From Nitrosarchaeum sp. (GTDB taxonomy: Archaea > Thermoproteota > Nitrososphaeria > Nitrososphaerales > Nitrosopumilaceae): a DNA stretch of 64,000 nucleotides. The stretch covers positions 1 through 64,000 of the forward strand of contig NSIR01000001.1 in assembly GCA_002737445.1 (NCBI GenBank), written 5' to 3'. The notes beneath the pieces were generated by a model. The model worked only from the letters and a program-made list of their open reading frames with translations, did no database searches and had not been told where the DNA came from. Shown one piece after another: positions 1-64,000 of this stretch (positions are counted from its first letter, which is position 1; each line of letters starts with the position of its first letter). A program made the translations under genes and the position numbers.

Positions 1-65
1 ATTGCTCTTGGAGACTCATTTCTTGGTAAAATTACAGTTCCTAGTTTTAGTTTAGATATTCCCAA
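1..65 (-). CDS. Probable A/V-type ATP synthase subunit I, N-terminal fragment (runs off the left edge)
   Basis: Only about 21 codons are inside the window. Reading the minus strand from a TTG at 65-63 gives a product beginning MGISKLKLG and continuing TVILPRNESPRA. This looks like the N terminus of the membrane stator subunit I (subunit a) of archaeal ATP synthases, which carries the proton half-channel. A weak AGGA lies just upstream. The position, divergent from the ATP synthase operon, supports the call, but the fragment is too short for certainty. The plus strand is also open here to 90; that frame has no recognisable product and I regard it as a shadow. Confidence 0.35.
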   Translation of the reverse strand, partial: MGISKLKLGTVILPRNESPRA

Positions 66-127
66 GATAATCCTGTGTTATTTTATTTAGTTTAATATCT
101 TTCTGAAATCAGGCTTTTTTCCAAACA

Positions 128-135
128 TATAAAAT
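128..135 (+). promoter_or_regulatory. TATA box of the ATP synthase operon
   Basis: TATAAAAT lies about 27 bp before the TTG start of the E subunit. That spacing is what an archaeal TBP/TFB promoter giving a leaderless mRNA would show. No Shine-Dalgarno sequence precedes the TTG. Confidence 0.6.
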
Positions 136-158
136 CTGTTCTAAGTATTTGGCTTTCA

Positions 159-758
159 TTGGTATCTAATTTTGCATTAGAAGAAACAATTGATAAAATT
201 CTTCATAACAATGAAAAGAGTGTATTATCTAATATTCAATCAGGCTTTATAGAATCACAAAAAACACTTGATAATGCAATTCCTAAATTAGAGCAAGAAT
301 TCGATAAAATTATTTCTGATGGCAAAAAAGAAGCTGACAAGATTGAAAAACAAATCATTGGCAGTTCTGATTTAGAAGCAAGAAACAAACAACTTTTGGC
401 ATTGGAAATAGCAATTGATAAGGTATTTACAAAAGCAATAGATCAAATTTCAAATATGACTAAATCTGATGATTATTCTAATTTAATCAAATCTTTACTA
501 GAAGAATCAACTCAAATTTTAGGTACAACTAACGTTATAGTTAATACTAATTCTAAAGATAAGACTATAGTTCAAAATTTATTATCTAAATATCCTGGTG
601 CAGAATTATCTTCAGATACAATTGATTGTCTTGGTGGTATTACGGTAAAATCAAAAGATAGTACAATGAAATTTGATAATACTCTTGATGCAAGAATTCA
701 ACGCATGAAGCCTTTAATAAGGAAAGAAATTGCAAGCCAATTCGGAGTGGGTAATTAG
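159..758 (+). CDS. atpE: A/V-type ATP synthase subunit E (peripheral stalk)
   Basis: A protein of 199 residues. Subunit E is the helical stator arm that pairs with subunit H/G and binds the top of the A3B3 head. The N-terminal half (about 1-105) is highly charged, coiled-coil-forming helix rich in Lys, Glu and Asp. The C-terminal part (about 106-199) is the globular domain that caps the head, ending in a DARIQRMKPLIRKEIA segment typical of the family. The TTG start is chosen because a TATA box sits about 27 bp upstream. The stop directly abuts the ATG of atpA, so the two are cotranscribed and probably translationally coupled. Identification rests on the fold pattern plus operon position. Confidence 0.85.
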   Translation: MVSNFALEETIDKILHNNEKSVLSNIQSGFIESQKTLDNAIPKLEQEFDKIISDGKKEADKIEKQIIGSSDLEARNKQLLALEIAIDKVFTKAIDQISNMTKSDDYSNLIKSLLEESTQILGTTNVIVNTNSKDKTIVQNLLSKYPGAELSSDTIDCLGGITVKSKDSTMKFDNTLDARIQRMKPLIRKEIASQFGVGN

Positions 759-2537
759 ATGGCAGCTAAAGGTAGAATTGTTTGGGTAAGCGGTCCTGCA
801 GTTAGGGCTGATGGCATGTCTGATGCAAAAATGTATGAGACTGTAGTTGTTGGCAACTCAAAATTAGTAGGTGAAGTTATTCGTTTAACCGGCGATGTTG
901 CATTTATTCAAGTTTATGAATCAACAAGTGGACTAAAACCTGGTGAACCAGTCATTGGTACCGGAAACCCACTAAGTGTTTTATTAGGTCCTGGTATCAT
1001 TGGACAAATTTATGATGGAATTCAAAGACCATTAAAAGAATTATCTAAAGTTTCTGGCTCATTTATTGGTAAAGGCATAACTACAACTCCAGTAGATATG
1101 ACAAAAAAATATCATTTTGTTCCAACTGTAAGTAATGGTGATCAAGTAGAAGCTGGTAGTGTAATTGGTACTGTCAAAGAGACAGACCTGATTGAGAATT
1201 CTATCATGGTTCCACCGGATCATCCTGGAGGAAAGATTTCAAATATGGTAAGTGAAGGAGATTATAATTTAGAAACCGTACTAGCTACCACCGAAAAAAA
1301 TGGACAAACCAATTCCCTTAAAATGTATCATAGATGGCCAGTTAGAAAACCAAGACCATACAAAAATAGATACGATCCAACAATTCCACTTATTACAGGA
1401 CAGCGTGTTATTGACACATTTTTCCCAATTGCAAAAGGTGGCACTGGTTCTATTCCAGGTGCTTTTGGAACAGGAAAAACTGTTACATTACACCAAATTG
1501 CAAAATGGGCTGATTCACAAGTTGTAGTTTACATTGGATGTGGTGAAAGAGGAAATGAAATGACCGAAGTACTCGTTGAATTTCCACATCTTAAAGATCC
1601 GCGTAGTGGCAAACCACTTATGGATAGAACTGTTTTGGTTGCAAATACAAGTAACATGCCAGTAGCTGCAAGAGAAGCAAGTATTTACACCGGTGTTACA
1701 ATCGCTGAATATTATAGAGATATGGGCAAAGATGTTGTACTTGTAGCAGATTCTACTAGTCGATGGGCAGAATCACTTCGAGAAATGAGTGGAAGATTAG
1801 AAGAAATGCCAGCAGAAGAAGGGTATCCATCATATCTTGCATCAAGATTAGCAGAATTTTATGAAAGAGCAGGTCGTGTTAGAGCTATTGGAAGTCCTGA
1901 TCGTGATGGTTCAGTTACTTTGGTAGGAGCTGTTTCACCATCCGGTGGAGATTTTACTGAACCCGTAACAACACACACAATGAGATTTATCAAAACATTT
2001 TGGGCTTTGGATGCAAAACTTGCTTACTCTAGACATTACCCTTCAATTAACTGGATGAATAGTTATTCAGGTTATCTTGGAGATATTGCAAAATGGTGGG
2101 GTGAAAATATCAGTCAAGATTGGCTTTCTCTTAGAAGTGAAGCTTATGGTGTTTTACAAAGAGAAGATACACTAAAAGAAATTGTCAGACTCTTAGGTCC
2201 TGAAGCATTACCTGATGAAGAAAAATTAATTCTTGAAGTTGCAAGAATGCTAAAGATTGGTCTCTTACAACAAAATTCTTTTGATGATGTTGATACTTAT
2301 TGTAGTCCAGAAAAACAATACAAATTACTAAAATTACTCGTTGAATTTTACAGAAGAGGTCAACAAGCATTAAAAGAAGGTGCATTATTATCTGATATTC
2401 GTGCAATGCCAATAGTTACCACATTACTTAAAGCAAGAATGGATATCAAAGACAATGAAATGCCAAAATTAGATTCTTTAGATATAACTATGAAAGAGCA
2501 ATTCAAAGCTATTACAGGAGTTAAAATTACAAATTGA
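759..2537 (+). CDS. atpA: A/V-type ATP synthase catalytic subunit A
   Basis: A protein of 592 residues, normal for archaeal catalytic A subunits. It hydrolyses or makes ATP in the A1 head. Visible features are the N-terminal beta-barrel (starting [13 protein letters not shown]), the A-type non-homologous insert (about 110-200, with [10 protein letters not shown]), the P-loop GAFGTGKT near residue 234, the [11 protein letters not shown] segment with the catalytic Glu, and the [19 protein letters not shown] region. It follows atpE with no gap and overlaps the next gene by 4 bases (ATTGA), so E-A-B form one translational unit. This is a near-certain assignment. Confidence 0.98.
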
Positions 2538-3919
2538 CATCTCAAGGTGGAGTTCAATACAGTAAGATTGCAGAAATTAAAGGTCCACTAGTTGTAGTTG
2601 ATGATGTTGAAAATGCAGCATTTGATGAACTTGTAGAAATTGAAACTAAAGAAGGAGAAAGAAGATTAGGTAAAGTTCTTGAAGTTGGAAATGGTAAAGC
2701 AATAGTTCAGGTATTTGAGGGAACTTCCGGATTATCTATTTCTGGTACTAGTGCAAAATTTGTAGGCAAACTCATGGAAATGCCTGTTTCAAAAGAAGTA
2801 CTTGGTAGAGTATTTGATGGACTAGGTAGACCAAAAGATGGACTACCAGATCCAATCGCTGATAAATTTATTGATATTAACGGAGAACCAATGAATCCAG
2901 AACAACGTGAATATCCAAAAGATTTCATTCAAACAGGCGTTTCTGTTATTGATGGAATGATTACTCTAGTACGAGGACAAAAACTACCAATATTTTCTGG
3001 TTCTGGTATGTCTCATAACATTCTTGCAGCACAAATTGCAAGACAGGCAAATGTTGTTGGTACAAAAGACGATTTTGCAGTAGTATTTGCAGCAATTGGT
3101 GTACAATACAGTGAAGCAGAATATTTTAGAAGAAGTCTCGAAGAATCAGGTGCACTAAAAAGAAGTGTTCTGTTTTTAAATACAGCAGATGATCCTGCAA
3201 TTGAAAGAATTATCACTCCACGTGTAGCACTAACTGTTGCAGAATATTTGGCATTTGATCTTGGAATGCACGTTCTTGTTATACTCACTGATATGACAAA
3301 TTATGCAGAAGCACTAAGAGAAATTAGTGCAGCAAGAGAGGAAGTTCCAGGAAGAAAAGGTTATCCGGGTTATCTTTACACTGATCTTTCAACAATTTAT
3401 GAAAGAGCAGGAAAATTAAATGGAAGAAAAGGTAGTGTTACTCAAGTTCCAATTTTATCAATGCCGTCAGATGATATCACTCATCCAATTCCTGATCTTA
3501 CTGGATACATTACAGAAGGTCAAGTTGTATTAGGACGAGATTTATTTAGACAAGGTGTTTACCCACCAATCAATATTTTGATGAGTCTAAGTAGATTAAT
3601 GAAAGATGGAATAGGTGAAGGAAGTACAAGAGCAGATCACAGTGAAGTTTCTAATCAAGTTTATGATGCATACTCTAGATCACAAGAAGTGAGAGCACTA
3701 GCTGGAATTGTAGGTAAAGCTGGTTTAACCGATATTGATTTGAAATACATGGAAGTAGGTGATATGTTTGAAAAAGAATTTCTTACCCAAGTAACTGATG
3801 AAAATAGAACAATCGAAGAAACTCTAAATCTTTTATGGAAAATCGTTTCAAAACTTCCAAAGAATGAAATTACAAAAATTAAAGATAAATACATCGATCA
3901 ATATTATCAGGGAAAATAG
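2534..3919 (+). CDS. atpB: A/V-type ATP synthase regulatory subunit B
   Basis: A protein of 461 residues, the non-catalytic nucleotide-binding partner of subunit A in the A3B3 hexamer. The usual P-loop is replaced by the B-type sequence around FSGSGMSHN, followed by [15 protein letters not shown] and the [21 protein letters not shown] segment, all typical of archaeal B subunits. The TTG start overlaps the atpA stop by 4 bases, indicating translational coupling. Four bases separate its stop from the atpD start. Confidence 0.97.
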
Positions 3920-3923
3920 TAAA

Positions 3924-4556
3924 ATGTCATTTGGACAAAATGCAGTTGCTACAAAAATTGAATTATTAAAATATAAAAAATCTAGTCAAGTTGCAACAAT
4001 GGTTCAGAAAATTTTAGATGATAAACGTAAAGTTCTTTTAAAAAATATTGAAGAAATGATTGATGAAGCTTCTAAAGCAAGAGGTGGAATTTGGGATCCA
4101 TTACAAGATATTTACAAATCTGTAAATGAAGCATACCTTGCATTAGGAACCAACACGGTTGATTCCGTGGCTGAATCTACCCCTGCTGTAATGCAAGTCG
4201 ATGTACATATACGTAGAGTTGTAGATGTTAAAATCCCAACACTTACAGTTACAGAAAAAGATACAAAATCAATGCCATATGGATTTGCTGATACAAATTC
4301 ATCAATAGATCGAGCAGCAAAACAAATTAAAGAATTACTTCCAAAAATTTGTAAAGCCGCAGAATATGAAAATTCTATTTTTAGCCTTGCAAAAGCACTA
4401 GAAAAGACACAAAAATTACTTAATGCACTAGAAAATGTCATTATTCCACAATATCAGCAAAAAATTAGATTCATTCTTTCAACTCTTGAAGAAAGAGAAA
4501 GAGAAGAATTCGCAAAGTTAAAAAAAGTCAAAGCTAAGATGGTAAGTAGGAAATAA
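3924..4556 (+). CDS. atpD: A/V-type ATP synthase subunit D (central rotor shaft)
   Basis: A protein of 210 residues, usual for the family. Subunit D is the coiled-coil central axle that turns inside the A3B3 head. The two long terminal helices are visible (about 1-60, and about 145-210 with many Lys and Glu). The open frame extends further upstream, but the ATG at 3924 (MSFGQNAVATKIELL) is chosen because it gives the usual family N terminus and avoids a long overlap with atpB. Its stop overlaps the next small ATG by one base (TAATG). Confidence 0.93.
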   Translation: MSFGQNAVATKIELLKYKKSSQVATMVQKILDDKRKVLLKNIEEMIDEASKARGGIWDPLQDIYKSVNEAYLALGTNTVDSVAESTPAVMQVDVHIRRVVDVKIPTLTVTEKDTKSMPYGFADTNSSIDRAAKQIKELLPKICKAAEYENSIFSLAKALEKTQKLLNALENVIIPQYQQKIRFILSTLEEREREEFAKLKKVKAKMVSRK

Positions 4557-4687
4557 TGACAAAAGAAGAAATAAAAAAAATAGTTGAAAATTCTAAGAAA
4601 GTATTAGAACAGGATCATGAAAATTTTGCTAAATCAATAAAAAGTGATTTGGCATTATTCAAAAAGAAAACATTAGATCAAATTTAA
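4556..4687 (+). CDS. Small charged helical protein in the ATP synthase operon (43 aa)
   Basis: An ATG overlapping the atpD stop by one base opens a 43-codon frame beginning MTKEEIKKIVENSKK and ending KKKTLDQI. The product is very rich in Lys and Glu, has no Cys or membrane segment, and should form one amphipathic helix. The TAATG junction makes translation after atpD likely, and an independent promoter for atpK starts just after its stop. I do not recognise it as a named subunit. It is far shorter than archaeal H (about 100 residues) or F. It could be a small accessory or stalk factor; function is unknown. Confidence 0.6.
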   Translation: MTKEEIKKIVENSKKVLEQDHENFAKSIKSDLALFKKKTLDQI

Positions 4688-4706
4688 TATTAAAACATCA
4701 TCATGA

Positions 4707-4715
4707 TTTAAATAT
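4707..4715 (+). promoter_or_regulatory. TATA-like box of atpK
   Basis: TTTAAATAT is centred about 29 bp before the ATG of the proteolipid gene, with no ribosome-binding site before the ATG. This suggests a separate, leaderless and perhaps stronger transcript for the ring subunit, which is needed in many copies per enzyme. Confidence 0.5.
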
Positions 4716-4739
4716 GGAACTAGAAAAGTTGCTACGTAT

Positions 4740-5048
4740 ATGAAACATATAGTATTGCTACTTTTGGTAGCAGTTGCAATATCTGCAACTGGATTTTCTG
4801 GACTTGCATATGCTCAGGAAGATTCAGTAGCAAGTAGTGCGAACTCTATGAAGCTTTTAGGTGCAGGTTTAGCCTTTGGTTTGGCTGCAGCTGGAGCTGG
4901 TATAGGTTTGGGTCAAGTAGGTGCTGCAGGTCTTGCAGTAATTAGTGAAAACCCAGCATTACAATCCAAAGTATTCATTTTCGTAGGTATGGTTGAATCA
5001 ATTGCTATCTATGGTATAGTAATGATGTTTATCATCTTGGGACAATAA
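4740..5048 (+). CDS. atpK: A/V-type ATP synthase proteolipid subunit K (c ring)
   Basis: A protein of 102 residues with a cleavable-looking signal segment (about 1-25, ending GLAYAQ) followed by two membrane helices. Helix 1 is the glycine/alanine-rich GAGLAFGLAAAGAGIGLGQ. Helix 2 carries the ion-binding carboxylate Glu86 in VGMVESIAIYG. This is the rotor ring subunit that couples ion flow to rotation. A single hairpin with Glu in helix 2 is the simple c-type arrangement. A T-rich stretch after the stop (about 5056-5078) may end transcription. C and F subunits are not found in this window. Confidence 0.95.
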   Translation: MKHIVLLLLVAVAISATGFSGLAYAQEDSVASSANSMKLLGAGLAFGLAAAGAGIGLGQVGAAGLAVISENPALQSKVFIFVGMVESIAIYGIVMMFIILGQ

Positions 5049-5080
5049 ATTCTAAATTTCTTCTTTTTACAATTTTTAGT

Positions 5081-5542
5081 TTAATTATATTTTAATTTGT
5101 TAACATCTAATACTCTAGCACAATATCTGCATTTGAGTACCCTTCCTTCTTTATCAATTACATCCATTACAGATTCAATATGTTCAGTGCTGTTTGTAAT
5201 ACAATCTGGATTTGAACAACGGAAAATTCTGTCTATTTCATTTGGAAGTGAAACTCTTCTTTTTTCAACTAATTTGTAATCTTTAATAATATTGATAGTT
5301 GCCTTTGGAGCAATCACCGCTAGCTTGTTTGTATCATCATCTTTTAGAAATTTATTCTCTACTTTGATGATATCTTTTTTCTTGAATTTTCCACTAGGTA
5401 CGTTAAGAGCAATAGTTATGAGACTTCCATCCTTTCCATCAATCCTCAATGCATTTAAAACCTGAAGACCTTTTCCCTCATCAATATGATCCAGAACTGT
5501 TCCTTCCTTAATTCGTCGAACCATAAGTTCAGACTCTTGCAT
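5081..5542 (-). CDS. pyrI: Aspartate carbamoyltransferase regulatory subunit
   Basis: A protein of 153 residues from the chosen start, close to the family length of about 150. It binds nucleotide effectors and links catalytic trimers of PyrB in the first committed step of pyrimidine synthesis. The N-terminal allosteric domain begins VRRIKEGTVLDHI, and the C-terminal zinc domain shows RCSNPDCITN and LKCRYC, giving the four cysteines. The ATG at 5542 (MQESELMVRR) is preferred over an upstream ATG at 5563 because a TATA-like region lies about 30 bp before it. Transcribed divergently from pyrB. Confidence 0.93.
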   Translation of the reverse strand: MQESELMVRRIKEGTVLDHIDEGKGLQVLNALRIDGKDGSLITIALNVPSGKFKKKDIIKVENKFLKDDDTNKLAVIAPKATINIIKDYKLVEKRRVSLPNEIDRIFRCSNPDCITNSTEHIESVMDVIDKEGRVLKCRYCARVLDVNKLKYN

Positions 5543-5583
5543 CAGAATACTTTGTATAATCACCTGTATATATCATATAAAGA
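5543..5583. promoter_or_regulatory. Compact divergent promoter between pyrI and pyrB
   Basis: Only 41 bp separate the two starts. TATAAT at 5555-5560 lies about 27 bp before the pyrB ATG. On the other strand TTATATGATATATA (about 5580-5567) lies about 30 bp before the pyrI ATG. The two core promoters therefore overlap almost completely, so TBP/TFB binding for one may exclude the other. Confidence 0.5.
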
Positions 5584-6513
5584 ATGAACGAGTTCTATCA
5601 AAAAGACATAATTTCAATCAAGGATTTTGACAAGGCTCAACTTGAACAAATCTTTGTATCTACTGAAAAAATAATGAAACTAAATCCTATAGAAAGACGG
5701 GAAATTTGTAAAGGAAATACACTGGGTTATCTATTTTATGAACCAAGTACAAGAACACGCCTTAGTTTTGATGCTGCTATGGCATCTGTTGGTGGTAATT
5801 CTTTGGGAATTTCCAATATCTCAACATCATCTACACAAAAAGGTGAAAGTCTTGCAGATACTGTAAAAATAATGTCGATTTATTCTGATGTACTTGTATT
5901 ACGACATCCTCTTGATGGCTCAAGTAGATTTGCATCTGAAGTTTCTTCAAAACCAGTTATCAATGCTGGAAGTGGAACAGAAGAACATCCAACACAAGCC
6001 ATACAAGATTTGTTTACAATAAGAAAAGAAAAGAAAAAGATCGATGGTCTCAAAATAGGAATTATTGGTGATCTAAAATATGGACGAACAGTTTATTCTC
6101 TTTTATATGGTCTTGGAAATTATGACGTTGATGTTCATTTAATTTCTCCTGAATCATTAAGAATTAGATCTGATTCTGTTTATGAAATAAAAAAGAAATT
6201 GTCTTTTACCGAATCTATTAACATTGAAGAATACATTGATGAACTTGATGTTCTTTATGTAACACGAATCCAAAAAGAAAGATTCCCTGATGAAGAAGAG
6301 TATCTCAAAGTAAAGGGAAGTTATGTGGTGGGGTTGGATTTATTGCAAAAGATGAAGGATGATTCTATTATTTTACATCCATTACCTAGATTAGATGAAA
6401 TTTCAACTGATGTTGATCATACAAAACATGCAAAATATTTTGAGCAAGCTGAATATGGAAAATACACTCGAGCAGCATTATTGGGATTAATTCTCAATGA
6501 AAATGGATTTTAA
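5584..6513 (+). CDS. pyrB: Aspartate carbamoyltransferase catalytic subunit
   Basis: A protein of 309 residues, the standard length. It joins carbamoyl phosphate and aspartate to make N-carbamoyl-aspartate in pyrimidine synthesis. The carbamoyl-phosphate site STRTRLSF is near residue 57, HPTQAIQDL near residue 138, and the aspartate-side HPLPRLDEI near residue 263. The subunit is classically catalytic as a trimer and regulated through PyrI, whose gene is divergently placed immediately upstream. Confidence 0.96.
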   Translation: MNEFYQKDIISIKDFDKAQLEQIFVSTEKIMKLNPIERREICKGNTLGYLFYEPSTRTRLSFDAAMASVGGNSLGISNISTSSTQKGESLADTVKIMSIYSDVLVLRHPLDGSSRFASEVSSKPVINAGSGTEEHPTQAIQDLFTIRKEKKKIDGLKIGIIGDLKYGRTVYSLLYGLGNYDVDVHLISPESLRIRSDSVYEIKKKLSFTESINIEEYIDELDVLYVTRIQKERFPDEEEYLKVKGSYVVGLDLLQKMKDDSIILHPLPRLDEISTDVDHTKHAKYFEQAEYGKYTRAALLGLILNENGF

Positions 6514-6586
6514 ATCATAAGATCTGGTTTTAATTAAAACTAATTCCGTATTCCATATATTTAGTCATATATGAAATAATAATAGT

Positions 6587-7297
6587 TTGACACTGACAAA
6601 AATTTTACCTATTTTTCCTTTGGATCTAGTATTATTTCCTAGACAAGAATTACCACTTAGAATTTTTGAACCAAGATACAAACAATTAGTTGATGACTGT
6701 ATGCTCGGTGATGGTCAATTCGGCGTATGTCTAATGGATGAAAACAATTCAATTAGTGGTTGGACAGCACCAAAATTAGTAGGTACTATTGCAAAGATAA
6801 CTAAATGTCAAGATGTTGAATTAGATGGAATGGAATTACACATTGAGACTATTGGTCGCAGTAAATTCAAAATACATGAAATAATTCCACCTTCATTAGC
6901 ACAGCCTTCCAATTATGATCCATATACCATAGAGGGTCATCAAAGTATTTCAGAATTACATGAAAAATTAGGAACCACAGAAAAAATGTACATTAGTGCT
7001 AAAGTTGAAATAATTCCTGAAATCGATGAGAATGTACCATTAGATAAATGGGAAAAATTGGTGGAAATGTGGAAAAATAAAATCGTTAGACAGGCATTAC
7101 CACAAACTGTTGAACCACACGCACTACATCATGTTCTGGAAAAATATTATCTTACTACAGAAATGCCTACAATTGATTACATCTATTCATTATCTGCACT
7201 TGGAGCCAAAGATCCAAATGAATTACAATCAATACTGGAAGCCAATAACATGGATGATTTGATTCAAAATGTTCAAGAATTACTGACAGTAAAATAA
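6587..7297 (+). CDS. Lon-protease N-terminal (LON substrate-binding) domain protein
   Basis: A protein of 236 residues that is essentially a stand-alone LON substrate-binding (PUA-like) domain. The N terminus ILPIFPLDLVLFPRQELPL and IFEPRYKQLVDD are hallmarks of the domain. No AAA ATPase or Ser-Lys protease domain follows, so it is not Lon itself. The role of these free-standing proteins is poorly known; adaptor or substrate-binding roles have been suggested. The TTG start has a TATA-like CATATATT (6554-6561) about 29 bp upstream and no Shine-Dalgarno. Confidence 0.85.
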   Translation: MTLTKILPIFPLDLVLFPRQELPLRIFEPRYKQLVDDCMLGDGQFGVCLMDENNSISGWTAPKLVGTIAKITKCQDVELDGMELHIETIGRSKFKIHEIIPPSLAQPSNYDPYTIEGHQSISELHEKLGTTEKMYISAKVEIIPEIDENVPLDKWEKLVEMWKNKIVRQALPQTVEPHALHHVLEKYYLTTEMPTIDYIYSLSALGAKDPNELQSILEANNMDDLIQNVQELLTVK

Positions 7298-7313
7298 TAG
7301 TACTTTATACAAA

Positions 7314-8690
7314 ATGATATTGTTATTATCAAAATTTGGAATATTTGTAATATCTGTATCGCTACTATTTCCACTATCTAATGTATATGGACATGGATTT
7401 GGAATTGATACAATTTCTTCAGTTGATGTGGCTGGAAAGAAAATTTCAATTTCAGTAGAACTCCCAATGACTTTTGAACAAACTGGTGAAAAACAAATTA
7501 CAATTACTGCAACTGAAAATGAAACAAAAGAAAATGCAAAAAATATCACATTCCTTATTGGTTTATTTCATGAAAACAAAATGATATTTAGAAACTATTT
7601 TTTTGCATCTGATGGAGTCATTCCAATTAAAATAAATTCTACACAAGATGGTGAGATTACAATTCATGGAGAGCAAGATTCTTTGTTAGGTGCATGGCAT
7701 GGAACAGAATCTAAACCAGTAATGATTTCTGGTCCTATTTTCAATTCAGGAGGATTGTATAATTTTGAAATTGAAGTAAGAACAATTGATGAGCCAACAA
7801 ACATAATTGAAAATTCTGGTGTTTACAATGCAGATCTGAGTATTGTAGATAGCACAGAATTTTTACAAAAAGACGCCGAAAATCAGGATGTAGAGTTTAA
7901 AATAAAATCATATTTTGATAATATTTCCAATTTTGAGTATGATCCTATTACCAAACAAGTAACATTTGAGATGCCTTTTGATTGGAGTGAAAAACAAATG
8001 TCACACATTCCAGTTGTACATGAAGAAGTACATTTTCCCAAGAATTTTGCTGAATTTATGTCTCCAAGTTATACAGGTAAAGCAAACGGAATTGACGTGT
8101 TTAAAGCATCAGTTACAATAGACGATTACACTGTAGATGATGAAAGAATAGTTCATTTTGTTTTATTACAGGATCATCTCAGATTCATAAAGAATCAACT
8201 ACAAAAATCCGGAGAACCATTACCTGATAAAATCACTTTTACTCTTTCTAGATCTGAAGATATAGGATTCCCATTAACTTCATTTACAAAAAGTGAAGAC
8301 TTTCAAGTGAATCTCTCATGGGATCCAATAGAAATTGCACCTGGCCAAAATACAAATTTTATCTTTACAATTCGAGATGGTAAAAGTGGAGACCCATTAC
8401 GTAATTCGGATTATACTTTTGTAATTATACAAAATGGTAAGGAGATTCATAAAACAACTGGAACAGCACAGGTCGGTGGAGAATTTGAACGATATGAATT
8501 TACCAAAGATCAAACAGGTTCAACAATTATTAGATTTGAAAACATTCGAAATACCGGTCAAGAAACTGATTTTGTAGTCGTTGTTGCTCCTGAATTTGGT
8601 ACTATTGCAATTATGATTTTATTTTCTACATTATTGGTAGTAGTTTTGGCATCAAGAAATCATTTTTCCAAAAACCTAATTTCTAATTAA
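7314..8690 (+). CDS. Secreted surface protein with PEFG-CTERM sorting tail
   Basis: A protein of 458 residues. Residues 1-26 form a signal peptide, after which the mature chain would start HGFGIDT. The ectodomain is beta-rich. The C terminus has the tripartite sorting tail PEFGTIAIMIL, a hydrophobic helix and a short basic end (RNHFSKN), which matches the thaumarchaeal PEFG-CTERM signal. The middle (LLGAWHG, MPFDWSE, HEEVHFPKNF) is paralogous to the protein at 18540-20186 (YLDAWTS, MPFNWD, HEEIHFPTSF). It is probably exported, trimmed and anchored at the S-layer. Function is unknown; the N-terminal His after cleavage could bind metal. Confidence 0.8.
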   Translation: MILLLSKFGIFVISVSLLFPLSNVYGHGFGIDTISSVDVAGKKISISVELPMTFEQTGEKQITITATENETKENAKNITFLIGLFHENKMIFRNYFFASDGVIPIKINSTQDGEITIHGEQDSLLGAWHGTESKPVMISGPIFNSGGLYNFEIEVRTIDEPTNIIENSGVYNADLSIVDSTEFLQKDAENQDVEFKIKSYFDNISNFEYDPITKQVTFEMPFDWSEKQMSHIPVVHEEVHFPKNFAEFMSPSYTGKANGIDVFKASVTIDDYTVDDERIVHFVLLQDHLRFIKNQLQKSGEPLPDKITFTLSRSEDIGFPLTSFTKSEDFQVNLSWDPIEIAPGQNTNFIFTIRDGKSGDPLRNSDYTFVIIQNGKEIHKTTGTAQVGGEFERYEFTKDQTGSTIIRFENIRNTGQETDFVVVVAPEFGTIAIMILFSTLLVVVLASRNHFSKNLISN

Positions 8691-8781
8691 TTTTATAATG
8701 TTACCAATTTTACAAATGGTAAGCGATATTACAGAAAAAATAGAGTGTAAAGCAGACAAATATGTGTAAGACAATGAATCA

Positions 8782-8952
8782 TTATCCAATTACTACATTT
8801 TTTGATTTAATAAGATCACACTCTAGATGAATTGAATCATCTACGTACTTATGACATTTGTTACATTCATATTTTATAGGTTGTCCACAAACAATACAGT
8901 ATTTTTTGACGTGCAGTAAAGTGCCACATTGTCTACATGCATCAACTCTCAT
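8782..8952 (-). CDS. Small double zinc-ribbon protein (56 aa)
   Basis: A minus-strand ATG at 8952 opens 56 codons. The product has three CxxC pairs: CRQC near residue 6, CIVC near residue 19 and CNKC near residue 30, with a further Cys near 45. That fits one or two zinc ribbons. There is no other domain. Such miniature zinc ribbons are common in these archaea and are usually of unknown function. The density of CxxC motifs makes coding likely. It stands in an otherwise gene-poor gap (8691-8998). Confidence 0.6.
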   Translation of the reverse strand: MRVDACRQCGTLLHVKKYCIVCGQPIKYECNKCHKYVDDSIHLECDLIKSKNVVIG

Positions 8953-8998
8953 ATTATATTCCGATTGTTATCATTGATGCTGTAACGTACATTGTACA

Positions 8999-9223
8999 TT
9001 ATGAGATGTTTACAAGCAATTTTTTCTTTTCTGACAAGAATTTTTCTGCCAATAACAATAGTTCTGTAACGGTTTCAGTTTTAGATTTTAGTGTAATTGA
9101 ATGATTTTTGTTAAATGATGTTGTTGAATCATTTATCTCTATTCTAATTTCATTTAACTCGTTATTTTCATTTTCCATTTGTATTTCCCCGTTTTCATGG
9201 TAAGGTGAGTTTTTGCTCACCAT
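8999..9223 (-). CDS. Small acidic hypothetical protein
   Basis: A frame of 74 residues from an ATG at 9223. An internal ATG at 9178 (MENENNELNEIRIEI) gives a more compact 59-residue product and may be the true start. The protein is hydrophilic and ends in a helix with LLLLAEKFLSEKKKLL. No motif is recognised. Length, composition and isolation support a genuine small gene, but not strongly. Confidence 0.4.
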   Translation of the reverse strand: MVSKNSPYHENGEIQMENENNELNEIRIEINDSTTSFNKNHSITLKSKTETVTELLLLAEKFLSEKKKLLVNIS

Positions 9224-9352
9224 ACCAATGTCAGATTATGTGCACTCATGCACTCTTCTAAGAATACGTGTTATTAATAAATCTTTAAAATTTAATAATT
9301 AATAAGATAAATCAATAATTATTTAATAAAATATAAATAGCCTATATCAAAT

Positions 9353-9508
9353 ATGACTATGTTCACAATGACAAAAATGATCAACGTAGACATTGAAACA
9401 TCTGAAATAGAACAAAGTGAAGCAAATGAGATGGGTGTTTGTTTTGAGAATAATGTTTACCTCATCAAAAGAAATACAGGAAATATATCGACTGGAAAAA
9501 GAATATGA
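9353..9508 (+). CDS. Possible small protein, or 5' part of a frameshifted gene
   Basis: ATG at 9353 opens a 51-codon frame (starting MTMFTMTKMINVD). AATATAAATA lies about 20-26 bp before the first and second ATGs (9353 and 9359). In the neighbouring frame, 9453-9545 encodes 30 residues (MFTSSKEIQEIYRLEKEYEKYY) that look like the real helical tail of a protein. The two frames overlap from 9453 to 9508, so a single-base shift would join them into one product of about 64 residues. It could be a pseudogene, a sequencing slip, or two tiny overlapping genes. The rest of the 9224-9615 gap shows nothing else. Confidence 0.35.
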   Translation: MTMFTMTKMINVDIETSEIEQSEANEMGVCFENNVYLIKRNTGNISTGKRI

Positions 9509-9615
9509 AAAATACTATAATTCCAACCAATCTGTTATTGCATAATAAAAAATGTATAAATTAGAAAATATTCCTTCTGACTTAATTTTAAAACTCATTT
9601 ATGAAATTATGAATG

Positions 9616-10020
9616 CTATAACGCCATAAGCTTTACAGTATCCATCTTCTTGTTTATAACAAATCCTTTAGTTACTGCTTCTATTTTCCTCGCATCTCCA
9701 TCTAGTAAAAACAATTCTACACATCTGTCCCCATCTATCTTGTTGTGTAGATGTGTCTTGATTAGATCCTCATAATCATGTTTTATTCCTGCAACTTGGT
9801 CATCAAATTCATCTGCATGAACCACCATCAAAAGTGCATTTTTTTTTCCTGTCATGTCTTGCTTTTGTTTTTCTTCTTGAACAAATGTCCTAATTCCAGC
9901 TCTTATTATTTCAGATCTACCCGTAAACCCCATTGTTTTTTGTAGTCTATCGAGCTCTTTGATCATTTCTTTGTTAAGGGAAATAGAAACAATAGTCATG
10001 TTATTGCTCTTATTAACCAT
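9616..10020 (-). CDS. NikR-like metal-responsive regulator (ribbon-helix-helix plus ACT-like domain)
   Basis: A protein of 134 residues, normal for NikR. The N-terminal ribbon-helix-helix (about 8-50: SISLNKEM, GFTGRSEIIRAGI) should bind a palindromic operator. The C-terminal metal-sensing domain aligns with E. coli NikR: His81, His92 and Cys100 keep the spacing of the nickel ligands His76, His87 and Cys95. The fourth ligand (His89) is replaced by Lys94. It is divergent from znuABC and probably controls it, sensing zinc or another metal rather than nickel; this is inference. The ATG at 10020 has a shared 11-bp promoter element 22 bp upstream. Confidence 0.85.
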   Translation of the reverse strand: MVNKSNNMTIVSISLNKEMIKELDRLQKTMGFTGRSEIIRAGIRTFVQEEKQKQDMTGKKNALLMVVHADEFDDQVAGIKHDYEDLIKTHLHNKIDGDRCVELFLLDGDARKIEAVTKGFVINKKMDTVKLMAL

Positions 10021-10041
10021 TATTTAAAACAATAACGTAAT

Positions 10042-10114
10042 CTTAATAATTTTATGTATAATAATGATATTTTTATTATTAAAAAACACTATAGTTATAC
10101 TGTAAATTATTAAG
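10042..10114. promoter_or_regulatory. Mirrored 11-bp element in the divergent nikR-like/znuA promoter
   Basis: CTTAATAATTT (10042-10052) and AAATTATTAAG (10104-10114) are a perfect 11-bp inverted repeat 51 bp apart. Each copy starts about 31 bp from an ATG: 20 bp separate one from znuA and 21 bp separate the other from the regulator gene. They therefore sit at the TATA/BRE position of both promoters. They could be the two core promoters, operators for the RHH regulator, or both. Confidence 0.5.
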
Positions 10115-10134
10115 TTTATATAGATTAATTAATA

Positions 10135-11127
10135 ATGAATAAAAAGATGAAAAAAAATCTAACCTATGCAGTATCTGGAGGAATAATTCTATCTGCAATA
10201 GCCATATCCTTTATGTTGTTATCTATACAAACATCAGATAATTCTGTTCCAGTACAAATTCAAGAAGAAAAAATCAAAGTGTTTGCATCGTTTTACCCAT
10301 ATTATGAATTTACACGAAATGTTGCAGGTGAATATGCAATAGTAAAACAATATCTTCCAACAGGAGTTGAGCCCCATGGTTGGGAACCACATGCAGGAGA
10401 AATCCAGTCATTGAAGGACGCTGATGTCTTTGTTTACAATGGTCTTGGAATGGAAAGTTATATCGATAGATTGATCATCTCTGGTGAATTTGATCATGTG
10501 ATTTTTGTCAAGGCATCAGATGGTATCGCATTTATCAACCCTACTGAGGAACATGACATAGGTGATGATGATTCAAATGCTGAACATGAAGAAGACTTTG
10601 AATTTGATCCTCACATATGGATTGATCCACTACTTGTAAAACAACAAGTAAATAACATTCGTGATGGATTAATCAAATCTGATCCTAAAAACACTCAGCA
10701 TTATGTACAAAATGCCTTAACATATAATGAAAAACTAGATTCATTGGATATGAAAATAAAATCAGAATTATCTAGCTGCCAAAAAGATACAATAGTATCA
10801 TTTCATAATGCATTTACATATCTTGGAAAAAGATATGACATCAAGGTAGTTGCATTAAGTGGTCTTGCACCTGATTCAGAAGCATCTGCCTCTAAAATTG
10901 CCAAATTAGTTGACTTCATAAAAGATAATGATATTAAAATTATTTTTGCCGAAGAACTTGTAGATCCAAGATTAGCAGAAGTGATTGCTGAAGAAACAGG
11001 CACCGAAGTTATGGTACTTAGTCCACTAGAAGGATTAACACCGGAGGAGGAATCTAGAGAAATGACGTATATAGAAAAAATGGAGCAAGACTTAGATTTG
11101 CTCAAGATTGCTCTAGAATGTCAATGA
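10135..11127 (+). CDS. znuA: Zinc (or manganese) ABC transporter substrate-binding protein
   Basis: A protein of 330 residues of the cluster A-I (ZnuA/TroA) family. An N-terminal hydrophobic segment (about 10-31) anchors or exports it. Metal-ligand regions are visible: EPHGWEPHAGE near residue 83, DPHIWIDP near 160, SFHNAF near 222, and EELVDPRLAEV near 275. An Asp/Glu/His-rich loop (EEHDIGDDDSNAEHEED, about 138-155) resembles the charged loop of zinc-specific members. Two Cys (in SSCQKD and the C-terminal ECQ) may form a disulfide. It overlaps znuC by 10 bases. Zinc is the likeliest substrate. Confidence 0.92.
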   Translation: MNKKMKKNLTYAVSGGIILSAIAISFMLLSIQTSDNSVPVQIQEEKIKVFASFYPYYEFTRNVAGEYAIVKQYLPTGVEPHGWEPHAGEIQSLKDADVFVYNGLGMESYIDRLIISGEFDHVIFVKASDGIAFINPTEEHDIGDDDSNAEHEEDFEFDPHIWIDPLLVKQQVNNIRDGLIKSDPKNTQHYVQNALTYNEKLDSLDMKIKSELSSCQKDTIVSFHNAFTYLGKRYDIKVVALSGLAPDSEASASKIAKLVDFIKDNDIKIIFAEELVDPRLAEVIAEETGTEVMVLSPLEGLTPEEESREMTYIEKMEQDLDLLKIALECQ

Positions 11128-11930
11128 TTGCATTAGAAGTAAAAGATATCAGTATTAGTTATAACAATCATCTAGCAGTTGATAAAATCAGTTTTGATGT
11201 GCAAGAAGGAGACCTATTGGGCATTGTGGGTCCAAATGGTGCAGGTAAGACAACACTGTTTAGAGCTATTCTTGGACTAGAGCAATACTCTGCCGGTAAA
11301 ATCAAGTTATTTGGATTTGAGGGTCCAAAATATCATACACTTCTTTCACTTATTGGATACGTTCCACAGAGAGTAGAGTTTGAACCCAATTTTCCTGCTA
11401 CTGTCTCTGATATAGTATCGATGGGAATAATTTCTGACAAGACAATAGCCAAAGGTGCAAAACTGATACAACAATGTGGTTGTTGCTGGAATAGAGTTTA
11501 CAAAAATATTGGTAATAATAGTGACAAGATAATAGAAGCACTTAGGACAGTAGGACTAGAGCATCTAAAGAATAGAAGAATAGGTGAATTATCAGGAGGT
11601 GAATTACAACGAGTCTTTATAGCAAAATCTCTTGTAAAGGATCCTATTTTACTAATTCTTGACGAACCTGTTACAAGTGTAGATGTTGAATCACAAACAA
11701 AATTCTATAATGTGATTAAAAAGATAAACGAAGAAAATAAAATTACAGTAGTGTGGTCATCACATGATCTTGAAGCAATTTCAAAATATGCAAACAGAGT
11801 GGCATGCATGAACAGGAAATTATTCTTTCATGGGGCAAAAGAAAAATTCTTTTCAGATGAAGATCTACTCAAAACCTATACAGAGTCTGCAATGCAAATG
11901 CATATGCACAATCATAACCACGATGTGTAA
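11118..11930 (+). CDS. znuC: Zinc ABC transporter ATP-binding protein with Cys and His metal motifs
   Basis: A protein of 270 residues with P-loop GPNGAGKTT (near 38), signature LSGGELQR, Walker B LLILDEP and switch SSHD. Two features are unusual. A Cys cluster QQCGCCWN lies between the Walker A region and the signature (near residue 118), and the C terminus ends MHMHNHNHDV. Both could bind the transported metal on the cytoplasmic side and tune ATPase activity; that is inference. Overlaps znuA by 10 bases; znuB starts 5 bases after its stop. Confidence 0.93.
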   Translation: MSMIALEVKDISISYNNHLAVDKISFDVQEGDLLGIVGPNGAGKTTLFRAILGLEQYSAGKIKLFGFEGPKYHTLLSLIGYVPQRVEFEPNFPATVSDIVSMGIISDKTIAKGAKLIQQCGCCWNRVYKNIGNNSDKIIEALRTVGLEHLKNRRIGELSGGELQRVFIAKSLVKDPILLILDEPVTSVDVESQTKFYNVIKKINEENKITVVWSSHDLEAISKYANRVACMNRKLFFHGAKEKFFSDEDLLKTYTESAMQMHMHNHNHDV

Positions 11931-11935
11931 ATAAC

Positions 11936-12790
11936 ATGATTTCTGATGTTCTCTCTTATGGTTTTATGCAAAAAGCTCTAATTGCAGGAATCGCAGTAGC
12001 GATAATTTGTTCATTTATGGGAACGTTTCTTGTACTTAGAAGATATTCTCTTTTTGGCGATGGCATAGCACATGTTTCATTTGGCGGTATTTCGATAGGA
12101 CTCTTCCTTGGGGTGGCACCCTTGTGGACTGCGTTTGTTGTGGCTATACTTGGAGGATTAGGATTGCAAAAGCTAAGGCAGAGTACAAAAATATCTGGTG
12201 ATGCAGCTGTTGCAGTAACACTTGTATCTGGACTTGCAATAGGAGTTATACTTATCAGCGCATCGGGGGGTTTCTCGGCAGATCTATTCAGCTTTTTGTT
12301 TGGCAGTATACTTTTGATAAGTCTTGAAGATACTGCATTAATAATTGCTATAAGTGCTGGAATTGTTGTTATACTTTTAGCATTACAAAAACAATTTTTG
12401 CATCTTACATTTAATGAAGAACAAGCAAAGATAGCAGGACTAAACGTGACTGCATTAAATTACGTATTTGTGGTACTTGCAGCAGTAACTGTTGTAACTT
12501 CGATGCGTCTAGTTGGCATACTTCTTATTTCTGCTCTTATTGTAATACCAAATATCTCAGCTATGATGTTTGGCAGAGGATTCAAAAAAACAGTTGGAAT
12601 ATCTATCACAATGTCTATATTTTCAGTCGTTACTGGGATATTCTTATCATACTATCTCAATTTAGCACCTTCTGGCACTATAGTGATAATTACAGTAGCA
12701 TTATTGCTAGGTACACTTGCTGCCCGTTCTGCAGGATTGATATCAAAAACTTCAATTAACATTCCTTCAACAATTTCTCACAATTCTTGA
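11936..12790 (+). CDS. znuB: Zinc ABC transporter permease
   Basis: A protein of 284 residues with about eight to nine membrane helices, belonging to the ABC-3 metal permease family. Characteristic segments include GTFLVLRRYSLFGDGIAHVSF near residue 30 and RLVGILLISALIVIPN near residue 187. It forms the membrane channel fed by ZnuA and powered by ZnuC, and is the last gene of the operon. It converges on the copper-related gene downstream, with a 76-bp gap. Confidence 0.94.
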   Translation: MISDVLSYGFMQKALIAGIAVAIICSFMGTFLVLRRYSLFGDGIAHVSFGGISIGLFLGVAPLWTAFVVAILGGLGLQKLRQSTKISGDAAVAVTLVSGLAIGVILISASGGFSADLFSFLFGSILLISLEDTALIIAISAGIVVILLALQKQFLHLTFNEEQAKIAGLNVTALNYVFVVLAAVTVVTSMRLVGILLISALIVIPNISAMMFGRGFKKTVGISITMSIFSVVTGIFLSYYLNLAPSGTIVIITVALLLGTLAARSAGLISKTSINIPSTISHNS

Positions 12791-12866
12791 TTCAAAAATT
12801 CATGTTATTAGCTATTGTGTTTGAGATACATTGTATGCATCTTTTTGAATGACCACTACATGACTA

Positions 12867-15638
12867 TTATCTAGACATAATTAATTCATTTAATCTTCTT
12901 TTATCTTTTAGACTCTTGACAAAAAATAATGCTGTTGCAATTATTCCCATTGCAATCAACGGTGATGCAATCTCAGTGTATTTTAATTTAAATCCATTAG
13001 CATTTGATATTTGAGACACTGTTGCTGGAATTTCTGTCGTCTTTACCAATGCTAATTTGTTTCCTCGTTGTTCAACAAACCAAACATTATCTTTATTATC
13101 CGATGTTGAAAATTGTGCAAATGATGTTGTAGTAGGAATTGGAATTTCTATTAAATTTTTGTTATATGGATCATATACAGCAATCCTATCTATGGTATGT
13201 TGCAGAATCCAAATATTTCCATATCTATCAAATGACATCCCATAAGGTAACGCTTCTTTATTTGGAACTGAAATTCTCTCAAATGTTTCAAGAATTGGAT
13301 CAAATTTGGTAATCGCTATACCTGTATGTTCTGCAATCCACAAATTTCCCTCATCATCAAAGACTAGGGCCTCAGGTGACGCAAGCGGTTTCTCTGGCAT
13401 AAATTCTGTTATATGATTATTTTTTGTATTGATGAATCCTATTTTACCTGCAGCAGATTCAGTAAACCAAATTTTTCCTTCATTATCAATTGTCAAGGCA
13501 AATGGCAGTGATTCTCGTGCAGGCATCTTGATTTTTTCAAAAGAATCAAGATTAGGTTGATATTTTAAAATTACATCTTTGTTAGTAATTGCAATCCATA
13601 TATTTCCATCAAAGTCTGCTTGGATGAAAGTAGCTATATTTTCATAAATTACAGGATCTATTTTTGGTAAAGTTTTCGTGGTGATTTTCTGATTGTTTGG
13701 ATCAAAATATCCAATCTGATTTCTTGGTGTATCCGTAAACCAAATTCTTCCTTGATTATCTTGTGTAAGTAACATGCTAGTTAAACCATCAAATGAGTAT
13801 GAGGTAAATTCTTGTGTGTCAAGTGAGAATTGCCACAATTTTGGTGACGATGCATCACTTATCCAAATTGAACTTTTTCCGTCATACAGAGGGTAAAGTG
13901 GTTTTGCAGGTTCTGGTAACTCGTATTCTATAATTTCTGTTTTAAGATCTATTAATTTTGGTTTAACTTGCAAATTTATAAAAATTGATTCATTTGCATT
14001 TTGCTTTCTTTGTGTTTCTACCTGTATTTGCCACTGTCCTGAAAATCCAAATGTTATCTCTCCTTGAAATTCAACTGATTTATTTTCTGATTCAATAATT
14101 TTCATAGGAATTTCTATTGGAGAGATATTTTTTTGAGGATTTGATATTTTTACTTTGATTTGATCTGAATCATTCAATGGTTTATTTTCAAAATCACTAA
14201 TTTTTACTATTATTGTGTTTGTCCCACTAGAAAATGGTGTTATTTTAATATCAAATTTAGTATTTTCTGAAAATTCTATCGTACTAAAACCATATGAAAT
14301 TTGAGCATCAGCTGATTTTATTTCTCCAGCAGGTAAAGTTCCATTAGATAATAAAGCAACAACTCCTAAAAGAGCAATTCCTAATATCGCCTCAAATTTT
14401 AATGATTTTTTTAATTTTTTGTATACTGTTATAGTGCCTGATTGTAGATCTTTTTCTGCCTTTTTCTGAATTTTGAACTGAAAATACCCTCCCAATCCAA
14501 CCATAATTGTAGCAATTGAAATCTTTAAGAGAATTAATTTTCCATACACTGATTCTGTAATTAGACCTACATCACTTTCCAAAAACCACATTAGTGTGGG
14601 TCCTGTAATTATTACAATTCCTATTGCAACAATGAACATGATTGAAAATCTTGGAATTAAAACAAGTGCCATTTTTTCCCGTTTTATTTCCTCTAATTGT
14701 GATAATGTAGGTAATAACGTAAATACAAAATAAATTGTTCCTCCAATCCAAACTGCAGCTACAAAATTATGAATGTAATCTAGAATAATTGCAGGTATCT
14801 CTCCACTGGCTGCACCATGTCCAATTAAACTTGAAGTTCCAATTAATCCAAGTGTAATTGCAAGCATTGGAATTTTATTTTTTATGGAAAGATTTTTCTT
14901 CTTGTCCATTCCAAACCACAATCCCAAAAGAACTATGGTAATTATCATTCGAATTAACCATATATTTCCAAAATCAGTTTTAATTACTTCAAAAACTGTA
15001 GTTTCTAATCTTATTGTTTGTATTATTAACACTAAAATATTTGATGCAAAAATTAACACCAATCCAATACCTGTAATAGTCATAAATTTTCCATGATGGA
15101 AATATTCTAATTTTTTTGATTCCTTTCTGATTAATTCTTTATTTTGAGTTGCCCAAATCAGAATTGAGGCAACTATTACACCTAAAACAATAGTTTGACC
15201 AACTAATCCTGGAAATCTTGCTCCAGCTTCAGGCAGATACACAAGTTCATTAGATAATAATTGCTTTTCAGTAATTATTACATCTCCCACTCCAAAATTG
15301 AATGCGTCAGGTACAAGATGTCCGTCAACTTTTGAGAGAACATTACTTGTTACTGTATAGACTCCACTCTCTAATGGAGGTGTAGTAACTACTAGAGATT
15401 TTTTATCTTCAAAATATTTTGTATCTTTGTTATCAATCTGATCTCCATTATTATCAAGTACTTTGAGAGAACTAAAATTAACATCAATTGGTTCTGAAAA
15501 ATAAACTATTACTTGTGTTAGTCCCTCAACTGCATTTGATGAAGAATCTGGACTAGTTTCCATAGTAAATGGATGAGCTGCAGCATATGGAATTGATATT
15601 GATAAAATTACTGATAAAATAATTAGACTTTTTCCCAA
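12867..15638 (-). CDS. CopC-CopD-beta-propeller fusion membrane protein (copper handling)
   Basis: A protein of 923 residues in three parts. After a signal peptide (about 1-21) comes a CopC-like copper-binding domain (about 22-122) whose mature end starts HPFTMETSP and which contains KVDGHLVPDAF, the likely partner ligands. Next come about eight membrane helices of CopD type (about 150-440). After an immunoglobulin-like stretch (about 445-560) comes a six-bladed Vgb/NHL-like propeller with repeated GxIWFT and GNIWI motifs (about 570-870), then a last membrane helix. It probably binds or imports copper at the cell surface, relevant for copper-rich ammonia oxidisers. The TTG start is preceded by a CTGAAAAG stretch. 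CopC-CopD fusion is known; the propeller addition is the unusual part. Confidence 0.88.
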   Translation of the reverse strand: MGKSLIILSVILSISIPYAAAHPFTMETSPDSSSNAVEGLTQVIVYFSEPIDVNFSSLKVLDNNGDQIDNKDTKYFEDKKSLVVTTPPLESGVYTVTSNVLSKVDGHLVPDAFNFGVGDVIITEKQLLSNELVYLPEAGARFPGLVGQTIVLGVIVASILIWATQNKELIRKESKKLEYFHHGKFMTITGIGLVLIFASNILVLIIQTIRLETTVFEVIKTDFGNIWLIRMIITIVLLGLWFGMDKKKNLSIKNKIPMLAITLGLIGTSSLIGHGAASGEIPAIILDYIHNFVAAVWIGGTIYFVFTLLPTLSQLEEIKREKMALVLIPRFSIMFIVAIGIVIITGPTLMWFLESDVGLITESVYGKLILLKISIATIMVGLGGYFQFKIQKKAEKDLQSGTITVYKKLKKSLKFEAILGIALLGVVALLSNGTLPAGEIKSADAQISYGFSTIEFSENTKFDIKITPFSSGTNTIIVKISDFENKPLNDSDQIKVKISNPQKNISPIEIPMKIIESENKSVEFQGEITFGFSGQWQIQVETQRKQNANESIFINLQVKPKLIDLKTEIIEYELPEPAKPLYPLYDGKSSIWISDASSPKLWQFSLDTQEFTSYSFDGLTSMLLTQDNQGRIWFTDTPRNQIGYFDPNNQKITTKTLPKIDPVIYENIATFIQADFDGNIWIAITNKDVILKYQPNLDSFEKIKMPARESLPFALTIDNEGKIWFTESAAGKIGFINTKNNHITEFMPEKPLASPEALVFDDEGNLWIAEHTGIAITKFDPILETFERISVPNKEALPYGMSFDRYGNIWILQHTIDRIAVYDPYNKNLIEIPIPTTTSFAQFSTSDNKDNVWFVEQRGNKLALVKTTEIPATVSQISNANGFKLKYTEIASPLIAMGIIATALFFVKSLKDKRRLNELIMSR

Positions 15639-15739
15639 TTACTTTTCAGGTTATCTTTGATAATTTAAACAATTTTCATCTAGTTTGACACTTACCAATC
15701 CAAGTAAAGATAATAACATGTCACAATAAAATAACAGTC

Positions 15740-16366
15740 ATGAAAGTTGTTGCTTTTGGATTAATTGTATTATTATTTTCTATTGGATTTACATCACAAG
15801 CTTTTGCTCATGTGACAGTTGATGTAGAACCTTACAAAATTGAAGTGGGTTGGGGACTTGAACCTCCGGTTGTAGGTATACGAAATGATTTTGTTTTTAA
15901 GATAACTGAATCTGGAGATACTGATAGTTCATACAAGGGAGTTACAAATGCATTCAAAAGTCTAGATGTAACTGCATTGTTTGGTGGTACTTCTAAAAAA
16001 ATTGATATTAATTCAGATCCAAAAATTGGATATTACTTTTCATCTGTAATTCCTACAAAAACTGGAAGTTATACCATGGATTTGAAAGGAGAAATCAATG
16101 GAGTTTTAGTTGATGTTCAAATTCCAATAGAAGATGTAGAAAGTACATCAGTTTTGGATTTTCCACAAATTAGTGGTTCATCATCGGATCAAGATGTAAC
16201 TGCACTCAAAACTGCAATTTCATCACTTCAAAGAGAAGTATCTTCTATGAAAGATGGTTCAGAAAATGTAGCTGGTGGAGCAGCATACGACTATTCAATT
16301 TTTGGATTATCTATTGCAGCAGCTGCAATAATTTTAGCAATAGCCGCTTTAATAAAAAGAAAATAG
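15740..16366 (+). CDS. Secreted, membrane-anchored protein divergent from the CopCD fusion
   Basis: A protein of 208 residues with a signal peptide (about 1-23, ending QAFA), a mature start HVTVDVEPYKIEVGW, a beta-sandwich-like domain to about residue 135, a short coiled coil (about 150-172), and a C-terminal helix with basic end KRK. It lacks a PEFG motif. It faces outward and is anchored at its C terminus. The His directly after the predicted cleavage site, and its place beside the CopC-type gene, suggest a copper-binding role, but no known family is firmly recognised. Confidence 0.75.
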   Translation: MKVVAFGLIVLLFSIGFTSQAFAHVTVDVEPYKIEVGWGLEPPVVGIRNDFVFKITESGDTDSSYKGVTNAFKSLDVTALFGGTSKKIDINSDPKIGYYFSSVIPTKTGSYTMDLKGEINGVLVDVQIPIEDVESTSVLDFPQISGSSSDQDVTALKTAISSLQREVSSMKDGSENVAGGAAYDYSIFGLSIAAAAIILAIAALIKRK

Positions 16367-16373
16367 TTAATTC

Positions 16374-16651
16374 CTAAAATCTTGGAATTACTTTAGTTTT
16401 TGCAGTAATTGCAACAATGCTGATAATTGAAACTGTTAGTATAATCATTGTAATTGTTCCAAATTCTGGGACAATGTTTGAGAATACTAGTTCACCTATT
16501 ATACTACACCATTTTGTGTTGCCATGATATCAGGATTGACATGTTCTGACTTGGCATATTCAATCATTATTTCCATTTTTTCACCTGTTGCTGCAGCTAA
16601 TCTTGCCATAATGGCAAATAATACTGAGAAAGAGATAGCTTTAGTCTTCAT
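16374..16651 (-). pseudogene. Frameshifted remnant of a small PEFG-CTERM surface protein
   Basis: On the minus strand an ATG at 16651 begins a signal peptide (MKTKAISFSVLFAIMA) and about 50 codons ending in a double stop near 16498. One frame over, the tail IVPEFGTITMIILTVSIIS then a basic end KTKVIPRF (stop 16376-16374) is an obvious PEFG-CTERM signal. The span is 278 bp, not a multiple of three, so the two halves need a frameshift to join. Either the gene is decayed or the sequence has an indel. It is convergent with the upstream gene, which stops 7 bp away. Confidence 0.6.
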
Positions 16652-16695
16652 TAGTTGTTTAAATATATACACAAATAAAAATTTGAATAGAAATA

Positions 16696-17517
16696 TTATA
16701 GTTGAACTTTATTTTTTTTAAATTGATATATTTTAAAAATTCCAAAGACTGGAATTCCAACATACATTCCCACATTAAGTAAAATCAATGATGTTCCATA
16801 ACTAAACACTGAGATTTCTGAATCCATATCCACATGATTCAGTATGGATAAAGATGAAATTAATGGAGTTAGTGTTATTTTGACTATCTCTTTGAATACT
16901 GGTGATTCTCTTTCCCAGTCGGCTATTGTTGGACTAAATGAATAATAAAATAAGTTAAATGAATTCATAAAACTAGTTCCTGATTCTGTTTGTAATAATT
17001 TACCGTCTCTTAATTCTCTTAATTGTTGTACTTGTGGTGCCAATTCAGTTCCATATGTAGCAGTTGCAATTAGACAACCACTTTTTCCATCTTGAGGAGT
17101 TTGTACAGGCTGCATTAAATATTCTCCAACTGTAACTTCAAATGAAACTTTTTCCAAAGGAATTGGTTGAAATAATATTCCCTCAATTTCTAGTACTATA
17201 TGATAAACTCCATCATCAATAAATTCAACTGGAATTTTTACTGATCCCAATGAAGTATGAGTGAGTGGTATTGGTCCAAAAATATTGCCAGTATCTTTTG
17301 AAACTGTAATTTTATAATCAATGTGTTCTTGAATTTTTTTTGTAAAAGGATTGATAAAATCAATATTTAATTTAGTTTGCTGTCCTGGTATACTTTCATC
17401 ATATGATAATTTTACTTCTAGTGTTCCTTTTTCTGTTGGCAGAGTTTGTGAATTTGTTTGAGCAAATACTGGAATTATAAATAAAGGTATTAAAAATAAA
17501 ATAATTAATAATTTCAT
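16696..17517 (-). CDS. Secreted protein with CFI-box-like domain
   Basis: A protein of 273 residues. Signal peptide about 1-20 (ending PVFAQ), then an immunoglobulin-like domain (about 30-130). Next is the segment GCLIATATYGTELAPQ, followed by QQLRELRDGKLLQTESG, which is the signature of CFI-box-CTERM type domains frequent in thaumarchaeal secreted proteins. A C-terminal membrane helix ends in KKNKVQL. The function of the domain is unknown. Confidence 0.75.
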   Translation of the reverse strand: MKLLIILFLIPLFIIPVFAQTNSQTLPTEKGTLEVKLSYDESIPGQQTKLNIDFINPFTKKIQEHIDYKITVSKDTGNIFGPIPLTHTSLGSVKIPVEFIDDGVYHIVLEIEGILFQPIPLEKVSFEVTVGEYLMQPVQTPQDGKSGCLIATATYGTELAPQVQQLRELRDGKLLQTESGTSFMNSFNLFYYSFSPTIADWERESPVFKEIVKITLTPLISSLSILNHVDMDSEISVFSYGTSLILLNVGMYVGIPVFGIFKIYQFKKNKVQL

Positions 17518-17670
17518 AAATTAAGTTATTTATATCATAAATAAAAATTAAACGCTATATGCATTTTTTATTTGGAGTTATTTTTTTAATATTATCATTA
17601 TAGATAATTTTCTATTTAATTATATAAAATAGCAACAGAGATTAATAAGAAATAATTATCATAATGTAAC

Positions 17671-18495
17671 TTGAAATATTTCTCTGTTTACAGTTATGCA
17701 GTAATAATTTTTATTATTAGTTTTCTAATTATATCTCCAATTTATCTGGATACAGTATTTGCACAGGACAAACTTATTTCAGCTAATGGAAACAATGACA
17801 TAACATACGTGGCAAAATTTGTATGCGGTTCTATTTCAGATGATAATGGTCCGTTACGACCAGGTCATTATAATACCGATATCAGTATCACCAACAAACA
17901 ATTATCTGAAATCTCTTTCTTATGGACAGTATCTGTAAATGATGGACCAATATCACATTCAACTTTAATCAAACTAGATAATCAAAAATCAACAGGACTC
18001 GATTGTAGAAATATTAAAAAAGTAATAGGATTTGAAAATAATCCTAAACATGTGGGTGGATTTGTATTTATTACAATTCCACAAAATTATAATCCCGCAA
18101 ATCCAAATAGCGTAACACAATTTTCTTTAGATGATATTAATTTGTTAGATGTTCAAGTTTTCTTTACAGCAAATGCATTAGATACATTACCTCATGAAGT
18201 TGTTCTTGAAAAAATATCATTTTATATAATTGATGATAAAACTGGTAAAATTCCAAAACAGTTGATAAAAACTACATTGGATGTTACTCTTGAATCAAAA
18301 CTAAATATAATATCTGATACGGAAAAAAAAGTGAAAGAAATTTTATCTTCTACATATGATATTTCTGAAAACGATTTTAATAAAGTTGAGATTAGAATAA
18401 AAAATGTTTCAATTGGAGTTGGTTCAATGATTGATGATCATGCAATTTCACTTAGTATTATAAAACCACAAATCTATTCACAAGATAAACAATAG
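17671..18495 (+). CDS. Secreted hypothetical protein
   Basis: A protein of 274 residues from a TTG start. The N terminus (about 1-31) is a hydrophobic signal or anchor segment ending VFAQ. The rest is predicted soluble and beta-rich, with two Cys (near 52 and 110) that may pair outside the cell. No family is recognised. It lies in the envelope-protein cluster and is followed 45 bp later by another secreted-protein gene on the same strand. Confidence 0.65.
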   Translation: MKYFSVYSYAVIIFIISFLIISPIYLDTVFAQDKLISANGNNDITYVAKFVCGSISDDNGPLRPGHYNTDISITNKQLSEISFLWTVSVNDGPISHSTLIKLDNQKSTGLDCRNIKKVIGFENNPKHVGGFVFITIPQNYNPANPNSVTQFSLDDINLLDVQVFFTANALDTLPHEVVLEKISFYIIDDKTGKIPKQLIKTTLDVTLESKLNIISDTEKKVKEILSSTYDISENDFNKVEIRIKNVSIGVGSMIDDHAISLSIIKPQIYSQDKQ

Positions 18496-18539
18496 TTATA
18501 TTTTTATTTGTTAAGTCATATATGTGGTAATAAATAATT

Positions 18540-20186
18540 ATGATTATGAATAAATCTAAAATTCTTATTTTTTCAATATTTATGTTAATTATTTTACAAA
18601 TTCCATTAAATGCATTTGGAGATGGATTCACACAAGAAAATCTTCCTCCAGCAAGTGTAGGAAATAGAGATGCTAGTCTCTTTATCAAAATCAGTCCGCC
18701 AATTCTTACCGAAAATACAGCCGAAGATAAATTTTTAGAATTACGTCTTTTTGATGCCAAAACAGGAGAAACCATCAAACATACATCATTTTTTGTTACG
18801 GTTGATAAAGACGGAAAACTTTTGATGAGAGATTTATTTCATACACACACTGGAAGTTTGATCATAAAAATTAAATCTGAGGATCTTGATGTTAATGACA
18901 TTGTTGTATACGGGGATCATGAACCGTATCTAGATGCATGGACTTCAGTAAATGATAACATCAGCGTAAAAGCTCCAATCTTACTTGATGCTGGATTATA
19001 TCATTTTGAGATCGAAATTTTTGGAATTGACTATGATAATAATATTTTTGCTACATCTGATGCTCCGAGATTTGATTCTTGGCTTAGTGTTGGAGATATT
19101 TTTAATCAAAAAGTTTCAACTGGAGGTAAATCTTATGATTTATCTATCACCTCATACTATGATAAGATAAATAATTTCAATTATGATGAAACAAAAAAAT
19201 CAATCACATTTTCAATGCCATTTAATTGGGATATATCAAGACTAGAAAAACAAAATATTTTTGTTCATGAAGAAATTCATTTTCCAACTTCCTTTAAAGA
19301 ATTTTCACAAGCTGGAGCATACAAAGCAACTGTAAATGGATTTCCTGTTACAGGTAGAATGCTAATTGCTGATCCATATTCATTGGATAATACATCAATT
19401 CTTCATTATTTGTTAAGTAAACAAAACGTTTTAGATATTGCAAAAACTCTCAAACCTGGAACAAAAACAATGGAATTCAGTCTATCTCCAGATAATTCAT
19501 TAAAAGTAGAAAAAAATTCATTTGATGTAAATTTTGATACTGGTGTATTTGCTAAAATTAAATATGATTCAAAATTAGTTTCAGATAAAAAAATTCCATT
19601 TGAAATAGTTTTTTTTGATAAAAATAATAATTTATTGAAATGGGTTACTTATGGATACAGAATAGAAGATTCAAGTGGAACTACAATTCATGAATCAAAA
19701 AATATGGATCCTAATAAACCAGGAATACTTTTGACAGAAGGCATTGATAAACCTGAATTTGATTTTAAATCTATAGGTAAATACAAAATGACATTAGCAA
19801 TTTTCAGTCATGGATTAGATAATCTAAAAACTTTTTCTGGATTAGCTAGTAATTCATTTGATGTTGATTCAGGAAGCAGTGTAATTCCACCTCCTGATAA
19901 TTTATCAGGAATCAATCAAATTCCTACTTGGATTAAAAATAACGCTGGGTGGTGGGCAGACGGTTCAATTGATGATAAATCATTTGTACAGGGAATTCAA
20001 TATTTAATTAAAGAAAAAATAATGAAGATTCCACAAACCACTCAAGGAACAGGTTCTAGTAATCAAATTCCTACTTGGATTAAAAATAACGCTGGGTGGT
20101 GGGCAGACGGTTCAATTGATGATAAATCTTTTGTTCAAGGTATACAATATTTGATCAAAGAAGGAATAATGAAAATTGAACGATAA
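18540..20186 (+). CDS. Secreted surface protein with two C-terminal WIKNNAGWW repeats
   Basis: A protein of 548 residues. Signal peptide about 1-22, then a mature start DGFTQENLPP, a large beta-rich ectodomain (about 30-445), and two tandem about 40-residue repeats (IPTWIKNNAGWWADGSIDD, then FVQGIQYLIKEGIM). Such repeats occur in many thaumarchaeal exported proteins and may bind the cell wall or glycans; that is inference. The ectodomain is paralogous to 7314-8690, but this one lacks a PEFG tail, so the repeats may replace the sorting signal as the anchor. Confidence 0.8.
   Translation: MIMNKSKILIFSIFMLIILQIPLNAFGDGFTQENLPPASVGNRDASLFIKISPPILTENTAEDKFLELRLFDAKTGETIKHTSFFVTVDKDGKLLMRDLFHTHTGSLIIKIKSEDLDVNDIVVYGDHEPYLDAWTSVNDNISVKAPILLDAGLYHFEIEIFGIDYDNNIFATSDAPRFDSWLSVGDIFNQKVSTGGKSYDLSITSYYDKINNFNYDETKKSITFSMPFNWDISRLEKQNIFVHEEIHFPTSFKEFSQAGAYKATVNGFPVTGRMLIADPYSLDNTSILHYLLSKQNVLDIAKTLKPGTKTMEFSLSPDNSLKVEKNSFDVNFDTGVFAKIKYDSKLVSDKKIPFEIVFFDKNNNLLKWVTYGYRIEDSSGTTIHESKNMDPNKPGILLTEGIDKPEFDFKSIGKYKMTLAIFSHGLDNLKTFSGLASNSFDVDSGSSVIPPPDNLSGINQIPTWIKNNAGWWADGSIDDKSFVQGIQYLIKEKIMKIPQTTQGTGSSNQIPTWIKNNAGWWADGSIDDKSFVQGIQYLIKEGIMKIER
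19914..20128 (+). repeat. 68-bp exact direct repeat encoding the WIKNNAGWW unit
   Basis: Positions 19914-19981 and 20061-20128 are identical over 68 bp, offset by 147 bp (49 codons). Downstream the copies differ at synonymous and other sites. Exact identity limited to this core points to recent duplication or gene conversion within the coding sequence. Confidence 0.85.
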
Positions 20187-20202
20187 TCTCAAGTGACAAA
20201 AC

Positions 20203-20409
20203 ATGAAAGACATTAACGATATTCTTCCAAAAGTACCTAACATGAAATGGGGAGCTTTAATGAACAAAGCACCAACTAATAAAAAAGTTGAAGAAATGAA
20301 TAAAATTTTTCCGCATAATGGAAAATGGCATACTGTCTTTGAAGAAAAAGATCAAGTAACTGTTGATGGCAAACAAATTTGGAAAAAAGATCCAAACAAG
20401 TGGACTTGA
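20203..20409 (+). CDS. Small hypothetical protein
   Basis: A protein of 68 residues, basic, with three Trp and a Pro-rich start (INDILPKVPNMKWG). It has no signal peptide or metal motif. It begins 16 bp after the previous stop on the same strand, so it may be cotranscribed. No family is recognised. Confidence 0.5.
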   Translation: MKDINDILPKVPNMKWGALMNKAPTNKKVEEMNKIFPHNGKWHTVFEEKDQVTVDGKQIWKKDPNKWT

Positions 20410-20479
20410 TTATTTCTTTATTAACATTAAAGAATAATTTAATCTAGATTTTAAATATACAATCAAGAAATAAAAAGAC

Positions 20480-20656
20480 TTGAATGGAAAAACTTTACAT
20501 CTGTTAATTTTGTTATCTATTTGTATCATTTTTCCAATTGTAAATGTTTATGGTCATGGTATGGGAAGTGAAACATTTCCACCTGTTGATCTAGATGATG
20601 AAACTTTTGTTAAAGGATTACAATATTTAATACAAAATAGAATTCTTAATATATGA
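20480..20656 (+). CDS. Miniature secreted protein: N terminus and tail of the surface family with no middle
   Basis: A TTG at 20480, with TTAAATATAC about 26 bp upstream, opens 58 codons. The product has a signal peptide (about 1-24, ending NVYG), then HGMGSETFPPVDLDD, and finally TFVKGLQYLIQNRILNI. The start matches secreted relatives here (VYGHGFG at 7314, LPP at 18540), and the end matches their repeat tail (FVQGIQYLIKEGIM). It looks like an internally deleted member of the same family that kept its promoter. It may be a remnant or a functional small exported protein. Confidence 0.55.
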   Translation: MNGKTLHLLILLSICIIFPIVNVYGHGMGSETFPPVDLDDETFVKGLQYLIQNRILNI

Positions 20657-20740
20657 TAATTTGAGTTAAACAGAAACTAGTCCATTTTAATATATAAAAT
20701 ACATATTATACTAACACAAGAGAAATAACAGATCAGTTAA

Positions 20741-22036
20741 TTGAAGGCAATAATACAAACAGATTTGAAAAACCACTATTTTAATTTCAAGATTTCATCA
20801 ACTGTTTCTAGTTTATTACAATCAAAAATAATGTTTATTTTAATTGGATTCATATTTACTTTATTATTAATTTCACAATTTACATTTGCTGAGGTTTTCA
20901 TACCACCACAAGAGTATATCGGATATTTTGATTATGAAGGTGTATATACAGTTGGAGGTAATGTAAAAAATCAAAATGATTATGCTGTAATTCCAACTAT
21001 TACAGTTTCTGTAATTGATGGAGAAAATACATTTACAAAGATAATATCTCATGTTACAATTCCACCAAATACAGATATTCCATTTAAGACAAAATTTCCT
21101 GAAATTATAGGAGATACACCTATCTTACTTGTAGCTGAACTCAAATTTGTAAAAACTCAAAAAAATTCAACATCACTTGAGATTATTTATGATAAAACAT
21201 TAATCAAACATGATGATGGTCATGTTACAGGAAGAATTCATAATAATGGAAACCATATTGTCCTTAACCCTAAAATTTTTGCAATAGCTCATGGTAATGG
21301 AACAGTACTTGATATTGTTCAGAATATTGAACGCATTGACAAAATAGCACCTGGTGAAATTCTAGAGTTTTCAATGTATCCTGATCCCTCAATAACTGAT
21401 GATGTTTTTTTTTATAGCTGTTTTGCACCTGTAGATACCACAGTTATTCCAATAACTGCAAAGAAAAATGGAGGTAATTTTGATTTTAGATATGATTCAG
21501 GTGCATGGTATTATGATGCTAAATTCAATGAAGATGGAACAATTCTTACAATACGTGGATACAATAGCTACCCACTTGAAACTTATGCAAATTTTGAATT
21601 TCCACAAATTTCAGGCAAAGAAAAATTTAATGTAACTCTAAATGATAAACATGTAGAATTTATTCAAAGCGTAGATACAGGATTTTGGCATGTTGCATTT
21701 ACTGTAGACCCAAGATCACAAGGAATTCTAAAGATTACTGGTTTTGAAAAAGGTTTACCTCTTGTAACCTCTAAAATTCCACAATGGATAAAAACAAATG
21801 CAAATTGGTGGTCTACAGATCAAATATCTGATTTAGAATTTCTTGAAGGAATAGATTTTTTATTTGAAAAAGGAATTGCAACAGTACCATCAAAACAAAT
21901 AACTGTTCAATCAAATTGGAAACTTTCACCATGGATTAAATCAGCAGCAGGTTGGTGGTCTGAAGATAAAATTTCAGATGATGATTTTCTAAATATGATT
22001 GAAAATCTTGTTAAGCGAAAAATAATTATAATTTAA
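20741..22036 (+). CDS. Secreted protein with two divergent WIK-WW repeats
   Basis: A protein of 431 residues from the TTG. An ATG at 20831 (MFILIGFIFTLL) would start directly at the signal peptide and is a serious alternative. CATATTATAC about 33 bp before the TTG favours the longer form. The ectodomain has repeated beta-sandwich units (about 55-350), followed by two repeats (IPQWIKTNANWWSTDQISD and LSPWIKSAAGWWSEDKISD). It is similar in design to 18540-20186. Probably cell-surface; function unknown. Confidence 0.7.
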   Translation: MKAIIQTDLKNHYFNFKISSTVSSLLQSKIMFILIGFIFTLLLISQFTFAEVFIPPQEYIGYFDYEGVYTVGGNVKNQNDYAVIPTITVSVIDGENTFTKIISHVTIPPNTDIPFKTKFPEIIGDTPILLVAELKFVKTQKNSTSLEIIYDKTLIKHDDGHVTGRIHNNGNHIVLNPKIFAIAHGNGTVLDIVQNIERIDKIAPGEILEFSMYPDPSITDDVFFYSCFAPVDTTVIPITAKKNGGNFDFRYDSGAWYYDAKFNEDGTILTIRGYNSYPLETYANFEFPQISGKEKFNVTLNDKHVEFIQSVDTGFWHVAFTVDPRSQGILKITGFEKGLPLVTSKIPQWIKTNANWWSTDQISDLEFLEGIDFLFEKGIATVPSKQITVQSNWKLSPWIKSAAGWWSEDKISDDDFLNMIENLVKRKIIII

Positions 22037-22085
22037 TTAATTTGATATATCTTATTATACAAACTTCACTCAAGCTTAATATCTA

Positions 22086-22856
22086 ATGTTTCCATTACGA
22101 GATGAAAATCCACATCCTCCAGGATACAAACCCAAAGTAACCTATGTACTAATTGCAATTAATGTTCTAGTATTTTTAATTGAAATTGCATATACAGGAC
22201 AATTTATAGAGTTTACAAATAATAGTGCATATAATTTATTTTATAATTGGGGTGCAGTACCAAACTGTGTTACGGGTGCAACCATATCAAACATAGATTT
22301 TGGTGAAGGTCCACTACAAGTAGCATGTCCTGATACACCATACATTTCTCTTCTAAGTTCTATTTTCTTGCATGGTGGTGCAATGCATCTTGGTGGTAAC
22401 ATGTTATTTTTGTGGATATTTGGTGATAACATTGAACTAAAGTTTGGTAAAATAAAATTCCTGGCAATTTATCTAATATGGGGAATAAGTGCAGGATTGG
22501 TTCACATACTTGGTGATCCTTCCAGTGTAATTCCTGCAGTAGGTGCATCTGGTGCAATATCTGGAATACTGGGTGCATATCTTGTAATTTTTCCAAGAGC
22601 TAAAATTCAGACTGCTATGATGATGGGATTTTTTATGAGAATGATATACATTCAAGCAAGATGGTTCTTACCATTTTGGCTTGTCTTTCAAAACTTACTC
22701 CCATTTTTCATAGGAGGTTTTGGTGTTGCAGGAGGCGGTGTAGCATATCTTGCCCATATTGGTGGATTTGTAGTAGGACTTGTTACGGGTTATCTGTACA
22801 AAAAAACTCATAGTTCTGATTTTACTTATGGAACAAGATATGGATACAAGGCATAA
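22086..22856 (+). CDS. Rhomboid-family intramembrane serine protease
   Basis: A protein of 256 residues with about six to seven membrane helices. It cleaves membrane helices of substrate proteins inside the bilayer. The catalytic Ser sits in GASGAISGILGAY (near 158), the His in AHIGGFVVG (near 229), and the HGGAMHLGGNMLFLWIFG segment (near 96) is the usual L1/TM2 region. An insert between TM1 and TM2 carries two Cys (near 58 and 79) that may form a disulfide outside. Located next to many secreted proteins, whose anchors could be substrates; that is inference. Confidence 0.93.
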   Translation: MFPLRDENPHPPGYKPKVTYVLIAINVLVFLIEIAYTGQFIEFTNNSAYNLFYNWGAVPNCVTGATISNIDFGEGPLQVACPDTPYISLLSSIFLHGGAMHLGGNMLFLWIFGDNIELKFGKIKFLAIYLIWGISAGLVHILGDPSSVIPAVGASGAISGILGAYLVIFPRAKIQTAMMMGFFMRMIYIQARWFLPFWLVFQNLLPFFIGGFGVAGGGVAYLAHIGGFVVGLVTGYLYKKTHSSDFTYGTRYGYKA

Positions 22857-22895
22857 GTCTAAAGAATAAATCCATGAAACTTTTTCAAACTAATC

Positions 22896-23072
22896 ATGCC
22901 GTTGATTACAGTATCAATGTACCCAGGAAGAACTCAACAACAAAAAGACGAATATGCAAAAGCAATAACAAAATTAGCTGTAGAGATTCTTAAAACAAAA
23001 GAAACTCATGTCATTGTAGTTTTTGAGGATAATCCAAAAGAAAATTGGTTTCTAGCCGGAAATCAACTTTAA
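22896..23072 (+). CDS. 4-oxalocrotonate tautomerase-like small enzyme (58 aa)
   Basis: ATG at 22896 gives MPLITVSMYPGRTQQQK and later FEDNPKENWFLAGN, 58 residues. The catalytic Pro directly after Met, the length of about 60, and the FEDNPKENWFLAG end are typical of the 4-OT tautomerase family, which forms hexamers. The natural substrate is unknown; these archaea are not known to degrade catechol, so another tautomerase reaction is likely. Confidence 0.85.
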   Translation: MPLITVSMYPGRTQQQKDEYAKAITKLAVEILKTKETHVIVVFEDNPKENWFLAGNQL

Positions 23073-23239
23073 TTATTTTTTTAAAAAGAAAGACTGGAAT
23101 AATTTCCCTCCAGTCAGAGCACACATGCACACACTATGGTTTGTTACATGAATTACAACCAATTTACATAATAACAAAATGGTACATTTCATGTTTATAC
23201 TACTTTATCCTTTTATTCTCATTTATAATTACAAATTTT

Positions 23240-24046
23240 ATGAAAGTTGCAGTTGTACAATTCAAGGCTTCTACTGACAAAGAAATTAATCTAAAAAAAA
23301 TTATCAACTATATTACAAAAGCAGCAGAAAAAAAAGCAACACTTGTTGCATTTCCAGAATTTATGATGTTTTATACAAATTCATCACAAACATCAAAACA
23401 ACTTGCAGACATGGCTGAAACAATTAATGGAAACTTTGTAAATATCATCGCAAAAACAGCTAAAGAAAATCATATTCAAGTGGTAGGCTCATTTTATGAA
23501 AAAACAACAAAAAAGAATAGAGTGTATGATACTTCATTTCTAATTGATAAATCTGGTAAAGTTATCTCAACATATAGAAAAATTCATCTCTATGATGCAT
23601 TAGGATTTAAAGAATCAAATAAAATATTGCAAGGCTCAAAAATTTCTAAACCTGTAAAAACCTCGATTGGAAAAATAGGAATGATGATTTGTTATGATTT
23701 AAGGTTTCCAGAAATGTCAAGATCATTGGCTGCTGCAGGTTCTGAAATTTTGATTGCACCATCTGCCTGGGTAAAAGGTAAAATGAAAGAAGAACATTGG
23801 ATCACAATTAATAAAACAAGAGCAATTGAGAATGGCTGTTATGTTATTTCTCCAGATCAAGTTGGAAATATTTATTGTGGTAAAAGTATTGTAGTTGATC
23901 CTTATGGAAAAATTTTACTTGATATGAAAAAGAAACAAGGAATCGGATATGTAAATATTGAATTAAAAAATGTGAAACAAACTCGTAAAGTTTTACCATT
24001 ACTAAAAAATAGAAGAATCGATATATATCCTACTTTAAAAGCTTAG
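23240..24046 (+). CDS. Carbon-nitrogen hydrolase (nitrilase superfamily, Nit-like)
   Basis: A protein of 268 residues from the ATG at 23240 (MKVAVVQFKAS). The longer open frame upstream runs through the tautomerase gene in another phase and is not coding. The Glu-Lys-Cys triad is visible: FPEFMMF (Glu40), YRKIHLYD (Lys near 107) and MICYDLRFPE (Cys near 144). This pattern matches the Nit1/Nit2 branch, which hydrolyses deaminated glutathione or omega-amides, a metabolite-repair role. The exact substrate is not decided by sequence. The 3' end overlaps the convergent gene by 17 bp. Confidence 0.9.
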   Translation: MKVAVVQFKASTDKEINLKKIINYITKAAEKKATLVAFPEFMMFYTNSSQTSKQLADMAETINGNFVNIIAKTAKENHIQVVGSFYEKTTKKNRVYDTSFLIDKSGKVISTYRKIHLYDALGFKESNKILQGSKISKPVKTSIGKIGMMICYDLRFPEMSRSLAAAGSEILIAPSAWVKGKMKEEHWITINKTRAIENGCYVISPDQVGNIYCGKSIVVDPYGKILLDMKKKQGIGYVNIELKNVKQTRKVLPLLKNRRIDIYPTLKA

Positions 24047-24485
24047 ATTTTCTACTATCACAATTAAAATTAGAACATTGTCTTGCCCATTTCTGCTTTC
24101 TTGAATAGCGAAAAATTATCATCGGCCACTTACAAATATTACATGCAGTCTTTATTGCTCTAAGTTTTGCTTTTTGATAAAGCGGGGATGACGCTTTACA
24201 TCCCCCATAAAAATTTGAACAACCCATGAATCTTTTTCTAGTGGTTCTTGATCTAATTACCATTAATTGACCCAACTCACATTCTGGACATTGTACTAGT
24301 CCTTTTTTTGGAGAATTTGTACCAAGAATCATATATTTTCTATCTTTTGATGACCAAGACAGGTATCCACTAGTGTCCAAATACTGTATGATCTCTTTTT
24401 TGAAAATATCTGTTTTTGACTTTGTAGCTTTTACAACATGTCTTGCTGTTTGTATAATTTTGAGTTCTATTTTTTTTGGAGACAT
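24030..24485 (-). CDS. Topoisomerase-type zinc-finger protein
   Basis: A protein of 151 residues from the ATG at 24485 (MSPKKIELKII); an upstream ATG at 24536 would add 17 residues. The N-terminal third is helical. The rest has two C4 zinc fingers of the kind found at the C terminus of bacterial and archaeal topoisomerase I (CPECELGQLMV, RKRFMGCSNFYGGC, then CNICKWPMI and QCSNFNC). No topoisomerase catalytic domain is present. Probably a nucleic-acid-binding protein. Confidence 0.75.
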   Translation of the reverse strand: MSPKKIELKIIQTARHVVKATKSKTDIFKKEIIQYLDTSGYLSWSSKDRKYMILGTNSPKKGLVQCPECELGQLMVIRSRTTRKRFMGCSNFYGGCKASSPLYQKAKLRAIKTACNICKWPMIIFRYSRKQKWARQCSNFNCDSRKSKLLK

Positions 24486-24540
24486 TTTTGTAATAAATTT
24501 ACTAAAACAATTTTTATAGGGAATCTGGTCAGTCACTTTA

Positions 24541-25695
24541 GTGGAAAAGGTTTGCGTTCTTGGTGCTGGCAGTACAAAATATGGTAAATTAGCCGATAGT
24601 ATAGGTGATATTGCTACTCAGGCGTCTATTGCTGCCATAGAGAGTGCAGGTATTGATCCTAAAGATATCAAAGCAGGATACATTTCAAATGTTTTTGGAA
24701 TTGCTGACAAGCAGGTACATCTTGGACCTGTTTTGATGAGTAATTTGGGAATTTCAGATAAACCGTCATTATCTATAGAATCAGCTTGTGGTAGTGGGTC
24801 TGTAGCATTTAGAGAAGCTTTTGCAAATGTTGCAGCCGGTTTTTATGATTGTCTTGTTGTTACAGGAGTTGAAAAAGTAACTCATACTGGAACTGAATGG
24901 ACAACAACTTACTTTTCATATTGCTCAGACTTTTTCTACGAAGGACAAGCCGGTGCATCATTTCCTGGATTATTTGCATCAATGGCAAGAGCATACTTGA
25001 CAGAATTTGATGCAACAGAAGAAGACTTTGCTAGAGTTGCAGTAAAGAATCATGAAAATGGACTTTTGAATCCAAAAGCACATTTACAAAAAAAGATTAC
25101 AATTGATGATGTAATGAATTCAGCAGTTGTTGCAAGTCCATTAAAGCTTTATGACTGCTGTCCTTTTTCGGACGGTGCAAGTTCTGTAATTCTTTGCTCT
25201 GAAAAATTTGCTAAAGAAAATGGTAATGACTACATTGAAGTTATTGGTTCTGGTAGAGGTGGTTCACCTGCTGCATTACAAGGTCGTGAACACATGACTA
25301 CAATTCCAAGTACAAAAATTGCAGCTCAAAGTGCATACAAAATGGCAGGCATTACTCCAAAAGATATTGATTTTGCAGAAGTGCATGATTGTTTTACAAT
25401 TGCAGAAATTGTTGATACTGAAGATTTAGGATTTTTTGAAAAAGGAAAAGGGGTTCAAGCTGTTCGTGAAGGTAGAACAAAATTGAATTCTGATATTTCA
25501 ATAAATCCCTCAGGCGGTCTTAAATCAAAAGGACATCCAATTGGTGCCACAGGTGTTGGACAAGTTGTAGAAGTATTTGATCAACTAACTGGTAAAGCTG
25601 GATTACGAACTGTTAAAGATGCAAAAATAGGTTTAACTCATAATTTTGGTGCAACTGGAGCTAGTTGTGCGGTTCACATATTCCAAAGTGTATAA
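24541..25695 (+). CDS. Thiolase (acetyl-CoA C-acetyltransferase, SCP-x-like)
   Basis: A protein of 384 residues with GTG start; TTTTTATAG lies about 25 bp upstream. It condenses or cleaves acetoacetyl-CoA. Active-site Cys83 lies in IESACGSGS, the central His in AEVHDCFTIAE, and the C-terminal NPSGGLKSKGHPIGATG holds the second His. It is paired with a DUF35 gene 1 bp away. In archaea such pairs act either with HMG-CoA synthase (mevalonate) or as acetoacetyl-CoA thiolase closing the 3-hydroxypropionate/4-hydroxybutyrate cycle. Sequence alone cannot choose. Confidence 0.92.
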   Translation: MEKVCVLGAGSTKYGKLADSIGDIATQASIAAIESAGIDPKDIKAGYISNVFGIADKQVHLGPVLMSNLGISDKPSLSIESACGSGSVAFREAFANVAAGFYDCLVVTGVEKVTHTGTEWTTTYFSYCSDFFYEGQAGASFPGLFASMARAYLTEFDATEEDFARVAVKNHENGLLNPKAHLQKKITIDDVMNSAVVASPLKLYDCCPFSDGASSVILCSEKFAKENGNDYIEVIGSGRGGSPAALQGREHMTTIPSTKIAAQSAYKMAGITPKDIDFAEVHDCFTIAEIVDTEDLGFFEKGKGVQAVREGRTKLNSDISINPSGGLKSKGHPIGATGVGQVVEVFDQLTGKAGLRTVKDAKIGLTHNFGATGASCAVHIFQSV

Positions 25696-25696
25696 A

Positions 25697-26062
25697 ATGT
25701 CTGTAAAAGAACAATTAATTGAAAAGGCAAAAGAAGGCAAAGTTCTTACTCACAAATGTACAAAATGTGGACATTTACATCTCTCTAATGTTTACTACTG
25801 TCAGAATTGTGGTAGCAAAGATTTTCAAGATGAAGTTTTAGAAGGTATAGGCTCAATTGCCACTTATACGATAATCACGGTTCCACCGGCTGGTTTTGAA
25901 AAATACACTCCTTATGCCTTTGTTGTTTTACAATTAGATAAGACCGTTTTGAGAATTTCTGGATTTATGGCAGGAATATCCACTCCTAACGAACTTCCAG
26001 TTGGAACTAGAGCAAAAATTACAGGTTTTGATGAACGTGGCATTATCATGGAAAGACAGTAA
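25697..26062 (+). CDS. DUF35 OB-fold zinc-ribbon partner of the thiolase
   Basis: A protein of 121 residues from the ATG at 25697. A rubredoxin-like zinc ribbon (CTKCGHLHLSNVYYCQNCG, about 21-40) is followed by an OB-fold domain (about 50-121, GIGSIATYTIITVPPAGF). In methanogens a DUF35 protein bridges thiolase and HMG-CoA synthase and channels acetoacetyl-CoA. The immediate coupling to the thiolase start-stop here implies the same scaffold role. Confidence 0.9.
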   Translation: MSVKEQLIEKAKEGKVLTHKCTKCGHLHLSNVYYCQNCGSKDFQDEVLEGIGSIATYTIITVPPAGFEKYTPYAFVVLQLDKTVLRISGFMAGISTPNELPVGTRAKITGFDERGIIMERQ

Positions 26063-26120
26063 AATTATTTGTTAAAACTATTAAAAAAAATTATAATCAT
26101 TTCTTAATAATTTTGTAAAA

Positions 26121-26294
26121 ATGATCACATTGATGTCTGTAGAAATTACTTGTGGTAAATGTGGTGAAAAGATCGCTAGTATGAAAATGTTAAAATCTTT
26201 AAAAGATGTAATGAATCCACATAATGGAAAGTGTCCATCATGCGGACAAAAGTTATCTACATCTGAATTTTCTTTGGATGTACAAGAAAACTGA
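26121..26294 (+). CDS. Small zinc-ribbon protein (57 aa)
   Basis: ATG at 26121 opens 57 codons; an ATG at 26133 (MSVEITCGKCGEK) could also be the start. Two CxxC pairs (CGKC and CPSC, about 27 residues apart) form a zinc ribbon. There is no other domain. It occupies the gap between the DUF35 gene and the HTH/NrdD-like gene. Possible nucleic-acid or protein binder; function unknown. Confidence 0.65.
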   Translation: MITLMSVEITCGKCGEKIASMKMLKSLKDVMNPHNGKCPSCGQKLSTSEFSLDVQEN

Positions 26295-26417
26295 TCTTAA
26301 AATCATACAAATTTTTATTTTCCTCTATTTTATTATCAACTAAATCTATTTAATATAAAAAAATATCCTATTTTTTTTTATACATAGTCTTATTTATTGG
26401 TCTATTTACAAAGACAC

Positions 26418-28511
26418 ATGGAATTAGATGAAGAATTAGAAGAGCCAAAACGTGGTGGAATTCTTCAATCTACATCAAAACGTGTAAGAATGATATTTTC
26501 TGTAATGGCAAGTCCAAACAGAATAGATATTTTAAGAATTTTAAATTCAAAAGGCCCATTAACATATTCTGAATTAAAGTCATTAGCAGGATTCAAATCC
26601 AAAAAAGAAAGTGGAAAGTTTGCCTATCACTTGAGAAAATTATTAAGACAATCTCTTGTGGCATTAAATAAATCTGAAAGACGATATACAATTACAAATC
26701 TTGGTAAACTTGTTTTAAGTTTGGCAAGACAGATTGAGGAACGATCAATTATTGAGAGTGGAAAAATGTATGTTAGAACATCACATGAATCAATTGAGGA
26801 ATTAAATTCTCATAAAATTATTCAATCACTTGTTCGTGAAGGTAGTCTTCCATTAGAATTAGCTCAAAAAATTACCGAAGAAGTTGAAAATAGAATTTAC
26901 AAATATCAAACAACATATCTTACTGGAGCTCTTATTCGAGAAATGGTAAATTCTGTTCTTTTAGAACATGGTCATGAAGAATATCGCAATAAACTAGCAC
27001 GCCTAGGTTTACCTGTATATGATGTTCAAGAAATGCTAACAAATCTCGATAATGTAGATAATGGTGCAGAAGGATTACTTTTCAATACTGGTCAGAAAGT
27101 ATTTGCAGAACATTTACTGACAAATGTATTACCTAAAGATGTTGCAGATTCACATCTTTCTGGTGAAATGCATATTTCAAATCCAGGAATTTGGTCAATG
27201 ATACCTGATACAATATTTGTTAATGTAAAAGAACTGATTGAAGATGGAGTTATTCTTGGCGGAAAATATTTGGATGTATCAAGAATTACATCCTCAAAAT
27301 CAATTGATGATGTTACAACTTCATTATCTATAATCATATCATTACTTTCTAAAGAAGCCTCACAAGAAATAGTGATTGATGGATTGATTACACTTTTTAC
27401 AAAATACTCAAAGAATATTCCTGAACTAGAACAAAAATTAACGGATGCTTTTGCTACTGCATCTACTACATCAAAATATAATAGAAAAAGCACTAATGTT
27501 TCAATTAGACTTCAATTAGGTACTGATCTAAAAATTATTAATGCAATAATAAATGCATACAAGAATTACACAAAAATAACTCCAATACCAAAAATTGGTT
27601 TAATTGTAGATTTCGATAAAGGAAAAATCACGGATGTTTCTGAATCATTAGCAGAAATAATTTCTATTGGCGGTAAAGTCATGTTTGCAAAAAGTGAAGT
27701 ATCTAGTTACGGTATTACAAATGGGACAACTAAAACTTCTGGCCCACTTGCAATAACACTACAATCTGTTTCAATTAATCTTCCAAGACTTGCATTTGAA
27801 TCTAATAAAGATGAAACATACTTTAGAGCAAGACTTGCATTACTTATGAAACCTGTTTTGTCTTCTATGGCATTACGAAAAAAAGATATTTCAGATATTA
27901 CTAGAAGAGGATTAAATCCAATTCTTGCAAAGAATACACAATATATGCAAAGAAGTTCTGTTTCCCTAATTGTAAATCTTGTAGGACTCAAAGAATCTGT
28001 TTTCAATATTCTAGGATTCCAAGATAATAAAGAAGGACAAAATATACTCAACAAAGTAATAGAAACTGCAGTTGATGTTGCTACCAAAAAAGGTAAGGAA
28101 ATTGGTGATACTGTGACTATATCCATGACTGAAACTGAAGGTTCTAGTCGTTTTGCAACATTAGATGGCGAGAAATATGGTAAAAATTCAACTCTTAATT
28201 CAATGCATAGTGATTCTTACTCACAAGGACTAGTACTCAACGCCTCTGAAATGACTAACTATACAAGTAAAACTGAGATTATATCCGAGTGCAATAAACT
28301 ATCTAAATTACTTAATGGTGGATTGTTAATAAAATTAGATATTGAACATAATGCAACTCCAGCTGATATAAAAAAATCAATAGAAAAAGCAGCAGAACTA
28401 ACACCATCATTCAAACCTGTAAAGAAAATATCTCTTTGTGGTGAATGTGGATTCAAAGATGAACCATTTGTAGATAAGTGTCCAAAGTGTAAATCTTCAT
28501 ACGTGATCTAA
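26418..28511 (+). CDS. HTH regulator fused to an ATP-cone and a catalytically degenerate NrdD-like domain
   Basis: A protein of 697 residues from the ATG at 26418; an in-frame TTG at 26397 is too close to the TATA-like TTTATACAT (centre about 26381). An ArsR-like winged helix (about 15-95, FSVMASPNRIDILRIL) precedes an ATP-cone (about 110-200). A long region follows that resembles anaerobic ribonucleotide reductase NrdD (SHLSGEMHI, SVSINLPRLAFES, VGLKESVFNILGF, TEGSSRFATLDGEKYG). A NrdD-type zinc finger ends it (CGECG, CPKCK). There is no glycyl-radical motif, and the active-site cysteines are missing. It probably senses dATP/ATP and represses nrdJ, which lies next. The role is inferred. Confidence 0.8.
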   Translation: MELDEELEEPKRGGILQSTSKRVRMIFSVMASPNRIDILRILNSKGPLTYSELKSLAGFKSKKESGKFAYHLRKLLRQSLVALNKSERRYTITNLGKLVLSLARQIEERSIIESGKMYVRTSHESIEELNSHKIIQSLVREGSLPLELAQKITEEVENRIYKYQTTYLTGALIREMVNSVLLEHGHEEYRNKLARLGLPVYDVQEMLTNLDNVDNGAEGLLFNTGQKVFAEHLLTNVLPKDVADSHLSGEMHISNPGIWSMIPDTIFVNVKELIEDGVILGGKYLDVSRITSSKSIDDVTTSLSIIISLLSKEASQEIVIDGLITLFTKYSKNIPELEQKLTDAFATASTTSKYNRKSTNVSIRLQLGTDLKIINAIINAYKNYTKITPIPKIGLIVDFDKGKITDVSESLAEIISIGGKVMFAKSEVSSYGITNGTTKTSGPLAITLQSVSINLPRLAFESNKDETYFRARLALLMKPVLSSMALRKKDISDITRRGLNPILAKNTQYMQRSSVSLIVNLVGLKESVFNILGFQDNKEGQNILNKVIETAVDVATKKGKEIGDTVTISMTETEGSSRFATLDGEKYGKNSTLNSMHSDSYSQGLVLNASEMTNYTSKTEIISECNKLSKLLNGGLLIKLDIEHNATPADIKKSIEKAAELTPSFKPVKKISLCGECGFKDEPFVDKCPKCKSSYVI

Positions 28512-28712
28512 AATTAGTATATAAATAATTAGTTCCGATAGCTTTATTAAATTTTTTTTATGTTATAGGCAGCGATCTTATTCATTCATACCTGTATCAC
28601 TTTCATAATAGCGGTGTTAAAAAAATTGACTCAACAAGGGGACATGATCAAAATTTTTCAAGCAAACAAGTTATAACACCATTGTTCTTAATTGACTTTA
28701 GGAGATTATAAT
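28512..28712 (+). promoter_or_regulatory. Long nrdJ leader with inverted repeat and ribosome-binding site
   Basis: AGTATATAAATA near 28518-28527 is the best TATA box, which would give a leader of about 160 nt, long for this genome. GGTGTTA (28613-28619) and TAACACC (28674-28680) are inverted repeats. GGAG at 28701-28704 precedes the TTG at 28713 by 8 nt and decides that start. No cobalamin-riboswitch B12 box is seen. It could hold the operator of the HTH/ATP-cone protein or an RNA switch. Confidence 0.4.
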
Positions 28713-31364
28713 TTGGATAAATCACAAATAGAAAGTACTATCAATGAGATTCGTAAGCGAAATGGGACTATAACAACTTTTAATCAAGATAAAATTTCAA
28801 ATGCAATATTCAAAGCATTGGTAGCAACTTCTAAAGGTGATCGCACGTTAGCCGATCAACTTGCAAACAAAGTTATTCAAAAATTAGTTGAACAAGGATT
28901 TACAAATTCTCGAAGTCCTAGTGTTGAAGATATTCAAGATATTGTTGAATCAACTTTAATTGATTGTGGTAATAGTGACATTGCAAAAACATTCATTGTT
29001 TACAGACATGAACGAAGAAAATTGAGAGACGAAAAAATGAAAGTCTTAAACATGAAATCATTAGATTCAGTTTCAAAGAATTTTGATCTAAATTGTTTGA
29101 GAGTATTAGCATCTAGATATCTATTTAGAAATAATAAAAATGAAATTATTGAATCACCTACTCAAATGTTTGAAAGAGTTGCAATTCTAGTTGGAGTGGG
29201 CGATATTCTATATGACGCACAAGTATTCGATAAATCTGGAAGCATTACTCAAAATATTGATGAAGCACGTACATATCTTGAAAAATTAGATAATTTTGAT
29301 TACAAATTTAAAATTGGAGATTACTTTCTTAACAAATGGCACTTTAGATCTTTAATTAGTCACTATGTAACACTTGCAAATAAAGGACAAATGAAAGTAA
29401 GCTTTAAAGATCTTTTAACATTACTTGCAGGCAAAAAATTTGATGAATATGGTGAAAAGATAACAGAATACTTTGAATTAATGACCGCACAAGTATTTCT
29501 ACCAAATTCACCAACAATGATGAATGCCGGTGGACGATTAGGTCAACTTTCTGCCTGTTTTGTTCTTGGAATGCCTGATGATATGGAAAAAATTATGAAA
29601 TCAACTTCTGATGCAGCATTAATTTTCAAATCAGGTGGCGGTGTTGGAATTAACTATTCTGATCTTCGTGAAGAAGGCGATATTGTTGCATCAACTTCCG
29701 GTGTAGCTTCTGGTCCAGTTTCTTTTATGAATATTATCAATACAGTAACAGAAGTTGTAAAACAAGGTGGAAAAAGAAGAGGAGCAAATATGGGAATTAT
29801 TGAAGCTTGGCATCCAGATGTTGAAAAATTCATCACAAACAAAACAGAACCTGGCGTATTGGAGAATTTTAATGTCAGTGTAGGTATTTGGGAGGACTTT
29901 TGGAATGCACTTGTAAACACAGATGATGGGAAATACATGCTACGTAGTCCACGTGATAAAAAACCAGTAAAAGAAATTAATGCACATCAATTAATTGATT
30001 TGATAGCTCTTTCTGCATGGAAAAGTGCTGAGCCTGGATTGATATTTTTTGATCAAATTAACAAATACAATGTATTTGCTAAAGCAAGGCAAGCTCCATT
30101 AAGAGCTACAAATCCATGTGGCGAACAAAGTCTATACCCATACGAGTCATGTAATCTTGGTTCAATTAACTTGGTAAATCTTGTAAAAAGAAAAGCTGAT
30201 GGAGATTATGAATTTGATTGGCAAAGATATGAAGAAACAATCAGAAAAACAACAAAATTCTTGGATAACATTATCGATGTAAATAATTATCCTGTAAAAG
30301 ATATTGATATTGCCTCAAAAGATTCTAGACGAATTGGATTAGGTGTTATGGGTGTTGCAGATCTCTTATACAAATTAAAAATTCCATATAACTCCAAAGA
30401 AGGTTATGAATTACAATCAAAATTATCTGAAGCACTAACTTATTACTCCATGGAAGAAAGTGTAGCACTTGCAAAATCAAGAGGAGAATTTCCACTTTGT
30501 TCAAAAACAGAATATCCAGAAGGAAAGATTCCAATTGCAGGTTATTATGAAAAACCAAAGGAATCACATTGTTATGAATGGGATGCATTAATCGAGAAAA
30601 TTAAAAAACATGGAATTAGAAATGTTTTGACTACTACTGTTGCACCAACAGGAACCCTATCTATGATTGCTGATTGTTCAAATGGAATGGAACCAGCATT
30701 TGCTCTAGTGTTTGAAAAAAGAGTTACTGTAGGCAGATTCTTTTACACAAACAAAATTGTTGAAGAAGTACTCAAAGAACATGGTCTATACAGTGATGAA
30801 CTTCTTACAAAGATTGCAGATAATTACGGTTCTTTGAAAGGAATTCCTGAAATTCCACAATGGATGCAAGATGTCTATGTAACTGCAATGGATATTCACT
30901 GGGCAGATCATTTAATGGCTCAAGGTACATGGCAAGATTGGATTGGAAATGCAATTGCAAAAACAATCAATATGCCATACGATGTTACTGTAGATGATGT
31001 AAAATCATCATATTTACTAGCTCATGAATTAGGTCTTAAAGGCACTACTGTATATCGTGATGGTTCCAGACATAAACAAGTACTTCACATGACAAGTGAA
31101 AATGCACAAAAAACATTCGTTGTTACACCAAGTGACTATGTTACCAAATATGTAGCAACTATGATTACAAACCCATACATTAAAACACAAATCCATAATG
31201 CACTTGAATTAAAAATTCCTGATGAAGAAATTATCTCTCAACCTATGAGACAGGAAGAAGTATCTGAAGACAGACTATGTCCAACATGCAAAAATAATCT
31301 TGTATTTGTAGAAGGATGCAGTATATGCATTGAATGTGGATTCAGCGGCTGTACTTCTGGATAG
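28713..31364 (+). CDS. nrdJ: Adenosylcobalamin-dependent ribonucleotide reductase (class II)
   Basis: A protein of 883 residues from the TTG at 28713, chosen for its GGAG ribosome-binding site; the frame is open to 28692. It makes deoxyribonucleotides using a B12-derived radical. An N-terminal ATP-cone (about 10-100) gives allosteric control. Catalytic-barrel motifs include QLSACFVLGMP, NPCGEQSLYPYESCNLGSI and TTTVAPTGTLS. The C terminus carries CPTCKNN and CIECGFSGC for re-reduction of the active site. It depends on the cobamide pathway, part of which is encoded at 56.3-60.5 kb. Confidence 0.97.
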   Translation: MDKSQIESTINEIRKRNGTITTFNQDKISNAIFKALVATSKGDRTLADQLANKVIQKLVEQGFTNSRSPSVEDIQDIVESTLIDCGNSDIAKTFIVYRHERRKLRDEKMKVLNMKSLDSVSKNFDLNCLRVLASRYLFRNNKNEIIESPTQMFERVAILVGVGDILYDAQVFDKSGSITQNIDEARTYLEKLDNFDYKFKIGDYFLNKWHFRSLISHYVTLANKGQMKVSFKDLLTLLAGKKFDEYGEKITEYFELMTAQVFLPNSPTMMNAGGRLGQLSACFVLGMPDDMEKIMKSTSDAALIFKSGGGVGINYSDLREEGDIVASTSGVASGPVSFMNIINTVTEVVKQGGKRRGANMGIIEAWHPDVEKFITNKTEPGVLENFNVSVGIWEDFWNALVNTDDGKYMLRSPRDKKPVKEINAHQLIDLIALSAWKSAEPGLIFFDQINKYNVFAKARQAPLRATNPCGEQSLYPYESCNLGSINLVNLVKRKADGDYEFDWQRYEETIRKTTKFLDNIIDVNNYPVKDIDIASKDSRRIGLGVMGVADLLYKLKIPYNSKEGYELQSKLSEALTYYSMEESVALAKSRGEFPLCSKTEYPEGKIPIAGYYEKPKESHCYEWDALIEKIKKHGIRNVLTTTVAPTGTLSMIADCSNGMEPAFALVFEKRVTVGRFFYTNKIVEEVLKEHGLYSDELLTKIADNYGSLKGIPEIPQWMQDVYVTAMDIHWADHLMAQGTWQDWIGNAIAKTINMPYDVTVDDVKSSYLLAHELGLKGTTVYRDGSRHKQVLHMTSENAQKTFVVTPSDYVTKYVATMITNPYIKTQIHNALELKIPDEEIISQPMRQEEVSEDRLCPTCKNNLVFVEGCSICIECGFSGCTSG

Positions 31365-31409
31365 CTAACAAATCGTAACTCTTTTACTTGCTTTTACTTT
31401 TAATTTAAC

Positions 31410-32549
31410 ATGGATAAGAAAATTCTTGGATTATCTATTGGTATTGTAATAATTATTATAATTGCAATAATACTGATTATTCCAAATTTACAATCAATAA
31501 TATCAAACTCACAAACAAATACCGATCAAAAACATCATGAAAAAATTGGACTTGTAATTAATACACCAAATCAATCCATAACTTTGAAAGACTTGAACCA
31601 AATTTACTCTGATGCATCATCTACTGGAATTGGACGAAATAATATGTACATATTTTGGAATGTAATTGAGCCTGTTAGAAATGAATTTGATTGGAAACAT
31701 TCAGACATTTTAATGAGCTTAAATAAAAAAAATGATCTTAAAGTTACACTTTATTTTTCTGTGATCAATGGAGAAACACTAGGTCCTTTTCCACCATGGA
31801 TTGGAAAACCTTCACTTAATGCAATTGGAGAAGACAGACTGGTTAATGTTCTTGATGCCATCTTGACTCGTTATGACATTATTGATACAGTTGTACTTGC
31901 AGGTGACACAGAATCACAGTTTCGATATTACGAACAAAACATTCCTGTATACAAGGAACTTTTCAATGGCGTGTACACTAAATTAAAAGAAAAACATCCA
32001 GGTGTACAAATAGGAAATTCATTTGGATTACATAATGTAATTAATAAAAATCTGGAACATATTGTAAGTGATTTAGCACTTGGAGATTTTGTTGCCTTTT
32101 CATATTTTCCGGTAGATAATCTAAATGATATAGCTAAAACTCCACAAGAAGCTAAAGAAGATCTACAAAAAATATTTGAAATTGTTCCTGATAAAAAAAT
32201 TGGACTTTTTGAGATTAGTTGGAGTACGTCTAATTTTGTAGGCGGAAATAACACATCTCAGAAAATATTTTTAGAAAAATCATTTGAATTTTATAAAGAA
32301 AATGAATCTGAAATTGAATTTTTTACATGGTATAGACAATATGATAGACCTAATGGAACATGTGTTATTGAAAAACCAAGCATAGGAAATCAAACTCTTT
32401 CAATAGGTGGAAATTCTGGTTTGGGAAGTAGTGAGTATATAATTGAACGACTAAGTAATTACATTTGTAGTTCTGGAATGATAGATTCTAATGGAATTCC
32501 AAAACCAAGTTGGAATGAATTTAAAAGTGAAATAGAAATGATTCACTAA
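31410..32549 (+). CDS. Membrane-anchored extracellular protein with TIM-barrel (glycosidase-like) pattern
   Basis: A protein of 379 residues. An N-terminal membrane helix (about 6-30) is followed by an external domain of about 330 residues. Segments such as NMYIFWNVIEPVRNEFDW, LKVTLYFSVING, VVLAGDTESQ, FVAFSYFP and KIGLFEISWSTS alternate strands and helices as in clan GH-A glycosidases, with Glu in the expected places (GDTE, FEISW). I do not recognise a named family. It may act on surface or extracellular glycans. Confidence 0.6.
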   Translation: MDKKILGLSIGIVIIIIIAIILIIPNLQSIISNSQTNTDQKHHEKIGLVINTPNQSITLKDLNQIYSDASSTGIGRNNMYIFWNVIEPVRNEFDWKHSDILMSLNKKNDLKVTLYFSVINGETLGPFPPWIGKPSLNAIGEDRLVNVLDAILTRYDIIDTVVLAGDTESQFRYYEQNIPVYKELFNGVYTKLKEKHPGVQIGNSFGLHNVINKNLEHIVSDLALGDFVAFSYFPVDNLNDIAKTPQEAKEDLQKIFEIVPDKKIGLFEISWSTSNFVGGNNTSQKIFLEKSFEFYKENESEIEFFTWYRQYDRPNGTCVIEKPSIGNQTLSIGGNSGLGSSEYIIERLSNYICSSGMIDSNGIPKPSWNEFKSEIEMIH

Positions 32550-32550
32550 A

Positions 32551-33219
32551 ATGATCTCTCTTATTTTAGCTGAATCTGCATTAGAACTCGTTCCTCAGGA
32601 ATTACAAAATCACATATCTGTATTGTCTCATGCGCAAAAATTAGGAAAAAATCCACGTGAAATATTACTTGATAATTCTTGGCATTTTGCTGCAATGAAA
32701 GGAATGGATAATGAAATTAAAAGAGGAAGACCTGATTTAGTTCATTTTTCTATATTAGAGGCAACTACAATTCCATTGTATTTACAAAATAAAATTAAAA
32801 TTTACATTCACACTATAGATGATAAAGTAATTTACATTGGAGAAAATGTTCACATTCCAAAATCATATCATAGATTTGAAGGTTTAATTGAAAAATTATT
32901 TTTAGATAAAGTAATACAATCTGACATTAACACATTATTGAAAATTAAAAATAAATCTTTTTCTGAATTAATTGATGAAATAAAACCGTCAAAAATTATT
33001 GGGTTTTCAACTAAAGGGGAATTAAAAACATTTGAAAAAATAAGCTTTGAAATTGTAGATAATACTTGTATAGTTATTGGCGGATTCCAAAAGGGTCATT
33101 TTTCTGAATCAGTAAAATCCAAAATAAATCACTTATTTTCAATCGATAACTTGTCTTATGAGGCACATGTGGTAGTTGCACGCATACTCTATGAGTATGA
33201 AAAAACCATTTTTATGTAG
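32551..33219 (+). CDS. nep1: 16S rRNA pseudouridine N1-methyltransferase Nep1 (Emg1)
   Basis: A protein of 222 residues of the SPOUT class. It methylates N1 of a pseudouridine in the small-subunit rRNA and helps ribosome assembly. The family signature KRGRPDLVHFSILEA is near residue 67. The C-terminal knot region contains IGFSTKGEL and CIVIGGFQKGHFS. It starts 1 bp after the preceding stop, so the two are cotranscribed, and it is followed by tRNA and ribosome genes. Confidence 0.93.
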   Translation: MISLILAESALELVPQELQNHISVLSHAQKLGKNPREILLDNSWHFAAMKGMDNEIKRGRPDLVHFSILEATTIPLYLQNKIKIYIHTIDDKVIYIGENVHIPKSYHRFEGLIEKLFLDKVIQSDINTLLKIKNKSFSELIDEIKPSKIIGFSTKGELKTFEKISFEIVDNTCIVIGGFQKGHFSESVKSKINHLFSIDNLSYEAHVVVARILYEYEKTIFM

Positions 33220-33241
33220 GAAATTAAGTTTATTTTATTAT

Positions 33242-33315
33242 GCAGTCATAGTATAGTCTGGTTAGTATTCGAGGTTTCCAACCTTGTGACGCGGGTCCGA
33301 ATCCCGCTGACTGCA
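33242..33315 (+). tRNA. tRNA-Gly (anticodon TCC)
   Basis: Acceptor stem GCAGTCA (33242-33248) pairs with TGACTGC (33308-33314), with discriminator A at 33315. The anticodon stem CGAGG/CCTTG encloses the loop TTTCCAA, giving anticodon TCC (reads GGA). The T stem GCGGG/CCCGC encloses TCCGAAT. Length is 74 nt, with no intron and no encoded CCA. Confidence 0.95.
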
Positions 33316-33316
33316 C

Positions 33317-33323
33317 TTTTTTT
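33317..33323 (+). terminator. Oligo-T terminator after tRNA-Gly
   Basis: Seven T residues start 2 nt after the tRNA 3' end. Archaeal RNA polymerase typically terminates at such runs. Confidence 0.6.
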
Positions 33324-33367
33324 AATCTAAAGAGAACCAATTTTTAGGTCTACTCTAATTAATCATT

Positions 33368-33670
33368 ATGAAACCAGCTCTTAGAAAAATTGCATTAGAA
33401 CGGATGGAAATTCTTATCACCAATGCAATTTCTAATGCAAAAATGAATCCTGATTTATCTCAACGACAAGCATCACTTGCGCAAAGAATTAGCACAAGGC
33501 ATAAAATTCGTATGCCTTATCAATTAAGAATTGTTTTTTGTAAAAAATGTAAGTCATTTATAGCACCTGGAATAAATTCCAAAATTCGTTTGGGTAGAAC
33601 TTCAATAAAGTCGATCAGAATTACATGTAATCTATGTGGGCATACTTATCGTAAAATAATACCTCAATGA
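33368..33670 (+). CDS. rnp4: Ribonuclease P protein component 4 (Rpp21/Rpr2 homologue)
   Basis: A protein of 100 residues. It is a protein subunit of archaeal RNase P, which trims the 5' ends of tRNAs. Two long N-terminal helices (about 5-55, ending RHKIRMPYQLR) are followed by a zinc ribbon with FCKKCKSF and CNLCGH, matching the Rpr2 family. It lies next to a tRNA gene and ribosomal genes. Confidence 0.92.
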   Translation: MKPALRKIALERMEILITNAISNAKMNPDLSQRQASLAQRISTRHKIRMPYQLRIVFCKKCKSFIAPGINSKIRLGRTSIKSIRITCNLCGHTYRKIIPQ

Positions 33671-33701
33671 TTTATAAGACGATTCCAGATTTTTTCATTT
33701 C

Positions 33702-34154
33702 ATGGCAAAGGTATACGATGTTCCTTCTGATATGTTGATTAGTAGATTAGCATCTATTTTAAAAAATGAAGATATTCCAGCTCCTATTTGGACTCCATTT
33801 GTAAAAACTGGTGCTCATGCAGACAAACCACCTCAAGATAGAGAATGGTGGCATACACGTTGTGCATCATTAATGAGAAAAATCTACCTTCATGGTCCAC
33901 TTGGAGTTAATGAATTAAGAAAAATTTATGGTGGTGGAAAACCATCTGGATATGGTGCCGCAAATCACAAAGATGCAGGTGGTGCAATTATTCGTAATGC
34001 AATTCAAGGATTAGAAAAACTTGGGTATGTAGAGAAAGTTGAGAAAAAAGGACGTGTCATATCAAAACAAGGCATGCAAAAACTAGATAGATTATCAACA
34101 GAGATACTCAAAGAACTCATCGTTGAAAATCCACAGCTTAAAGTATACTCTTAG
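33702..34154 (+). CDS. rps19e: Ribosomal protein S19e
   Basis: A protein of 150 residues, usual for the archaeal/eukaryotic S19e family of the small subunit. Characteristic segments are PIWTPFVKTGAHADKPPQD, WWHTRCASLMRKIY and the glycine-rich KIYGGGKPSGYG. It precedes the PDCD5 gene by 7 bp, a common archaeal arrangement. Confidence 0.97.
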   Translation: MAKVYDVPSDMLISRLASILKNEDIPAPIWTPFVKTGAHADKPPQDREWWHTRCASLMRKIYLHGPLGVNELRKIYGGGKPSGYGAANHKDAGGAIIRNAIQGLEKLGYVEKVEKKGRVISKQGMQKLDRLSTEILKELIVENPQLKVYS

Positions 34155-34161
34155 ATTTAAA

Positions 34162-34440
34162 ATGAGTTTTTCTGAATCTACTGATCCTCAGGATAAAGAA
34201 AATCAAGATTTACCTGCACAAAAAGAACAAATTCTCAAACAGATACTTTCACCAGAAGCAAGAATGCGATTAAATAACATAAAAATGGTCAAACCTGAAT
34301 TATCTGATCTTGTAGAACAATATCTTATTGGATTGGCTACACAAGGAAAAATGAATTCACAAATCACTGATGATCAACTCAAGCAAATTTTGTTATCTAC
34401 TCAACAACCAAAACATGATTTTAAAATAAATCGTATTTAA
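34162..34440 (+). CDS. PDCD5/TFAR19-family DNA-binding protein
   Basis: A protein of 92 residues from the ATG at 34162. The longer open frame starting at 34123 lies inside rps19e. The core LSPEARMRLNNIKMVKPEL and VEQYLIGLA is the conserved three-helix bundle of the archaeal PDCD5 family, found next to S19e in many archaea. The family binds DNA or assists folding in vitro; its archaeal role is not settled. Confidence 0.9.
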   Translation: MSFSESTDPQDKENQDLPAQKEQILKQILSPEARMRLNNIKMVKPELSDLVEQYLIGLATQGKMNSQITDDQLKQILLSTQQPKHDFKINRI

Positions 34441-34482
34441 CCTCAGATAAAATATAATTAGGGGTACAATTAGAAATTATTT

Positions 34483-35562
34483 ATGAAAGCTGTGGTTTAT
34501 GAAGAATATGCACCAGATGATAATTATGCAAAAATTTTAAAAGTAAAAGAAGTACCTGATCCAAAACCAAAATCTGACGAAGTAGTTTTCAAGGTAAAAT
34601 CTGCAGCTCTTAATTATAATGATATTTGGGGAATGAGAGGTTCACCAGTTCCAGTCCCATTACCACATATTTCTGGTTCTGATGCAGCAGGAGATGTAAT
34701 TGCTGTTGGTGATGATGTAAAAAATATCAAAGTTGGTGATAAAGTAGTTTCACATTCTAACATGTCATGTAGAGTATGCAAAGCATGTACTGATGGTAGA
34801 GAATTTGATTGTATTAATAGAATTATTTGGGGATTTCAAACAGGACCAAACTGGGGCGCATTTTCAGAAATCACACATTTACCAGAAGTAAATATTTCAA
34901 AAATTCCAGAGGGCGTAAGTTATGATGAAGCAGCTGCCGCATCAATGACTCTTTTAACATCATGGCATATGCTAGTTGGAAGAGCAAAGATTCGACCAGG
35001 ACAAACAGTATTGATTATGGGTGGTGGTTCTGGAGTTGGAAGCTTTGGAATTCAAATTGCAAAATTATACAATTGTGATGTCATTGCTACTGCAAGTCCT
35101 GATAAATTAGATAAATGTCTAGAATTAGGCGCAGATTATGCAGTAGATCACAGAAAAGAGGATTGGTATAAAGAGGTAAGAGCAATCTCAAAGGAATTAG
35201 CAAAGAAAAAAGATGAAGCACCCGGAATTGATGTTTCATTTGATCATATTGGTCAAACTCACTGGAACCAACAACTAACATTACTAAAGTATGGTGCAAC
35301 ACTGGTATCATGCGGTGCAACAACTGGGTATGATGCAAAAACAGATCTTAGACATGTATTTTTTAAAGGAACAAATATTCTTGGTTCAACACAAGGAACT
35401 AAAGCAGAATTAGATCAAGGTTTGTATTGGATGGGTCAAGGTAAAATTAAAGCCGCAATAGATTCTGTTTATTCATTTGAACAGGCAGCAGAAGCTCACA
35501 CAAAGATGTTAACTGGAAAAGGACTCTTTGGCAAAATCTTAATCAAGCCAGAATCTAACTAG
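34483..35562 (+). CDS. Zinc-containing MDR alcohol dehydrogenase/enoyl reductase family protein
   Basis: A protein of 359 residues. An N-terminal GroES-like domain has a structural zinc site (CRVCKACTDGREFDC, near 93-107). The nucleotide-binding domain has GGGSGVGSFGIQIAK (near 183). The catalytic zinc Cys is replaced in the LNYNDIWG segment, as in quinone oxidoreductases and acryloyl/crotonyl-CoA reductases. A role in reducing acryloyl-CoA in the 3-hydroxypropionate/4-hydroxybutyrate cycle is possible but unproven. It precedes a CoA-lyase gene by 7 bp. Confidence 0.85.
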   Translation: MKAVVYEEYAPDDNYAKILKVKEVPDPKPKSDEVVFKVKSAALNYNDIWGMRGSPVPVPLPHISGSDAAGDVIAVGDDVKNIKVGDKVVSHSNMSCRVCKACTDGREFDCINRIIWGFQTGPNWGAFSEITHLPEVNISKIPEGVSYDEAAAASMTLLTSWHMLVGRAKIRPGQTVLIMGGGSGVGSFGIQIAKLYNCDVIATASPDKLDKCLELGADYAVDHRKEDWYKEVRAISKELAKKKDEAPGIDVSFDHIGQTHWNQQLTLLKYGATLVSCGATTGYDAKTDLRHVFFKGTNILGSTQGTKAELDQGLYWMGQGKIKAAIDSVYSFEQAAEAHTKMLTGKGLFGKILIKPESN

Positions 35563-35569
35563 TTATTTA

Positions 35570-36424
35570 ATGACGCATCTTTACCGTAGTATTATTTTTG
35601 TTCCAGGAAACAATCCTAGATTTTTAGAAAAGGCAAAAGAAATAGAAGCCGATATTGTATGTTTTGATTTAGAAGATTCAGTACCTGACGCAGAAAAAAA
35701 AAATGCTAGAGAATTAATTCAAACTGCACTAAAATCTCGATCATTTTATAGAGCATCAATTTTTGTCCGTACAAATTCTCCAAAGTCAGGAAAAATACCA
35801 GATGATCTCAAAGAAATAATTCAGAAAGGAATTGATGGAATTGTAATTCCAAAAGTAAACAACATTAATGAAATTAAGAAAATTGAAAAAAATCTATCTT
35901 TAATTGAAAAAAATAATAAAATAAAACCAATTAAAATAATTCCATCTATTGAATCAGCAGAAGGTGTAGTAAACACATACAATATTGCATCATGTAGTAA
36001 TCGAATACCTGCAGTTATTTTTGGAGTATTTGATCTCCTAAATGATTTAGGCATAGAATATACTAAAGATGCAGAAGGTGGAAAATATTCTAGGGCAAAG
36101 ATTCCTGTTGATGCAAAAGCTGCAGGAATATTTGCAATTGATGCAATATGGCAAGATCTTAAAGATATCAAAGGTCTTGAAAAAGATTGTAAAATTGGAA
36201 AAAGTCTTGGTTATGTAGGAAAAAGTATCATACATCCAGATCAAATTTCTACAACACATAAAATTTTCTATCCTAGTAAAGCAGAAATTAAATGGGCAGA
36301 AAAAGTTTGTAAATATTATTTACAATCAACACAGAAAGGAAAAGGTGCAACAACAATAGATGGAAAAATGATTGACGAGGTTCATTTTAAACAAGCAAAA
36401 GCCTTACTTGAAATTATTAAATAA
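35570..36424 (+). CDS. HpcH/HpaI aldolase family protein (CitE-like citryl/malyl-CoA lyase)
   Basis: A protein of 284 residues. It is a TIM-barrel lyase cleaving or forming acyl-CoA adducts such as malyl-CoA or citramalyl-CoA. Motifs are RSIIFVPGNNPRF at the start, FDLEDSVPDAEK (metal and substrate), VFVRTNS-type Arg near 65, IPSIESAEGV (metal Glu), and GKSIIHPDQI near 223. It is probably cotranscribed with the MDR reductase. The exact substrate is not determined. Confidence 0.88.
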   Translation: MTHLYRSIIFVPGNNPRFLEKAKEIEADIVCFDLEDSVPDAEKKNARELIQTALKSRSFYRASIFVRTNSPKSGKIPDDLKEIIQKGIDGIVIPKVNNINEIKKIEKNLSLIEKNNKIKPIKIIPSIESAEGVVNTYNIASCSNRIPAVIFGVFDLLNDLGIEYTKDAEGGKYSRAKIPVDAKAAGIFAIDAIWQDLKDIKGLEKDCKIGKSLGYVGKSIIHPDQISTTHKIFYPSKAEIKWAEKVCKYYLQSTQKGKGATTIDGKMIDEVHFKQAKALLEIIK

Positions 36425-36500
36425 TATTGTATTTTTATTAATTTATTCATAAATAGATATTATTATAAGAAATGTTGGCAGTAATGAGTGGTAGTAAAAA

Positions 36501-37208
36501 TTGATTGACTTACTTGATCCCACAGTTATAATCACAAGAATGTATGAGTCCGGAAAATTTGATGATATGTTGGATTACTGCACAAAATTACTAGAAATCA
36601 ATCAAAATGACATGGTAGCTTTACAAAATTCATCTTTAGCTCTACTACATTTAGAAAAATTTGAAGATTCAATTACTTTTTGTGATAAAGTTTTAGCAAT
36701 AAAAAATTTTGATATCTATGCATTAAAAAATAAAATTTTTTCACTTGAAAAATTGAAGAAATTTGATGAATCCTTAGTATGTTGTAAAACCATTCTTGAT
36801 ATTGACGGTAATGATATTTGGACACTTGATAGCATGGGTTTATCATTAAACGAGTTGGATAGACATAGTGAGGCTATAGAATTTTATGATAAAGCACTAA
36901 AACTTGATGAAAAAGACATTACAGCATTAATGAACAAAGCTATTTCTCTAAATCATTTAAAAAATTACAAGGAATCAATAGAATACTATGATCAGGCACA
37001 AAAAGTTGATTCTAGCATACATGAAATATGGATTTCTAAATCACAAGCATTTGAAAAATTAGGTATGGAAGATGAGGCATTTTTAGCGGCACAAGGAGTT
37101 TTAGTAAAAGATATGGAACAAATCAAACTTGATGCAAAAAAAAATAAATGCTCTGTGTTTCATCAATTATGTCAAAATGAATTTGAAGAATTAAAAGATA
37201 AAAAATAA
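36501..37208 (+). CDS. Tetratricopeptide-repeat protein
   Basis: A protein of 235 residues from a TTG start. About five TPR units of 34 residues cover residues 8-185 (for example ALKNKIFSLEKLKKFDESL and SIEYYDQAQKVD). There is no signal peptide or membrane helix, so it is a cytoplasmic scaffold or adaptor. The partner is unknown. Confidence 0.85.
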   Translation: MIDLLDPTVIITRMYESGKFDDMLDYCTKLLEINQNDMVALQNSSLALLHLEKFEDSITFCDKVLAIKNFDIYALKNKIFSLEKLKKFDESLVCCKTILDIDGNDIWTLDSMGLSLNELDRHSEAIEFYDKALKLDEKDITALMNKAISLNHLKNYKESIEYYDQAQKVDSSIHEIWISKSQAFEKLGMEDEAFLAAQGVLVKDMEQIKLDAKKNKCSVFHQLCQNEFEELKDKK

Positions 37209-37261
37209 AATTATTATAGCAAGAAAATCAATTTATACAAAGAAATTTTATACATTAAATG

Positions 37262-37846
37262 ATGTTTACTGGTATAATTGAAGGCGTTGGAAAAATTAAG
37301 AAAATTTCTAAAAATACAAAAAATCAAAGTGCCATTCAAATGACTGTTGATTTAGGAATGAATGCAAAAGGTTTGAAGATTGGACAAAGTGTAGCTTTGA
37401 ATGGCGTTTGTCTTACTGCCATAAAATTATCTAAATCTAATTGTATTTTTGAAATGATAGAAGAAACAACAAAAAAAACTGATTTAGGGAATCTTAAAGC
37501 TGGAGATATTGTTAACATTGAGCGAAGTCTCAAATATAATGGTCGATTAGAGGGACATTTTGTTTTAGGTCATATTGATGGTGTTGGTATAATTAAAAAA
37601 ATACAAAATAAATCAAAGGAAGTACAAGTTTGGTTTGAGATTCCAAAAAATTTATCAAAATATGTTGTAGAAAAAGGTTCAATTTCTGTAGATGGAATTA
37701 GTTTGACTGTTGTAGATGTTAAAAATAATCTTGCATCTGTATGTTTGATTCCACATACAGTACAAATGACTAATTTTAAAATAAAAAATGTTGGTGATAA
37801 ACTCAATATTGAAACTGACATTCTTGGAAAATATATTTTAAAATAA
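37262..37846 (+). CDS. ribE: Riboflavin synthase (bacterial-type, two lumazine-binding domains)
   Basis: A protein of 194 residues starting MFTGIIEGVGKI. Two ATGs stand side by side; the second (37262) gives the family N terminus and lies about 27 bp after TTTATACAA. Two lumazine-binding domains (about 1-95 and 96-190), with NGVCLTA and DGISLTVV, dismutate 6,7-dimethyl-8-ribityllumazine to riboflavin. This is the bacterial/eukaryotic type, not the archaeal RibC type known from methanogens, although the rest of the operon includes archaeal enzymes. Confidence 0.93.
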   Translation: MFTGIIEGVGKIKKISKNTKNQSAIQMTVDLGMNAKGLKIGQSVALNGVCLTAIKLSKSNCIFEMIEETTKKTDLGNLKAGDIVNIERSLKYNGRLEGHFVLGHIDGVGIIKKIQNKSKEVQVWFEIPKNLSKYVVEKGSISVDGISLTVVDVKNNLASVCLIPHTVQMTNFKIKNVGDKLNIETDILGKYILK

Positions 37847-37853
37847 TACTATC

Positions 37854-37875
37854 TACCATTTTTATGGTAATTACC
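37854..37875. promoter_or_regulatory. Overlapping palindromes before ribB
   Basis: TACCAT-TTTT-ATGGTA (37854-37869) overlaps the perfect palindrome GGTAATTACC (37866-37875), followed by a T run (about 37879-37884). It could be a terminator hairpin after ribE or an operator for the next transcript, whose TATA-like CTTATAATTA (about 37890-37899) follows. Confidence 0.4.
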
Positions 37876-37919
37876 AATTTTTTAGTAACCCTTATAATTA
37901 GCCAACATAATTTTTTTGT

Positions 37920-38585
37920 ATGTCCCTTGAATCTGGGCTTGAATCACTAAAACGAGGCGAATTTGTCATGTTATTTGATTCGGCAGGAAGAGAAAATGAA
38001 ATAGATATGGTAGTGGCTGCAGAATTTGTTACACCTGAGCATGTTGCAAGAATGCGTCAACATGCAGGTGGTCTTTTATGTATTGCACTTGAACATAATT
38101 TTGCAAATTCTTTGGAATTAAAATACATGCATGAGATTTTAGCACAATCTCAAATTTCAAATAAAGAAATGATTATGGGACTTGCTCCATATGGTGATTA
38201 TCCAACATTTTCAATTTCTGTTAATCATTATCAAACATACACTGGCATAACTGATAAAGACCGATCTCTGACTATTAGAGAAATGGCAAATATCTATAAT
38301 GTTGAAAATAAAAAGAAAAAATTTGCTTCTACTTTCAAAACTCCTGGCCACGTTCCACTATTAATTGCCTCAAAAGATCTCTTGGCAAAAAGGCAAGGAC
38401 ATACTGAAATGTCTGTTTATCTTGCTCAAATCGCTGGATTAAATCCAATTACAGCAATATGTGAAATGATGGATAGTGAAACTTACATTGCATTATCAGT
38501 AGATAAAGCAGAAAAATATGCAAAGCAAAATGCAATTCCATTAATTGATGGTAAAGAATTATTAGAATTTGCCAAGGTGCATTAA
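37920..38585 (+). CDS. ribB: 3,4-dihydroxy-2-butanone 4-phosphate synthase
   Basis: A protein of 221 residues. It converts ribulose 5-phosphate to the four-carbon unit of lumazine. Motifs are FDSAGRENEIDMVVAAEF (acidic loop, near 20), RQHAGGLLCIAL and TPGHVPLL, and the late QGHTEMSVYLAQIAG with catalytic His and Glu. It has no GTP cyclohydrolase II domain, consistent with ArfA supplying the pyrimidine branch. Leaderless-type TATA spacing. Confidence 0.96.
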   Translation: MSLESGLESLKRGEFVMLFDSAGRENEIDMVVAAEFVTPEHVARMRQHAGGLLCIALEHNFANSLELKYMHEILAQSQISNKEMIMGLAPYGDYPTFSISVNHYQTYTGITDKDRSLTIREMANIYNVENKKKKFASTFKTPGHVPLLIASKDLLAKRQGHTEMSVYLAQIAGLNPITAICEMMDSETYIALSVDKAEKYAKQNAIPLIDGKELLEFAKVH

Positions 38586-38587
38586 TT

Positions 38588-39004
38588 ATGAATATTGCTA
38601 TTGTAGTTTCTGAATTCAATGAAAAAGTTACATTTAGAATGCTTTCAATAGCTGAAGAAAAAGCAAAAATATTAAATTTGAAAATTACCTATATTTGTAA
38701 GGTTTCAGGAACTTACGACATGCCAATAATTGTTAACGCATTATTAGAAAAAAATGATGTAGATGGAGTAGTAACTCTTGGTGCTATAATTAAAGGACAA
38801 ACAAAACATGATGAGGTAATTGCACATTCTACTGCAAATGCATTAACTGCGTTGTCTGTAAAATATCAAAAACCAGTATCTTTGGGAATAACCGGACCTG
38901 GAATGCAAGAAAGACATGCTTTTGCTAGAATACGCCCTGTGGCAGAACGTGCAGTTGAAGCAGTTTTGAAAATTTTTAATGAATTGAAAAGGATTGAAAA
39001 ATGA
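38588..39004 (+). CDS. ribH: 6,7-dimethyl-8-ribityllumazine synthase
   Basis: A protein of 138 residues. It joins the pyrimidine and butanone branches to form lumazine. The start IAIVVSEFNEKVT, the KVSGTYDMPII loop, GAIIKGQTKHDEVIAHS with catalytic His, and SLGITGPGMQERHAFAR are diagnostic. It begins 2 bp after ribB stops and overlaps arfA by 4 bases. Confidence 0.97.
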   Translation: MNIAIVVSEFNEKVTFRMLSIAEEKAKILNLKITYICKVSGTYDMPIIVNALLEKNDVDGVVTLGAIIKGQTKHDEVIAHSTANALTALSVKYQKPVSLGITGPGMQERHAFARIRPVAERAVEAVLKIFNELKRIEK

Positions 39005-39753
39005 TTCAATTGAGCATACTGAAAATTAATGGATATGGACCATGGACACTAACTTTGGGCAGTGATAGAGAACATGCACTTCAAATGCTTCAAGCATCAC
39101 TTTACAAAGAGATTCAGAAATTATTTTCAGAAAAAAACTGCCTAGTTTTTTTAAATAGAGCCGATGAATTTTTTGTAATTTCAAATGAATTAACCACAGA
39201 AAATCATATTGAAATCCAAAAAATTCTTGAAAAATCATTTGATATACGATTGTCTATTTCAATTGGATTTGCGAATTCACCACTTGAGGCAAATAATAAT
39301 GCATTTGAAGGAAAAATGAATCAAATTTTACTAAACAAAGAATATTCTATATTTGGTTTTATTAATGATAAATTTGAATCAAATGTTTCAATAATGCATT
39401 TTGATATTGAGAATCTCACTTCAAGACGAAAAATAAATTCTCCATATGAAATCACATCAATTGTTTTTAATTTATACATAAAAATGCTAAACTTTTTTCT
39501 TCAAAAAAATTCACTTACATTTTTTATGGGAGGAGATAATTTTATGGTCATAGCAAATGACGATGCAAAAAATTCTGTAAAAGAATTTATCGAATTAATG
39601 AAAAAAGAAAGTAATATTATTTTGAATTGTGGCATTGGTAATGCAAAAACTGGTAGAAATGCTGTAAAACTTGCTACCAAATCTCTTGATACAATTAGAG
39701 AAATTAGAGATTCAGGAAAAGAAAAACCTGATGTGTATGAATTATCATGCTAA
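39001..39753 (+). CDS. arfA: GTP cyclohydrolase III
   Basis: A protein of 250 residues. It hydrolyses GTP to the formylamino-pyrimidine (FAPy) intermediate, the archaeal start of riboflavin and F420 synthesis. The family start IQLSILKINGYGPWT and the two-domain layout with FLNRADEFFVISN and FMGGDNFMVIAN (paired catalytic folds with metal-binding acidic residues) are clear. Unlike bacterial RibA, it leaves the formyl group on, so a separate deformylase (ArfB) is needed. Overlaps its neighbours by 4 and 7 bases. Confidence 0.95.
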   Translation: MIQLSILKINGYGPWTLTLGSDREHALQMLQASLYKEIQKLFSEKNCLVFLNRADEFFVISNELTTENHIEIQKILEKSFDIRLSISIGFANSPLEANNNAFEGKMNQILLNKEYSIFGFINDKFESNVSIMHFDIENLTSRRKINSPYEITSIVFNLYIKMLNFFLQKNSLTFFMGGDNFMVIANDDAKNSVKEFIELMKKESNIILNCGIGNAKTGRNAVKLATKSLDTIREIRDSGKEKPDVYELSC

Positions 39754-40937
39754 TTAAAAATGCAAGTATACTTTTTGGTAAAGAGTTAGATTTTATTGCA
39801 AATACTGACATAAAAATTCAAGACGATAAATTTCAACAAATTAAATCCAATATACGACCCAGTAGAAATGAAGATACCATAGACTGTGAAGGATTACTAA
39901 TAATTCCAGGATTTGTAAACTGTCATACCCACATTGGTGATTCAATTGCAAAAGATATTACTTTGAATAGATCCGTTGATCAAAAAATTCACCCAGTATC
40001 TGGTGCTAAAGCAGTAATTCTAAAAAATACCGATAAAAAATACCTGGCAACTTTTATGAAAAATTCATGTTATTCTATGCTAAATAAAGGAATTACAACT
40101 TTTGTTGATTTTAGAGAAGGTGGAATTGAAGGAGTTTCACTTCTTCAACAAGTTGTATCTGAATTACCATTACGTTCGATTATTCTTGGGCGACTAGAAT
40201 TTTATCAAAATTCAACTGAAATTAAAAAAAACATCTCTCTACCTTCAGATAAAATCAATGAATTAACACAATTATTAATGAAATGTGATGGTATTGGAAT
40301 AAGTGGAGCAAATGAAAACAGCTCATCGGTTCTAAATTATTACTCTCAAATATCTAAAATTAGAGCAATTCATTCTTCTGAGACAACACAAAGTATGGCT
40401 GTATCAAAGAAAAACACTGGAATTTCTGAAACACAACGTGCTTTAATTTTGAAACCTGATTTTTTAGTTCACATGACACATGCTACACCAAATGATATTC
40501 ATGCAGCAACTAAAATTACTCGTGGAATTGTAATTTGTCCTAGAGCAAATGCGGCACTTGCTGAAGGAATTCCAGATATTGAATTAATGCAAAAAACTGG
40601 ATGTATTATAGGAATTGGAACTGATAATGTAATGATAAATTCACCAGATATGTTTAGAGAGATGGATTACTTGTGGAAGGTAACTATGGGAATTCATAAA
40701 AAAAGAATTGATCCAAGAGAAATTTTAAAAATGGCAACTGTGAATGGTGGAAAAATTCTGAAAAAAGATATTGGAGTAATAGAAAATGGTAAACTGGCTG
40801 ATTGCATTTTTATAGATAAACATGCATTGGATTTAGAACCAATGCATAATCCATACGCATCAATTGTACATAGGGCATCTGAATCCACAATTCGAGCTGT
40901 AATGATTGGAGGTAAAATCGTAATTGGAAAAATCTAG
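39747..40937 (+). CDS. Amidohydrolase-superfamily protein in the riboflavin operon (candidate ArfB function)
   Basis: A protein of 396 residues of the TRZ/ATZ and SAH-deaminase branch of amidohydrolases. Metal ligands are visible: CHTHIGDS (His60, His62), AIHSSE (His near 209), HMTHAT (His near 247) and GIGTDN (Asp near 293). It sits between arfA and arfC, overlapping both (7 and 14 bases). The step between those enzymes is removal of formate by a deformylase. In methanogens that enzyme (ArfB) is a creatininase-family protein not seen here. This gene is a good candidate for the same hydrolysis, but the function is inferred only from position and chemistry. Confidence 0.85.
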   Translation: MLIKNASILFGKELDFIANTDIKIQDDKFQQIKSNIRPSRNEDTIDCEGLLIIPGFVNCHTHIGDSIAKDITLNRSVDQKIHPVSGAKAVILKNTDKKYLATFMKNSCYSMLNKGITTFVDFREGGIEGVSLLQQVVSELPLRSIILGRLEFYQNSTEIKKNISLPSDKINELTQLLMKCDGIGISGANENSSSVLNYYSQISKIRAIHSSETTQSMAVSKKNTGISETQRALILKPDFLVHMTHATPNDIHAATKITRGIVICPRANAALAEGIPDIELMQKTGCIIGIGTDNVMINSPDMFREMDYLWKVTMGIHKKRIDPREILKMATVNGGKILKKDIGVIENGKLADCIFIDKHALDLEPMHNPYASIVHRASESTIRAVMIGGKIVIGKI

Positions 40938-41580
40938 ACCATATATAATTTTGAGTGCAGCAATCTCATTAGATGGAAAAATTGCTACACGAATGGGCGA
41001 TTCTAAATTATCTTCAAAAAAAGATCAAATTAGACTTCATAAGCTACGTTCAAAAGTTGATGCAATATTAATTGGAAAAAATACGATAAATGTGGATGAC
41101 CCACTACTTACTGTACGATATGCAAAAGGAAAAAATCCAGTCAGAATAATTTTAGATTCACAAGGAAGTATATCTGTAAACTCTAAAATTTTGCAAACAT
41201 GTAATACTGTTCCAACTATTATTGTCGTATCTAAAAAAATAAATAAATTAAATATAAATAAATTACAAAAATTTTCTGTTGAAATAATTACAAGTGGCAC
41301 AAATTCAATTAATTTAAAATCTCTAATGACTCATCTTACAAAAAGAAAAATTAAAACAATTTTAGTAGAAGGTGGTGGAACAATTAACTGGGAATTTATA
41401 AAAAATAATTTATTTGATGAAATTATAATTACTGTGGCACCATTTCTTATTGGTGGTACTGATGCAATATCATTTGTTCAGGGTAAAGGATTTGATAAAA
41501 TCTTAAAATCACCAAGACTTAGATTAAATGCAATAAAAAGACTAGAAAATTACCTAGTTTTACATTATACAAAAGTGTAA
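40924..41580 (+). CDS. arfC: 2,5-diamino-6-(ribosylamino)pyrimidinone 5'-phosphate reductase
   Basis: A protein of 218 residues of the RibD C-terminal/DHFR-like fold. It reduces the ribose side chain with NADPH. Motifs are ILSAAISLDGKIAT, KVDAILIGKNTINVDDPLLTVR and the cofactor segment ILVEGGGTINWEFI. It overlaps the amidohydrolase gene by 14 bases and closes the riboflavin operon. Confidence 0.95.
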   Translation: MEKSRPYIILSAAISLDGKIATRMGDSKLSSKKDQIRLHKLRSKVDAILIGKNTINVDDPLLTVRYAKGKNPVRIILDSQGSISVNSKILQTCNTVPTIIVVSKKINKLNINKLQKFSVEIITSGTNSINLKSLMTHLTKRKIKTILVEGGGTINWEFIKNNLFDEIIITVAPFLIGGTDAISFVQGKGFDKILKSPRLRLNAIKRLENYLVLHYTKV

Positions 41581-41613
41581 GTTATTATAGTTAATTTAAC
41601 ATTTAAAAAGAAA

Positions 41614-41856
41614 TTGAAAGCAAAAAGTAAATCAACAATAAAAAAGAAAACTCCAACTAAAAGCATTAGTAAAAAATCAAAAACTACAATGTCAACAAGC
41701 AAAGCTAAAAAACCGGCATTTGGTGGCTATGCAATTAATTTTACAGGTCGTAAAGAAACCGTAGAGCAAGTTTTTGGTAACAAACCTATTGCACCAAGTG
41801 AAATGACAAAAAAGATTTGGGCATTTATTAAAGCTAATAGTCTTTCTAATCGTTAA
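41614..41856 (+). CDS. Lysine-rich protein with SWIB-like C terminus
   Basis: A protein of 80 residues from a TTG start. The N-terminal 34 residues are almost only Lys, Ser, Thr, Pro and Ala, like histone H1 tails. The C-terminal part (RKETVEQVFGNKPIAPSEM, then TKKIWAFIKANSLSN) resembles the second half of SWIB/MDM2 domains. A DNA-associated or chromatin role is plausible but inferred. It follows the riboflavin operon by 33 bp. Confidence 0.7.
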   Translation: MKAKSKSTIKKKTPTKSISKKSKTTMSTSKAKKPAFGGYAINFTGRKETVEQVFGNKPIAPSEMTKKIWAFIKANSLSNR

Positions 41857-41958
41857 AACACAATTGTTAATGAGTGATCGTCAACAAATTTTCTATCTTT
41901 TAATTATTTTTCTAAAATTTGAAAAAGATATAGATATCACATTTTATTTGTAAATATT

Positions 41959-42516
41959 ATGTCTACTATATCTTTGAAACGGGATCATGATCTTATAGAG
42001 AAAGTTATCAAAGCTATGACATCTACAATTCAACTTTTAAATGATGGTAAGCAAATTCCAGAATCTATTTTATTTCCTGTAATAGATTTTACCAAAAATT
42101 TTACAGATGTTTGCCATCATAGTAAAGAAGAAAAATCTTTATTTCCTGCATTAGAAGAAGCTGGAATGTCTCGTAATATGGGCCCAATTGCAATGATGTT
42201 ATTAGATCATGAACGTTCAAGAGAAATTGGCAAAGAAATGGAAAAATCTGCCAATGATTATATTTTATCTGGTAATTCTATAAAATTAATAACTGATATG
42301 CAACAATATGTGGACCATATTACAGAACATTTATGGAAAGAAAATAATAAATTATTTATGATGGCTGAAGCACGTTTACACTATGTTTCTTCAAAAGTAA
42401 ATAATGAATTAAATGAAATTGAAGAATTAAAGTTAAAAGAAATTGGAAAAACAAGAGAACATTATGAGCAATTAGCTGAAACTTTAATACACGATGTTTC
42501 ACAACATGGAAATTAA
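41959..42516 (+). CDS. Hemerythrin-like HHE-domain protein
   Basis: A protein of 185 residues, a four-helix bundle with a di-iron site. Ligands are spread as KRDHDLIE, CHHSKEEKSLFPALEE, LDHERSR and HITEHLWKEN. Such proteins bind oxygen, nitric oxide or iron. In an ammonia oxidiser that makes NO, a protective or sensing role is conceivable but not shown. The next gene follows by 2 bp. Confidence 0.9.
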   Translation: MSTISLKRDHDLIEKVIKAMTSTIQLLNDGKQIPESILFPVIDFTKNFTDVCHHSKEEKSLFPALEEAGMSRNMGPIAMMLLDHERSREIGKEMEKSANDYILSGNSIKLITDMQQYVDHITEHLWKENNKLFMMAEARLHYVSSKVNNELNEIEELKLKEIGKTREHYEQLAETLIHDVSQHGN

Positions 42517-42518
42517 AT

Positions 42519-42797
42519 TTGTCTTTTAGTATTTTTGGTCAGGTGGTAGGAGTTAGGAAATATGTTAATGAGGATATTGAAATTGATTTCTATCATGATG
42601 ATGATATTATTGAATACAAATATTCATCAAATTCTACACAATTAGATAATTTTCCAAAGATACTAGCTGAAACTTTAGTCTCAACTTTAGCATCTGAAAT
42701 ATGTGTTGAAATTTACTTTAACGATGATGGACGTCCAACTCATGTTGAATTAGAAGAATGTGATTATGACGAGGAAGATGAAGAAAATATACGATAG
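42519..42797 (+). CDS. Small acidic hypothetical protein after the hemerythrin gene
   Basis: A protein of 92 residues from a TTG start 2 bp after the hemerythrin stop, so likely cotranscribed. The body is mixed alpha/beta, and the last 17 residues are strongly acidic (EECDYDEEDEENIR). No family is recognised. Its stop abuts the convergent aldehyde dehydrogenase gene with no gap. Confidence 0.6.
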   Translation: MSFSIFGQVVGVRKYVNEDIEIDFYHDDDIIEYKYSSNSTQLDNFPKILAETLVSTLASEICVEIYFNDDGRPTHVELEECDYDEEDEENIR

Positions 42798-44129
42798 CTA
42801 TTCCACGTAATGATGATGACTTAGATTATCATAAAATCTCACTGATTTAATATTCACAAATTCAAGAATTCCATATCTTGATAATTCCCTTCCAAATCCA
42901 CTGTGTTTAATTCCACCAAATGGAATTCTTGGATCTGAAATTACTACATTATTGACACTAACTATTCCAGATTCTATCCGTCTTGATAATTTTTCAGCTT
43001 TTGCTAAATCTTTTGTCCAAATGCTTGCTCCTAATCCAAATTCTGTATCATTTGCTAATCTTATAGCTTCACTCTCATTTTCAACTATTGTTATTGGTGC
43101 TACTGGACCAAATGTCTCTTCTTTTGCAATTCTCATATTTGCTTTAACATTTGTAAGAATTGTTGGTTGATAAAAATAACCTTTCCCACTAATCTCTGAA
43201 CCACCCAAAAGAATTTCTGCACCTTTATTTTTTGCATCTTCTACAATTCCTGAAATTGTTTCTAAACCTCCCTTACTTGATAACGGTCCAATATCAGTTT
43301 CCATTAAAGTAGGATCTCCAACTTTTAATTGAGATGCTTTTTTGATAAATAACTCAATGAAATCTTTAGCAATATTTTTACCTACAAAGAATCTTTTTGA
43401 TGCCACACAACTTTGACCACAATTAATGAATCTACCTTTAACTGCTCCCTCTGCAGCTTTTTCAATTATTGCATCATCTAATACGATAAATGGATCACTT
43501 CCTCCAAGCTCTAATACACATTTTTTTAAATTCATTGCAGATCTCTGACCTACTATGGCTCCTGCATTAGTACTACCTGTAAATGTCACTGCACTAACAT
43601 CTGAATCTATTAGATGATTGGCAGACTCTACACTTCCTACTATTGTCTGAAATATTCCGTCTGGTATGCCAGATTCCGTAAATGCTTTTTCAATCTCTAT
43701 ACCTGACTGTATTGTCACTCTAGATGGTTTCATAACTATTACATTTCCTGCCATTAAACATGGTGCAGCAAATCTTAGAGCTTGCCAATAAGGAAAATTC
43801 CAAGGCATGATTGAACCAATTACACCTAGTGGCTCAAAAGTAAGAAAACTTTTTCTTGCGTCTGTATTTACCACTTCATCAGCGAGAAAATTATCTCCAT
43901 GATCTGCATAAAATTCCAATACCCACACACATTTGTCAATTTCACCCATCGACTCTTTGATTGTTTTTCCCATCTCAGAGGTTGCAACTTTAGCCATCTC
44001 TATTTTGTTCTTTTTTAAATATTCAACCAAACTGTAAATGTAACTTCTACGTTTTTCATAACCTCTTTTCCATTCAGGAAAAGCTCTTTTTGCCTTTCCA
44101 ACTAATTGAAACACTTGCTCTTTATCCAT
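42798..44129 (-). CDS. NAD(P)-dependent aldehyde dehydrogenase (succinate-semialdehyde dehydrogenase-like)
   Basis: A protein of 443 residues from the ATG at 44129. Catalytic Cys lies in INCGQSCVASKRF, the general-base Glu in LELGGSDPF, and GSTNAGAIVGQ is the cofactor segment. It resembles GabD-type enzymes oxidising succinic semialdehyde. The frame continues 20 codons upstream (to about 44189) with a segment TTINPATCEEIAKYTP, the conserved start of this family, but only CTG or ATT codons are available there as starts. The true protein is therefore probably longer, about 463 residues. Confidence 0.88.
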   Translation of the reverse strand: MDKEQVFQLVGKAKRAFPEWKRGYEKRRSYIYSLVEYLKKNKIEMAKVATSEMGKTIKESMGEIDKCVWVLEFYADHGDNFLADEVVNTDARKSFLTFEPLGVIGSIMPWNFPYWQALRFAAPCLMAGNVIVMKPSRVTIQSGIEIEKAFTESGIPDGIFQTIVGSVESANHLIDSDVSAVTFTGSTNAGAIVGQRSAMNLKKCVLELGGSDPFIVLDDAIIEKAAEGAVKGRFINCGQSCVASKRFFVGKNIAKDFIELFIKKASQLKVGDPTLMETDIGPLSSKGGLETISGIVEDAKNKGAEILLGGSEISGKGYFYQPTILTNVKANMRIAKEETFGPVAPITIVENESEAIRLANDTEFGLGASIWTKDLAKAEKLSRRIESGIVSVNNVVISDPRIPFGGIKHSGFGRELSRYGILEFVNIKSVRFYDNLSHHHYVE

Positions 44130-44324
44130 CGGCGTATATTTTGCAATTTCTTCACATGTTGCTGGATTTATTGTTGTTATTTGATTCAGAATTTCAATAA
44201 ATCAATCTAGTTAATTACTATTTTCTTAAATTTTATACGCTTAAATTATTTTTTATATCATTATTAATGCGTATAGCCTCTGAAATTTTTCTAACTTGAT
44301 ATTTTTATGTATTAAAATAATTTA

Positions 44325-44840
44325 CTAGAATGTTTGTTGCATATCTTTTTTGATTTCATCTATTTTTTTTGAATATGCTTTTTTTGATTTATCGTTCTTT
44401 TTTAAATTTAATACATTTCCACATGATGGACACTTGAACATACCTTCTAATGAATTCTCAAATGTAACTCTATGACAATCTTCGTTTCCACAATGATAGA
44501 ACTCTGAATTATTTTCGTAATCAAATCTTTGTTGTAGTCTTTCAGTGATTTTCTTCTTTTGATTTTCTATGAAATGTTCTACTTCTTCTCTACGTGTTCT
44601 CCATCTATACACAAACCAACCTTTACGTTCATCCTTTACTCTTATTCCAGTTATGAGCGATTTTCCAAATAAATCATACAGCACTCTTCTAACCATGTTA
44701 ATTCTTAGACCTGTTGAACTTGCAATTTCTTCATCTGTAGCATCTTCTGCCTTCAAAAGTGATCTTGCTACCTTGAGATATTCGTCTCCACCTATCATGG
44801 ATGCAATTCTAACAAAAGGATCCTCGTATTTATCAAGCAA
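44325..44840 (-). CDS. tfe: Transcription factor E (TFE alpha)
   Basis: A protein of 171 residues from a TTG start. It helps open promoters with TBP, TFB and RNA polymerase. An N-terminal winged helix (about 15-85: ATDEEIASSTGLRINMVRRVL) is followed by a coiled coil and a zinc ribbon (CGNEDCHR and CPSCGNVL), then a basic tail. It is 26 bp downstream of trm56, so possibly in the same transcript as hflX and trm56. Confidence 0.94.
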   Translation of the reverse strand: MLDKYEDPFVRIASMIGGDEYLKVARSLLKAEDATDEEIASSTGLRINMVRRVLYDLFGKSLITGIRVKDERKGWFVYRWRTRREEVEHFIENQKKKITERLQQRFDYENNSEFYHCGNEDCHRVTFENSLEGMFKCPSCGNVLNLKKNDKSKKAYSKKIDEIKKDMQQTF

Positions 44841-44866
44841 CTAAATTAAGTTGTGATTTTCTATTA

Positions 44867-45397
44867 TTAATCCCTTCTTTCTGCTACTATAACATTTTTA
44901 CCTTTTTTTGTGGGTATGATCTTTCTTCGAGCATTTGAAAAACTATTTTTGAACTGATTTCCTTTTTGAATACGATCTAAAAGTATAGCTAAAGCACTAA
45001 TTTCAGAATGAGGTTGACTGCCTATTCCAACATTGTAATCTGCCAACTCATAAATTTCTCTCGGTACTTTTTCTGCACCAACTACTATTAGTAAATTTTC
45101 TTCTTTTCCAAGTTGTTCATCTACATCGTTAATGCTTTCTCCATACATAGTAAGATGAACTATTTTGTAATCTACTTTTTTCATTTTAACAATTGATTTC
45201 CAATTATCGATAAATTCTACAACAAAATCCCCACCCCACGTTTTGTTGATTTTTTCCAAAGTATCTTTAATCTCTGGATTTACTTCAGTCATGAATATTT
45301 TACTACAGCCAAAAGCTCTTGAAACTAGAGCCACATGTGTAGTTACTCTATCATCTCTTACTACGCGTTGTCCAATTCTTACAACTTCAATTACCAT
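44867..45397 (-). CDS. trm56: tRNA (cytidine-56 2'-O)-methyltransferase
   Basis: A protein of 176 residues from the ATG at 45397 ([11 protein letters not shown]). A TTG at 45409 is too close to the AAGGAG sequence upstream, which fits the ATG better. It is an archaea-specific SPOUT enzyme methylating C56 in the T loop of tRNAs. Motifs are [17 protein letters not shown], and the knot region [20 protein letters not shown] and [13 protein letters not shown]. It overlaps the 3' end of hflX by 11 bases. Confidence 0.93.
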
Positions 45398-46508
45398 ATG
45401 TAGTGTCAAACTCCTTGGAAATTTCTTTTTTTAATTCTGGTGATTTTTGACTTTGAATGATTATTTTGATTAGTTCTTTTAATTCACTAAGATTATGTCC
45501 AGTTTTAGATGATACAGCAATTCGTCTTTTGTAATCTGTTAAATTTAAAATTTTTATTTTCTCTTCAATTTCACTAGTTGTTACTAAATCTGATTTATTT
45601 AAAGCAAAAATAATATTATTCATTTCAACTTTTAATTCATCTAAAGTTCGCATACAGCTTGCAAATTTTTTCCTCAAGTCAAATAATGAATCACTAATAT
45701 CAACTACAACAATTATGACATCCGTATGAATTAATTCCTCCAACGTTGATTTGAATGCGTCAATCATGTATGCAGGTAATTTACTGATGAATCCAACTGT
45801 ATCCGCAATTAAAAATGGTTCATGATCAATAGAAAATCTTCTAGTAGTTGTTGAGAGAGTTGTGAAAAGACTCTGGCTTTGTTCTTTTGATTCTCCTGTG
45901 ATTTTATTAAATAATGTAGTTTTTCCAGATGAAGTATATCCTGCAAGAGAGATTGTCTTGAATCCCATTCTTTTTCTGCCTTGTCTGTGAAGTTCTCTTT
46001 GCTTTCCAGCTTTTTCAAGTTTTACTTTAATAGTTTGCATTCTATGTTTAATGTCATTATGGTAAACATCAATCTCAAATTTTCCTATTCCCATGAACCC
46101 TGGCTGTTCTCCCATATTGGAAAGACGAACTTTTTCTTTAGCTCTGACCATTTCATATCGAAGTTGCGCTAATTTTACTTGTAATTTAGATTCAGCACTA
46201 GATGCTCTACTTTCAAAAATCTCTAGAATCAGTGCCTCTCTATCTAAAATTTCTCTATGTAATACAGACGCTAAATTATAATTTTGACTAGGCTTTAGTA
46301 TTTCATCAAAAACAATAACATCTGGTCTGAGTTTTTCTGCAATTGCTTCTAATCTTTCTAAAACTCCTCCACTAATTCCATATTTTGGTTTTTTTAGAAA
46401 ATCTTGTTTAATTGTATGTATCACTTGTATTCCTGCAGCATCACACAATCCCATAGCTTCAGTTACAGCATCTTCTTTATCATATGTAATTAGTATTGCA
46501 GAATTCAT
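45387..46508 (-). CDS. hflX: HflX-family ribosome-associated GTPase
   Basis: A protein of 373 residues. An N-terminal HflX domain and helical linker (about 1-180: [30 protein letters not shown]) precede the GTPase domain with P-loop GYTSSGKTT (near 193), DTVGF and NKSD. HflX splits or rescues stalled ribosomes. It begins a minus-strand group with trm56 and tfe. Confidence 0.93.
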
Positions 46509-46539
46509 TTTATTTACAATATTCCTATTATTGCTTAAG

Positions 46540-46728
46540 TTAAAGCTTCACTAATTTTTTCATTACAAAAAAGTGCTTTCGGTAATGGATCAAGTATTTT
46601 ATAATATGCACTATCTTTGACTTTATCTCAAAATTATTACCGAAATAATTAATTATTTCATTTTTGGAAAATTTATGTGGTACTTGTTCATCTGGTATAT
46701 TTTTCTCATTTTTACTAGAACATTTCAA
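46540..46728 (-). pseudogene. Short ORF resembling the C terminus of a SAM-dependent methyltransferase
   Basis: 62 codons from a TTG. The segment PHKFSKNEIINYFGNNFEI and the end YRKHFFVMKKL look like the last part of small class I methyltransferases, but the SAM-binding motifs that should precede it are absent upstream. Either a decayed fragment or an unrelated small protein. The rest of the gap 46509-46837 shows nothing else. Confidence 0.35.
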
Positions 46729-46837
46729 AAATTATTCAATTTTTCTTTAAAATTTGCTTTATCTGATTTAGATATATTTTAATCTGAAATTTTTTTTATT
46801 TAACAATGTGATTATGGTATAGAATTACCATGTATGA

Positions 46838-47878
46838 CTAGGCTGTTTTTTTCAATAATTTTTCTATATTCATATTTAGTACAATTTCTGCTATATCACT
46901 GGCATATTCTGAAACTCTACTGATATTTTCCATAATTCTTCTAATTCTATAGATCTCCTCATCATCTTTGAGCGATTTTGAAACATCTTTTACTTTTTTC
47001 TCATATTTTGTAATTTCACGAGCTTTTACAATTGTTTTTTCAGCCAATGTATAGTTTTCAATAAATAGTGCTACACACGAATCATCTAAAACCGATAATG
47101 CAAATTTGTGCATTTCTTGAATTTTTTCTACTATTTCTTTTTTTATTGGATTTTTAAATTCTATTATGTCATTTGCAATCAATACTGCATGATCTCCAGT
47201 TCTTTCAATATTTTTTACAATTAATCTATATCCAAGACAATCTCTTGCGTTTTTAAAACCCATTTCTTTTAACATGTATTCATTTTGAATTGCGATTTCC
47301 AGTTGTCTAATAATATAAAATCCAAATCTGTCTACTTCATCATCGGTGTTAATTACTTCTTGAGCAATTTCTAAATTATTTTCACTCATTGCCAAAATTG
47401 AATCATTTGACATAGATATAGCTAAATTAAACATTCGCTTAAATGCCCCATTAATTGAGAGATCCAGTAAATTTACAAGAACCTGAATAGTAATTCCGGT
47501 ATTAGAATCTGAAATTATTTCAGATCCCATTAACATTTTTTTTACCGATTTTTTTATTGTATTTCTTTGATTGGGATCCAGTCTTCCAGTTTTAGATTTT
47601 ATATTAATTATTTTGTAACCTAAAAAATACAAAGAAATTAATTTTCTTACAATGGATGATGTTTCTTCATCACTGATCTCAATTGTAGCTTCTTCTTTTT
47701 CTGATCTTGTTTCAAATTTTGAAGGATGGATCTCTAATGTTGATGAATCTTTTCGTTTCATTCTAACTTGGTCTCCTTGCTTAAGTCCAAGTTCCAGTAT
47801 CCATTGTTTAGGCAGGGAAACTATGTATGAAGATTTACCTGTAAACTGAATTTTTCTTATTTCCTCCTTTTCTTCCAT
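46838..47878 (-). CDS. AbrB-PhoU fusion protein (phosphate-signalling regulator)
   Basis: A protein of 346 residues. An N-terminal AbrB/SpoVT swapped-hairpin DNA-binding domain (about 5-50: GKSSYIVSLPKQWILELGLKQ, GDQVRM) is fused to two PhoU-like three-helix repeats (about 115-225 and 235-340, with IVKNIERTGDHAVLIANDI and the Arg/Glu-rich ends). PhoU domains bind metal clusters and control phosphate transport. The fusion is known in archaea and is thought to regulate phosphate genes directly. No phosphate transporter is nearby. Confidence 0.9.
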   Translation of the reverse strand: MEEKEEIRKIQFTGKSSYIVSLPKQWILELGLKQGDQVRMKRKDSSTLEIHPSKFETRSEKEEATIEISDEETSSIVRKLISLYFLGYKIINIKSKTGRLDPNQRNTIKKSVKKMLMGSEIISDSNTGITIQVLVNLLDLSINGAFKRMFNLAISMSNDSILAMSENNLEIAQEVINTDDEVDRFGFYIIRQLEIAIQNEYMLKEMGFKNARDCLGYRLIVKNIERTGDHAVLIANDIIEFKNPIKKEIVEKIQEMHKFALSVLDDSCVALFIENYTLAEKTIVKAREITKYEKKVKDVSKSLKDDEEIYRIRRIMENISRVSEYASDIAEIVLNMNIEKLLKKTA

Positions 47879-47967
47879 TATCTATATTGTAGAATTTTAA
47901 TCTATATAGATTTTTGTAATATTATATAGTTGGATTAACTAATATTTAGAAAAGATCTAAATTTTTT

Positions 47968-48441
47968 ATGGATCAAGTTTTAAAATTAAAGTATACTCTT
48001 GACGCATTATTTGGAAGTGGGGTCTCGAAGAATTTACCTAAAAATATCAAAATTACTTTCTCAAGAAAAAATGGCAGAATGAAGACTGTAACTCATGAAG
48101 AAAAATTATTATGCACTTTAAGAATTGATGGCGGACTTGCAATTAGTCCTTATTTTGCTCAAATTTTGTTGAAAAATAAAAAATTTAAAGAAAATTGTTT
48201 AGAAGTGAATCAGAATGCAGCACCGTTTGTTGAGGAAGGAAAATCTGTATTTTGTAAACATGTAGTTTGGTGTGGTAAAAACATACGAATTGCATCTGAT
48301 ACTCCAATATTATATAAAAATAAAGTAATCGCTGTCGGAAAAGCAGTTTTATCATCTTCAATGATTTCTGATTTCAATAGAGGGATAGCAGTTAAAGTTA
48401 GAGATAGTTTAAAAAGTCGTAATGGAGAATCACAATCATGA
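47968..48441 (+). CDS. PUA-domain RNA-binding protein
   Basis: A protein of 157 residues. The C-terminal half (about 75-150: NAAPFVEEGKSVFCKHVV, VIAVGKAVLSSSMI) is a typical archaeal PUA domain, which binds structured RNA such as tRNA. The N-terminal part resembles the pre-PUA segment of archaeal translation or tRNA-modification proteins. It overlaps the NAC gene by 4 bases, suggesting a ribosome-associated job. Confidence 0.85.
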   Translation: MDQVLKLKYTLDALFGSGVSKNLPKNIKITFSRKNGRMKTVTHEEKLLCTLRIDGGLAISPYFAQILLKNKKFKENCLEVNQNAAPFVEEGKSVFCKHVVWCGKNIRIASDTPILYKNKVIAVGKAVLSSSMISDFNRGIAVKVRDSLKSRNGESQS

Positions 48442-48779
48442 TGCGTGGTGGTAATCGTGAAATGAGACGAATGATGGATAAGATGGGTCTAGATATGAAA
48501 GAGATATCAAATGTTCAAGAGGTAATTATTAAGACTGACAAAAAAGAGATTATTCTTTTAAAACCATCTGTTACCGAAATGAAGGCAAAAGATAATTCAA
48601 TTTTTACAGTTACTGCAGATAGTTATGAAGAACGAGAATTAGAAGTTCCAATATTTTCAATCGAAGATATTCAATTAGTTAGTCAACAGGCTGGGGTAGA
48701 TGAAGAAAAAGCCAAAAATGCACTTGAGGAAGCTAAAGGTGATCTAGCCAGAGCAATACTACTTTTGACTTCTGGATGA
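48438..48779 (+). CDS. nac: Nascent polypeptide-associated complex protein
   Basis: A protein of 113 residues. Archaeal NAC forms a homodimer that binds ribosomes and emerging chains. A basic N terminus (RGGNREMRRMMDKMG) contacts the ribosome; the NAC barrel (about 25-75) and a C-terminal UBA domain (about 78-113: IQLVSQQAGVDEEKAKNALEE) follow. Two ATGs are adjacent at the start; the first overlaps the PUA gene stop. Confidence 0.95.
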   Translation: MMRGGNREMRRMMDKMGLDMKEISNVQEVIIKTDKKEIILLKPSVTEMKAKDNSIFTVTADSYEERELEVPIFSIEDIQLVSQQAGVDEEKAKNALEEAKGDLARAILLLTSG

Positions 48780-48830
48780 TATTTGAATATATTTATACCA
48801 AAAATTACCTAAAATTGAATGATTTAATTA

Positions 48831-49190
48831 ATGGGTTTGATAAAAGGAGACATATTGAGCAATATGGCTGAATCTAAGGTAACTGGAATTATTCAATCTT
48901 TAAGTGGTTTAGAAAATGATCTGGATTCACTAAATTCTAAAGTTATCGACATGAAAAAGCAATTATCTGTAAAAGCACTAAATGAAATCGATAAACTTTT
49001 AATTCAAACACGAGAAATGGCTACAAAAGAAGCTGAAATTATCATCAATAATTCTAAAACAAAAGCAATCGCAGAGTCTGAAAAAATTACTAAAGAAGGC
49101 AAATCAAAATTATCTGAAATTCAAGCAAATATTGATGATCATTTTGATCAAGCAGTTAAACACGTTGTATCAATTATTTTAAAAGTATAA
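48831..49190 (+). CDS. Coiled-coil protein resembling A/V-type ATPase subunit H (G)
   Basis: A protein of 119 residues, almost wholly helical. A segment TKEAEIIINNSKTKAIAESEK with Ala/Glu/Lys periodicity, and the end FDQAVKHVVSIILKV, resemble archaeal stator subunit H, which forms a right-handed coiled coil with subunit E. The other ATP synthase genes lie over 40 kb away. The match is by pattern only; a generic coiled-coil protein is the alternative. Confidence 0.6.
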   Translation: MGLIKGDILSNMAESKVTGIIQSLSGLENDLDSLNSKVIDMKKQLSVKALNEIDKLLIQTREMATKEAEIIINNSKTKAIAESEKITKEGKSKLSEIQANIDDHFDQAVKHVVSIILKV

Positions 49191-49481
49191 TTTTAACCAA
49201 ATATTTTTACATCGGTTATTTTATTATTTATTGAATTTCTGACCAAACTATTATTCAGTTTTATGTGATTTTTTTTAACTAAATCATTTTTGATAGGTAT
49301 GTATTTTCAAAAATTTTATTTCAAATTAGCTATACATATTTATTGAAGATTAATCGTTTTTTCCTAAAACAAATATTGATAATTTAAAAATAGTTGAAAT
49401 TATTTCATTATTAATATTGTTATTTTGAATATTTTATCGATCCATGCTTATATACTTAAAAATTCTATGTAAATTACTAAG
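49191..49481. other. Gene-free AT-rich gap with TATA box before the zinc-ribbon gene
   Basis: No convincing reading frame is seen on either strand. CTTATATAC near 49447-49455 lies about 28-30 bp before the ATG at 49482 and is the likely promoter of that gene. Confidence 0.5.
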
Positions 49482-49910
49482 ATGACTTGTAAAGGAATTT
49501 GCGTTAGATATAAGGCTCAAAAGCCTGTCGGAACTGGAAGATATGCTTCTGGACAACGACGATGCCAAATTTGCGAAATATTCATCAAATGGGAAGGTCT
49601 TTGGTGTCCTTGTTGTGGATACAGATTAAGAACAAAACCACGAAACCTAAAGTACAAAGCAAAACTACGTGCAAGAGTTGAAGCTGATTCTATTGAAGCA
49701 AAAGCATTTGCTGAAATTCAATCAGAAACTCCAGAGGTAATAATGGTAAAAACAAAATCTAAAGCAAAAACTGCTAAAGTTGCTAAAGCACCTAAAGTTG
49801 CTAAAGCACCTAAAGTTGCTAAAGCACCTAAAGTTGCTAAAGCACCTAAAGTTGCTAAAATCAAAGCAGAACCTATCTCAGAAATTGAATCAATAGCAAT
49901 AAAAGCATAA
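49482..49910 (+). CDS. Thaumarchaeal zinc-ribbon protein with KVAKAP repeat tail
   Basis: A protein of 142 residues. The N-terminal half (about 1-60) has CKGICVRYKAQKP, RCQICEIFI and WCPCCGYRLRTKPRN, a compact multi-Cys zinc-binding module typical of a thaumarchaeal small-protein family. The tail (about 95-130) is Lys/Ala/Pro/Val-rich, built from four perfect and one partial copy of a six-residue unit, like histone H1 or bacterial basic tails. Likely nucleic-acid binding, perhaps nucleoid or transcription related; that is inference. Confidence 0.75.
   Translation: MTCKGICVRYKAQKPVGTGRYASGQRRCQICEIFIKWEGLWCPCCGYRLRTKPRNLKYKAKLRARVEADSIEAKAFAEIQSETPEVIMVKTKSKAKTAKVAKAPKVAKAPKVAKAPKVAKAPKVAKIKAEPISEIESIAIKA
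49776..49859 (+). repeat. 18-bp coding minisatellite (about 4.7 copies)
   Basis: The unit AAAGTTGCTAAAGCACCT repeats perfectly four times (49776-49847), with a 12-bp partial fifth copy. Because synonymous positions are also identical, it probably expands and contracts by slippage, and copy number may vary between strains. Confidence 0.9.
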
Positions 49911-49927
49911 GATTTGTTCACAGTTTA

Positions 49928-50266
49928 TTGAACTCTCCAAATGGGTTTTCACAAAAAACCATAAATTTGGAGAGTCGTACTTTTTCTTTAAAAATAGTAA
50001 AATTTGATAATGGATATTTTGTTTCAGTAACTGAAGGCAGTGATAAATTAGGTTCAATGGTTGCATCCTTGGCTATTGGTCCAACTCCTATTACCACAAC
50101 TATAATTCCATCAAAATCTGAATCTATATTTCTTAAATTAACTGCAGAAAGAATTAGTACTAGGATGAAAGGCATTGCAATTGTTTCAACGTTTATCCAA
50201 AAAGAATTAGAACCTGATACAGCAAAAGGTATAATGACAGAAATTATGGAAATTATTCAGAATTGA
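49928..50266 (+). CDS. Conserved small protein, possibly a PAC3/PAC4-like proteasome assembly chaperone
   Basis: A protein of 112 residues from the TTG at 49928. A TTG at 49968 (MESRTFSLKIV) is an alternative that would place a hairpin upstream of the gene. The fold pattern (FDNGYFVSVTEGSD, SMVASLAIGPTPITTTI, IFLKLTAERISTRMKG, then FIQKEL) recalls the PAC3/PAC4 family of proteasome assembly chaperones. That resemblance is weak and by eye. It overlaps ubiD by 4 bases. Confidence 0.6.
   Translation: MNSPNGFSQKTINLESRTFSLKIVKFDNGYFVSVTEGSDKLGSMVASLAIGPTPITTTIIPSKSESIFLKLTAERISTRMKGIAIVSTFIQKELEPDTAKGIMTEIMEIIQN
49933..49974 (+). promoter_or_regulatory. Strong two-part hairpin at the start of the PAC-like/ubiD operon
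   Basis: CTCTCCAAAT (49933-49942) pairs with ATTTGGAGAG (49965-49974), and inside it GGTTTT (49944-49949) pairs with AAAACC (49955-49960), leaving a 5-nt loop. That gives about 16 base pairs with a small bulge. It lies between two candidate TTG starts. It could terminate the upstream zinc-ribbon transcript or mask translation initiation of the downstream gene. Confidence 0.6.
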
Positions 50267-51594
50267 CTGATTTAAGAAATTATCTTTCATTGATAAAAAA
50301 GAGTGGAGATCTTAAAATTATTAAAACTAAAGTATCAACAAAATATGAAATTGCAGGAATTACAGCAAAAGTTGACGGTTCTAATGCTGTTTTATTTGAG
50401 AATATTGCAGAAAGTAATTTTCATCTTGTTGCAAATCTCGTTGGAACTAGAAAGAGATTCAGTCAAGCCATTGGAAGCACAGAGGAAAAAATTCATGAAA
50501 CTATGATTAATGCAATAAAAAAAGCAAAAAAACCAAAAGTTGTTTCTAGAGGTAAATTCATGGAAAATACATCAAAAAATACATCCATCATGCCTATAGT
50601 TACTCATTTTGAAAAGGAATCAGGACCATTCATAACTTCTTCAATTGCATATGTCAAGAATCCTGAAACTGGAAAACAAAATTCATCATTTCATAGAATG
50701 ATGCCAATTGACAAAACTCATTTTTCAATAAGAATGGTTGAAGGAAGACATCTACATCGATGTTTTATTGATGCAAAAGAACACAATGAAGATCTAAAAA
50801 TTGCCGTTACAATAGGAGTCCATCCAGCAATATCTATTGCAGGAGCATATCAATCTGATTGGGGAAAAGATGAAATCGATATTGCAAATTCTCTTTTAGG
50901 TTCAAAACTTACTCTAGCAAAACTACCTTATTCCGGATTACATGTTCCATCTGGAACTGAAATTGTCATGGAAGGAAAAATTTTACAAGATAAAACTCAT
51001 CCTGAATGGATGGTAGAAATGCTTCAAACTTATGATCATCATAGATCACAACCAATTTTTGAATTAGAATCTCTGTATTATAGAAATAATCCAATATTCC
51101 ATGATGTTCTTTCTGGTTTTTCTGAACATCGATTATTGATGGGAATGCCTATTGAATCAAAATTAAATGGAGAATTAAAAAAAGTATTTCCTCAAATTAA
51201 ACAAGTATCAATGACAAACGGTGGTTCTAATTGGTTACATGCAGTTGTACAGATAAAAAAGAAAACTGATTCTGATCCGAAAAATATAATTAAAAAAACA
51301 TTTGAATTACACCGTTCCTTAAAACAAGTTACTATTATCGATGAAGATATTGATCCAAATAATGCAGCATCTATTGAATATGCAATGGCTACAAGATTTC
51401 AAGCTGATAAAGATTTGATAATAATTAAAAATGTACGAGGTTCTAGTCTCGATCCATCTAGTGATCAAAAGAATTTGAAAACTGCAAAAATGGGCATTGA
51501 TGCAACAAGATCTCTTTTAAAGCGTCCTGAAGGATTTGAATTGGCAAAAATTCCAAAATTAGATAAAATTAAAGTAGAAAATTATTTCAAATAG
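50263..51594 (+). CDS. UbiD-family decarboxylase
   Basis: A protein of 443 residues of the prenylated-FMN decarboxylase family. Typical segments are the early LVANLVGTRKRF, the SFHRMMPIDKTHFSIRMVEGRH region, the central VTIGVHPAISIAGA, HPEWMVEMLQTYDHHRSQPIFELESLYYR (split here as HPEWMVEM and SQPIFELESLYY), and late RFQADKDLIIIKNVRGSSLDPS. In many archaea a UbiD homologue decarboxylates anhydromevalonate 5-phosphate in the modified mevalonate pathway, a likely role here; quinone-type substrates are the alternative. Confidence 0.9.
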   Translation: MTDLRNYLSLIKKSGDLKIIKTKVSTKYEIAGITAKVDGSNAVLFENIAESNFHLVANLVGTRKRFSQAIGSTEEKIHETMINAIKKAKKPKVVSRGKFMENTSKNTSIMPIVTHFEKESGPFITSSIAYVKNPETGKQNSSFHRMMPIDKTHFSIRMVEGRHLHRCFIDAKEHNEDLKIAVTIGVHPAISIAGAYQSDWGKDEIDIANSLLGSKLTLAKLPYSGLHVPSGTEIVMEGKILQDKTHPEWMVEMLQTYDHHRSQPIFELESLYYRNNPIFHDVLSGFSEHRLLMGMPIESKLNGELKKVFPQIKQVSMTNGGSNWLHAVVQIKKKTDSDPKNIIKKTFELHRSLKQVTIIDEDIDPNNAASIEYAMATRFQADKDLIIIKNVRGSSLDPSSDQKNLKTAKMGIDATRSLLKRPEGFELAKIPKLDKIKVENYFK

Positions 51595-51639
51595 TTTTAA
51601 TTCTAACTGCTTAAATTAGATGAAATACTAAATAGTATA

Positions 51640-52146
51640 TTGCAAAATAACTCAGAAAATATTTCAAATATAAAAGATAAAAGTCCAGATGAATCAAGTG
51701 CCGATGTAATTGTTAGAATGTTTCCTTCTGATGCAAATCCAGCTGGAAATGTATTTGGAGGAGAAATTTTAAAACATATTGATATGGTTGCAGGTATTGT
51801 TGCTCAAAGACATTCTCAATCAAATGCAGTAACCGTTAGTATGGATAGTGTGAATTTCATTAAACCTGTTTTTGTCGGTAATGTTTTAAAATTAAATGCA
51901 AGAATAAATTATGTACACAATTCTTCAATGGAAATTGAAGTAAGAGCTGAGGCAGAAGATATTCTGACTGGTGTTAAGACGATTACTGGAACCGCATTTG
52001 TTACATTTGTCGCATTAGATAAAAATGGAAAACCTGGATATGCGCCAAAATTATTACTTAAAACAGACGCAGATAAAATAAAATTTACAGAGGGAAAAGT
52101 TAGAATGGAAGATAGATTAAAACATCGTAAAAAACCTAACATCTAA
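51640..52146 (+). CDS. Acyl-CoA thioesterase (hotdog fold)
   Basis: A protein of 168 residues from a TTG start. It hydrolyses acyl-CoA esters. The hotdog signature NPAGNVFGGEILKHIDMVAG with catalytic Asn/Asp, then NFIKPVFVGN, is typical of the YciA/BACH family. The C terminus is basic (DRLKHRKKPNI). Substrate length is not evident from sequence. Confidence 0.88.
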   Translation: MQNNSENISNIKDKSPDESSADVIVRMFPSDANPAGNVFGGEILKHIDMVAGIVAQRHSQSNAVTVSMDSVNFIKPVFVGNVLKLNARINYVHNSSMEIEVRAEAEDILTGVKTITGTAFVTFVALDKNGKPGYAPKLLLKTDADKIKFTEGKVRMEDRLKHRKKPNI

Positions 52147-52188
52147 TTTTTGGGAACAGTTTAAGAACATCAAAAATTAACATAAATT

Positions 52189-52602
52189 ATGAGTTCTGAT
52201 GATAATTCAAATCAATGGAATTTCGTTTGGTATGAATATTCAAAATCTTTTGAAAATTGGAAAACGCTATTTGAACAAATGCAAAATGCAACTAATGACA
52301 TGCAAAATAAATTTAATGATGTATGGGAAAAAGCTACAAAAGAATCCAGTGCTGATACAATGAAATTATTTATTGAAAATTGGCAAAAATCCTTAACTGA
52401 TGTTGGTATGAAATCATTTAAAGAATTTGGAGAAGGTTGGCAAAAATCTTTCAATGAAAATAATTCTTCTACATTCAAACAGTTTGCAGAAACTTGGCAA
52501 AAATCATTGAATTTATCTGGAATGGAGCACATGAAAGCTTATGGTGAACTAATGAAAAAATTTGCAGAAACATGGAATGACATGTGGCCTAAATTAAAAT
52601 AA
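52189..52602 (+). CDS. Tryptophan-repeat helical protein (phasin-like)
   Basis: A protein of 137 residues, entirely helical in pattern. A motif of about 25 residues recurs: FIENWQKSL, FGEGWQKSF, FAETWQKSL and FAETWNDMW, separated by short helices. Hydrophobic and aromatic faces suggest coating of a lipid or polymer surface, or oligomerisation, as in phasins. No signal peptide. It faces the related gene at 52641-53114 tail to tail with a 38-bp gap. The phasin link is inference. Confidence 0.65.
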   Translation: MSSDDNSNQWNFVWYEYSKSFENWKTLFEQMQNATNDMQNKFNDVWEKATKESSADTMKLFIENWQKSLTDVGMKSFKEFGEGWQKSFNENNSSTFKQFAETWQKSLNLSGMEHMKAYGELMKKFAETWNDMWPKLK

Positions 52603-52640
52603 GTAGTATCTTGATATTTAGAAAATAATTATGATTTTAA

Positions 52641-53114
52641 TTATGCACGATTTGTTTGCCAGGCATGATTGAATTGCTCTATCGCTTCTTGATATGCTTT
52701 AATTGAATCACCGCCAGATGTTTTTAAAAATTTATCCCACTGCTCATTAAATTTTTTTATTGAATCAATGTTTGTTTCTTTAAAAATATTTTCAATCATT
52801 TTTGTTTGCTGTTTAATGTATTCTGGACCTATTTCTTGCCATGTACTTTCCCAACTTGAACTGACCTTCTTTAATAATTCGGCATCTGATTCTATAGCTC
52901 TTTGACATGCATCATGATACGTCATCAATGTATCGTTTGTTGCTTTTTGCCATTGTGCAAGTGATTCTTTCCATACAATTAATGCAGAATTATATTCTTT
53001 CCATGCCTTTTCAAATTCTGGTTTATTTGTTGATGTTTTTACCTGTTTAATTGGCTTGGAAGCTAATTTTTTTACCGGCTTTTTTTTTAAACTAATTTTC
53101 TTTTTTGCAGCCAT
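52641..53114 (-). CDS. Second tryptophan-rich helical protein with lysine-rich N terminus
   Basis: A protein of 157 residues. The first about 30 residues are Lys-rich (AAKKKISLKKKPVKKLASK). The remainder is helical with spaced Trp motifs (EFEKAWKEYNSAL, WKESLAQWQKATNDTL, SWESTWQEIG, FNEQWDKFLKTSGGDSIKAY, FNHAWQTNRA). The W-x-K and phasin-like design match the convergent neighbour at 52189-52602, so the two probably arose from one family or act together. The basic tail could bind DNA, as PhaF/PhaM-type phasins do; that is speculation. Confidence 0.65.
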   Translation of the reverse strand: MAAKKKISLKKKPVKKLASKPIKQVKTSTNKPEFEKAWKEYNSALIVWKESLAQWQKATNDTLMTYHDACQRAIESDAELLKKVSSSWESTWQEIGPEYIKQQTKMIENIFKETNIDSIKKFNEQWDKFLKTSGGDSIKAYQEAIEQFNHAWQTNRA

Positions 53115-53174
53115 AAAATTGATTAAAAACAGTAGAAATTAAAGTTTTAATTTTATTAAAAAATATTAAAATTT

Positions 53175-53339
53175 CTATTTTTCTTTTAATTTTGATGCAG
53201 TTCTAAAATTTGGAGTGTGTTTTTCGTCTCTATTATTAAATAAATCATAATGATATTCACATAAATTTCTAATTTCTTTAAATCCAATTTTTACTGGGTT
53301 TTTGGCTACATTTTTACATTCAGATATACTACATTTCAA
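53175..53339 (-). CDS. Small Cys-rich protein (54 aa)
   Basis: A minus-strand TTG at 53339 opens 54 codons starting MKCSISECKNVAKNP and containing RNLCEYHYDLF. The C-x4-C and C-x2-H arrangement can bind one zinc. The end is basic. AT-rich TATA-like sequence lies about 26-35 bp upstream (53365-53375), consistent with a leaderless gene. The rest of the 53115-53496 gap holds nothing else recognisable. Confidence 0.55.
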   Translation of the reverse strand: MKCSISECKNVAKNPVKIGFKEIRNLCEYHYDLFNNRDEKHTPNFRTASKLKEK

Positions 53340-53496
53340 TACATTTTCTCAAATTTATGTATTAATATAATTATAAAATTATATAATAACCAAATGTAAT
53401 AAGCAAATTTTCTTTATCATGAGTAATAAATTAATTTGAATTTACCATCCCTGTTATGAATGTCATCTTTTTATGATTGTAAAATATTAAAAAATT

Positions 53497-53688
53497 ATGT
53501 CCGAGGAAGAAAAAGGTACACATTTTCTTGAATTAATTGATAAACAAAATAATCTTCAATGGAAAATAACTATGAAATTAACCGCATTAATTAATTCTAA
53601 ATGGACTTCTCCTGAATTACAAAAGGAAATTGAATTACTTGTTCAATCACATTCAAAAATCACAAATGAAATAAATAGCTTGGAATAA
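53497..53688 (+). CDS. Small helical hypothetical protein
   Basis: A protein of 63 residues, one or two amphipathic helices (HFLELIDKQNNLQWKITMKL, then SPELQKEIELLVQSH). No Cys, signal or known motif. It stops 12 bp before the convergent ctaB stop. It could be a coiled-coil adaptor; function unknown. Confidence 0.5.
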   Translation: MSEEEKGTHFLELIDKQNNLQWKITMKLTALINSKWTSPELQKEIELLVQSHSKITNEINSLE

Positions 53689-53700
53689 ATTTTCAGTATT

Positions 53701-54630
53701 TTATAATGCGGAATCTACCATTAATGCAATAAATAAAACTGCCAAATAAGGACTAGAAAATTTAAACAAAGTCCATGCTGCTTTTTCCATAGGTTTTACA
53801 ATTACCCATGCTGATAATATGATCATTAAAACTCCTGAAGCTACTGCAGTCCATAAATAAACTGCACCTACCATTGGCTCTCCAGATTGATTTGTTAAAA
53901 AGAAAGGAACAATTGAAAATAATACCATTACAAAAGTTGAAACAGAAATAGCTCTTGCCGATGTTTTTTCTGATTGTACGGCTGTTAACATTGGAACATT
54001 TACTTTATTGTAATCATCTTTAAAATGTAAAGTTAAAGCCCAAATATGCATTGGAATCCAAATAAACACTAATCCTGCCATTGCTAAACCCATAGTCCAT
54101 AAATCTGTCATACTGACTGCTACCCAACCAATCAATGGTGGTGATCCTCCACATAAACCGCCTAAAATTATGTTAGTTCTTGATTTTCTTTTTAACACAT
54201 ATGAATAAACAATAATGTTGTCTAACAAAGCAAATGCAATAAAGATTGTAGCCCAAACACCTTGTTCTAAAGTAGTTGTAAATGTGATTCCAAATGCCAA
54301 AATTAGAGAAATTCCAGCTAAAGCAAGTCCAAAATTCCTAGCTTTTTCAGCTGGATAGATTCTTTTTGATGGGAGTGGTCTATTTTTCGTCCTCTCCATT
54401 ATTGCATCAATATCTCTATCATGATAATTGGTTAGAGTATTTGCTGCAGCTGAACCTGATGCTACAGAGAATAACATCAATAGCCATGTGGCAGGGGAAA
54501 CTTGAACGTGGTAAATATTTGCCGCAGTTAAAGTTGCTCCAAATGCTGTAAAAACTAGTAAATACCAAATTTTTGGTTTAGTTAACTCATAGTATACCGC
54601 AATACGCGATTCCGATTTTTCTTTTTGCAA
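53701..54630 (-). CDS. ctaB: Protoheme IX farnesyltransferase
   Basis: A protein of 309 residues with about eight to nine membrane helices. It converts heme B to heme O by adding a farnesyl group, for terminal oxidases. The prenyltransferase motifs NYHDRDIDAIMERTKNRPLP (near 68) and the second acidic-loop region around HFKDDYNKVNVPML (near 201) are present. It is 2 bp downstream of an Lrp-type regulator on the same strand. Confidence 0.95.
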   Translation of the reverse strand: MQKEKSESRIAVYYELTKPKIWYLLVFTAFGATLTAANIYHVQVSPATWLLMLFSVASGSAAANTLTNYHDRDIDAIMERTKNRPLPSKRIYPAEKARNFGLALAGISLILAFGITFTTTLEQGVWATIFIAFALLDNIIVYSYVLKRKSRTNIILGGLCGGSPPLIGWVAVSMTDLWTMGLAMAGLVFIWIPMHIWALTLHFKDDYNKVNVPMLTAVQSEKTSARAISVSTFVMVLFSIVPFFLTNQSGEPMVGAVYLWTAVASGVLMIILSAWVIVKPMEKAAWTLFKFSSPYLAVLFIALMVDSAL

Positions 54631-54632
54631 TA

Positions 54633-55100
54633 TCAGTCAATGTCCTTTGAGGGCTTATATGGCATTGCTTTTGTACGAGATTTCATTTCAATAAATGACT
54701 CTGATGATTGTATTCCTTCTATTCGTCCTATTTTTTCAGATATCATTTTATGCATCTGATCTAACGATTTTACATACATTGTAACTAAAATATCAAATCT
54801 ACCTGTAACTTCAGCAATCTCTCTTACACCATCTATTTTAAATAATTCTTCAATAACATGATCTCGTTTTTTTGCATCCATGTTAATTCCTGTCAATGCT
54901 TTGACATTATAGCCAAGCTCTGCATCATTTACAATAATTGTAAAACGTTCAATTAATTTTTGTTTTATTAGACGTTTTATTCTTGAATACACTACAGAAG
55001 AATTTACATTAATTTTTTTTGATAAAATTGGAACTGAAATAGATGAATCTTTAGATAATTCTGATAAAATTTGTAAATCCAATTCATCAACTTTTACCAT
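54633..55100 (-). CDS. Lrp/AsnC-family transcription regulator
   Basis: A protein of 155 residues. An N-terminal winged HTH (about 5-60: DELDLQILSELSKDSSIS, VNSSVVYSRIKRLIKQKLI) is followed by a RAM ligand-binding domain (about 70-145: TGINMDAKKRDHVIEELFKI, VREIAEVTGRFDILVTMYV). It sits 2 bp upstream of ctaB and so could be cotranscribed with it. The ligand is unknown. Confidence 0.92.
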   Translation of the reverse strand: MVKVDELDLQILSELSKDSSISVPILSKKINVNSSVVYSRIKRLIKQKLIERFTIIVNDAELGYNVKALTGINMDAKKRDHVIEELFKIDGVREIAEVTGRFDILVTMYVKSLDQMHKMISEKIGRIEGIQSSESFIEMKSRTKAMPYKPSKDID

Positions 55101-55170
55101 CTAAAACATCCAAAACGATCTAGATTTCTAGAACTTATAAAGTTATTATTGTAAAAATTACAAGAATAGT

Positions 55171-56253
55171 CTAAATTTTACCTTTTTTGTAAAGCATTTC
55201 TGCTAATAAAACAGCACCTTTTGCTGAACCCATTTTTTTATTATGTGAAAATAAAACGTACTTTAAACCATGTTCAAATAATTGCTCTTTCTCAACTCTT
55301 CCAATTGTAGTAGTCATACCATCACCAACACTACGTTCCATTCTTGGTTGAGGACGTGTTGGATCTTCATGAAATGCATAGTATTTCTCAGGTGATGATG
55401 GAAGTCCAGCCACACTGCTTGCTTTGTTAGCATCATCATACATTTGTTTTGCAGTTTGCGAATCAACTTCTTTTTCAGTTTCTACAAAAACTGATTCAGT
55501 ATGACCATCAATTACAGGAACTCTAGTACATGTACAACTTATTCTAATATCGGCATCTTCAATTTTTCCATTTTTTAATTTTCCAAGAATTTTCCTAGTT
55601 TCAATTCGTACTTTTTCTTCTTCTTTTGGAATATATGGTATGATATTATCTGTAATATTCATTGCAGAAACACCTGGCGTTCGACCTGCACCAGATATTG
55701 CTTGCATTGAAGTCATCATTACTTTTTTTACACCATATTTTTCATAAAGAGGTTTTAAAGTAATTGCTAAACCTGTAGTTGTACAATTAGGAAGAGGTGC
55801 AACCCAACCCTTCCAATTTCTATTTTTCTTTTGTATTTCTAATAATTCACATTGCTCATCATTAATTCCAGGAATTAGAATAGGTACATCTTCTTCGTAA
55901 CGATAAGCAGAACTAGTTGAAATTACAGGTATTTCTGCTGCAATCTTGGTCTCAATATCTCTAGCTGCATTTGATTCAACTGCAGAAAATACTAAATCTA
56001 ATTTTGATAAATCTAAATCATCTATACTTTTTACAGTCATTTCTTTTATGTACTCAGGAATTTGACCATCTACTTCCCAAGATGTAATTCCACTATTGGG
56101 ATCTTTAATTGCATCCAAATACTTTTTTCCAGCAGATCGCTCAGATGCTGCAATCTGTGTAACTTCAAACCAAGGATGATTATGTAGTGATTGCACAAAT
56201 TCTTGTCCTACAGAACCAGTAACACCTACAATCGCTACTCGTTTTTTATCCAT
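55171..56253 (-). CDS. asd: Aspartate-semialdehyde dehydrogenase
   Basis: A protein of 360 residues, the archaeal/fungal type. It reduces aspartyl phosphate to the semialdehyde for lysine, methionine and threonine. The NADP loop GVTGSVGQEF, the catalytic Cys in PLPNCTTTGLA (near 156), and CTRVPVIDGHTESV with the catalytic His are visible. In Sulfolobales a paralogue of this family became malonyl-CoA reductase; nothing here points clearly to that change, so the biosynthetic role is preferred. Confidence 0.93.
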   Translation of the reverse strand: MDKKRVAIVGVTGSVGQEFVQSLHNHPWFEVTQIAASERSAGKKYLDAIKDPNSGITSWEVDGQIPEYIKEMTVKSIDDLDLSKLDLVFSAVESNAARDIETKIAAEIPVISTSSAYRYEEDVPILIPGINDEQCELLEIQKKNRNWKGWVAPLPNCTTTGLAITLKPLYEKYGVKKVMMTSMQAISGAGRTPGVSAMNITDNIIPYIPKEEEKVRIETRKILGKLKNGKIEDADIRISCTCTRVPVIDGHTESVFVETEKEVDSQTAKQMYDDANKASSVAGLPSSPEKYYAFHEDPTRPQPRMERSVGDGMTTTIGRVEKEQLFEHGLKYVLFSHNKKMGSAKGAVLLAEMLYKKGKI

Positions 56254-56337
56254 AATCTAAAAAATCTTTTATTCAATTAATAATCGTTTTCTGAATTTGA
56301 CCAAAACATACTATATCAGCACATACCAGTTCAAATT

Positions 56338-57411
56338 ATGAGAATAAATAGCAATATTTCTACACACAAGCCAATTCATCATGGAGGTCCTTTCTCAATA
56401 ACCCACCCAAGTTCAGATATTTTGGATTTTAGCTCAAACATTAGTCCAATTGGAACTTCCACACTAGTACGTAAAACCATAAAAAATCAATTAGATACAA
56501 TACAAATTTATCCGGATTCAGAATCAACACAACTAAAAAAAAATATTCAATCTTATACAAAAATACCATATTCTCAAATTGTAGTAGGAAATGGTGCTAC
56601 TGAAATTATCTATAATTTTTGTCAAGCATTTTTATCAAATAAAATCTCTGTTTTGATTCCAATACCAACATTTGGAGAGTATGAATCTGCAGTAAGACTA
56701 TCTGGTGCCAAAGTTTCTTTTTTTAAAACCATGAATTTAGAAAAAGATATTGAGATTTTTATTTCTAAAATACCAAATAATGGCTGTGTCTTTATTTGTA
56801 ATCCTAACAATCCAACTGGTAATTTAATAACAAAAAAAAATATGCTAAAGTTGATTATATCAGCAAGTAAAAAGAAAACTTTGATATTTGTTGATGAATG
56901 CTTTATTGAATTAGTACCAGATCACAATGAATCAATTATAACACTTGTCAAAAAATATAAAAATTTGTTTGTTTTACGTTCTCTTACAAAATCTTTTGCT
57001 TTAGCAGGATTAAGAATTGGATATGGTATTGGTTCTCCACAAATGATTTCTATTTTAAATAAAATTAAAATTCCTTGGAATGTTTCTGGATTAGCTCAAA
57101 AAGCAGCATCTAGTGCACTTTCACAATTATTTTATTTAGAAAAAGTCAAAGTATTGATCAAAAAAGAATCAGCATATCTAATTGATAATATTTCTAAATT
57201 ACATAATTTTAAATGCAATTTAACTTCTACAAATTTTATTTTAATTAAAACAAAAATTAAATCAAAGAATTTACAAAAACAATTACTTGAAAATAAAATT
57301 CTTATTCGAGATTGTAGTACAATTAGAGGTTTGAATCAAAATTATATTCGAATTGCTGTCAAAAAAAGAAAAGATAATGAAAAATTAATCAAAGCTCTGG
57401 AGAAAATATGA
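56338..57411 (+). CDS. cobD: Threonine-phosphate decarboxylase-like aminotransferase
   Basis: A protein of 357 residues, PLP-dependent fold type I. The start ISTHKPIHHGGPF and DFSSNISPIGTS are typical of CobD rather than HisC, and the PLP lysine is in SLTKSFALAGLRIGYG. It makes aminopropanol phosphate, the linker between corrin ring and lower ligand. It is first in a cobamide operon and overlaps cobQ by 4 bases, which supports CobD over histidinol-phosphate aminotransferase. Confidence 0.9.
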   Translation: MRINSNISTHKPIHHGGPFSITHPSSDILDFSSNISPIGTSTLVRKTIKNQLDTIQIYPDSESTQLKKNIQSYTKIPYSQIVVGNGATEIIYNFCQAFLSNKISVLIPIPTFGEYESAVRLSGAKVSFFKTMNLEKDIEIFISKIPNNGCVFICNPNNPTGNLITKKNMLKLIISASKKKTLIFVDECFIELVPDHNESIITLVKKYKNLFVLRSLTKSFALAGLRIGYGIGSPQMISILNKIKIPWNVSGLAQKAASSALSQLFYLEKVKVLIKKESAYLIDNISKLHNFKCNLTSTNFILIKTKIKSKNLQKQLLENKILIRDCSTIRGLNQNYIRIAVKKRKDNEKLIKALEKI

Positions 57412-58247
57412 ATTCATTAATGATTCAAGGCACATCATCAGGTTCTGGTAAAACCACTCTAGTTACGGCATTATGTAGAATTTTTGCAGATAAGGGATTT
57501 TCCGTAGCCCCGTTTAAATCTCAAAATATGTCAAATTATGCATACTATGGAAAAGATTTTGAAATATCTAGAGCCCAAGCTATACAAGCAATTGCTGCAA
57601 GATGTGAAATAACCTCAGATCTAAATCCAATTCTTCTAAAACCTCTTGGAAATTACTTTAGTAATGTATACCTAAATGGAAAAATGTTTAAAAAAATGCA
57701 TGCTACTGAATACTATAAAAAATTTGTACTAAATCAAGGATTACAAATTGCTACAAAATCAATTGAATCTCTTCAAAAAAAATACGATCTAATTATTTTA
57801 GAAGGTGCTGGATCACCAGCTGAAATTAATTTAGAAAAATATGATATAGCAAATATGAAAATGGCAGAAATAGCTAATTCTTCGGTATTATTAATTACTG
57901 ATATTGATAGAGGAGGATCATTTGCTAGTATTGTAGGTACTATGTCTCTCTTGGAAAAAAAATATCAAAAATTAGTAAAAGGATTTGTAATTAATAAATT
58001 CAGGGGGGATATCAATATTCTAAAACCTGGATTTAAAAAAATTAAAGAAATAACCAAACATTCGATATTGGGAGTAATTCCTATGATTGACTTGAATCTA
58101 CCTGACGAAGATTCCTTAAGCGGTAAAGCAAAAAATATCATGTGGAATAAGAAAAATCTAGATAAAATAGAAAGTGAAATCCAAAAATTAAGTAAATTAG
58201 TAAATTTAAATTTGAACATTAGAGAAATAGAGAAGATCATAAATTGA
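57408..58247 (+). CDS. cobQ: Cobyric acid synthase, synthetase domain only
   Basis: A protein of 279 residues; full-length CobQ is about 480-500. It amidates corrin side chains. The ATP-binding part is complete: GTSSGSGKTTLVTALC, PFKSQNMSNYAYY, LEGAGSPAEINLEKYDIANM, DIDRGGSFASIVGTM and KGFVINKFRGD. The C-terminal glutamine amidotransferase domain with its Cys is absent, and the next gene begins inside its stop codon region, so no separate glutaminase follows. Free ammonia could be the nitrogen source; this is inference. Confidence 0.9.
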   Translation: MNSLMIQGTSSGSGKTTLVTALCRIFADKGFSVAPFKSQNMSNYAYYGKDFEISRAQAIQAIAARCEITSDLNPILLKPLGNYFSNVYLNGKMFKKMHATEYYKKFVLNQGLQIATKSIESLQKKYDLIILEGAGSPAEINLEKYDIANMKMAEIANSSVLLITDIDRGGSFASIVGTMSLLEKKYQKLVKGFVINKFRGDINILKPGFKKIKEITKHSILGVIPMIDLNLPDEDSLSGKAKNIMWNKKNLDKIESEIQKLSKLVNLNLNIREIEKIIN

Positions 58248-59215
58248 TAGTTGAATCAATTCTACTAGTATTTTTTGCACTTGTATTGGATTTTGTATTT
58301 GGTGATCCAAGAAATAAATTTCACCCAACTGCTTGGATTGGATCATTGATTGCAAAACTAACTCCATATGCAAAAAATTCATCAAAAACTTTTGAAAAAC
58401 TTGGAGGTGTTTTTATTATTTTAATTTCTAGTGGAATTGTTTTATCTCTGATAATATTTTTAGATATTGGCATTAAATTAATTACATTTGGTTACATGCA
58501 AATTATAATTTCTGTAATTGTAGGTAGTATTTTACTAAAGACAACTATAGCGATAAAAGGAATGGAAAAACATGCATTTGCAGTAATTACTGCACTTGAG
58601 CAAAATAATATTTCATCTGCAAGAGATAATTTATCTAAGATTGTAAAGCGAAATACCAAGGATTTAGACAAAAATCATGTTTATTCAGGCGTGCTTGAAA
58701 GTATAAGTGAAAATACAGTAGATGGTATAACTGGACCACTTTTTTACTTTGCAATTTTAGGTTTACCTGGAGCATTTGTTTATCGTGTAATCAATACGGC
58801 TGATTCTATGATTGGATACAAGACAGATATTTTCAAAAATATTGGTTGGTTTGGTGCAAACTGTGACAAATTTTTAAATTATATTCCTTCCAGATTAACT
58901 GGATTTATCATGATACTTAGTGCAATGATACTTGGAAATAATTGGAGAAAATCATATGAAATAATGATTCGTGATGGAAAAAAAACTTCTAGTCCAAATG
59001 CCGGATATCCTATGGCAGCTATTGCAGGAGCTTTAGAGGCAAAATTTGAAAAAATTGATCACTACTCACTTGGTGATGGAGATATTTTATTTACAAAAGA
59101 TCACGTCAAATCAGTTATTTCAATAATGAAAGTTACCTCAATACTTTTTTGTGGAATTGTATCAATTCCAATTATCTGTGTTCTTTCTTATTTAGGATGG
59201 TGGATTCATGTTTAA
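58244..59215 (+). CDS. cbiB: Adenosylcobinamide-phosphate synthase
   Basis: A protein of 323 residues with about five membrane helices. It attaches the aminopropanol(-phosphate) linker to adenosylcobyric acid. Diagnostic segments are DFVFGDPRNKFHPTAWIG near residue 20, YSGVLESISENTVDG near 147, and SPNAGYPMAAIAGAL near 249. It overlaps both neighbouring genes by 4 and 8 bases. Confidence 0.94.
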   Translation: MIVESILLVFFALVLDFVFGDPRNKFHPTAWIGSLIAKLTPYAKNSSKTFEKLGGVFIILISSGIVLSLIIFLDIGIKLITFGYMQIIISVIVGSILLKTTIAIKGMEKHAFAVITALEQNNISSARDNLSKIVKRNTKDLDKNHVYSGVLESISENTVDGITGPLFYFAILGLPGAFVYRVINTADSMIGYKTDIFKNIGWFGANCDKFLNYIPSRLTGFIMILSAMILGNNWRKSYEIMIRDGKKTSSPNAGYPMAAIAGALEAKFEKIDHYSLGDGDILFTKDHVKSVISIMKVTSILFCGIVSIPIICVLSYLGWWIHV

Positions 59216-59933
59216 AGAAATCAGTTCTGTTTTTTCATTTCTAACTATTATTCCATCTAATAATTCAAATCTTGAAACAATAGCAAAATACATGTACATT
59301 TTTCCAATTGTAGGAATTGTAATTGGTTTAATTATTGGTTCAATTGGATTTGGACTTTCATTATTTTTAGATCCATTGATTGTAAGTTTGTTAGTTGTTG
59401 TTTCATTTGCAATACTTACTGGTATACATCACAGTGATGGTCTAGCAGATTTCGCTGATGGCTTGATGGTAAAAGGAACAAAAGAAAAAAAACTTGCAGC
59501 AATGAAAGATCTGGTTACTGGTTCTGCAGGAATAGTTGCAATAGTATTGAATATTACGGGATTGATAATTGCAATTTCACTATCTACTGGATATCAATTA
59601 TTTTTGGCGATTTTACTTAGTGAGATATGCGCAAAATTTTCTATGGTGTTGATGGCAAGTATTGGAAAATCTGCATCTTTAGGCTCAAATTCACCATTTG
59701 TTGAAGTAATGAAAAACAAAAAGAAGTTGATATTGGCAACTATAATCACTATAATTCCATTGATTGTTCTTGGAAATACAACTGGATTGCTCTTATTTGG
59801 AGCATGTGTGGGATTAACTCTATTTCTAGTAATTTTAACTACTCGTAGCTTTGGAGGAATTACGGGAGATGTTTTGGGTGCCACAAATGAATTAACTCGA
59901 TTAGCATCTCTTTTAATTTTTGTTTCTATATGA
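59208..59933 (+). CDS. cobS: Adenosylcobinamide-GDP ribazoletransferase
   Basis: A protein of 241 residues with about six membrane helices. It joins the activated corrinoid to the lower-ligand nucleotide. The motif HHSDGLADFADGLM near residue 73 is the family's active-site signature, and the late RSFGGITGDVLGATNE is also typical. It overlaps cobY by 4 bases. Confidence 0.94.
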   Translation: MFKEISSVFSFLTIIPSNNSNLETIAKYMYIFPIVGIVIGLIIGSIGFGLSLFLDPLIVSLLVVVSFAILTGIHHSDGLADFADGLMVKGTKEKKLAAMKDLVTGSAGIVAIVLNITGLIIAISLSTGYQLFLAILLSEICAKFSMVLMASIGKSASLGSNSPFVEVMKNKKKLILATIITIIPLIVLGNTTGLLLFGACVGLTLFLVILTTRSFGGITGDVLGATNELTRLASLLIFVSI

Positions 59934-60514
59934 TTGGCATTGTTATGGCAGGTGGCAAGGGTAGTAGAATGAATTTGGTTGAAGAGAAATTACTTTTAAA
60001 ATATAAAAAACCGATAATACTTCATGTAATTGATGCTCTGGTAAATTCTAAATGTTTTTCAAAAATATTAGCAATCACAAGTATCAATTCACCAAAAACT
60101 AAAAAATTATTGGAAGAAAATAATATTGATTTGTTTAATACTCCTGGTAACGGGTATGTGGATGATCTTAATTTAGTTCTTAAATCCATAAATGATTTTG
60201 TTTTAATTACATCAGCTGATTTACCATTTTTAGATGGAGATATAATAAAAAATATTATCAGTAAATGTAACTCTGAAAATATTTGGACTACAATTCTTGT
60301 CACAAAAAAATTCTCGGAATCATTACATTTATCTTCTAACTATCTACTTATTTTTGAAAATCAACAATGCTACTATACTGGAATTTCTTTAGTAAATGCA
60401 AAAAATATTTCCAAATTAGAAAATATTCCTGAGAAATTTGTAATAATTGATGATAAAAGAATCGCTTTTAATCTAAATACAAAACAAGATTATGATTTAC
60501 TCGGCACTACCTGA
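59930..60514 (+). CDS. cobY: GTP:adenosylcobinamide-phosphate guanylyltransferase, archaeal type
   Basis: A protein of 194 residues with the nucleotidyltransferase motif IGIVMAGGKGSRM at the start and LITSADLPFL in the middle. It activates adenosylcobinamide phosphate with GMP; archaea use CobY instead of bacterial CobU. It ends the cobamide operon. Its last 18 bases overlap the convergent rps27e gene. Confidence 0.9.
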   Translation: MIGIVMAGGKGSRMNLVEEKLLLKYKKPIILHVIDALVNSKCFSKILAITSINSPKTKKLLEENNIDLFNTPGNGYVDDLNLVLKSINDFVLITSADLPFLDGDIIKNIISKCNSENIWTTILVTKKFSESLHLSSNYLLIFENQQCYYTGISLVNAKNISKLENIPEKFVIIDDKRIAFNLNTKQDYDLLGTT

Positions 60515-60694
60515 AATTTTTCCATTAATTTTTGCTTTAGATCCAGTTGGCTCAGCAAGATTATTACCACATGAGTTACAAACAACGATTTGCGATGCAT
60601 GAGAATATACAACTTGCATCTCACCACATTCATTACAATTAACCTTCTGGAACTTGCTAGATGGCTGTGGAATTTCAATGTGATCTTTTTTCAT
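60497..60694 (-). CDS. rps27e: Ribosomal protein S27e
   Basis: A protein of 65 residues with a zinc ribbon (CNECGEMQVVYSHA and CNSCGNNLAEPTGSKA), normal size for archaeal S27e. Overlaps rpl44e by 4 bases and is convergent with cobY. Confidence 0.96.
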   Translation of the reverse strand: MKKDHIEIPQPSSKFQKVNCNECGEMQVVYSHASQIVVCNSCGNNLAEPTGSKAKINGKISGSAE

Positions 60695-60972
60695 ATTGCA
60701 ATCAACTCAAATTTCTTAATTCTAATCCCATGTTTATTGTATTTCTTTTTACACACTGTACATGTCATGATTGGAGTAACTTTCTTTGTAGTTTTTGCAG
60801 GTTTTGCAAGTTTTGGGAATTTTTGTCCACCATACCCTCTTTTACGTTCAGCATGTCTACGCTCTCCTCTAGCAGAACCTCGTCTTTTACCAGCTTTGTA
60901 TATTGAGACTTTTTGCTCTGTATGTGCTTTACATTTAGCACAATACTTGCGCATGACCTTGGGTATGTTCAT
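60691..60972 (-). CDS. rpl44e: Ribosomal protein L44e
   Basis: A protein of 93 residues. The family start MNIPKVMRKYCAKCKAHTE, the basic centre RGSARGERRHAERKRGYGG and the second CxxC in TCTVCKKKY give the zinc-binding large-subunit protein. It is directly upstream of rps27e, the usual archaeal order. Confidence 0.97.
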   Translation of the reverse strand: MNIPKVMRKYCAKCKAHTEQKVSIYKAGKRRGSARGERRHAERKRGYGGQKFPKLAKPAKTTKKVTPIMTCTVCKKKYNKHGIRIKKFELIAI

Positions 60973-61041
60973 ATCAAAAAAACCGCTTCAACGGTAATTT
61001 AAGTATTGAATCCATATTAGGTTCAAAGTGCAAGATAATTC

Positions 61042-62805
61042 ATGACTTCGAGCCTATCGAATTCAATTTCTTCATTAAATTCAGTGGCCATGGGCGATAA
61101 AAAAGCAGATCTTGTTTTAATTAATTGTACACTCTTATCTGTTTACACTAGAGAAATAATTCCAAAAATTCAGATTGCAATTATTGATGATAGAATTGCA
61201 TATGTTGGTTTAGACGCAAGACATACAATTGGAAATAAAACAACTACAATTGACGTAAAGGAAAAATACGTAGGACCAGGTTTTGCAGATCCCCATTTAC
61301 ATATTGATCAATTTGTTTTACCATCAGAACTTGCAAAAAAATCTCTTTTATGTGGAGTTACATCACTTTTTTCTGATCCAATAGATATTGTCAGTGTATC
61401 TGGTTACAAAGGATTTCAAGAATTTCTCAAGCTTGGAGAAGATTTACCAATTAGAATATTTCAAGTTGTGCCTGGTGGTCTTCCAGTTGATTCAAAATTC
61501 AGTAGCACTAAAACTTTATCCTTATCACAAGAAAAGTTAGCAATTAAACATCCTCATGTTCTTGGACTTGGAGAAGTATTTTCATGGACCAAAGTTATAC
61601 TTCGAGATTCTAAAACAATGAAATCATTATCTGCAATGTTGGAAGTAGATTGTATAATTAATGGTCATACAGCTGGCGCAAGTGATAAAAAACTCAATGC
61701 ATATGTCGCTTCTGGAATCTTATCATGTCATGAACCAATCAATTATGATCAAGTTTTAGAAAGATTACGCTTGGGAATGTGGATTATGATCAGAGAAGGC
61801 TCAATTAGGCGTGACTTGAAAGAAATAATTCCAAGTTTATTATCTAACGGAATAAATTTTGATAGATTGATGTTTTGCTCTGATGGACTTGATCCTATAG
61901 ATATTGTAAAACATGGTCATATAGATCACTGTATAAGGGAATCAATCAAATTTGGTCTAAAACCAATTGATGCTATTTCAATGGCATCAAAAAATTGTTT
62001 TGATTATTATAAAATGAGTAAAGATTTGGGAGGTATTGCACCAGGAAAACTTGCAGATATTTTAATTTTTGATGATTTGAAATCAATTAAACCAAATAAA
62101 GTCTTTGTAGGTGGAAAACTAGTTGTTTCAAATGGTAATATTGTTACATCTATCAAGAAAAAAACAATTGCCCCATGGATAAAAAAAACAGTCAAATTAA
62201 AACAATTATCTACAAAAGATTTTGCTATTGCAACAAAAAATAACAGTATCATTGCAAATACCATTTTTATGGAAACTGAAATTATCACTAAACTAGGATC
62301 AGCCGAATTATTTTCTAGAGACGGAAATGTTTTAGCTTCATTGGATAAGGATGTGTGGAAAGTAGCTGCTTTTGATAGAATTCATGGAACAAATAAAAAA
62401 TCTATTGGGTTTCTTGAAAATTTTGGTGCAGATATTGGTGCTGTGGCATCTACTTGGAGCTTTCATGAAAATAATATGGTTGTAATTGGCTCTAGTGATT
62501 CTGATATGTCTATTGCTGCAAATACTCTTATAAAAAATCAAGGAGGTATTGTTGTAATAAAATCTGGTAAAATTATTGCATCATTACCATTACAGTTGGC
62601 TGGAATTATCTCCACTGATCCATTTGAAAAAGTTTTATTTAATTTTGAAAAAATTAATAATTCCATTATTGATTCAGGTTGTAAGTTTTCAAGACCACAT
62701 CTAATTCCTCTTTTTTTGACGTTTCTTGCTCTTCCATCAATTCGTATAACCTCTGGAGGAATAGTTGATGTGAAAATGCGATCTTACATTAATCCAATCC
62801 AATAA
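61042..62805 (+). CDS. ade: Adenine deaminase
   Basis: A protein of 587 residues from the ATG at 61042; an ATG at 61090 (MGDKKADLVL) would trim 16 less-conserved residues. It converts adenine to hypoxanthine. Amidohydrolase metal ligands appear in DPHLHIDQF, GLGEVFSW, INGHTAGA, CHEPINYD and FCSDGLDP. The C-terminal domain (about 390-587) is also typical of Ade. Purine salvage. Confidence 0.93.
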   Translation: MTSSLSNSISSLNSVAMGDKKADLVLINCTLLSVYTREIIPKIQIAIIDDRIAYVGLDARHTIGNKTTTIDVKEKYVGPGFADPHLHIDQFVLPSELAKKSLLCGVTSLFSDPIDIVSVSGYKGFQEFLKLGEDLPIRIFQVVPGGLPVDSKFSSTKTLSLSQEKLAIKHPHVLGLGEVFSWTKVILRDSKTMKSLSAMLEVDCIINGHTAGASDKKLNAYVASGILSCHEPINYDQVLERLRLGMWIMIREGSIRRDLKEIIPSLLSNGINFDRLMFCSDGLDPIDIVKHGHIDHCIRESIKFGLKPIDAISMASKNCFDYYKMSKDLGGIAPGKLADILIFDDLKSIKPNKVFVGGKLVVSNGNIVTSIKKKTIAPWIKKTVKLKQLSTKDFAIATKNNSIIANTIFMETEIITKLGSAELFSRDGNVLASLDKDVWKVAAFDRIHGTNKKSIGFLENFGADIGAVASTWSFHENNMVVIGSSDSDMSIAANTLIKNQGGIVVIKSGKIIASLPLQLAGIISTDPFEKVLFNFEKINNSIIDSGCKFSRPHLIPLFLTFLALPSIRITSGGIVDVKMRSYINPIQ

Positions 62806-62847
62806 GAATGTTAAAAAGGGGGATTTAGAGTTTTTAATCTTATAGCG

Positions 62848-64000
62848 ATGGCATCAATTCAACAAACACCAAATGGACCAATTTTAGTTCTAAAAGAGAG
62901 CGCACTACAACAAAAAGGTAAAGACGCTCAGCACAATAACATTGCTGCTGCAAAACTAGTTGCTGAATTAGTTCGAAGTAGTCTAGGTCCAAGAGGTTTA
63001 GATAAAATGCTAGTCGATTCTTTAGGTGACGTTACTATTACAAATGATGGTGCAACCATCTTAAAAGAAATTGATGTTCAACACCCAGCTGCCAAAATGA
63101 TGGTTGAAATTGCAAAAACAGTTGATAGTGAAGTGGGCGATGGAACAACTTCATCTGTAGTTTTTGCAGGTGCTCTTTTAGCAAGAGCAGAGGATCTTTT
63201 GAAAAAAGATGTCCATCCATCAGTGATTATTGAAGGTTATCAAGCAGCAGCTGAAAAAACACTAGAAATTTACGCAGAAATGGCAAAAAAAATTCAGCCA
63301 GACGATAAAGAGACACTACTTAAAATTGCCACAACTAGTATGCAATCAAAATTAATATCTGATGACAGTGACGTTTTATCAAAAATTGTAGTTGATGCAA
63401 TCTTGAGTGTTGCAATAAAAAAAGGAGAAACTTATTCTGTTGATCTTGAGAATATTAAAGTTGAAAAGAAAGCAGGCGGTTCTATTACAGATACTCAAAT
63501 AATCAAAGGCATTGTTTTAGATAAAGAAATTGTTCATAGTGGAATGCCTACGAAAATTGAAAAGGCAAAAATTGCACTTTTAAATTCTGCACTAGAAATT
63601 GAAAAAACTGAAATGAGTGCAGAAATAAGAATTACTGATCCTACACAAATGCAAATGTTTTTGGAAGAAGAAAATAGAATGCTCAAAACAATGGTTGACA
63701 AACTACATTCTGTTGGCGTTAATGTATTAATTTGTCAAAAAGGAATTGACGATATTGCACAACACTACTTGGCAAAATATGGTATTATGGCAGTAAGACG
63801 AGTTAAAGAAAGTGATATGATTAAACTTGGTAAAGCTACTGGAGGACGTGTTATCTCTAATCTTGATGATCTTACAGAAAAAGATCTCGGAGTTGCAGAT
63901 TTAGCTCATCAAAAGAAAGTAGAATCTGATAAATGGGTATTCATTGAAGGATGTAGAAATCCACAATCTGTAACTATGCTTATTCGTGGAGGAACTCAAA
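62848..64000 (+). CDS. Thermosome (group II chaperonin) subunit, 5' part
   Basis: At least 384 residues are encoded before the right edge; the full protein would be about 540-570. It folds proteins in an ATP-driven double ring. Motifs seen are [28 protein letters not shown] and [12 protein letters not shown], all of the ATP site. ATG at 62848 has AT-rich TATA-like sequence about 20-30 bp upstream. Confidence 0.97.

Follow-up and report, generated by a model that had tools for sequence, protein, structure and literature searches.

A probable zinc-responsive repressor built on the NikR fold is encoded divergently from znuABC in ammonia-oxidising archaea

Introduction

The closest described systems are the NikR proteins, whose square-planar nickel site is formed by His76, His87, His89, and Cys95 (E. 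coli numbering). In the E. coli protein His76 is contributed by the adjacent monomer (PMC7055735), and proteobacterial NikR sites on DNA are inverted repeats of the form 7-N13/14-7 (PMC545781). H. pylori NikR also binds zinc, but its DNA binding is then weaker than with nickel (PMC7949043), so that zinc sensing would require an altered site. For Methanothermobacter, one sentence in a 2011 paper suggests a zinc role for the NikR homologue encoded beside ZnuABC (PMC3087415). The literature that we searched, in the portions accessible to us, contains no description of the variant NikR clade treated below and names no zinc regulator for ammonia-oxidising archaea.

Ammonia-oxidising archaea are among the most abundant cells of the ocean. 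Here we analyse a stretch of 64,000 nucleotides, hereafter the window, that encodes a NikR-like regulator whose closest named relative, at 84% identity, belongs to a Nitrosopumilus; the source is thus a Nitrosopumilus-like, ammonia-oxidising archaeon. A preliminary description of this DNA had proposed that the regulator lacks one nickel ligand and might govern the uptake of zinc or another metal on the NikR fold. Its comparison with relatives across the order leads us to regard the protein as probably a zinc-responsive repressor of zinc uptake, with a metal site that is more deeply altered than that description supposed.

Results

The 134-residue open reading frame at 9616-10020 (minus strand) encodes a NikR homologue with a ribbon-helix-helix domain (RHH_1, 31.7 bits) and a NikR_C domain (46.6 bits), both above the Pfam cut-offs. 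The Pfam scan returned these two domains and no Fur or MarR domain, and the protein is therefore not a Zur of the Fur-type fold. Its nearest solved structures in a phmmer search of the PDB are the NikRs of P. horikoshii (7e-10) and E. coli (2e-9), and domains and structure alike place it in the NikR fold family. Its scores fall below the three curated NCBIfam cut-offs for NikR proper (78.1 vs 111, 67.3 vs 83, and 57.7 vs 175.45). No other NikR_C protein was found in its own 1.19-Mb genome. A survey of 86 candidate viral stretches yielded no relative; 54 plasmid records did, and the 25 plasmid matches listed are mostly haloarchaeal, labelled NikR or CopG, and 26-33% identical.

Translation probably begins at the inner ATG (9999-9997), which gives a protein of 127 residues (9616-9999, minus strand), because the outer ATG, at 10020, directly adjoins a TATA-like box (10021-10028), a stop codon immediately precedes the equivalent methionine in one relative (L048), and most relatives carry a start-type codon at the inner position. 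Residue n of the 134-residue frame is accordingly residue n-7 of the 127-residue protein, and the latter numbering is used below for H61, H74, H83, H85, K87, and C93. Elsewhere in the window, at 7314-8690 (plus strand), lies a gene for a PEFG-CTERM protein; many relatives (L007-L022) have a homologue of it next to the regulator gene.

An AlphaFold model built from 13 sequences has the helix and strand order of NikR, with a weak DNA-binding half (mean pLDDT 67; 69-86 over ten-residue blocks of the C-terminal domain). Its best Foldseek matches are all NikRs, and its C-terminal domain overlays the nickel- and copper-bound E. coli domains at an rmsd of 1.0-1.2 A. H61 ends one strand of the model, H83, H85, and K87 end the next, and C93 begins a third; judging from the fold, H61, H83, H85, K87, and C93 would lie close together.

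Translation of the 134-residue frame reproduces the His81, His92, and Cys100 of the preliminary description and places further histidines at 68 and 90. The ligand region aligns with the NikRs of the PDB without a gap, which bears out the earlier assignment of Lys94 (K87; codon 9739-9741, minus strand) opposite E. coli His89; the square-planar set is thus incomplete. The remaining metal-site codons, on the same strand and likewise within 9721-9819, are H61 (9817-9819), H74 (9778-9780), H83 (9751-9753), H85 (9745-9747), and C93 (9721-9723). At E. coli positions 60, 76, 85, 87, 89, and 95, canonical rows of the same phylum read almost without exception Y-H-T/S-H-H-C; the variant clade reads H-H-H-H-K-C.

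These residues were counted in a first set of 57 rows and in an enlarged set of 139 rows across the order, each including some loci drawn from two collections and so counted twice. The clade is defined by a histidine at the Tyr60 position, which 103 of the 139 rows have and 36 lack. Among these 103 rows, H85 and C93 are invariant, K87 is present in 97, and H74 and H83 are present in 96 each; the other residues at the K87 position are Arg (3), Thr, Gln, and His (1 each), and the seven rows without H74 have Arg, Gln, or Leu. For the first set, counted over 60 distinct rows, the occurrences are 60 for H61, H85, and C93, 56 for H83 and K87, and 53 for H74. A search for alignments restoring a histidine opposite His89 found a single one, L184, among the 103 clade rows; the window and its close relatives have none. 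Since 55 of the 57 first-set rows and 97 of the 103 clade rows of the enlarged set carry lysine at this position, Lys94 is neither chance nor a sequencing error.

The claim that three nickel ligands are kept accordingly stands for His92 and Cys100, and fails for His81 in seven of 103 rows. The description of one ligand replaced falls short: in the clade alignment one ligand is lost, two histidines are gained, namely His68, where E. coli has Tyr60, and His90 (two before the His87 equivalent; Thr or Ser in canonical NikRs), and the inter-subunit histidine H74, equivalent to the second nickel ligand His76, is dispensable. Because the clade that lost His89 also gained His68 and His90, its metal site is rearranged and not merely one ligand short. 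A further change lies in the DNA-contact strand, where Arg3 of the canonical rows, a residue that we take to contact DNA, is Ile in 57 of the 60 distinct clade rows.

The same alignment bears on a site without metal, in which Lys87 would fill the nickel pocket of a constitutive or otherwise controlled repressor. A positive side chain does occupy the ligand position in 100 of the 103 rows (Lys 97, Arg 3), and His74 is also lost in seven; the invariance of H61, H85, and C93 in the 60 distinct rows, together with the two gained histidines, is hard to explain without metal, and we consider this account very improbable.

The ligand changes mark a single lineage. In a tree computed with the six metal columns left out, the clade rows (63) form one side of a branch with a support of 99, and in a thinned set, treated likewise, 84 clade rows do so with a support of 96. 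Long branches make the placement of three rows in these trees unsure (L058, L061, and L207).

To the right of the regulator gene, and divergent from it, lie znuA (10135-11127, start at 10135 or 10147), which encodes a zinc-type substrate-binding protein with three ligand histidines (PF01297, 265 bits), znuC (11118-11930), which encodes the ATPase (PF00005), and znuB (11936-12790), which encodes the permease (PF00950, 226 bits), all on the plus strand. Beyond znuB, at 12867-15638 (minus strand), a 923-residue protein combines CopC, CopD, YtkA-like, and virginiamycin-B-lyase-like parts, and such a copCD-like gene adjoins znuB in several relatives too.

The regulator is present in 117 of 131 genomes of the family. 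There are 123 regulator places, and at 105 of them (105 genomes) a znuC-like match lies on the opposite strand no more than 3.5 kb off. As other ABC ATPases respond to the znuC query too, this count uses orientation and distance besides score. Among the remaining 18 are second copies, sites at contig ends, and places without a listed partner. Loci lacking an adjoining znuABC include L046, L047, and L050. In the deep lineages of the order, a ZnuABC-type transporter lies near 23 of 39 variant loci, four others face a membrane protein, and the remainder either lack a recognised partner or run into a contig end. The four divergent membrane proteins (L173:4441-5361, L181:2947-3825, L205:3023-3892, and L206:3006-3851) share the motif HGxxPDEHTWP; the three of them that were scanned have no convincing Pfam or NCBIfam match, and they are perhaps further metal transporters. 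Three genomes of about 0.8 Mb without the regulator (G021, G438, and G448, loci L121, L122, and L133) retain znuC-znuB, flanked on one side by the copCD-like gene and on the other by pyrB or a contig end; no znuA was found at these loci.

Among 66 ZnuA-like proteins, some of them encoded beside canonical NikRs, the three columns that we take to bind metal hold His in 66, 65, and 65, and a fourth holds Glu in 57. Manganese-type binding proteins carry Glu at the third ligand column. NCBIfam gives the transporter no metal above cut-off; below it, the zinc protein AztC scores best with the binding protein (183 bits) and MntC second (150 bits). A sensor of manganese, copper, cobalt, or iron, with a transporter carrying that metal, might thus be argued from the MntC match, from the manganese and iron systems that belong to the cluster A-I transporters, and from the copper-linked copCD-like gene after znuB in the window. 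The histidine of the third ligand column in 65 of 66 proteins speaks against it, as do the ZIP and COG0523 partners described below, and the His- and Cys-rich sensor site fits zinc, cobalt, or copper better than manganese; we think such a sensor unlikely.

The 114 bases between the regulator gene and znuA hold four half-sites of the form TTATTAA or TTAATAA. One lies at 10043-10049 (TTAATAA) and one at 10076-10082 (TTATTAA), and the last two make up a predicted operator dyad, TTATTAA-N15-TTAATAA (10107-10135), whose final base is also the first of znuA and which has no second exact match in the 1.19-Mb genome. Its spacer contains the TATA-like box of znuA, TTTATATA (10115-10122, plus strand), so that the candidate operator lies over the promoter of the presumed zinc importer. 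A fifth half-site, TTATTAA (10010-10016), just inside the 134-residue frame, is kept in many relatives and falls between the probable start of the regulator and its own TATA-like box, TTTAAATA (10021-10028, minus strand). Both boxes are putative promoter elements, recognised from the sequence.

In 48 regulator-znuA regions there are 187 half-sites where dinucleotide shuffles predict 21, and 39 dyads where they predict 0.29; the regions are related, and the counts are therefore not independent. The spacer is 15 in 33 of these dyads, 14 in five, and 16 in one. The exact dyad occurs 24 times in 41 whole genomes, 21 of these adjoining the regulator. We rejected this genome-wide count as proof, since a reversed control pattern gives a similar total (21 vs 24 in the 41 genomes): frequency alone proves nothing, and only position counts. 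Likewise only the exact dyad is informative, because the form with up to two mismatches gives four matches in the window against 5.4 expected.

A regulon wider than znuABC was considered and rejected. Three exact dyads lie away from the regulator; one precedes a znuC-znuB pair in G049, and those at 216933 in G008 and at 152927 in G022, whose neighbouring genes have no evident link to zinc, are taken as chance. In family genomes without the regulator, no dyad was found at the znu loci examined (L118-L123 and L133), several of which have no znuA beside znuC-znuB; L118 and L133 are cut there.

Other neighbours of the variant clade also have links to zinc. The G049 regulator diverges from a gene for a ZIP transporter (PF02535, 84.6 bits), and the genome has one exact dyad, 4.4 kb away and directly preceding znuC-znuB. 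A second regulator copy in G263 diverges from a DtxR-like gene followed by one for a COG0523 GTPase, a group of which a subset is zinc-linked (PMC2770081). G424 encodes three copies. Two are variants, each diverging from its own znuABC and each with an exact N15 dyad; the third is a canonical NikR near a weakly nickel/cobalt-efflux-like gene, with another such ABC transporter further off, in a stretch without the dyad.

For comparison we took 27 canonical NikR loci with their flanks (L059-L064, L135, and L138-L157), selected neighbours of which were scanned. A ZnuABC-type transporter lies near four of them (L059, L135, L155, and L157). CbiM is encoded beside three, one of which also has HypD, and HypA beside one. 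A nickel/cobalt transporter supposed for L135 and L063 was discarded: Pfam matches neither, and NCBIfam gives a weak RcnA-type match for L135 only (1e-9, below cut-off).

The linkage of the regulator is thus to znuABC and not to nickel uptake or nickel enzymes. Urease occurs in 57 of the 131 family genomes (one under the curated cut-off), namely in 50 of 117 with the regulator and seven of 14 without, and its presence is unrelated to that of the regulator. The window's own genome encodes a urease alpha subunit (G000:C1:126630-126986) and no second NikR_C protein, and this, with the NikR fold and the four canonical loci near similar ABC transporters, is what favours a regulator that still senses nickel, a znuABC-like importer of nickel, and a lysine that leaves the metal unchanged. 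That account must contend with the loss of a square-planar ligand in 102 of 103 clade rows, the indifference of the regulator to urease, the ZIP and COG0523 partners, and the separate canonical NikR that G424 retains beside its two variants; we judge it improbable.

Two proteins of one family look intermediate. L207:3856-4340 (G498) has the ordinary nickel ligands (YHTHHC) with clade-type residues on the DNA face, and it faces a ZIP gene across a TTATTAA-N14-TTAATAA dyad. L184:4-458 (G521), which lies at a contig end, reads HHQHHC, combining His61 and His87, and is closely preceded by an exact dyad. Either the ligand change followed the zinc role, or the pairing with a partner fails to identify the metal. 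A tentative and rather speculative reading, in which a clade-wide switch from nickel to zinc sensing went in steps, would have the DNA face and operator change first (L207), then Tyr61 to His (L184), then His87 to Lys along with His83; its end point would be a zinc regulator through most ammonia-oxidising archaea.

Discussion

The proposal of a zinc-uptake regulator on the NikR fold holds up in the order-wide znu linkage, the conserved operator, and the ZIP and COG0523 links, and gives way on the single replaced ligand. We take zinc to be the likely effector. The C-terminal domain would bind zinc at a rewired site in which Lys87 replaces the nickel ligand His89, and the invariant His61, His85, and Cys93, with His83 and, less strictly, His74 of the neighbouring subunit, would complete a tetrahedral-type coordination. 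These changes appear to be of the kind that a zinc-answering sensor would need. A zinc-loaded tetramer could then bind the dyad, whose arms flank the znuA TATA box; this placement suggests that the metal-loaded regulator competes with TBP/TFB, which would be kept off and znuABC shut while zinc is sufficient. The half-site by the regulator's own TATA box may provide autoregulation, and under zinc shortage the regulator would let go of the dyad. A co-repressor role is assumed for the metal by analogy with NikR and with uptake regulators in general.

Counting against zinc are L207, with its nickel ligands, ZIP partner, and N14 dyad; the canonical NikRs near the same ABC type in four of 27 loci; the deep lineages, where only 23 of 39 variant loci lie near such a transporter; the lack of any NCBIfam metal assignment of the transporter above cut-off; and a genome that has urease and no other NikR_C protein.

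If a zinc-responsive repressor is nevertheless the right reading, proteins that annotation and databases would label as nickel regulators form a family sensing another metal, and the conversion of a square-planar nickel site into a zinc site can be followed by natural comparison within the NikR fold, with sequences that look intermediate. A small protein and 29 bp of DNA would suffice for a direct test.

Set against the known NikRs (structures 1Q5V and 2HZA from E. coli, 2BJ1 from P. horikoshii, and 2CA9 from H. pylori), the regulator shares the RHH and NikR_C fold and the His87 and Cys95 equivalents, and its predicted operator, like theirs, is an inverted repeat of two 7-bp arms. It differs in His89 to Lys, Tyr60 to His, the Thr/Ser before His87 to His, a His76 that is not always kept, and Arg3 to Ile, as well as in its TTATTAA arms with N15 and its linkage to zinc-uptake genes; given the 7-N13/14-7 proteobacterial sites, its operator is NikR-like in layout and not in sequence. 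Zur (Fur family) and AdcR (MarR family) resemble it in the proposed zinc co-repression of a ZnuABC-type importer and differ in their unrelated folds. The nearest parallel, MTH603 / MTBMA_c09830 of Methanothermobacter, is likewise a NikR homologue adjoining znuABC and differs in being euryarchaeal, a comparison made from its published description; to the suggestion made there our analysis adds the clade, its ligand pattern, its operator, and the contrast with nickel-linked relatives.

Follow-up and report, generated by a model that had tools for sequence, protein, structure and literature searches.

The window analysed here, a stretch of 64,000 nucleotides at the start of the Nitrosarchaeum sp. 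contig NSIR01000001.1, contains a gene (26418..28511, + strand) whose product resembles NrdD, the anaerobic (class III) ribonucleotide reductase (RNR), and which lies directly before nrdJ, the gene of a class II RNR. The question raised by this locus is what such a protein does beside a reductase gene of another class. A preliminary description, made from the sequence alone, suggested that it is a retired enzyme turned into a nucleotide-sensing transcription factor. The issue has a wider bearing since, to our knowledge, it is not understood how archaea without the regulator NrdR match dNTP supply to demand. In the following, "the order" refers to the Nitrososphaerales and "the window's family" to the Nitrosopumilaceae, according to the GTDB lineage of the contig; L-, G- and f-numbers are the survey labels of loci, genomes and families, respectively.

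Architecture and loss of the catalytic residues

The open reading frame spans 26397-28511 and its ATG at 26418 yields a protein of 697 aa, the proposed RNR regulator, referred to below as the pseudo-NrdD protein. The preliminary description had recognized in it an ArsR-like winged helix, an ATP-cone, an NrdD-like body and the NrdD zinc finger, and all four held in Pfam, PDB profile and fold matches. The ArsR-type winged helix-turn-helix (residues about 20-100; 26475..26717, + strand) is detected by Pfam at residues 26-100 (DUF7347, E 2.7e-10; HTH_20, E 7.3e-8), and the only PDB matches of the N-terminal sequence profile are ArsR/SmtB-type regulators, including CadC, HlyU and NolR. It is followed by an ATP-cone (residues about 117-200; 26766..27017, + strand; PF03477 at residues 117-189, E 1.4e-7), which has a non-canonical VRTS instead of the KR-DG motif. 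The structural matches of the N-terminal model are ArsR-type regulators as well as the ATP-cones of NrdR and RNRs, and its own ATP-cone superposes on the latter mostly at about 2-2.8 A over ~90 residues. The rest of the protein is an NrdD-like alpha/beta barrel body (residues about 201-665; 27018..28412, + strand) and an NrdD zinc ribbon (C674, C677, C688 and C691; 28413..28508, + strand) that forms the chain terminus. The similarity to NrdD that had been claimed is strong: Pfam places an NRDD domain at residues 439-693 (E 3.8e-28), and a profile built from 67 relatives aligns with solved class III RNRs from residue 201 to the C-terminus (E 1.3e-36). Moreover, the 36 best PDB matches of the AlphaFold2 model (mean pLDDT 85.7) are all class III RNRs (Foldseek, best E 3.9e-22), and comparison with the T4 NrdD gives a TM of 0.66 by target.

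The domains are unequally conserved. Conservation inside the order peaks in the winged helix, where 50/81 columns are at least 90% identical, far above the body; across the whole family of homologues the peak lies in the ATP-cone (mean identity to the majority 0.72 vs 0.42 for the body). An unsystematic look for the metal-ligand Cys/His set of ArsR metal sensors revealed no Cys among the invariant columns of the winged helix.

To compare the catalytic residues, 61 members of the family were aligned with seven genuine NrdDs, all with RVTGY or RITGY, which come from related loci. In RPFCQ, the active-site Cys (C175 of the L187 NrdD, the position of T4 C79) is absent from all 61 members, most of those from the order having Thr instead. 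The thiyl-radical pair C384/C385 is likewise gone from the 61 sequences, with the exception of a single Cys at 385 in three close relatives, and the ENAN (NxN) flap of NrdD is missing from the pseudo-NrdD protein. The glycyl-radical motif R(V/I)TGY near the C-terminus is absent in 61/61, also in the relaxed form R-[VI]-x-G-Y. Intermediate stages of decay are visible here: remnants of the loop persist outside the order (e.g., SRANAKYS where NrdD has SRVTGYYQ), whereas in the order members the chain stops right after the zinc ribbon, and the loop has therefore been deleted. The claim that the radical motif and the active Cys are missing is thus confirmed. The four zinc Cys are kept in 55/61 members, including 21/21 of those from the order. 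The seven NrdDs share 217 invariant body columns, of which the order retains 20 at a level of at least 90%, including N454-L-P-R457, D583, Y601 and GG634-635. It may be inferred that the fold, and perhaps a pocket, remains under selection without the chemistry. In a short branch (L202-L207, 545-706 aa), the zinc ribbon and a large part of the NrdD body are gone and the winged helix and the ATP-cone remain, as if the decay of the enzyme part had advanced further in it.

Two other features of the window were recorded. A small conserved ORF encoding a zinc ribbon (CGKCG...CPSCG; 26123-26290) lies just 5' of the regulator gene, and two adjacent, probably secreted proteins are encoded at 18540-22036, with C-terminal repeats of WIKNNAGWWADGxIDDxxFxxGIQYLI-type units.

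Linkage with reductase genes and distribution

The gene downstream of the regulator (28692..31364, + strand) encodes an adenosylcobalamin-dependent class II RNR with its own ATP-cone (TIGR02504, E 3.9e-215; PF02867; PF03477). Its likely start is a TTG at 28713, preceded by AGGAG, and lies ~200 bp 3' of the regulator gene. The genome of the window has no PF02867 reductase besides this nrdJ, and its sole PF13597 match is the pseudo-NrdD protein itself. Of 121 loci of the order, 117 have nrdJ as the following same-strand gene, and in the other four the contig ends; in other words, nrdJ follows in 117/117 loci with enough contig. The linked NrdJs are not orthologous throughout: those of L035/41/44/45/50 are at most 40% identical to the main group and those of L036/46 at most 34%, so that at least three unrelated NrdJ subfamilies are found behind the regulator gene. 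In seven loci outside the order (families f38, f47 and f67), the regulator gene is followed by a genuine glycyl-radical nrdD as the next RNR gene, and in one locus by nrdJ. The other loci outside the order, which are the majority, have no RNR gene within ~6 kb. The probability of finding 8/40 RNR neighbours there by chance is near 2e-13, a rough estimate that assumes about two RNR genes per 1500 genes and ignores phylogeny. The conserved linkage with nrdJ proposed in the preliminary description therefore holds across the order and extends to nrdD outside it. Since the regulator keeps its place while its neighbour changes NrdJ subfamily, and even RNR class, an action on the promoter or on dNTP demand is more likely than an action on one particular enzyme. 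A second nrdJ, located elsewhere and lacking an adjacent regulator gene, is present in several genomes of the order, and the only nrdJ type of G042, a nearly complete genome of the order that lacks the regulator gene, is one that is unlinked elsewhere.

Some loci have further peculiarities. In four of the seven nrdD-linked loci (L186, L195, L211 and L214) a glutaredoxin-like gene of about 92-108 codons separates the regulator from nrdD; its product may be an NrdH-like partner. Genes for aspartate carbamoyltransferase (pyrB/pyrI) adjoin the regulator, with pyrB convergent, in L181, L183, L188, L194 and many other loci outside the order, including many of those without a nearby RNR gene. The nrdJ of G048 (L042:2265-5711) encodes a 1149-aa NrdJ with an intein and LAGLIDADG endonuclease domains (PF14890, PF14528).

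The regulator gene is present in 59/61 genomes of the order, the named records being Nitrosarchaeum, Nitrosopumilus and relatives. Full-length homologues of 737-780 aa exist outside the order in many but not all families; their NRDD E-values go down to 1e-94, and they likewise have this winged helix and an ATP-cone. The tree places the order members on one supported side and the genuine NrdDs on another. NrdR (TIGR00244) scores above the cut-off in 5/101 genomes, all from one family outside the order, and has no match in the window genome or in any listed relative within the window's family. The genomes in which NrdR and the pseudo-NrdD protein co-occur are G061, G118, G128, G138 and G155 (family f18). 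Two separate reading frames, of 509 and 292 aa, make up the regulator gene in the nearly complete genome G018 (C1:1756004-1758075), a split that may reflect either a sequencing error or a genuine break. A viral origin of the gene was considered and rejected because viral contigs provided a single distant, partial match (residues 119-255).

A candidate operator upstream of nrdJ

An unbiased search of spaced 4-mers was carried out on 20 diverse nrdJ upstream regions and 21 regulator upstream regions. The top element before nrdJ, TCAA-N6-TTAA, was also among the top three before the regulator gene. With at most one mismatch, GTYAA-N6-TTRAC is found in 12/20 nrdJ upstream regions (Fisher p 1.8e-6) and 11/21 regulator upstream regions (Fisher p 1.7e-5), compared with 4/62 control intergenics from the same loci, and its enrichment peak is confined to a single spacing. 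These p-values are partly post hoc because the motif was first picked from the same regions. Taken with either spacing, GTYAA-N5/6-TTRAC is enriched before nrdJ across the order and also, in families other than the window's, before the regulator gene.

The spacing is N5 in the window's family and N6 elsewhere in the order. With N5 and at most one mismatch, the element occurs in 55/96 nrdJ upstream regions of the window's family vs 1/46 controls. The copy of the window, GTTAA-N5-TTGAC (28616..28630, + strand), is the proposed operator element. It is accompanied in this family by a 13-bp palindrome, TATGAANTTCATA, the central base of which is freely variable and which is exact in 42/96 nrdJ upstream regions vs 0/46 control intergenics; the window has a copy with 2 mismatches, TATCACTTTCATA (28595..28607, + strand). 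The centres of both elements are 22 bp apart, or about two helical turns, in 45/49 regions of the family having both. Only part of the window's family has this arrangement, despite the high conservation of the winged helix throughout the order.

When the window's family is set aside, about half of the order's regulator promoters have a best site with its centre 25-50 bp before the annotated start. In a leaderless archaeal gene the core promoter would be expected there, so this position is consistent with autorepression. No clear operator was found upstream of the window's own regulator gene, and none of the regulator upstream regions scored has a TATGAANTTCATA site with at most two mismatches. 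In loci outside the order, no shared motif before the regulator or nrdD stood out from shuffles.

Other candidates were discarded. TGTCC/TTTTC palindromes before the regulator gene in the window's family lie inside the small zinc-ribbon ORF and are explained by conservation of its coding sequence. A wider regulon is not supported either: with TATGAANTTCATA as a genome-wide marker, each of six relatives has only 1-3 exact sites, and the frequency of GTGTYAA-N5-TTGA does not exceed that of its reversed control. A search with Rfam over 25-32 kb of the window detected no riboswitch or other known RNA before nrdJ at the gathering threshold. The assignment of GTYAA-N5/6-TTRAC as the operator of the pseudo-NrdD protein is an inference: there are no binding data and the motif has not been tied to the protein.

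Putative role and comparison with known systems

The architecture, the loss of catalytic residues, the fold, the linkage across RNR subfamilies and classes and the enriched motif are established. A DNA-binding head on a dead reductase, directly before the gene of a working one, is most likely a switch for the amount of DNA-precursor machinery. It is thus likely that the pseudo-NrdD protein is a retired class III RNR now serving as a transcription factor dedicated to RNR genes, probably with control over its own gene, and as such an archaeal counterpart of NrdR; its DNA binding, nucleotide sensing and repressive effect are inferred. This agrees with the proposal of a retired enzyme turned transcription factor, and none of the results that had been named in advance as refuting it (no similarity to NrdD, an intact glycyl-radical and Cys set, or no conserved linkage with nrdJ) occurred. 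The candidate operator common to nrdJ and the regulator gene is a further support that was not available at that stage.

In the proposed scenario, a class III RNR would have given up catalysis, acquired an ArsR-type winged helix and become the transcription factor of the adjacent RNR gene. Its target in the nrdJ promoter would be the short palindrome GTYAA-N5/6-TTRAC, which is paired in the window's family with a second element at a distance of two helical turns; in the order's other families, it would also bind the palindrome in its own promoter. The levels of adenine nucleotides or dNTPs would be read by the ATP-cone, possibly with help from the retained reductase pocket, and this reading would change the oligomeric state or the domain arrangement and hence the occupancy of the DNA. 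The transcription of nrdJ would in that way be matched to dNTP demand, and so would the level of the regulator where its own promoter carries a site. Such switches exist in related proteins: ATP vs dATP shifts the dimer-tetramer balance of the P. copri NrdD (PMC11226230), and the loading of the ATP-cone controls the binding of NrdR to its boxes (PMC12176259). By analogy, the simplest inference is a similar switch read out through the winged helix. However, nucleotide sensing remains an inference, as it was in the preliminary description, because the replacement of the KR-DG motif by VRTS makes nucleotide binding by this ATP-cone uncertain. Genuine NrdDs of family f47 likewise have VRTS, so a cone of this form need not be dead and may still bind nucleotides.

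Several alternatives may be considered. One possibility is that the protein acts as a pseudo-subunit: its dead NrdD body would bind to NrdJ or NrdD and regulate the activity of that enzyme, and the winged helix would serve protein contacts or be incidental. The constant co-location with a reductase gene and the combination of a reductase-like fold with an ATP-cone are in its favor. Yet, a neighbour that switches among unrelated NrdJ subfamilies, and even to NrdD, is hard to reconcile with a physical partner and easy to reconcile with a promoter-binding protein; the winged helix being the most conserved part in the order and the promoter element common to nrdJ and the regulator gene also speak against this hypothesis, which seems unlikely. 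A still-active anaerobic reductase with unusual chemistry could be invoked on the basis of the retained fold, zinc ribbon and several pocket residues, but it is all but ruled out by the lack of a conserved Cys at either active-site position, of R(V/I)TGY and of the NxN flap, by a chain that ends before the radical loop in the order members, and by the fact that many hosts are aerobic ammonia oxidizers that already carry NrdJ.

The alternative that cannot be dismissed as easily is a transcription factor that responds to something other than adenine nucleotides, in which the ATP-cone would be a scaffold and either the reductase pocket would sense another nucleotide or the ribbon would sense zinc or redox state. 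The VRTS where KR-DG is expected, the conservation of the pocket residues N454, P456, R457, D583 and Y601 (at least 90% in the order) and the kept zinc Cys would fit this possibility; against it stand the ATP-cone being the most conserved domain over the whole family and the VRTS of the genuine f47 NrdDs. The presence of NrdR beside the pseudo-NrdD protein in some genomes of one family outside the order is evidence against the favored regulator reading itself. Also counting against it are the restriction of the two-element arrangement to part of the window's family, the difference between N5 and N6 spacing, the two mismatches of the window's 13-bp element, the missing operator before the window's regulator gene, the uncertain nucleotide binding of the VRTS-type cone and, outside the order, the lack of a shared motif and, in most loci, of an RNR gene nearby. 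A bolder version of the regulator reading, towards which the evidence leans only slightly, is that of an undescribed transcription-factor family, shared by ammonia-oxidizing archaea and other lineages of the phylum, which would have arisen from an anaerobic RNR by the gain of a winged helix and the loss of catalysis, would sense nucleotides through the ATP-cone and the reductase body, and would control whichever RNR class the cell uses.

Ammonia-oxidizing archaea are very abundant, and those in the genomes surveyed mostly have NrdJ alone as RNR. The present analysis yields a concrete candidate regulator and a candidate operator for their dNTP supply, and offers a case of an RNR leaving catalysis for regulation. 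If the bolder reading is true, an RNR fold is in itself a genetic sensor for the supply of DNA precursors. Enzymes retired into regulators are already known; in ROK-family repressors and other enzyme-derived transcription factors, the sensor is a former enzyme to which a winged helix has been fused, the ROK-type cases deriving from sugar kinases. No transcription factor derived from an RNR is known to us, and neither such a factor nor this regulator in particular is described in the literature searched, which did not cover subscription journals.

The closest functional parallel is NrdR. Both proteins contain an ATP-cone and a zinc ribbon, and both are associated with RNR genes of different classes. 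NrdR has palindromic sites before RNR genes and often before its own; the candidate sites described here, for which binding data are lacking, likewise occur before nrdJ and, outside the window's family, before the regulator gene. They are palindromes of 15-16 bp, and in the window's family the two elements face the same side of the helix; NrdR has two 16-bp boxes about 15 bp apart (PMC12176259). The box sequences of NrdR appear to differ from GTYAA-N6-TTRAC. Moreover, NrdR binds DNA through an N-terminal Zn-ribbon and has neither winged helix nor reductase body, whereas the zinc ribbon of the pseudo-NrdD protein is the C-terminal one of NrdD and the order of the domains differs. The earlier statement that the protein is analogous to NrdR in logic and unrelated in build was therefore too strong in its second half, since both contain an ATP-cone. 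With ArsR/SmtB regulators (CadC, CzrA, HlyU, NolR) the protein shares the sequence profile and the fold of its N-terminal domain (TMt 0.65-0.74, the highest value corresponding to CzrA), but those regulators are independent proteins of about 100 aa that in most cases respond to metals or redox state, and here the domain heads a reductase-derived protein of ~700 aa. With NrdD it shares the barrel fold, the upstream ATP-cone, the C-terminal zinc ribbon and the NLPR, GG, D and Y residues; it differs by the absence of the radical Gly, the active-site Cys and the NxN flap, by the added winged helix and by the short chain end. The pseudo-NrdD protein would thus work like NrdR, yet it does not meet the domain criteria of NrdR, and it descends from NrdD, yet it does not meet the catalytic criteria of NrdD.
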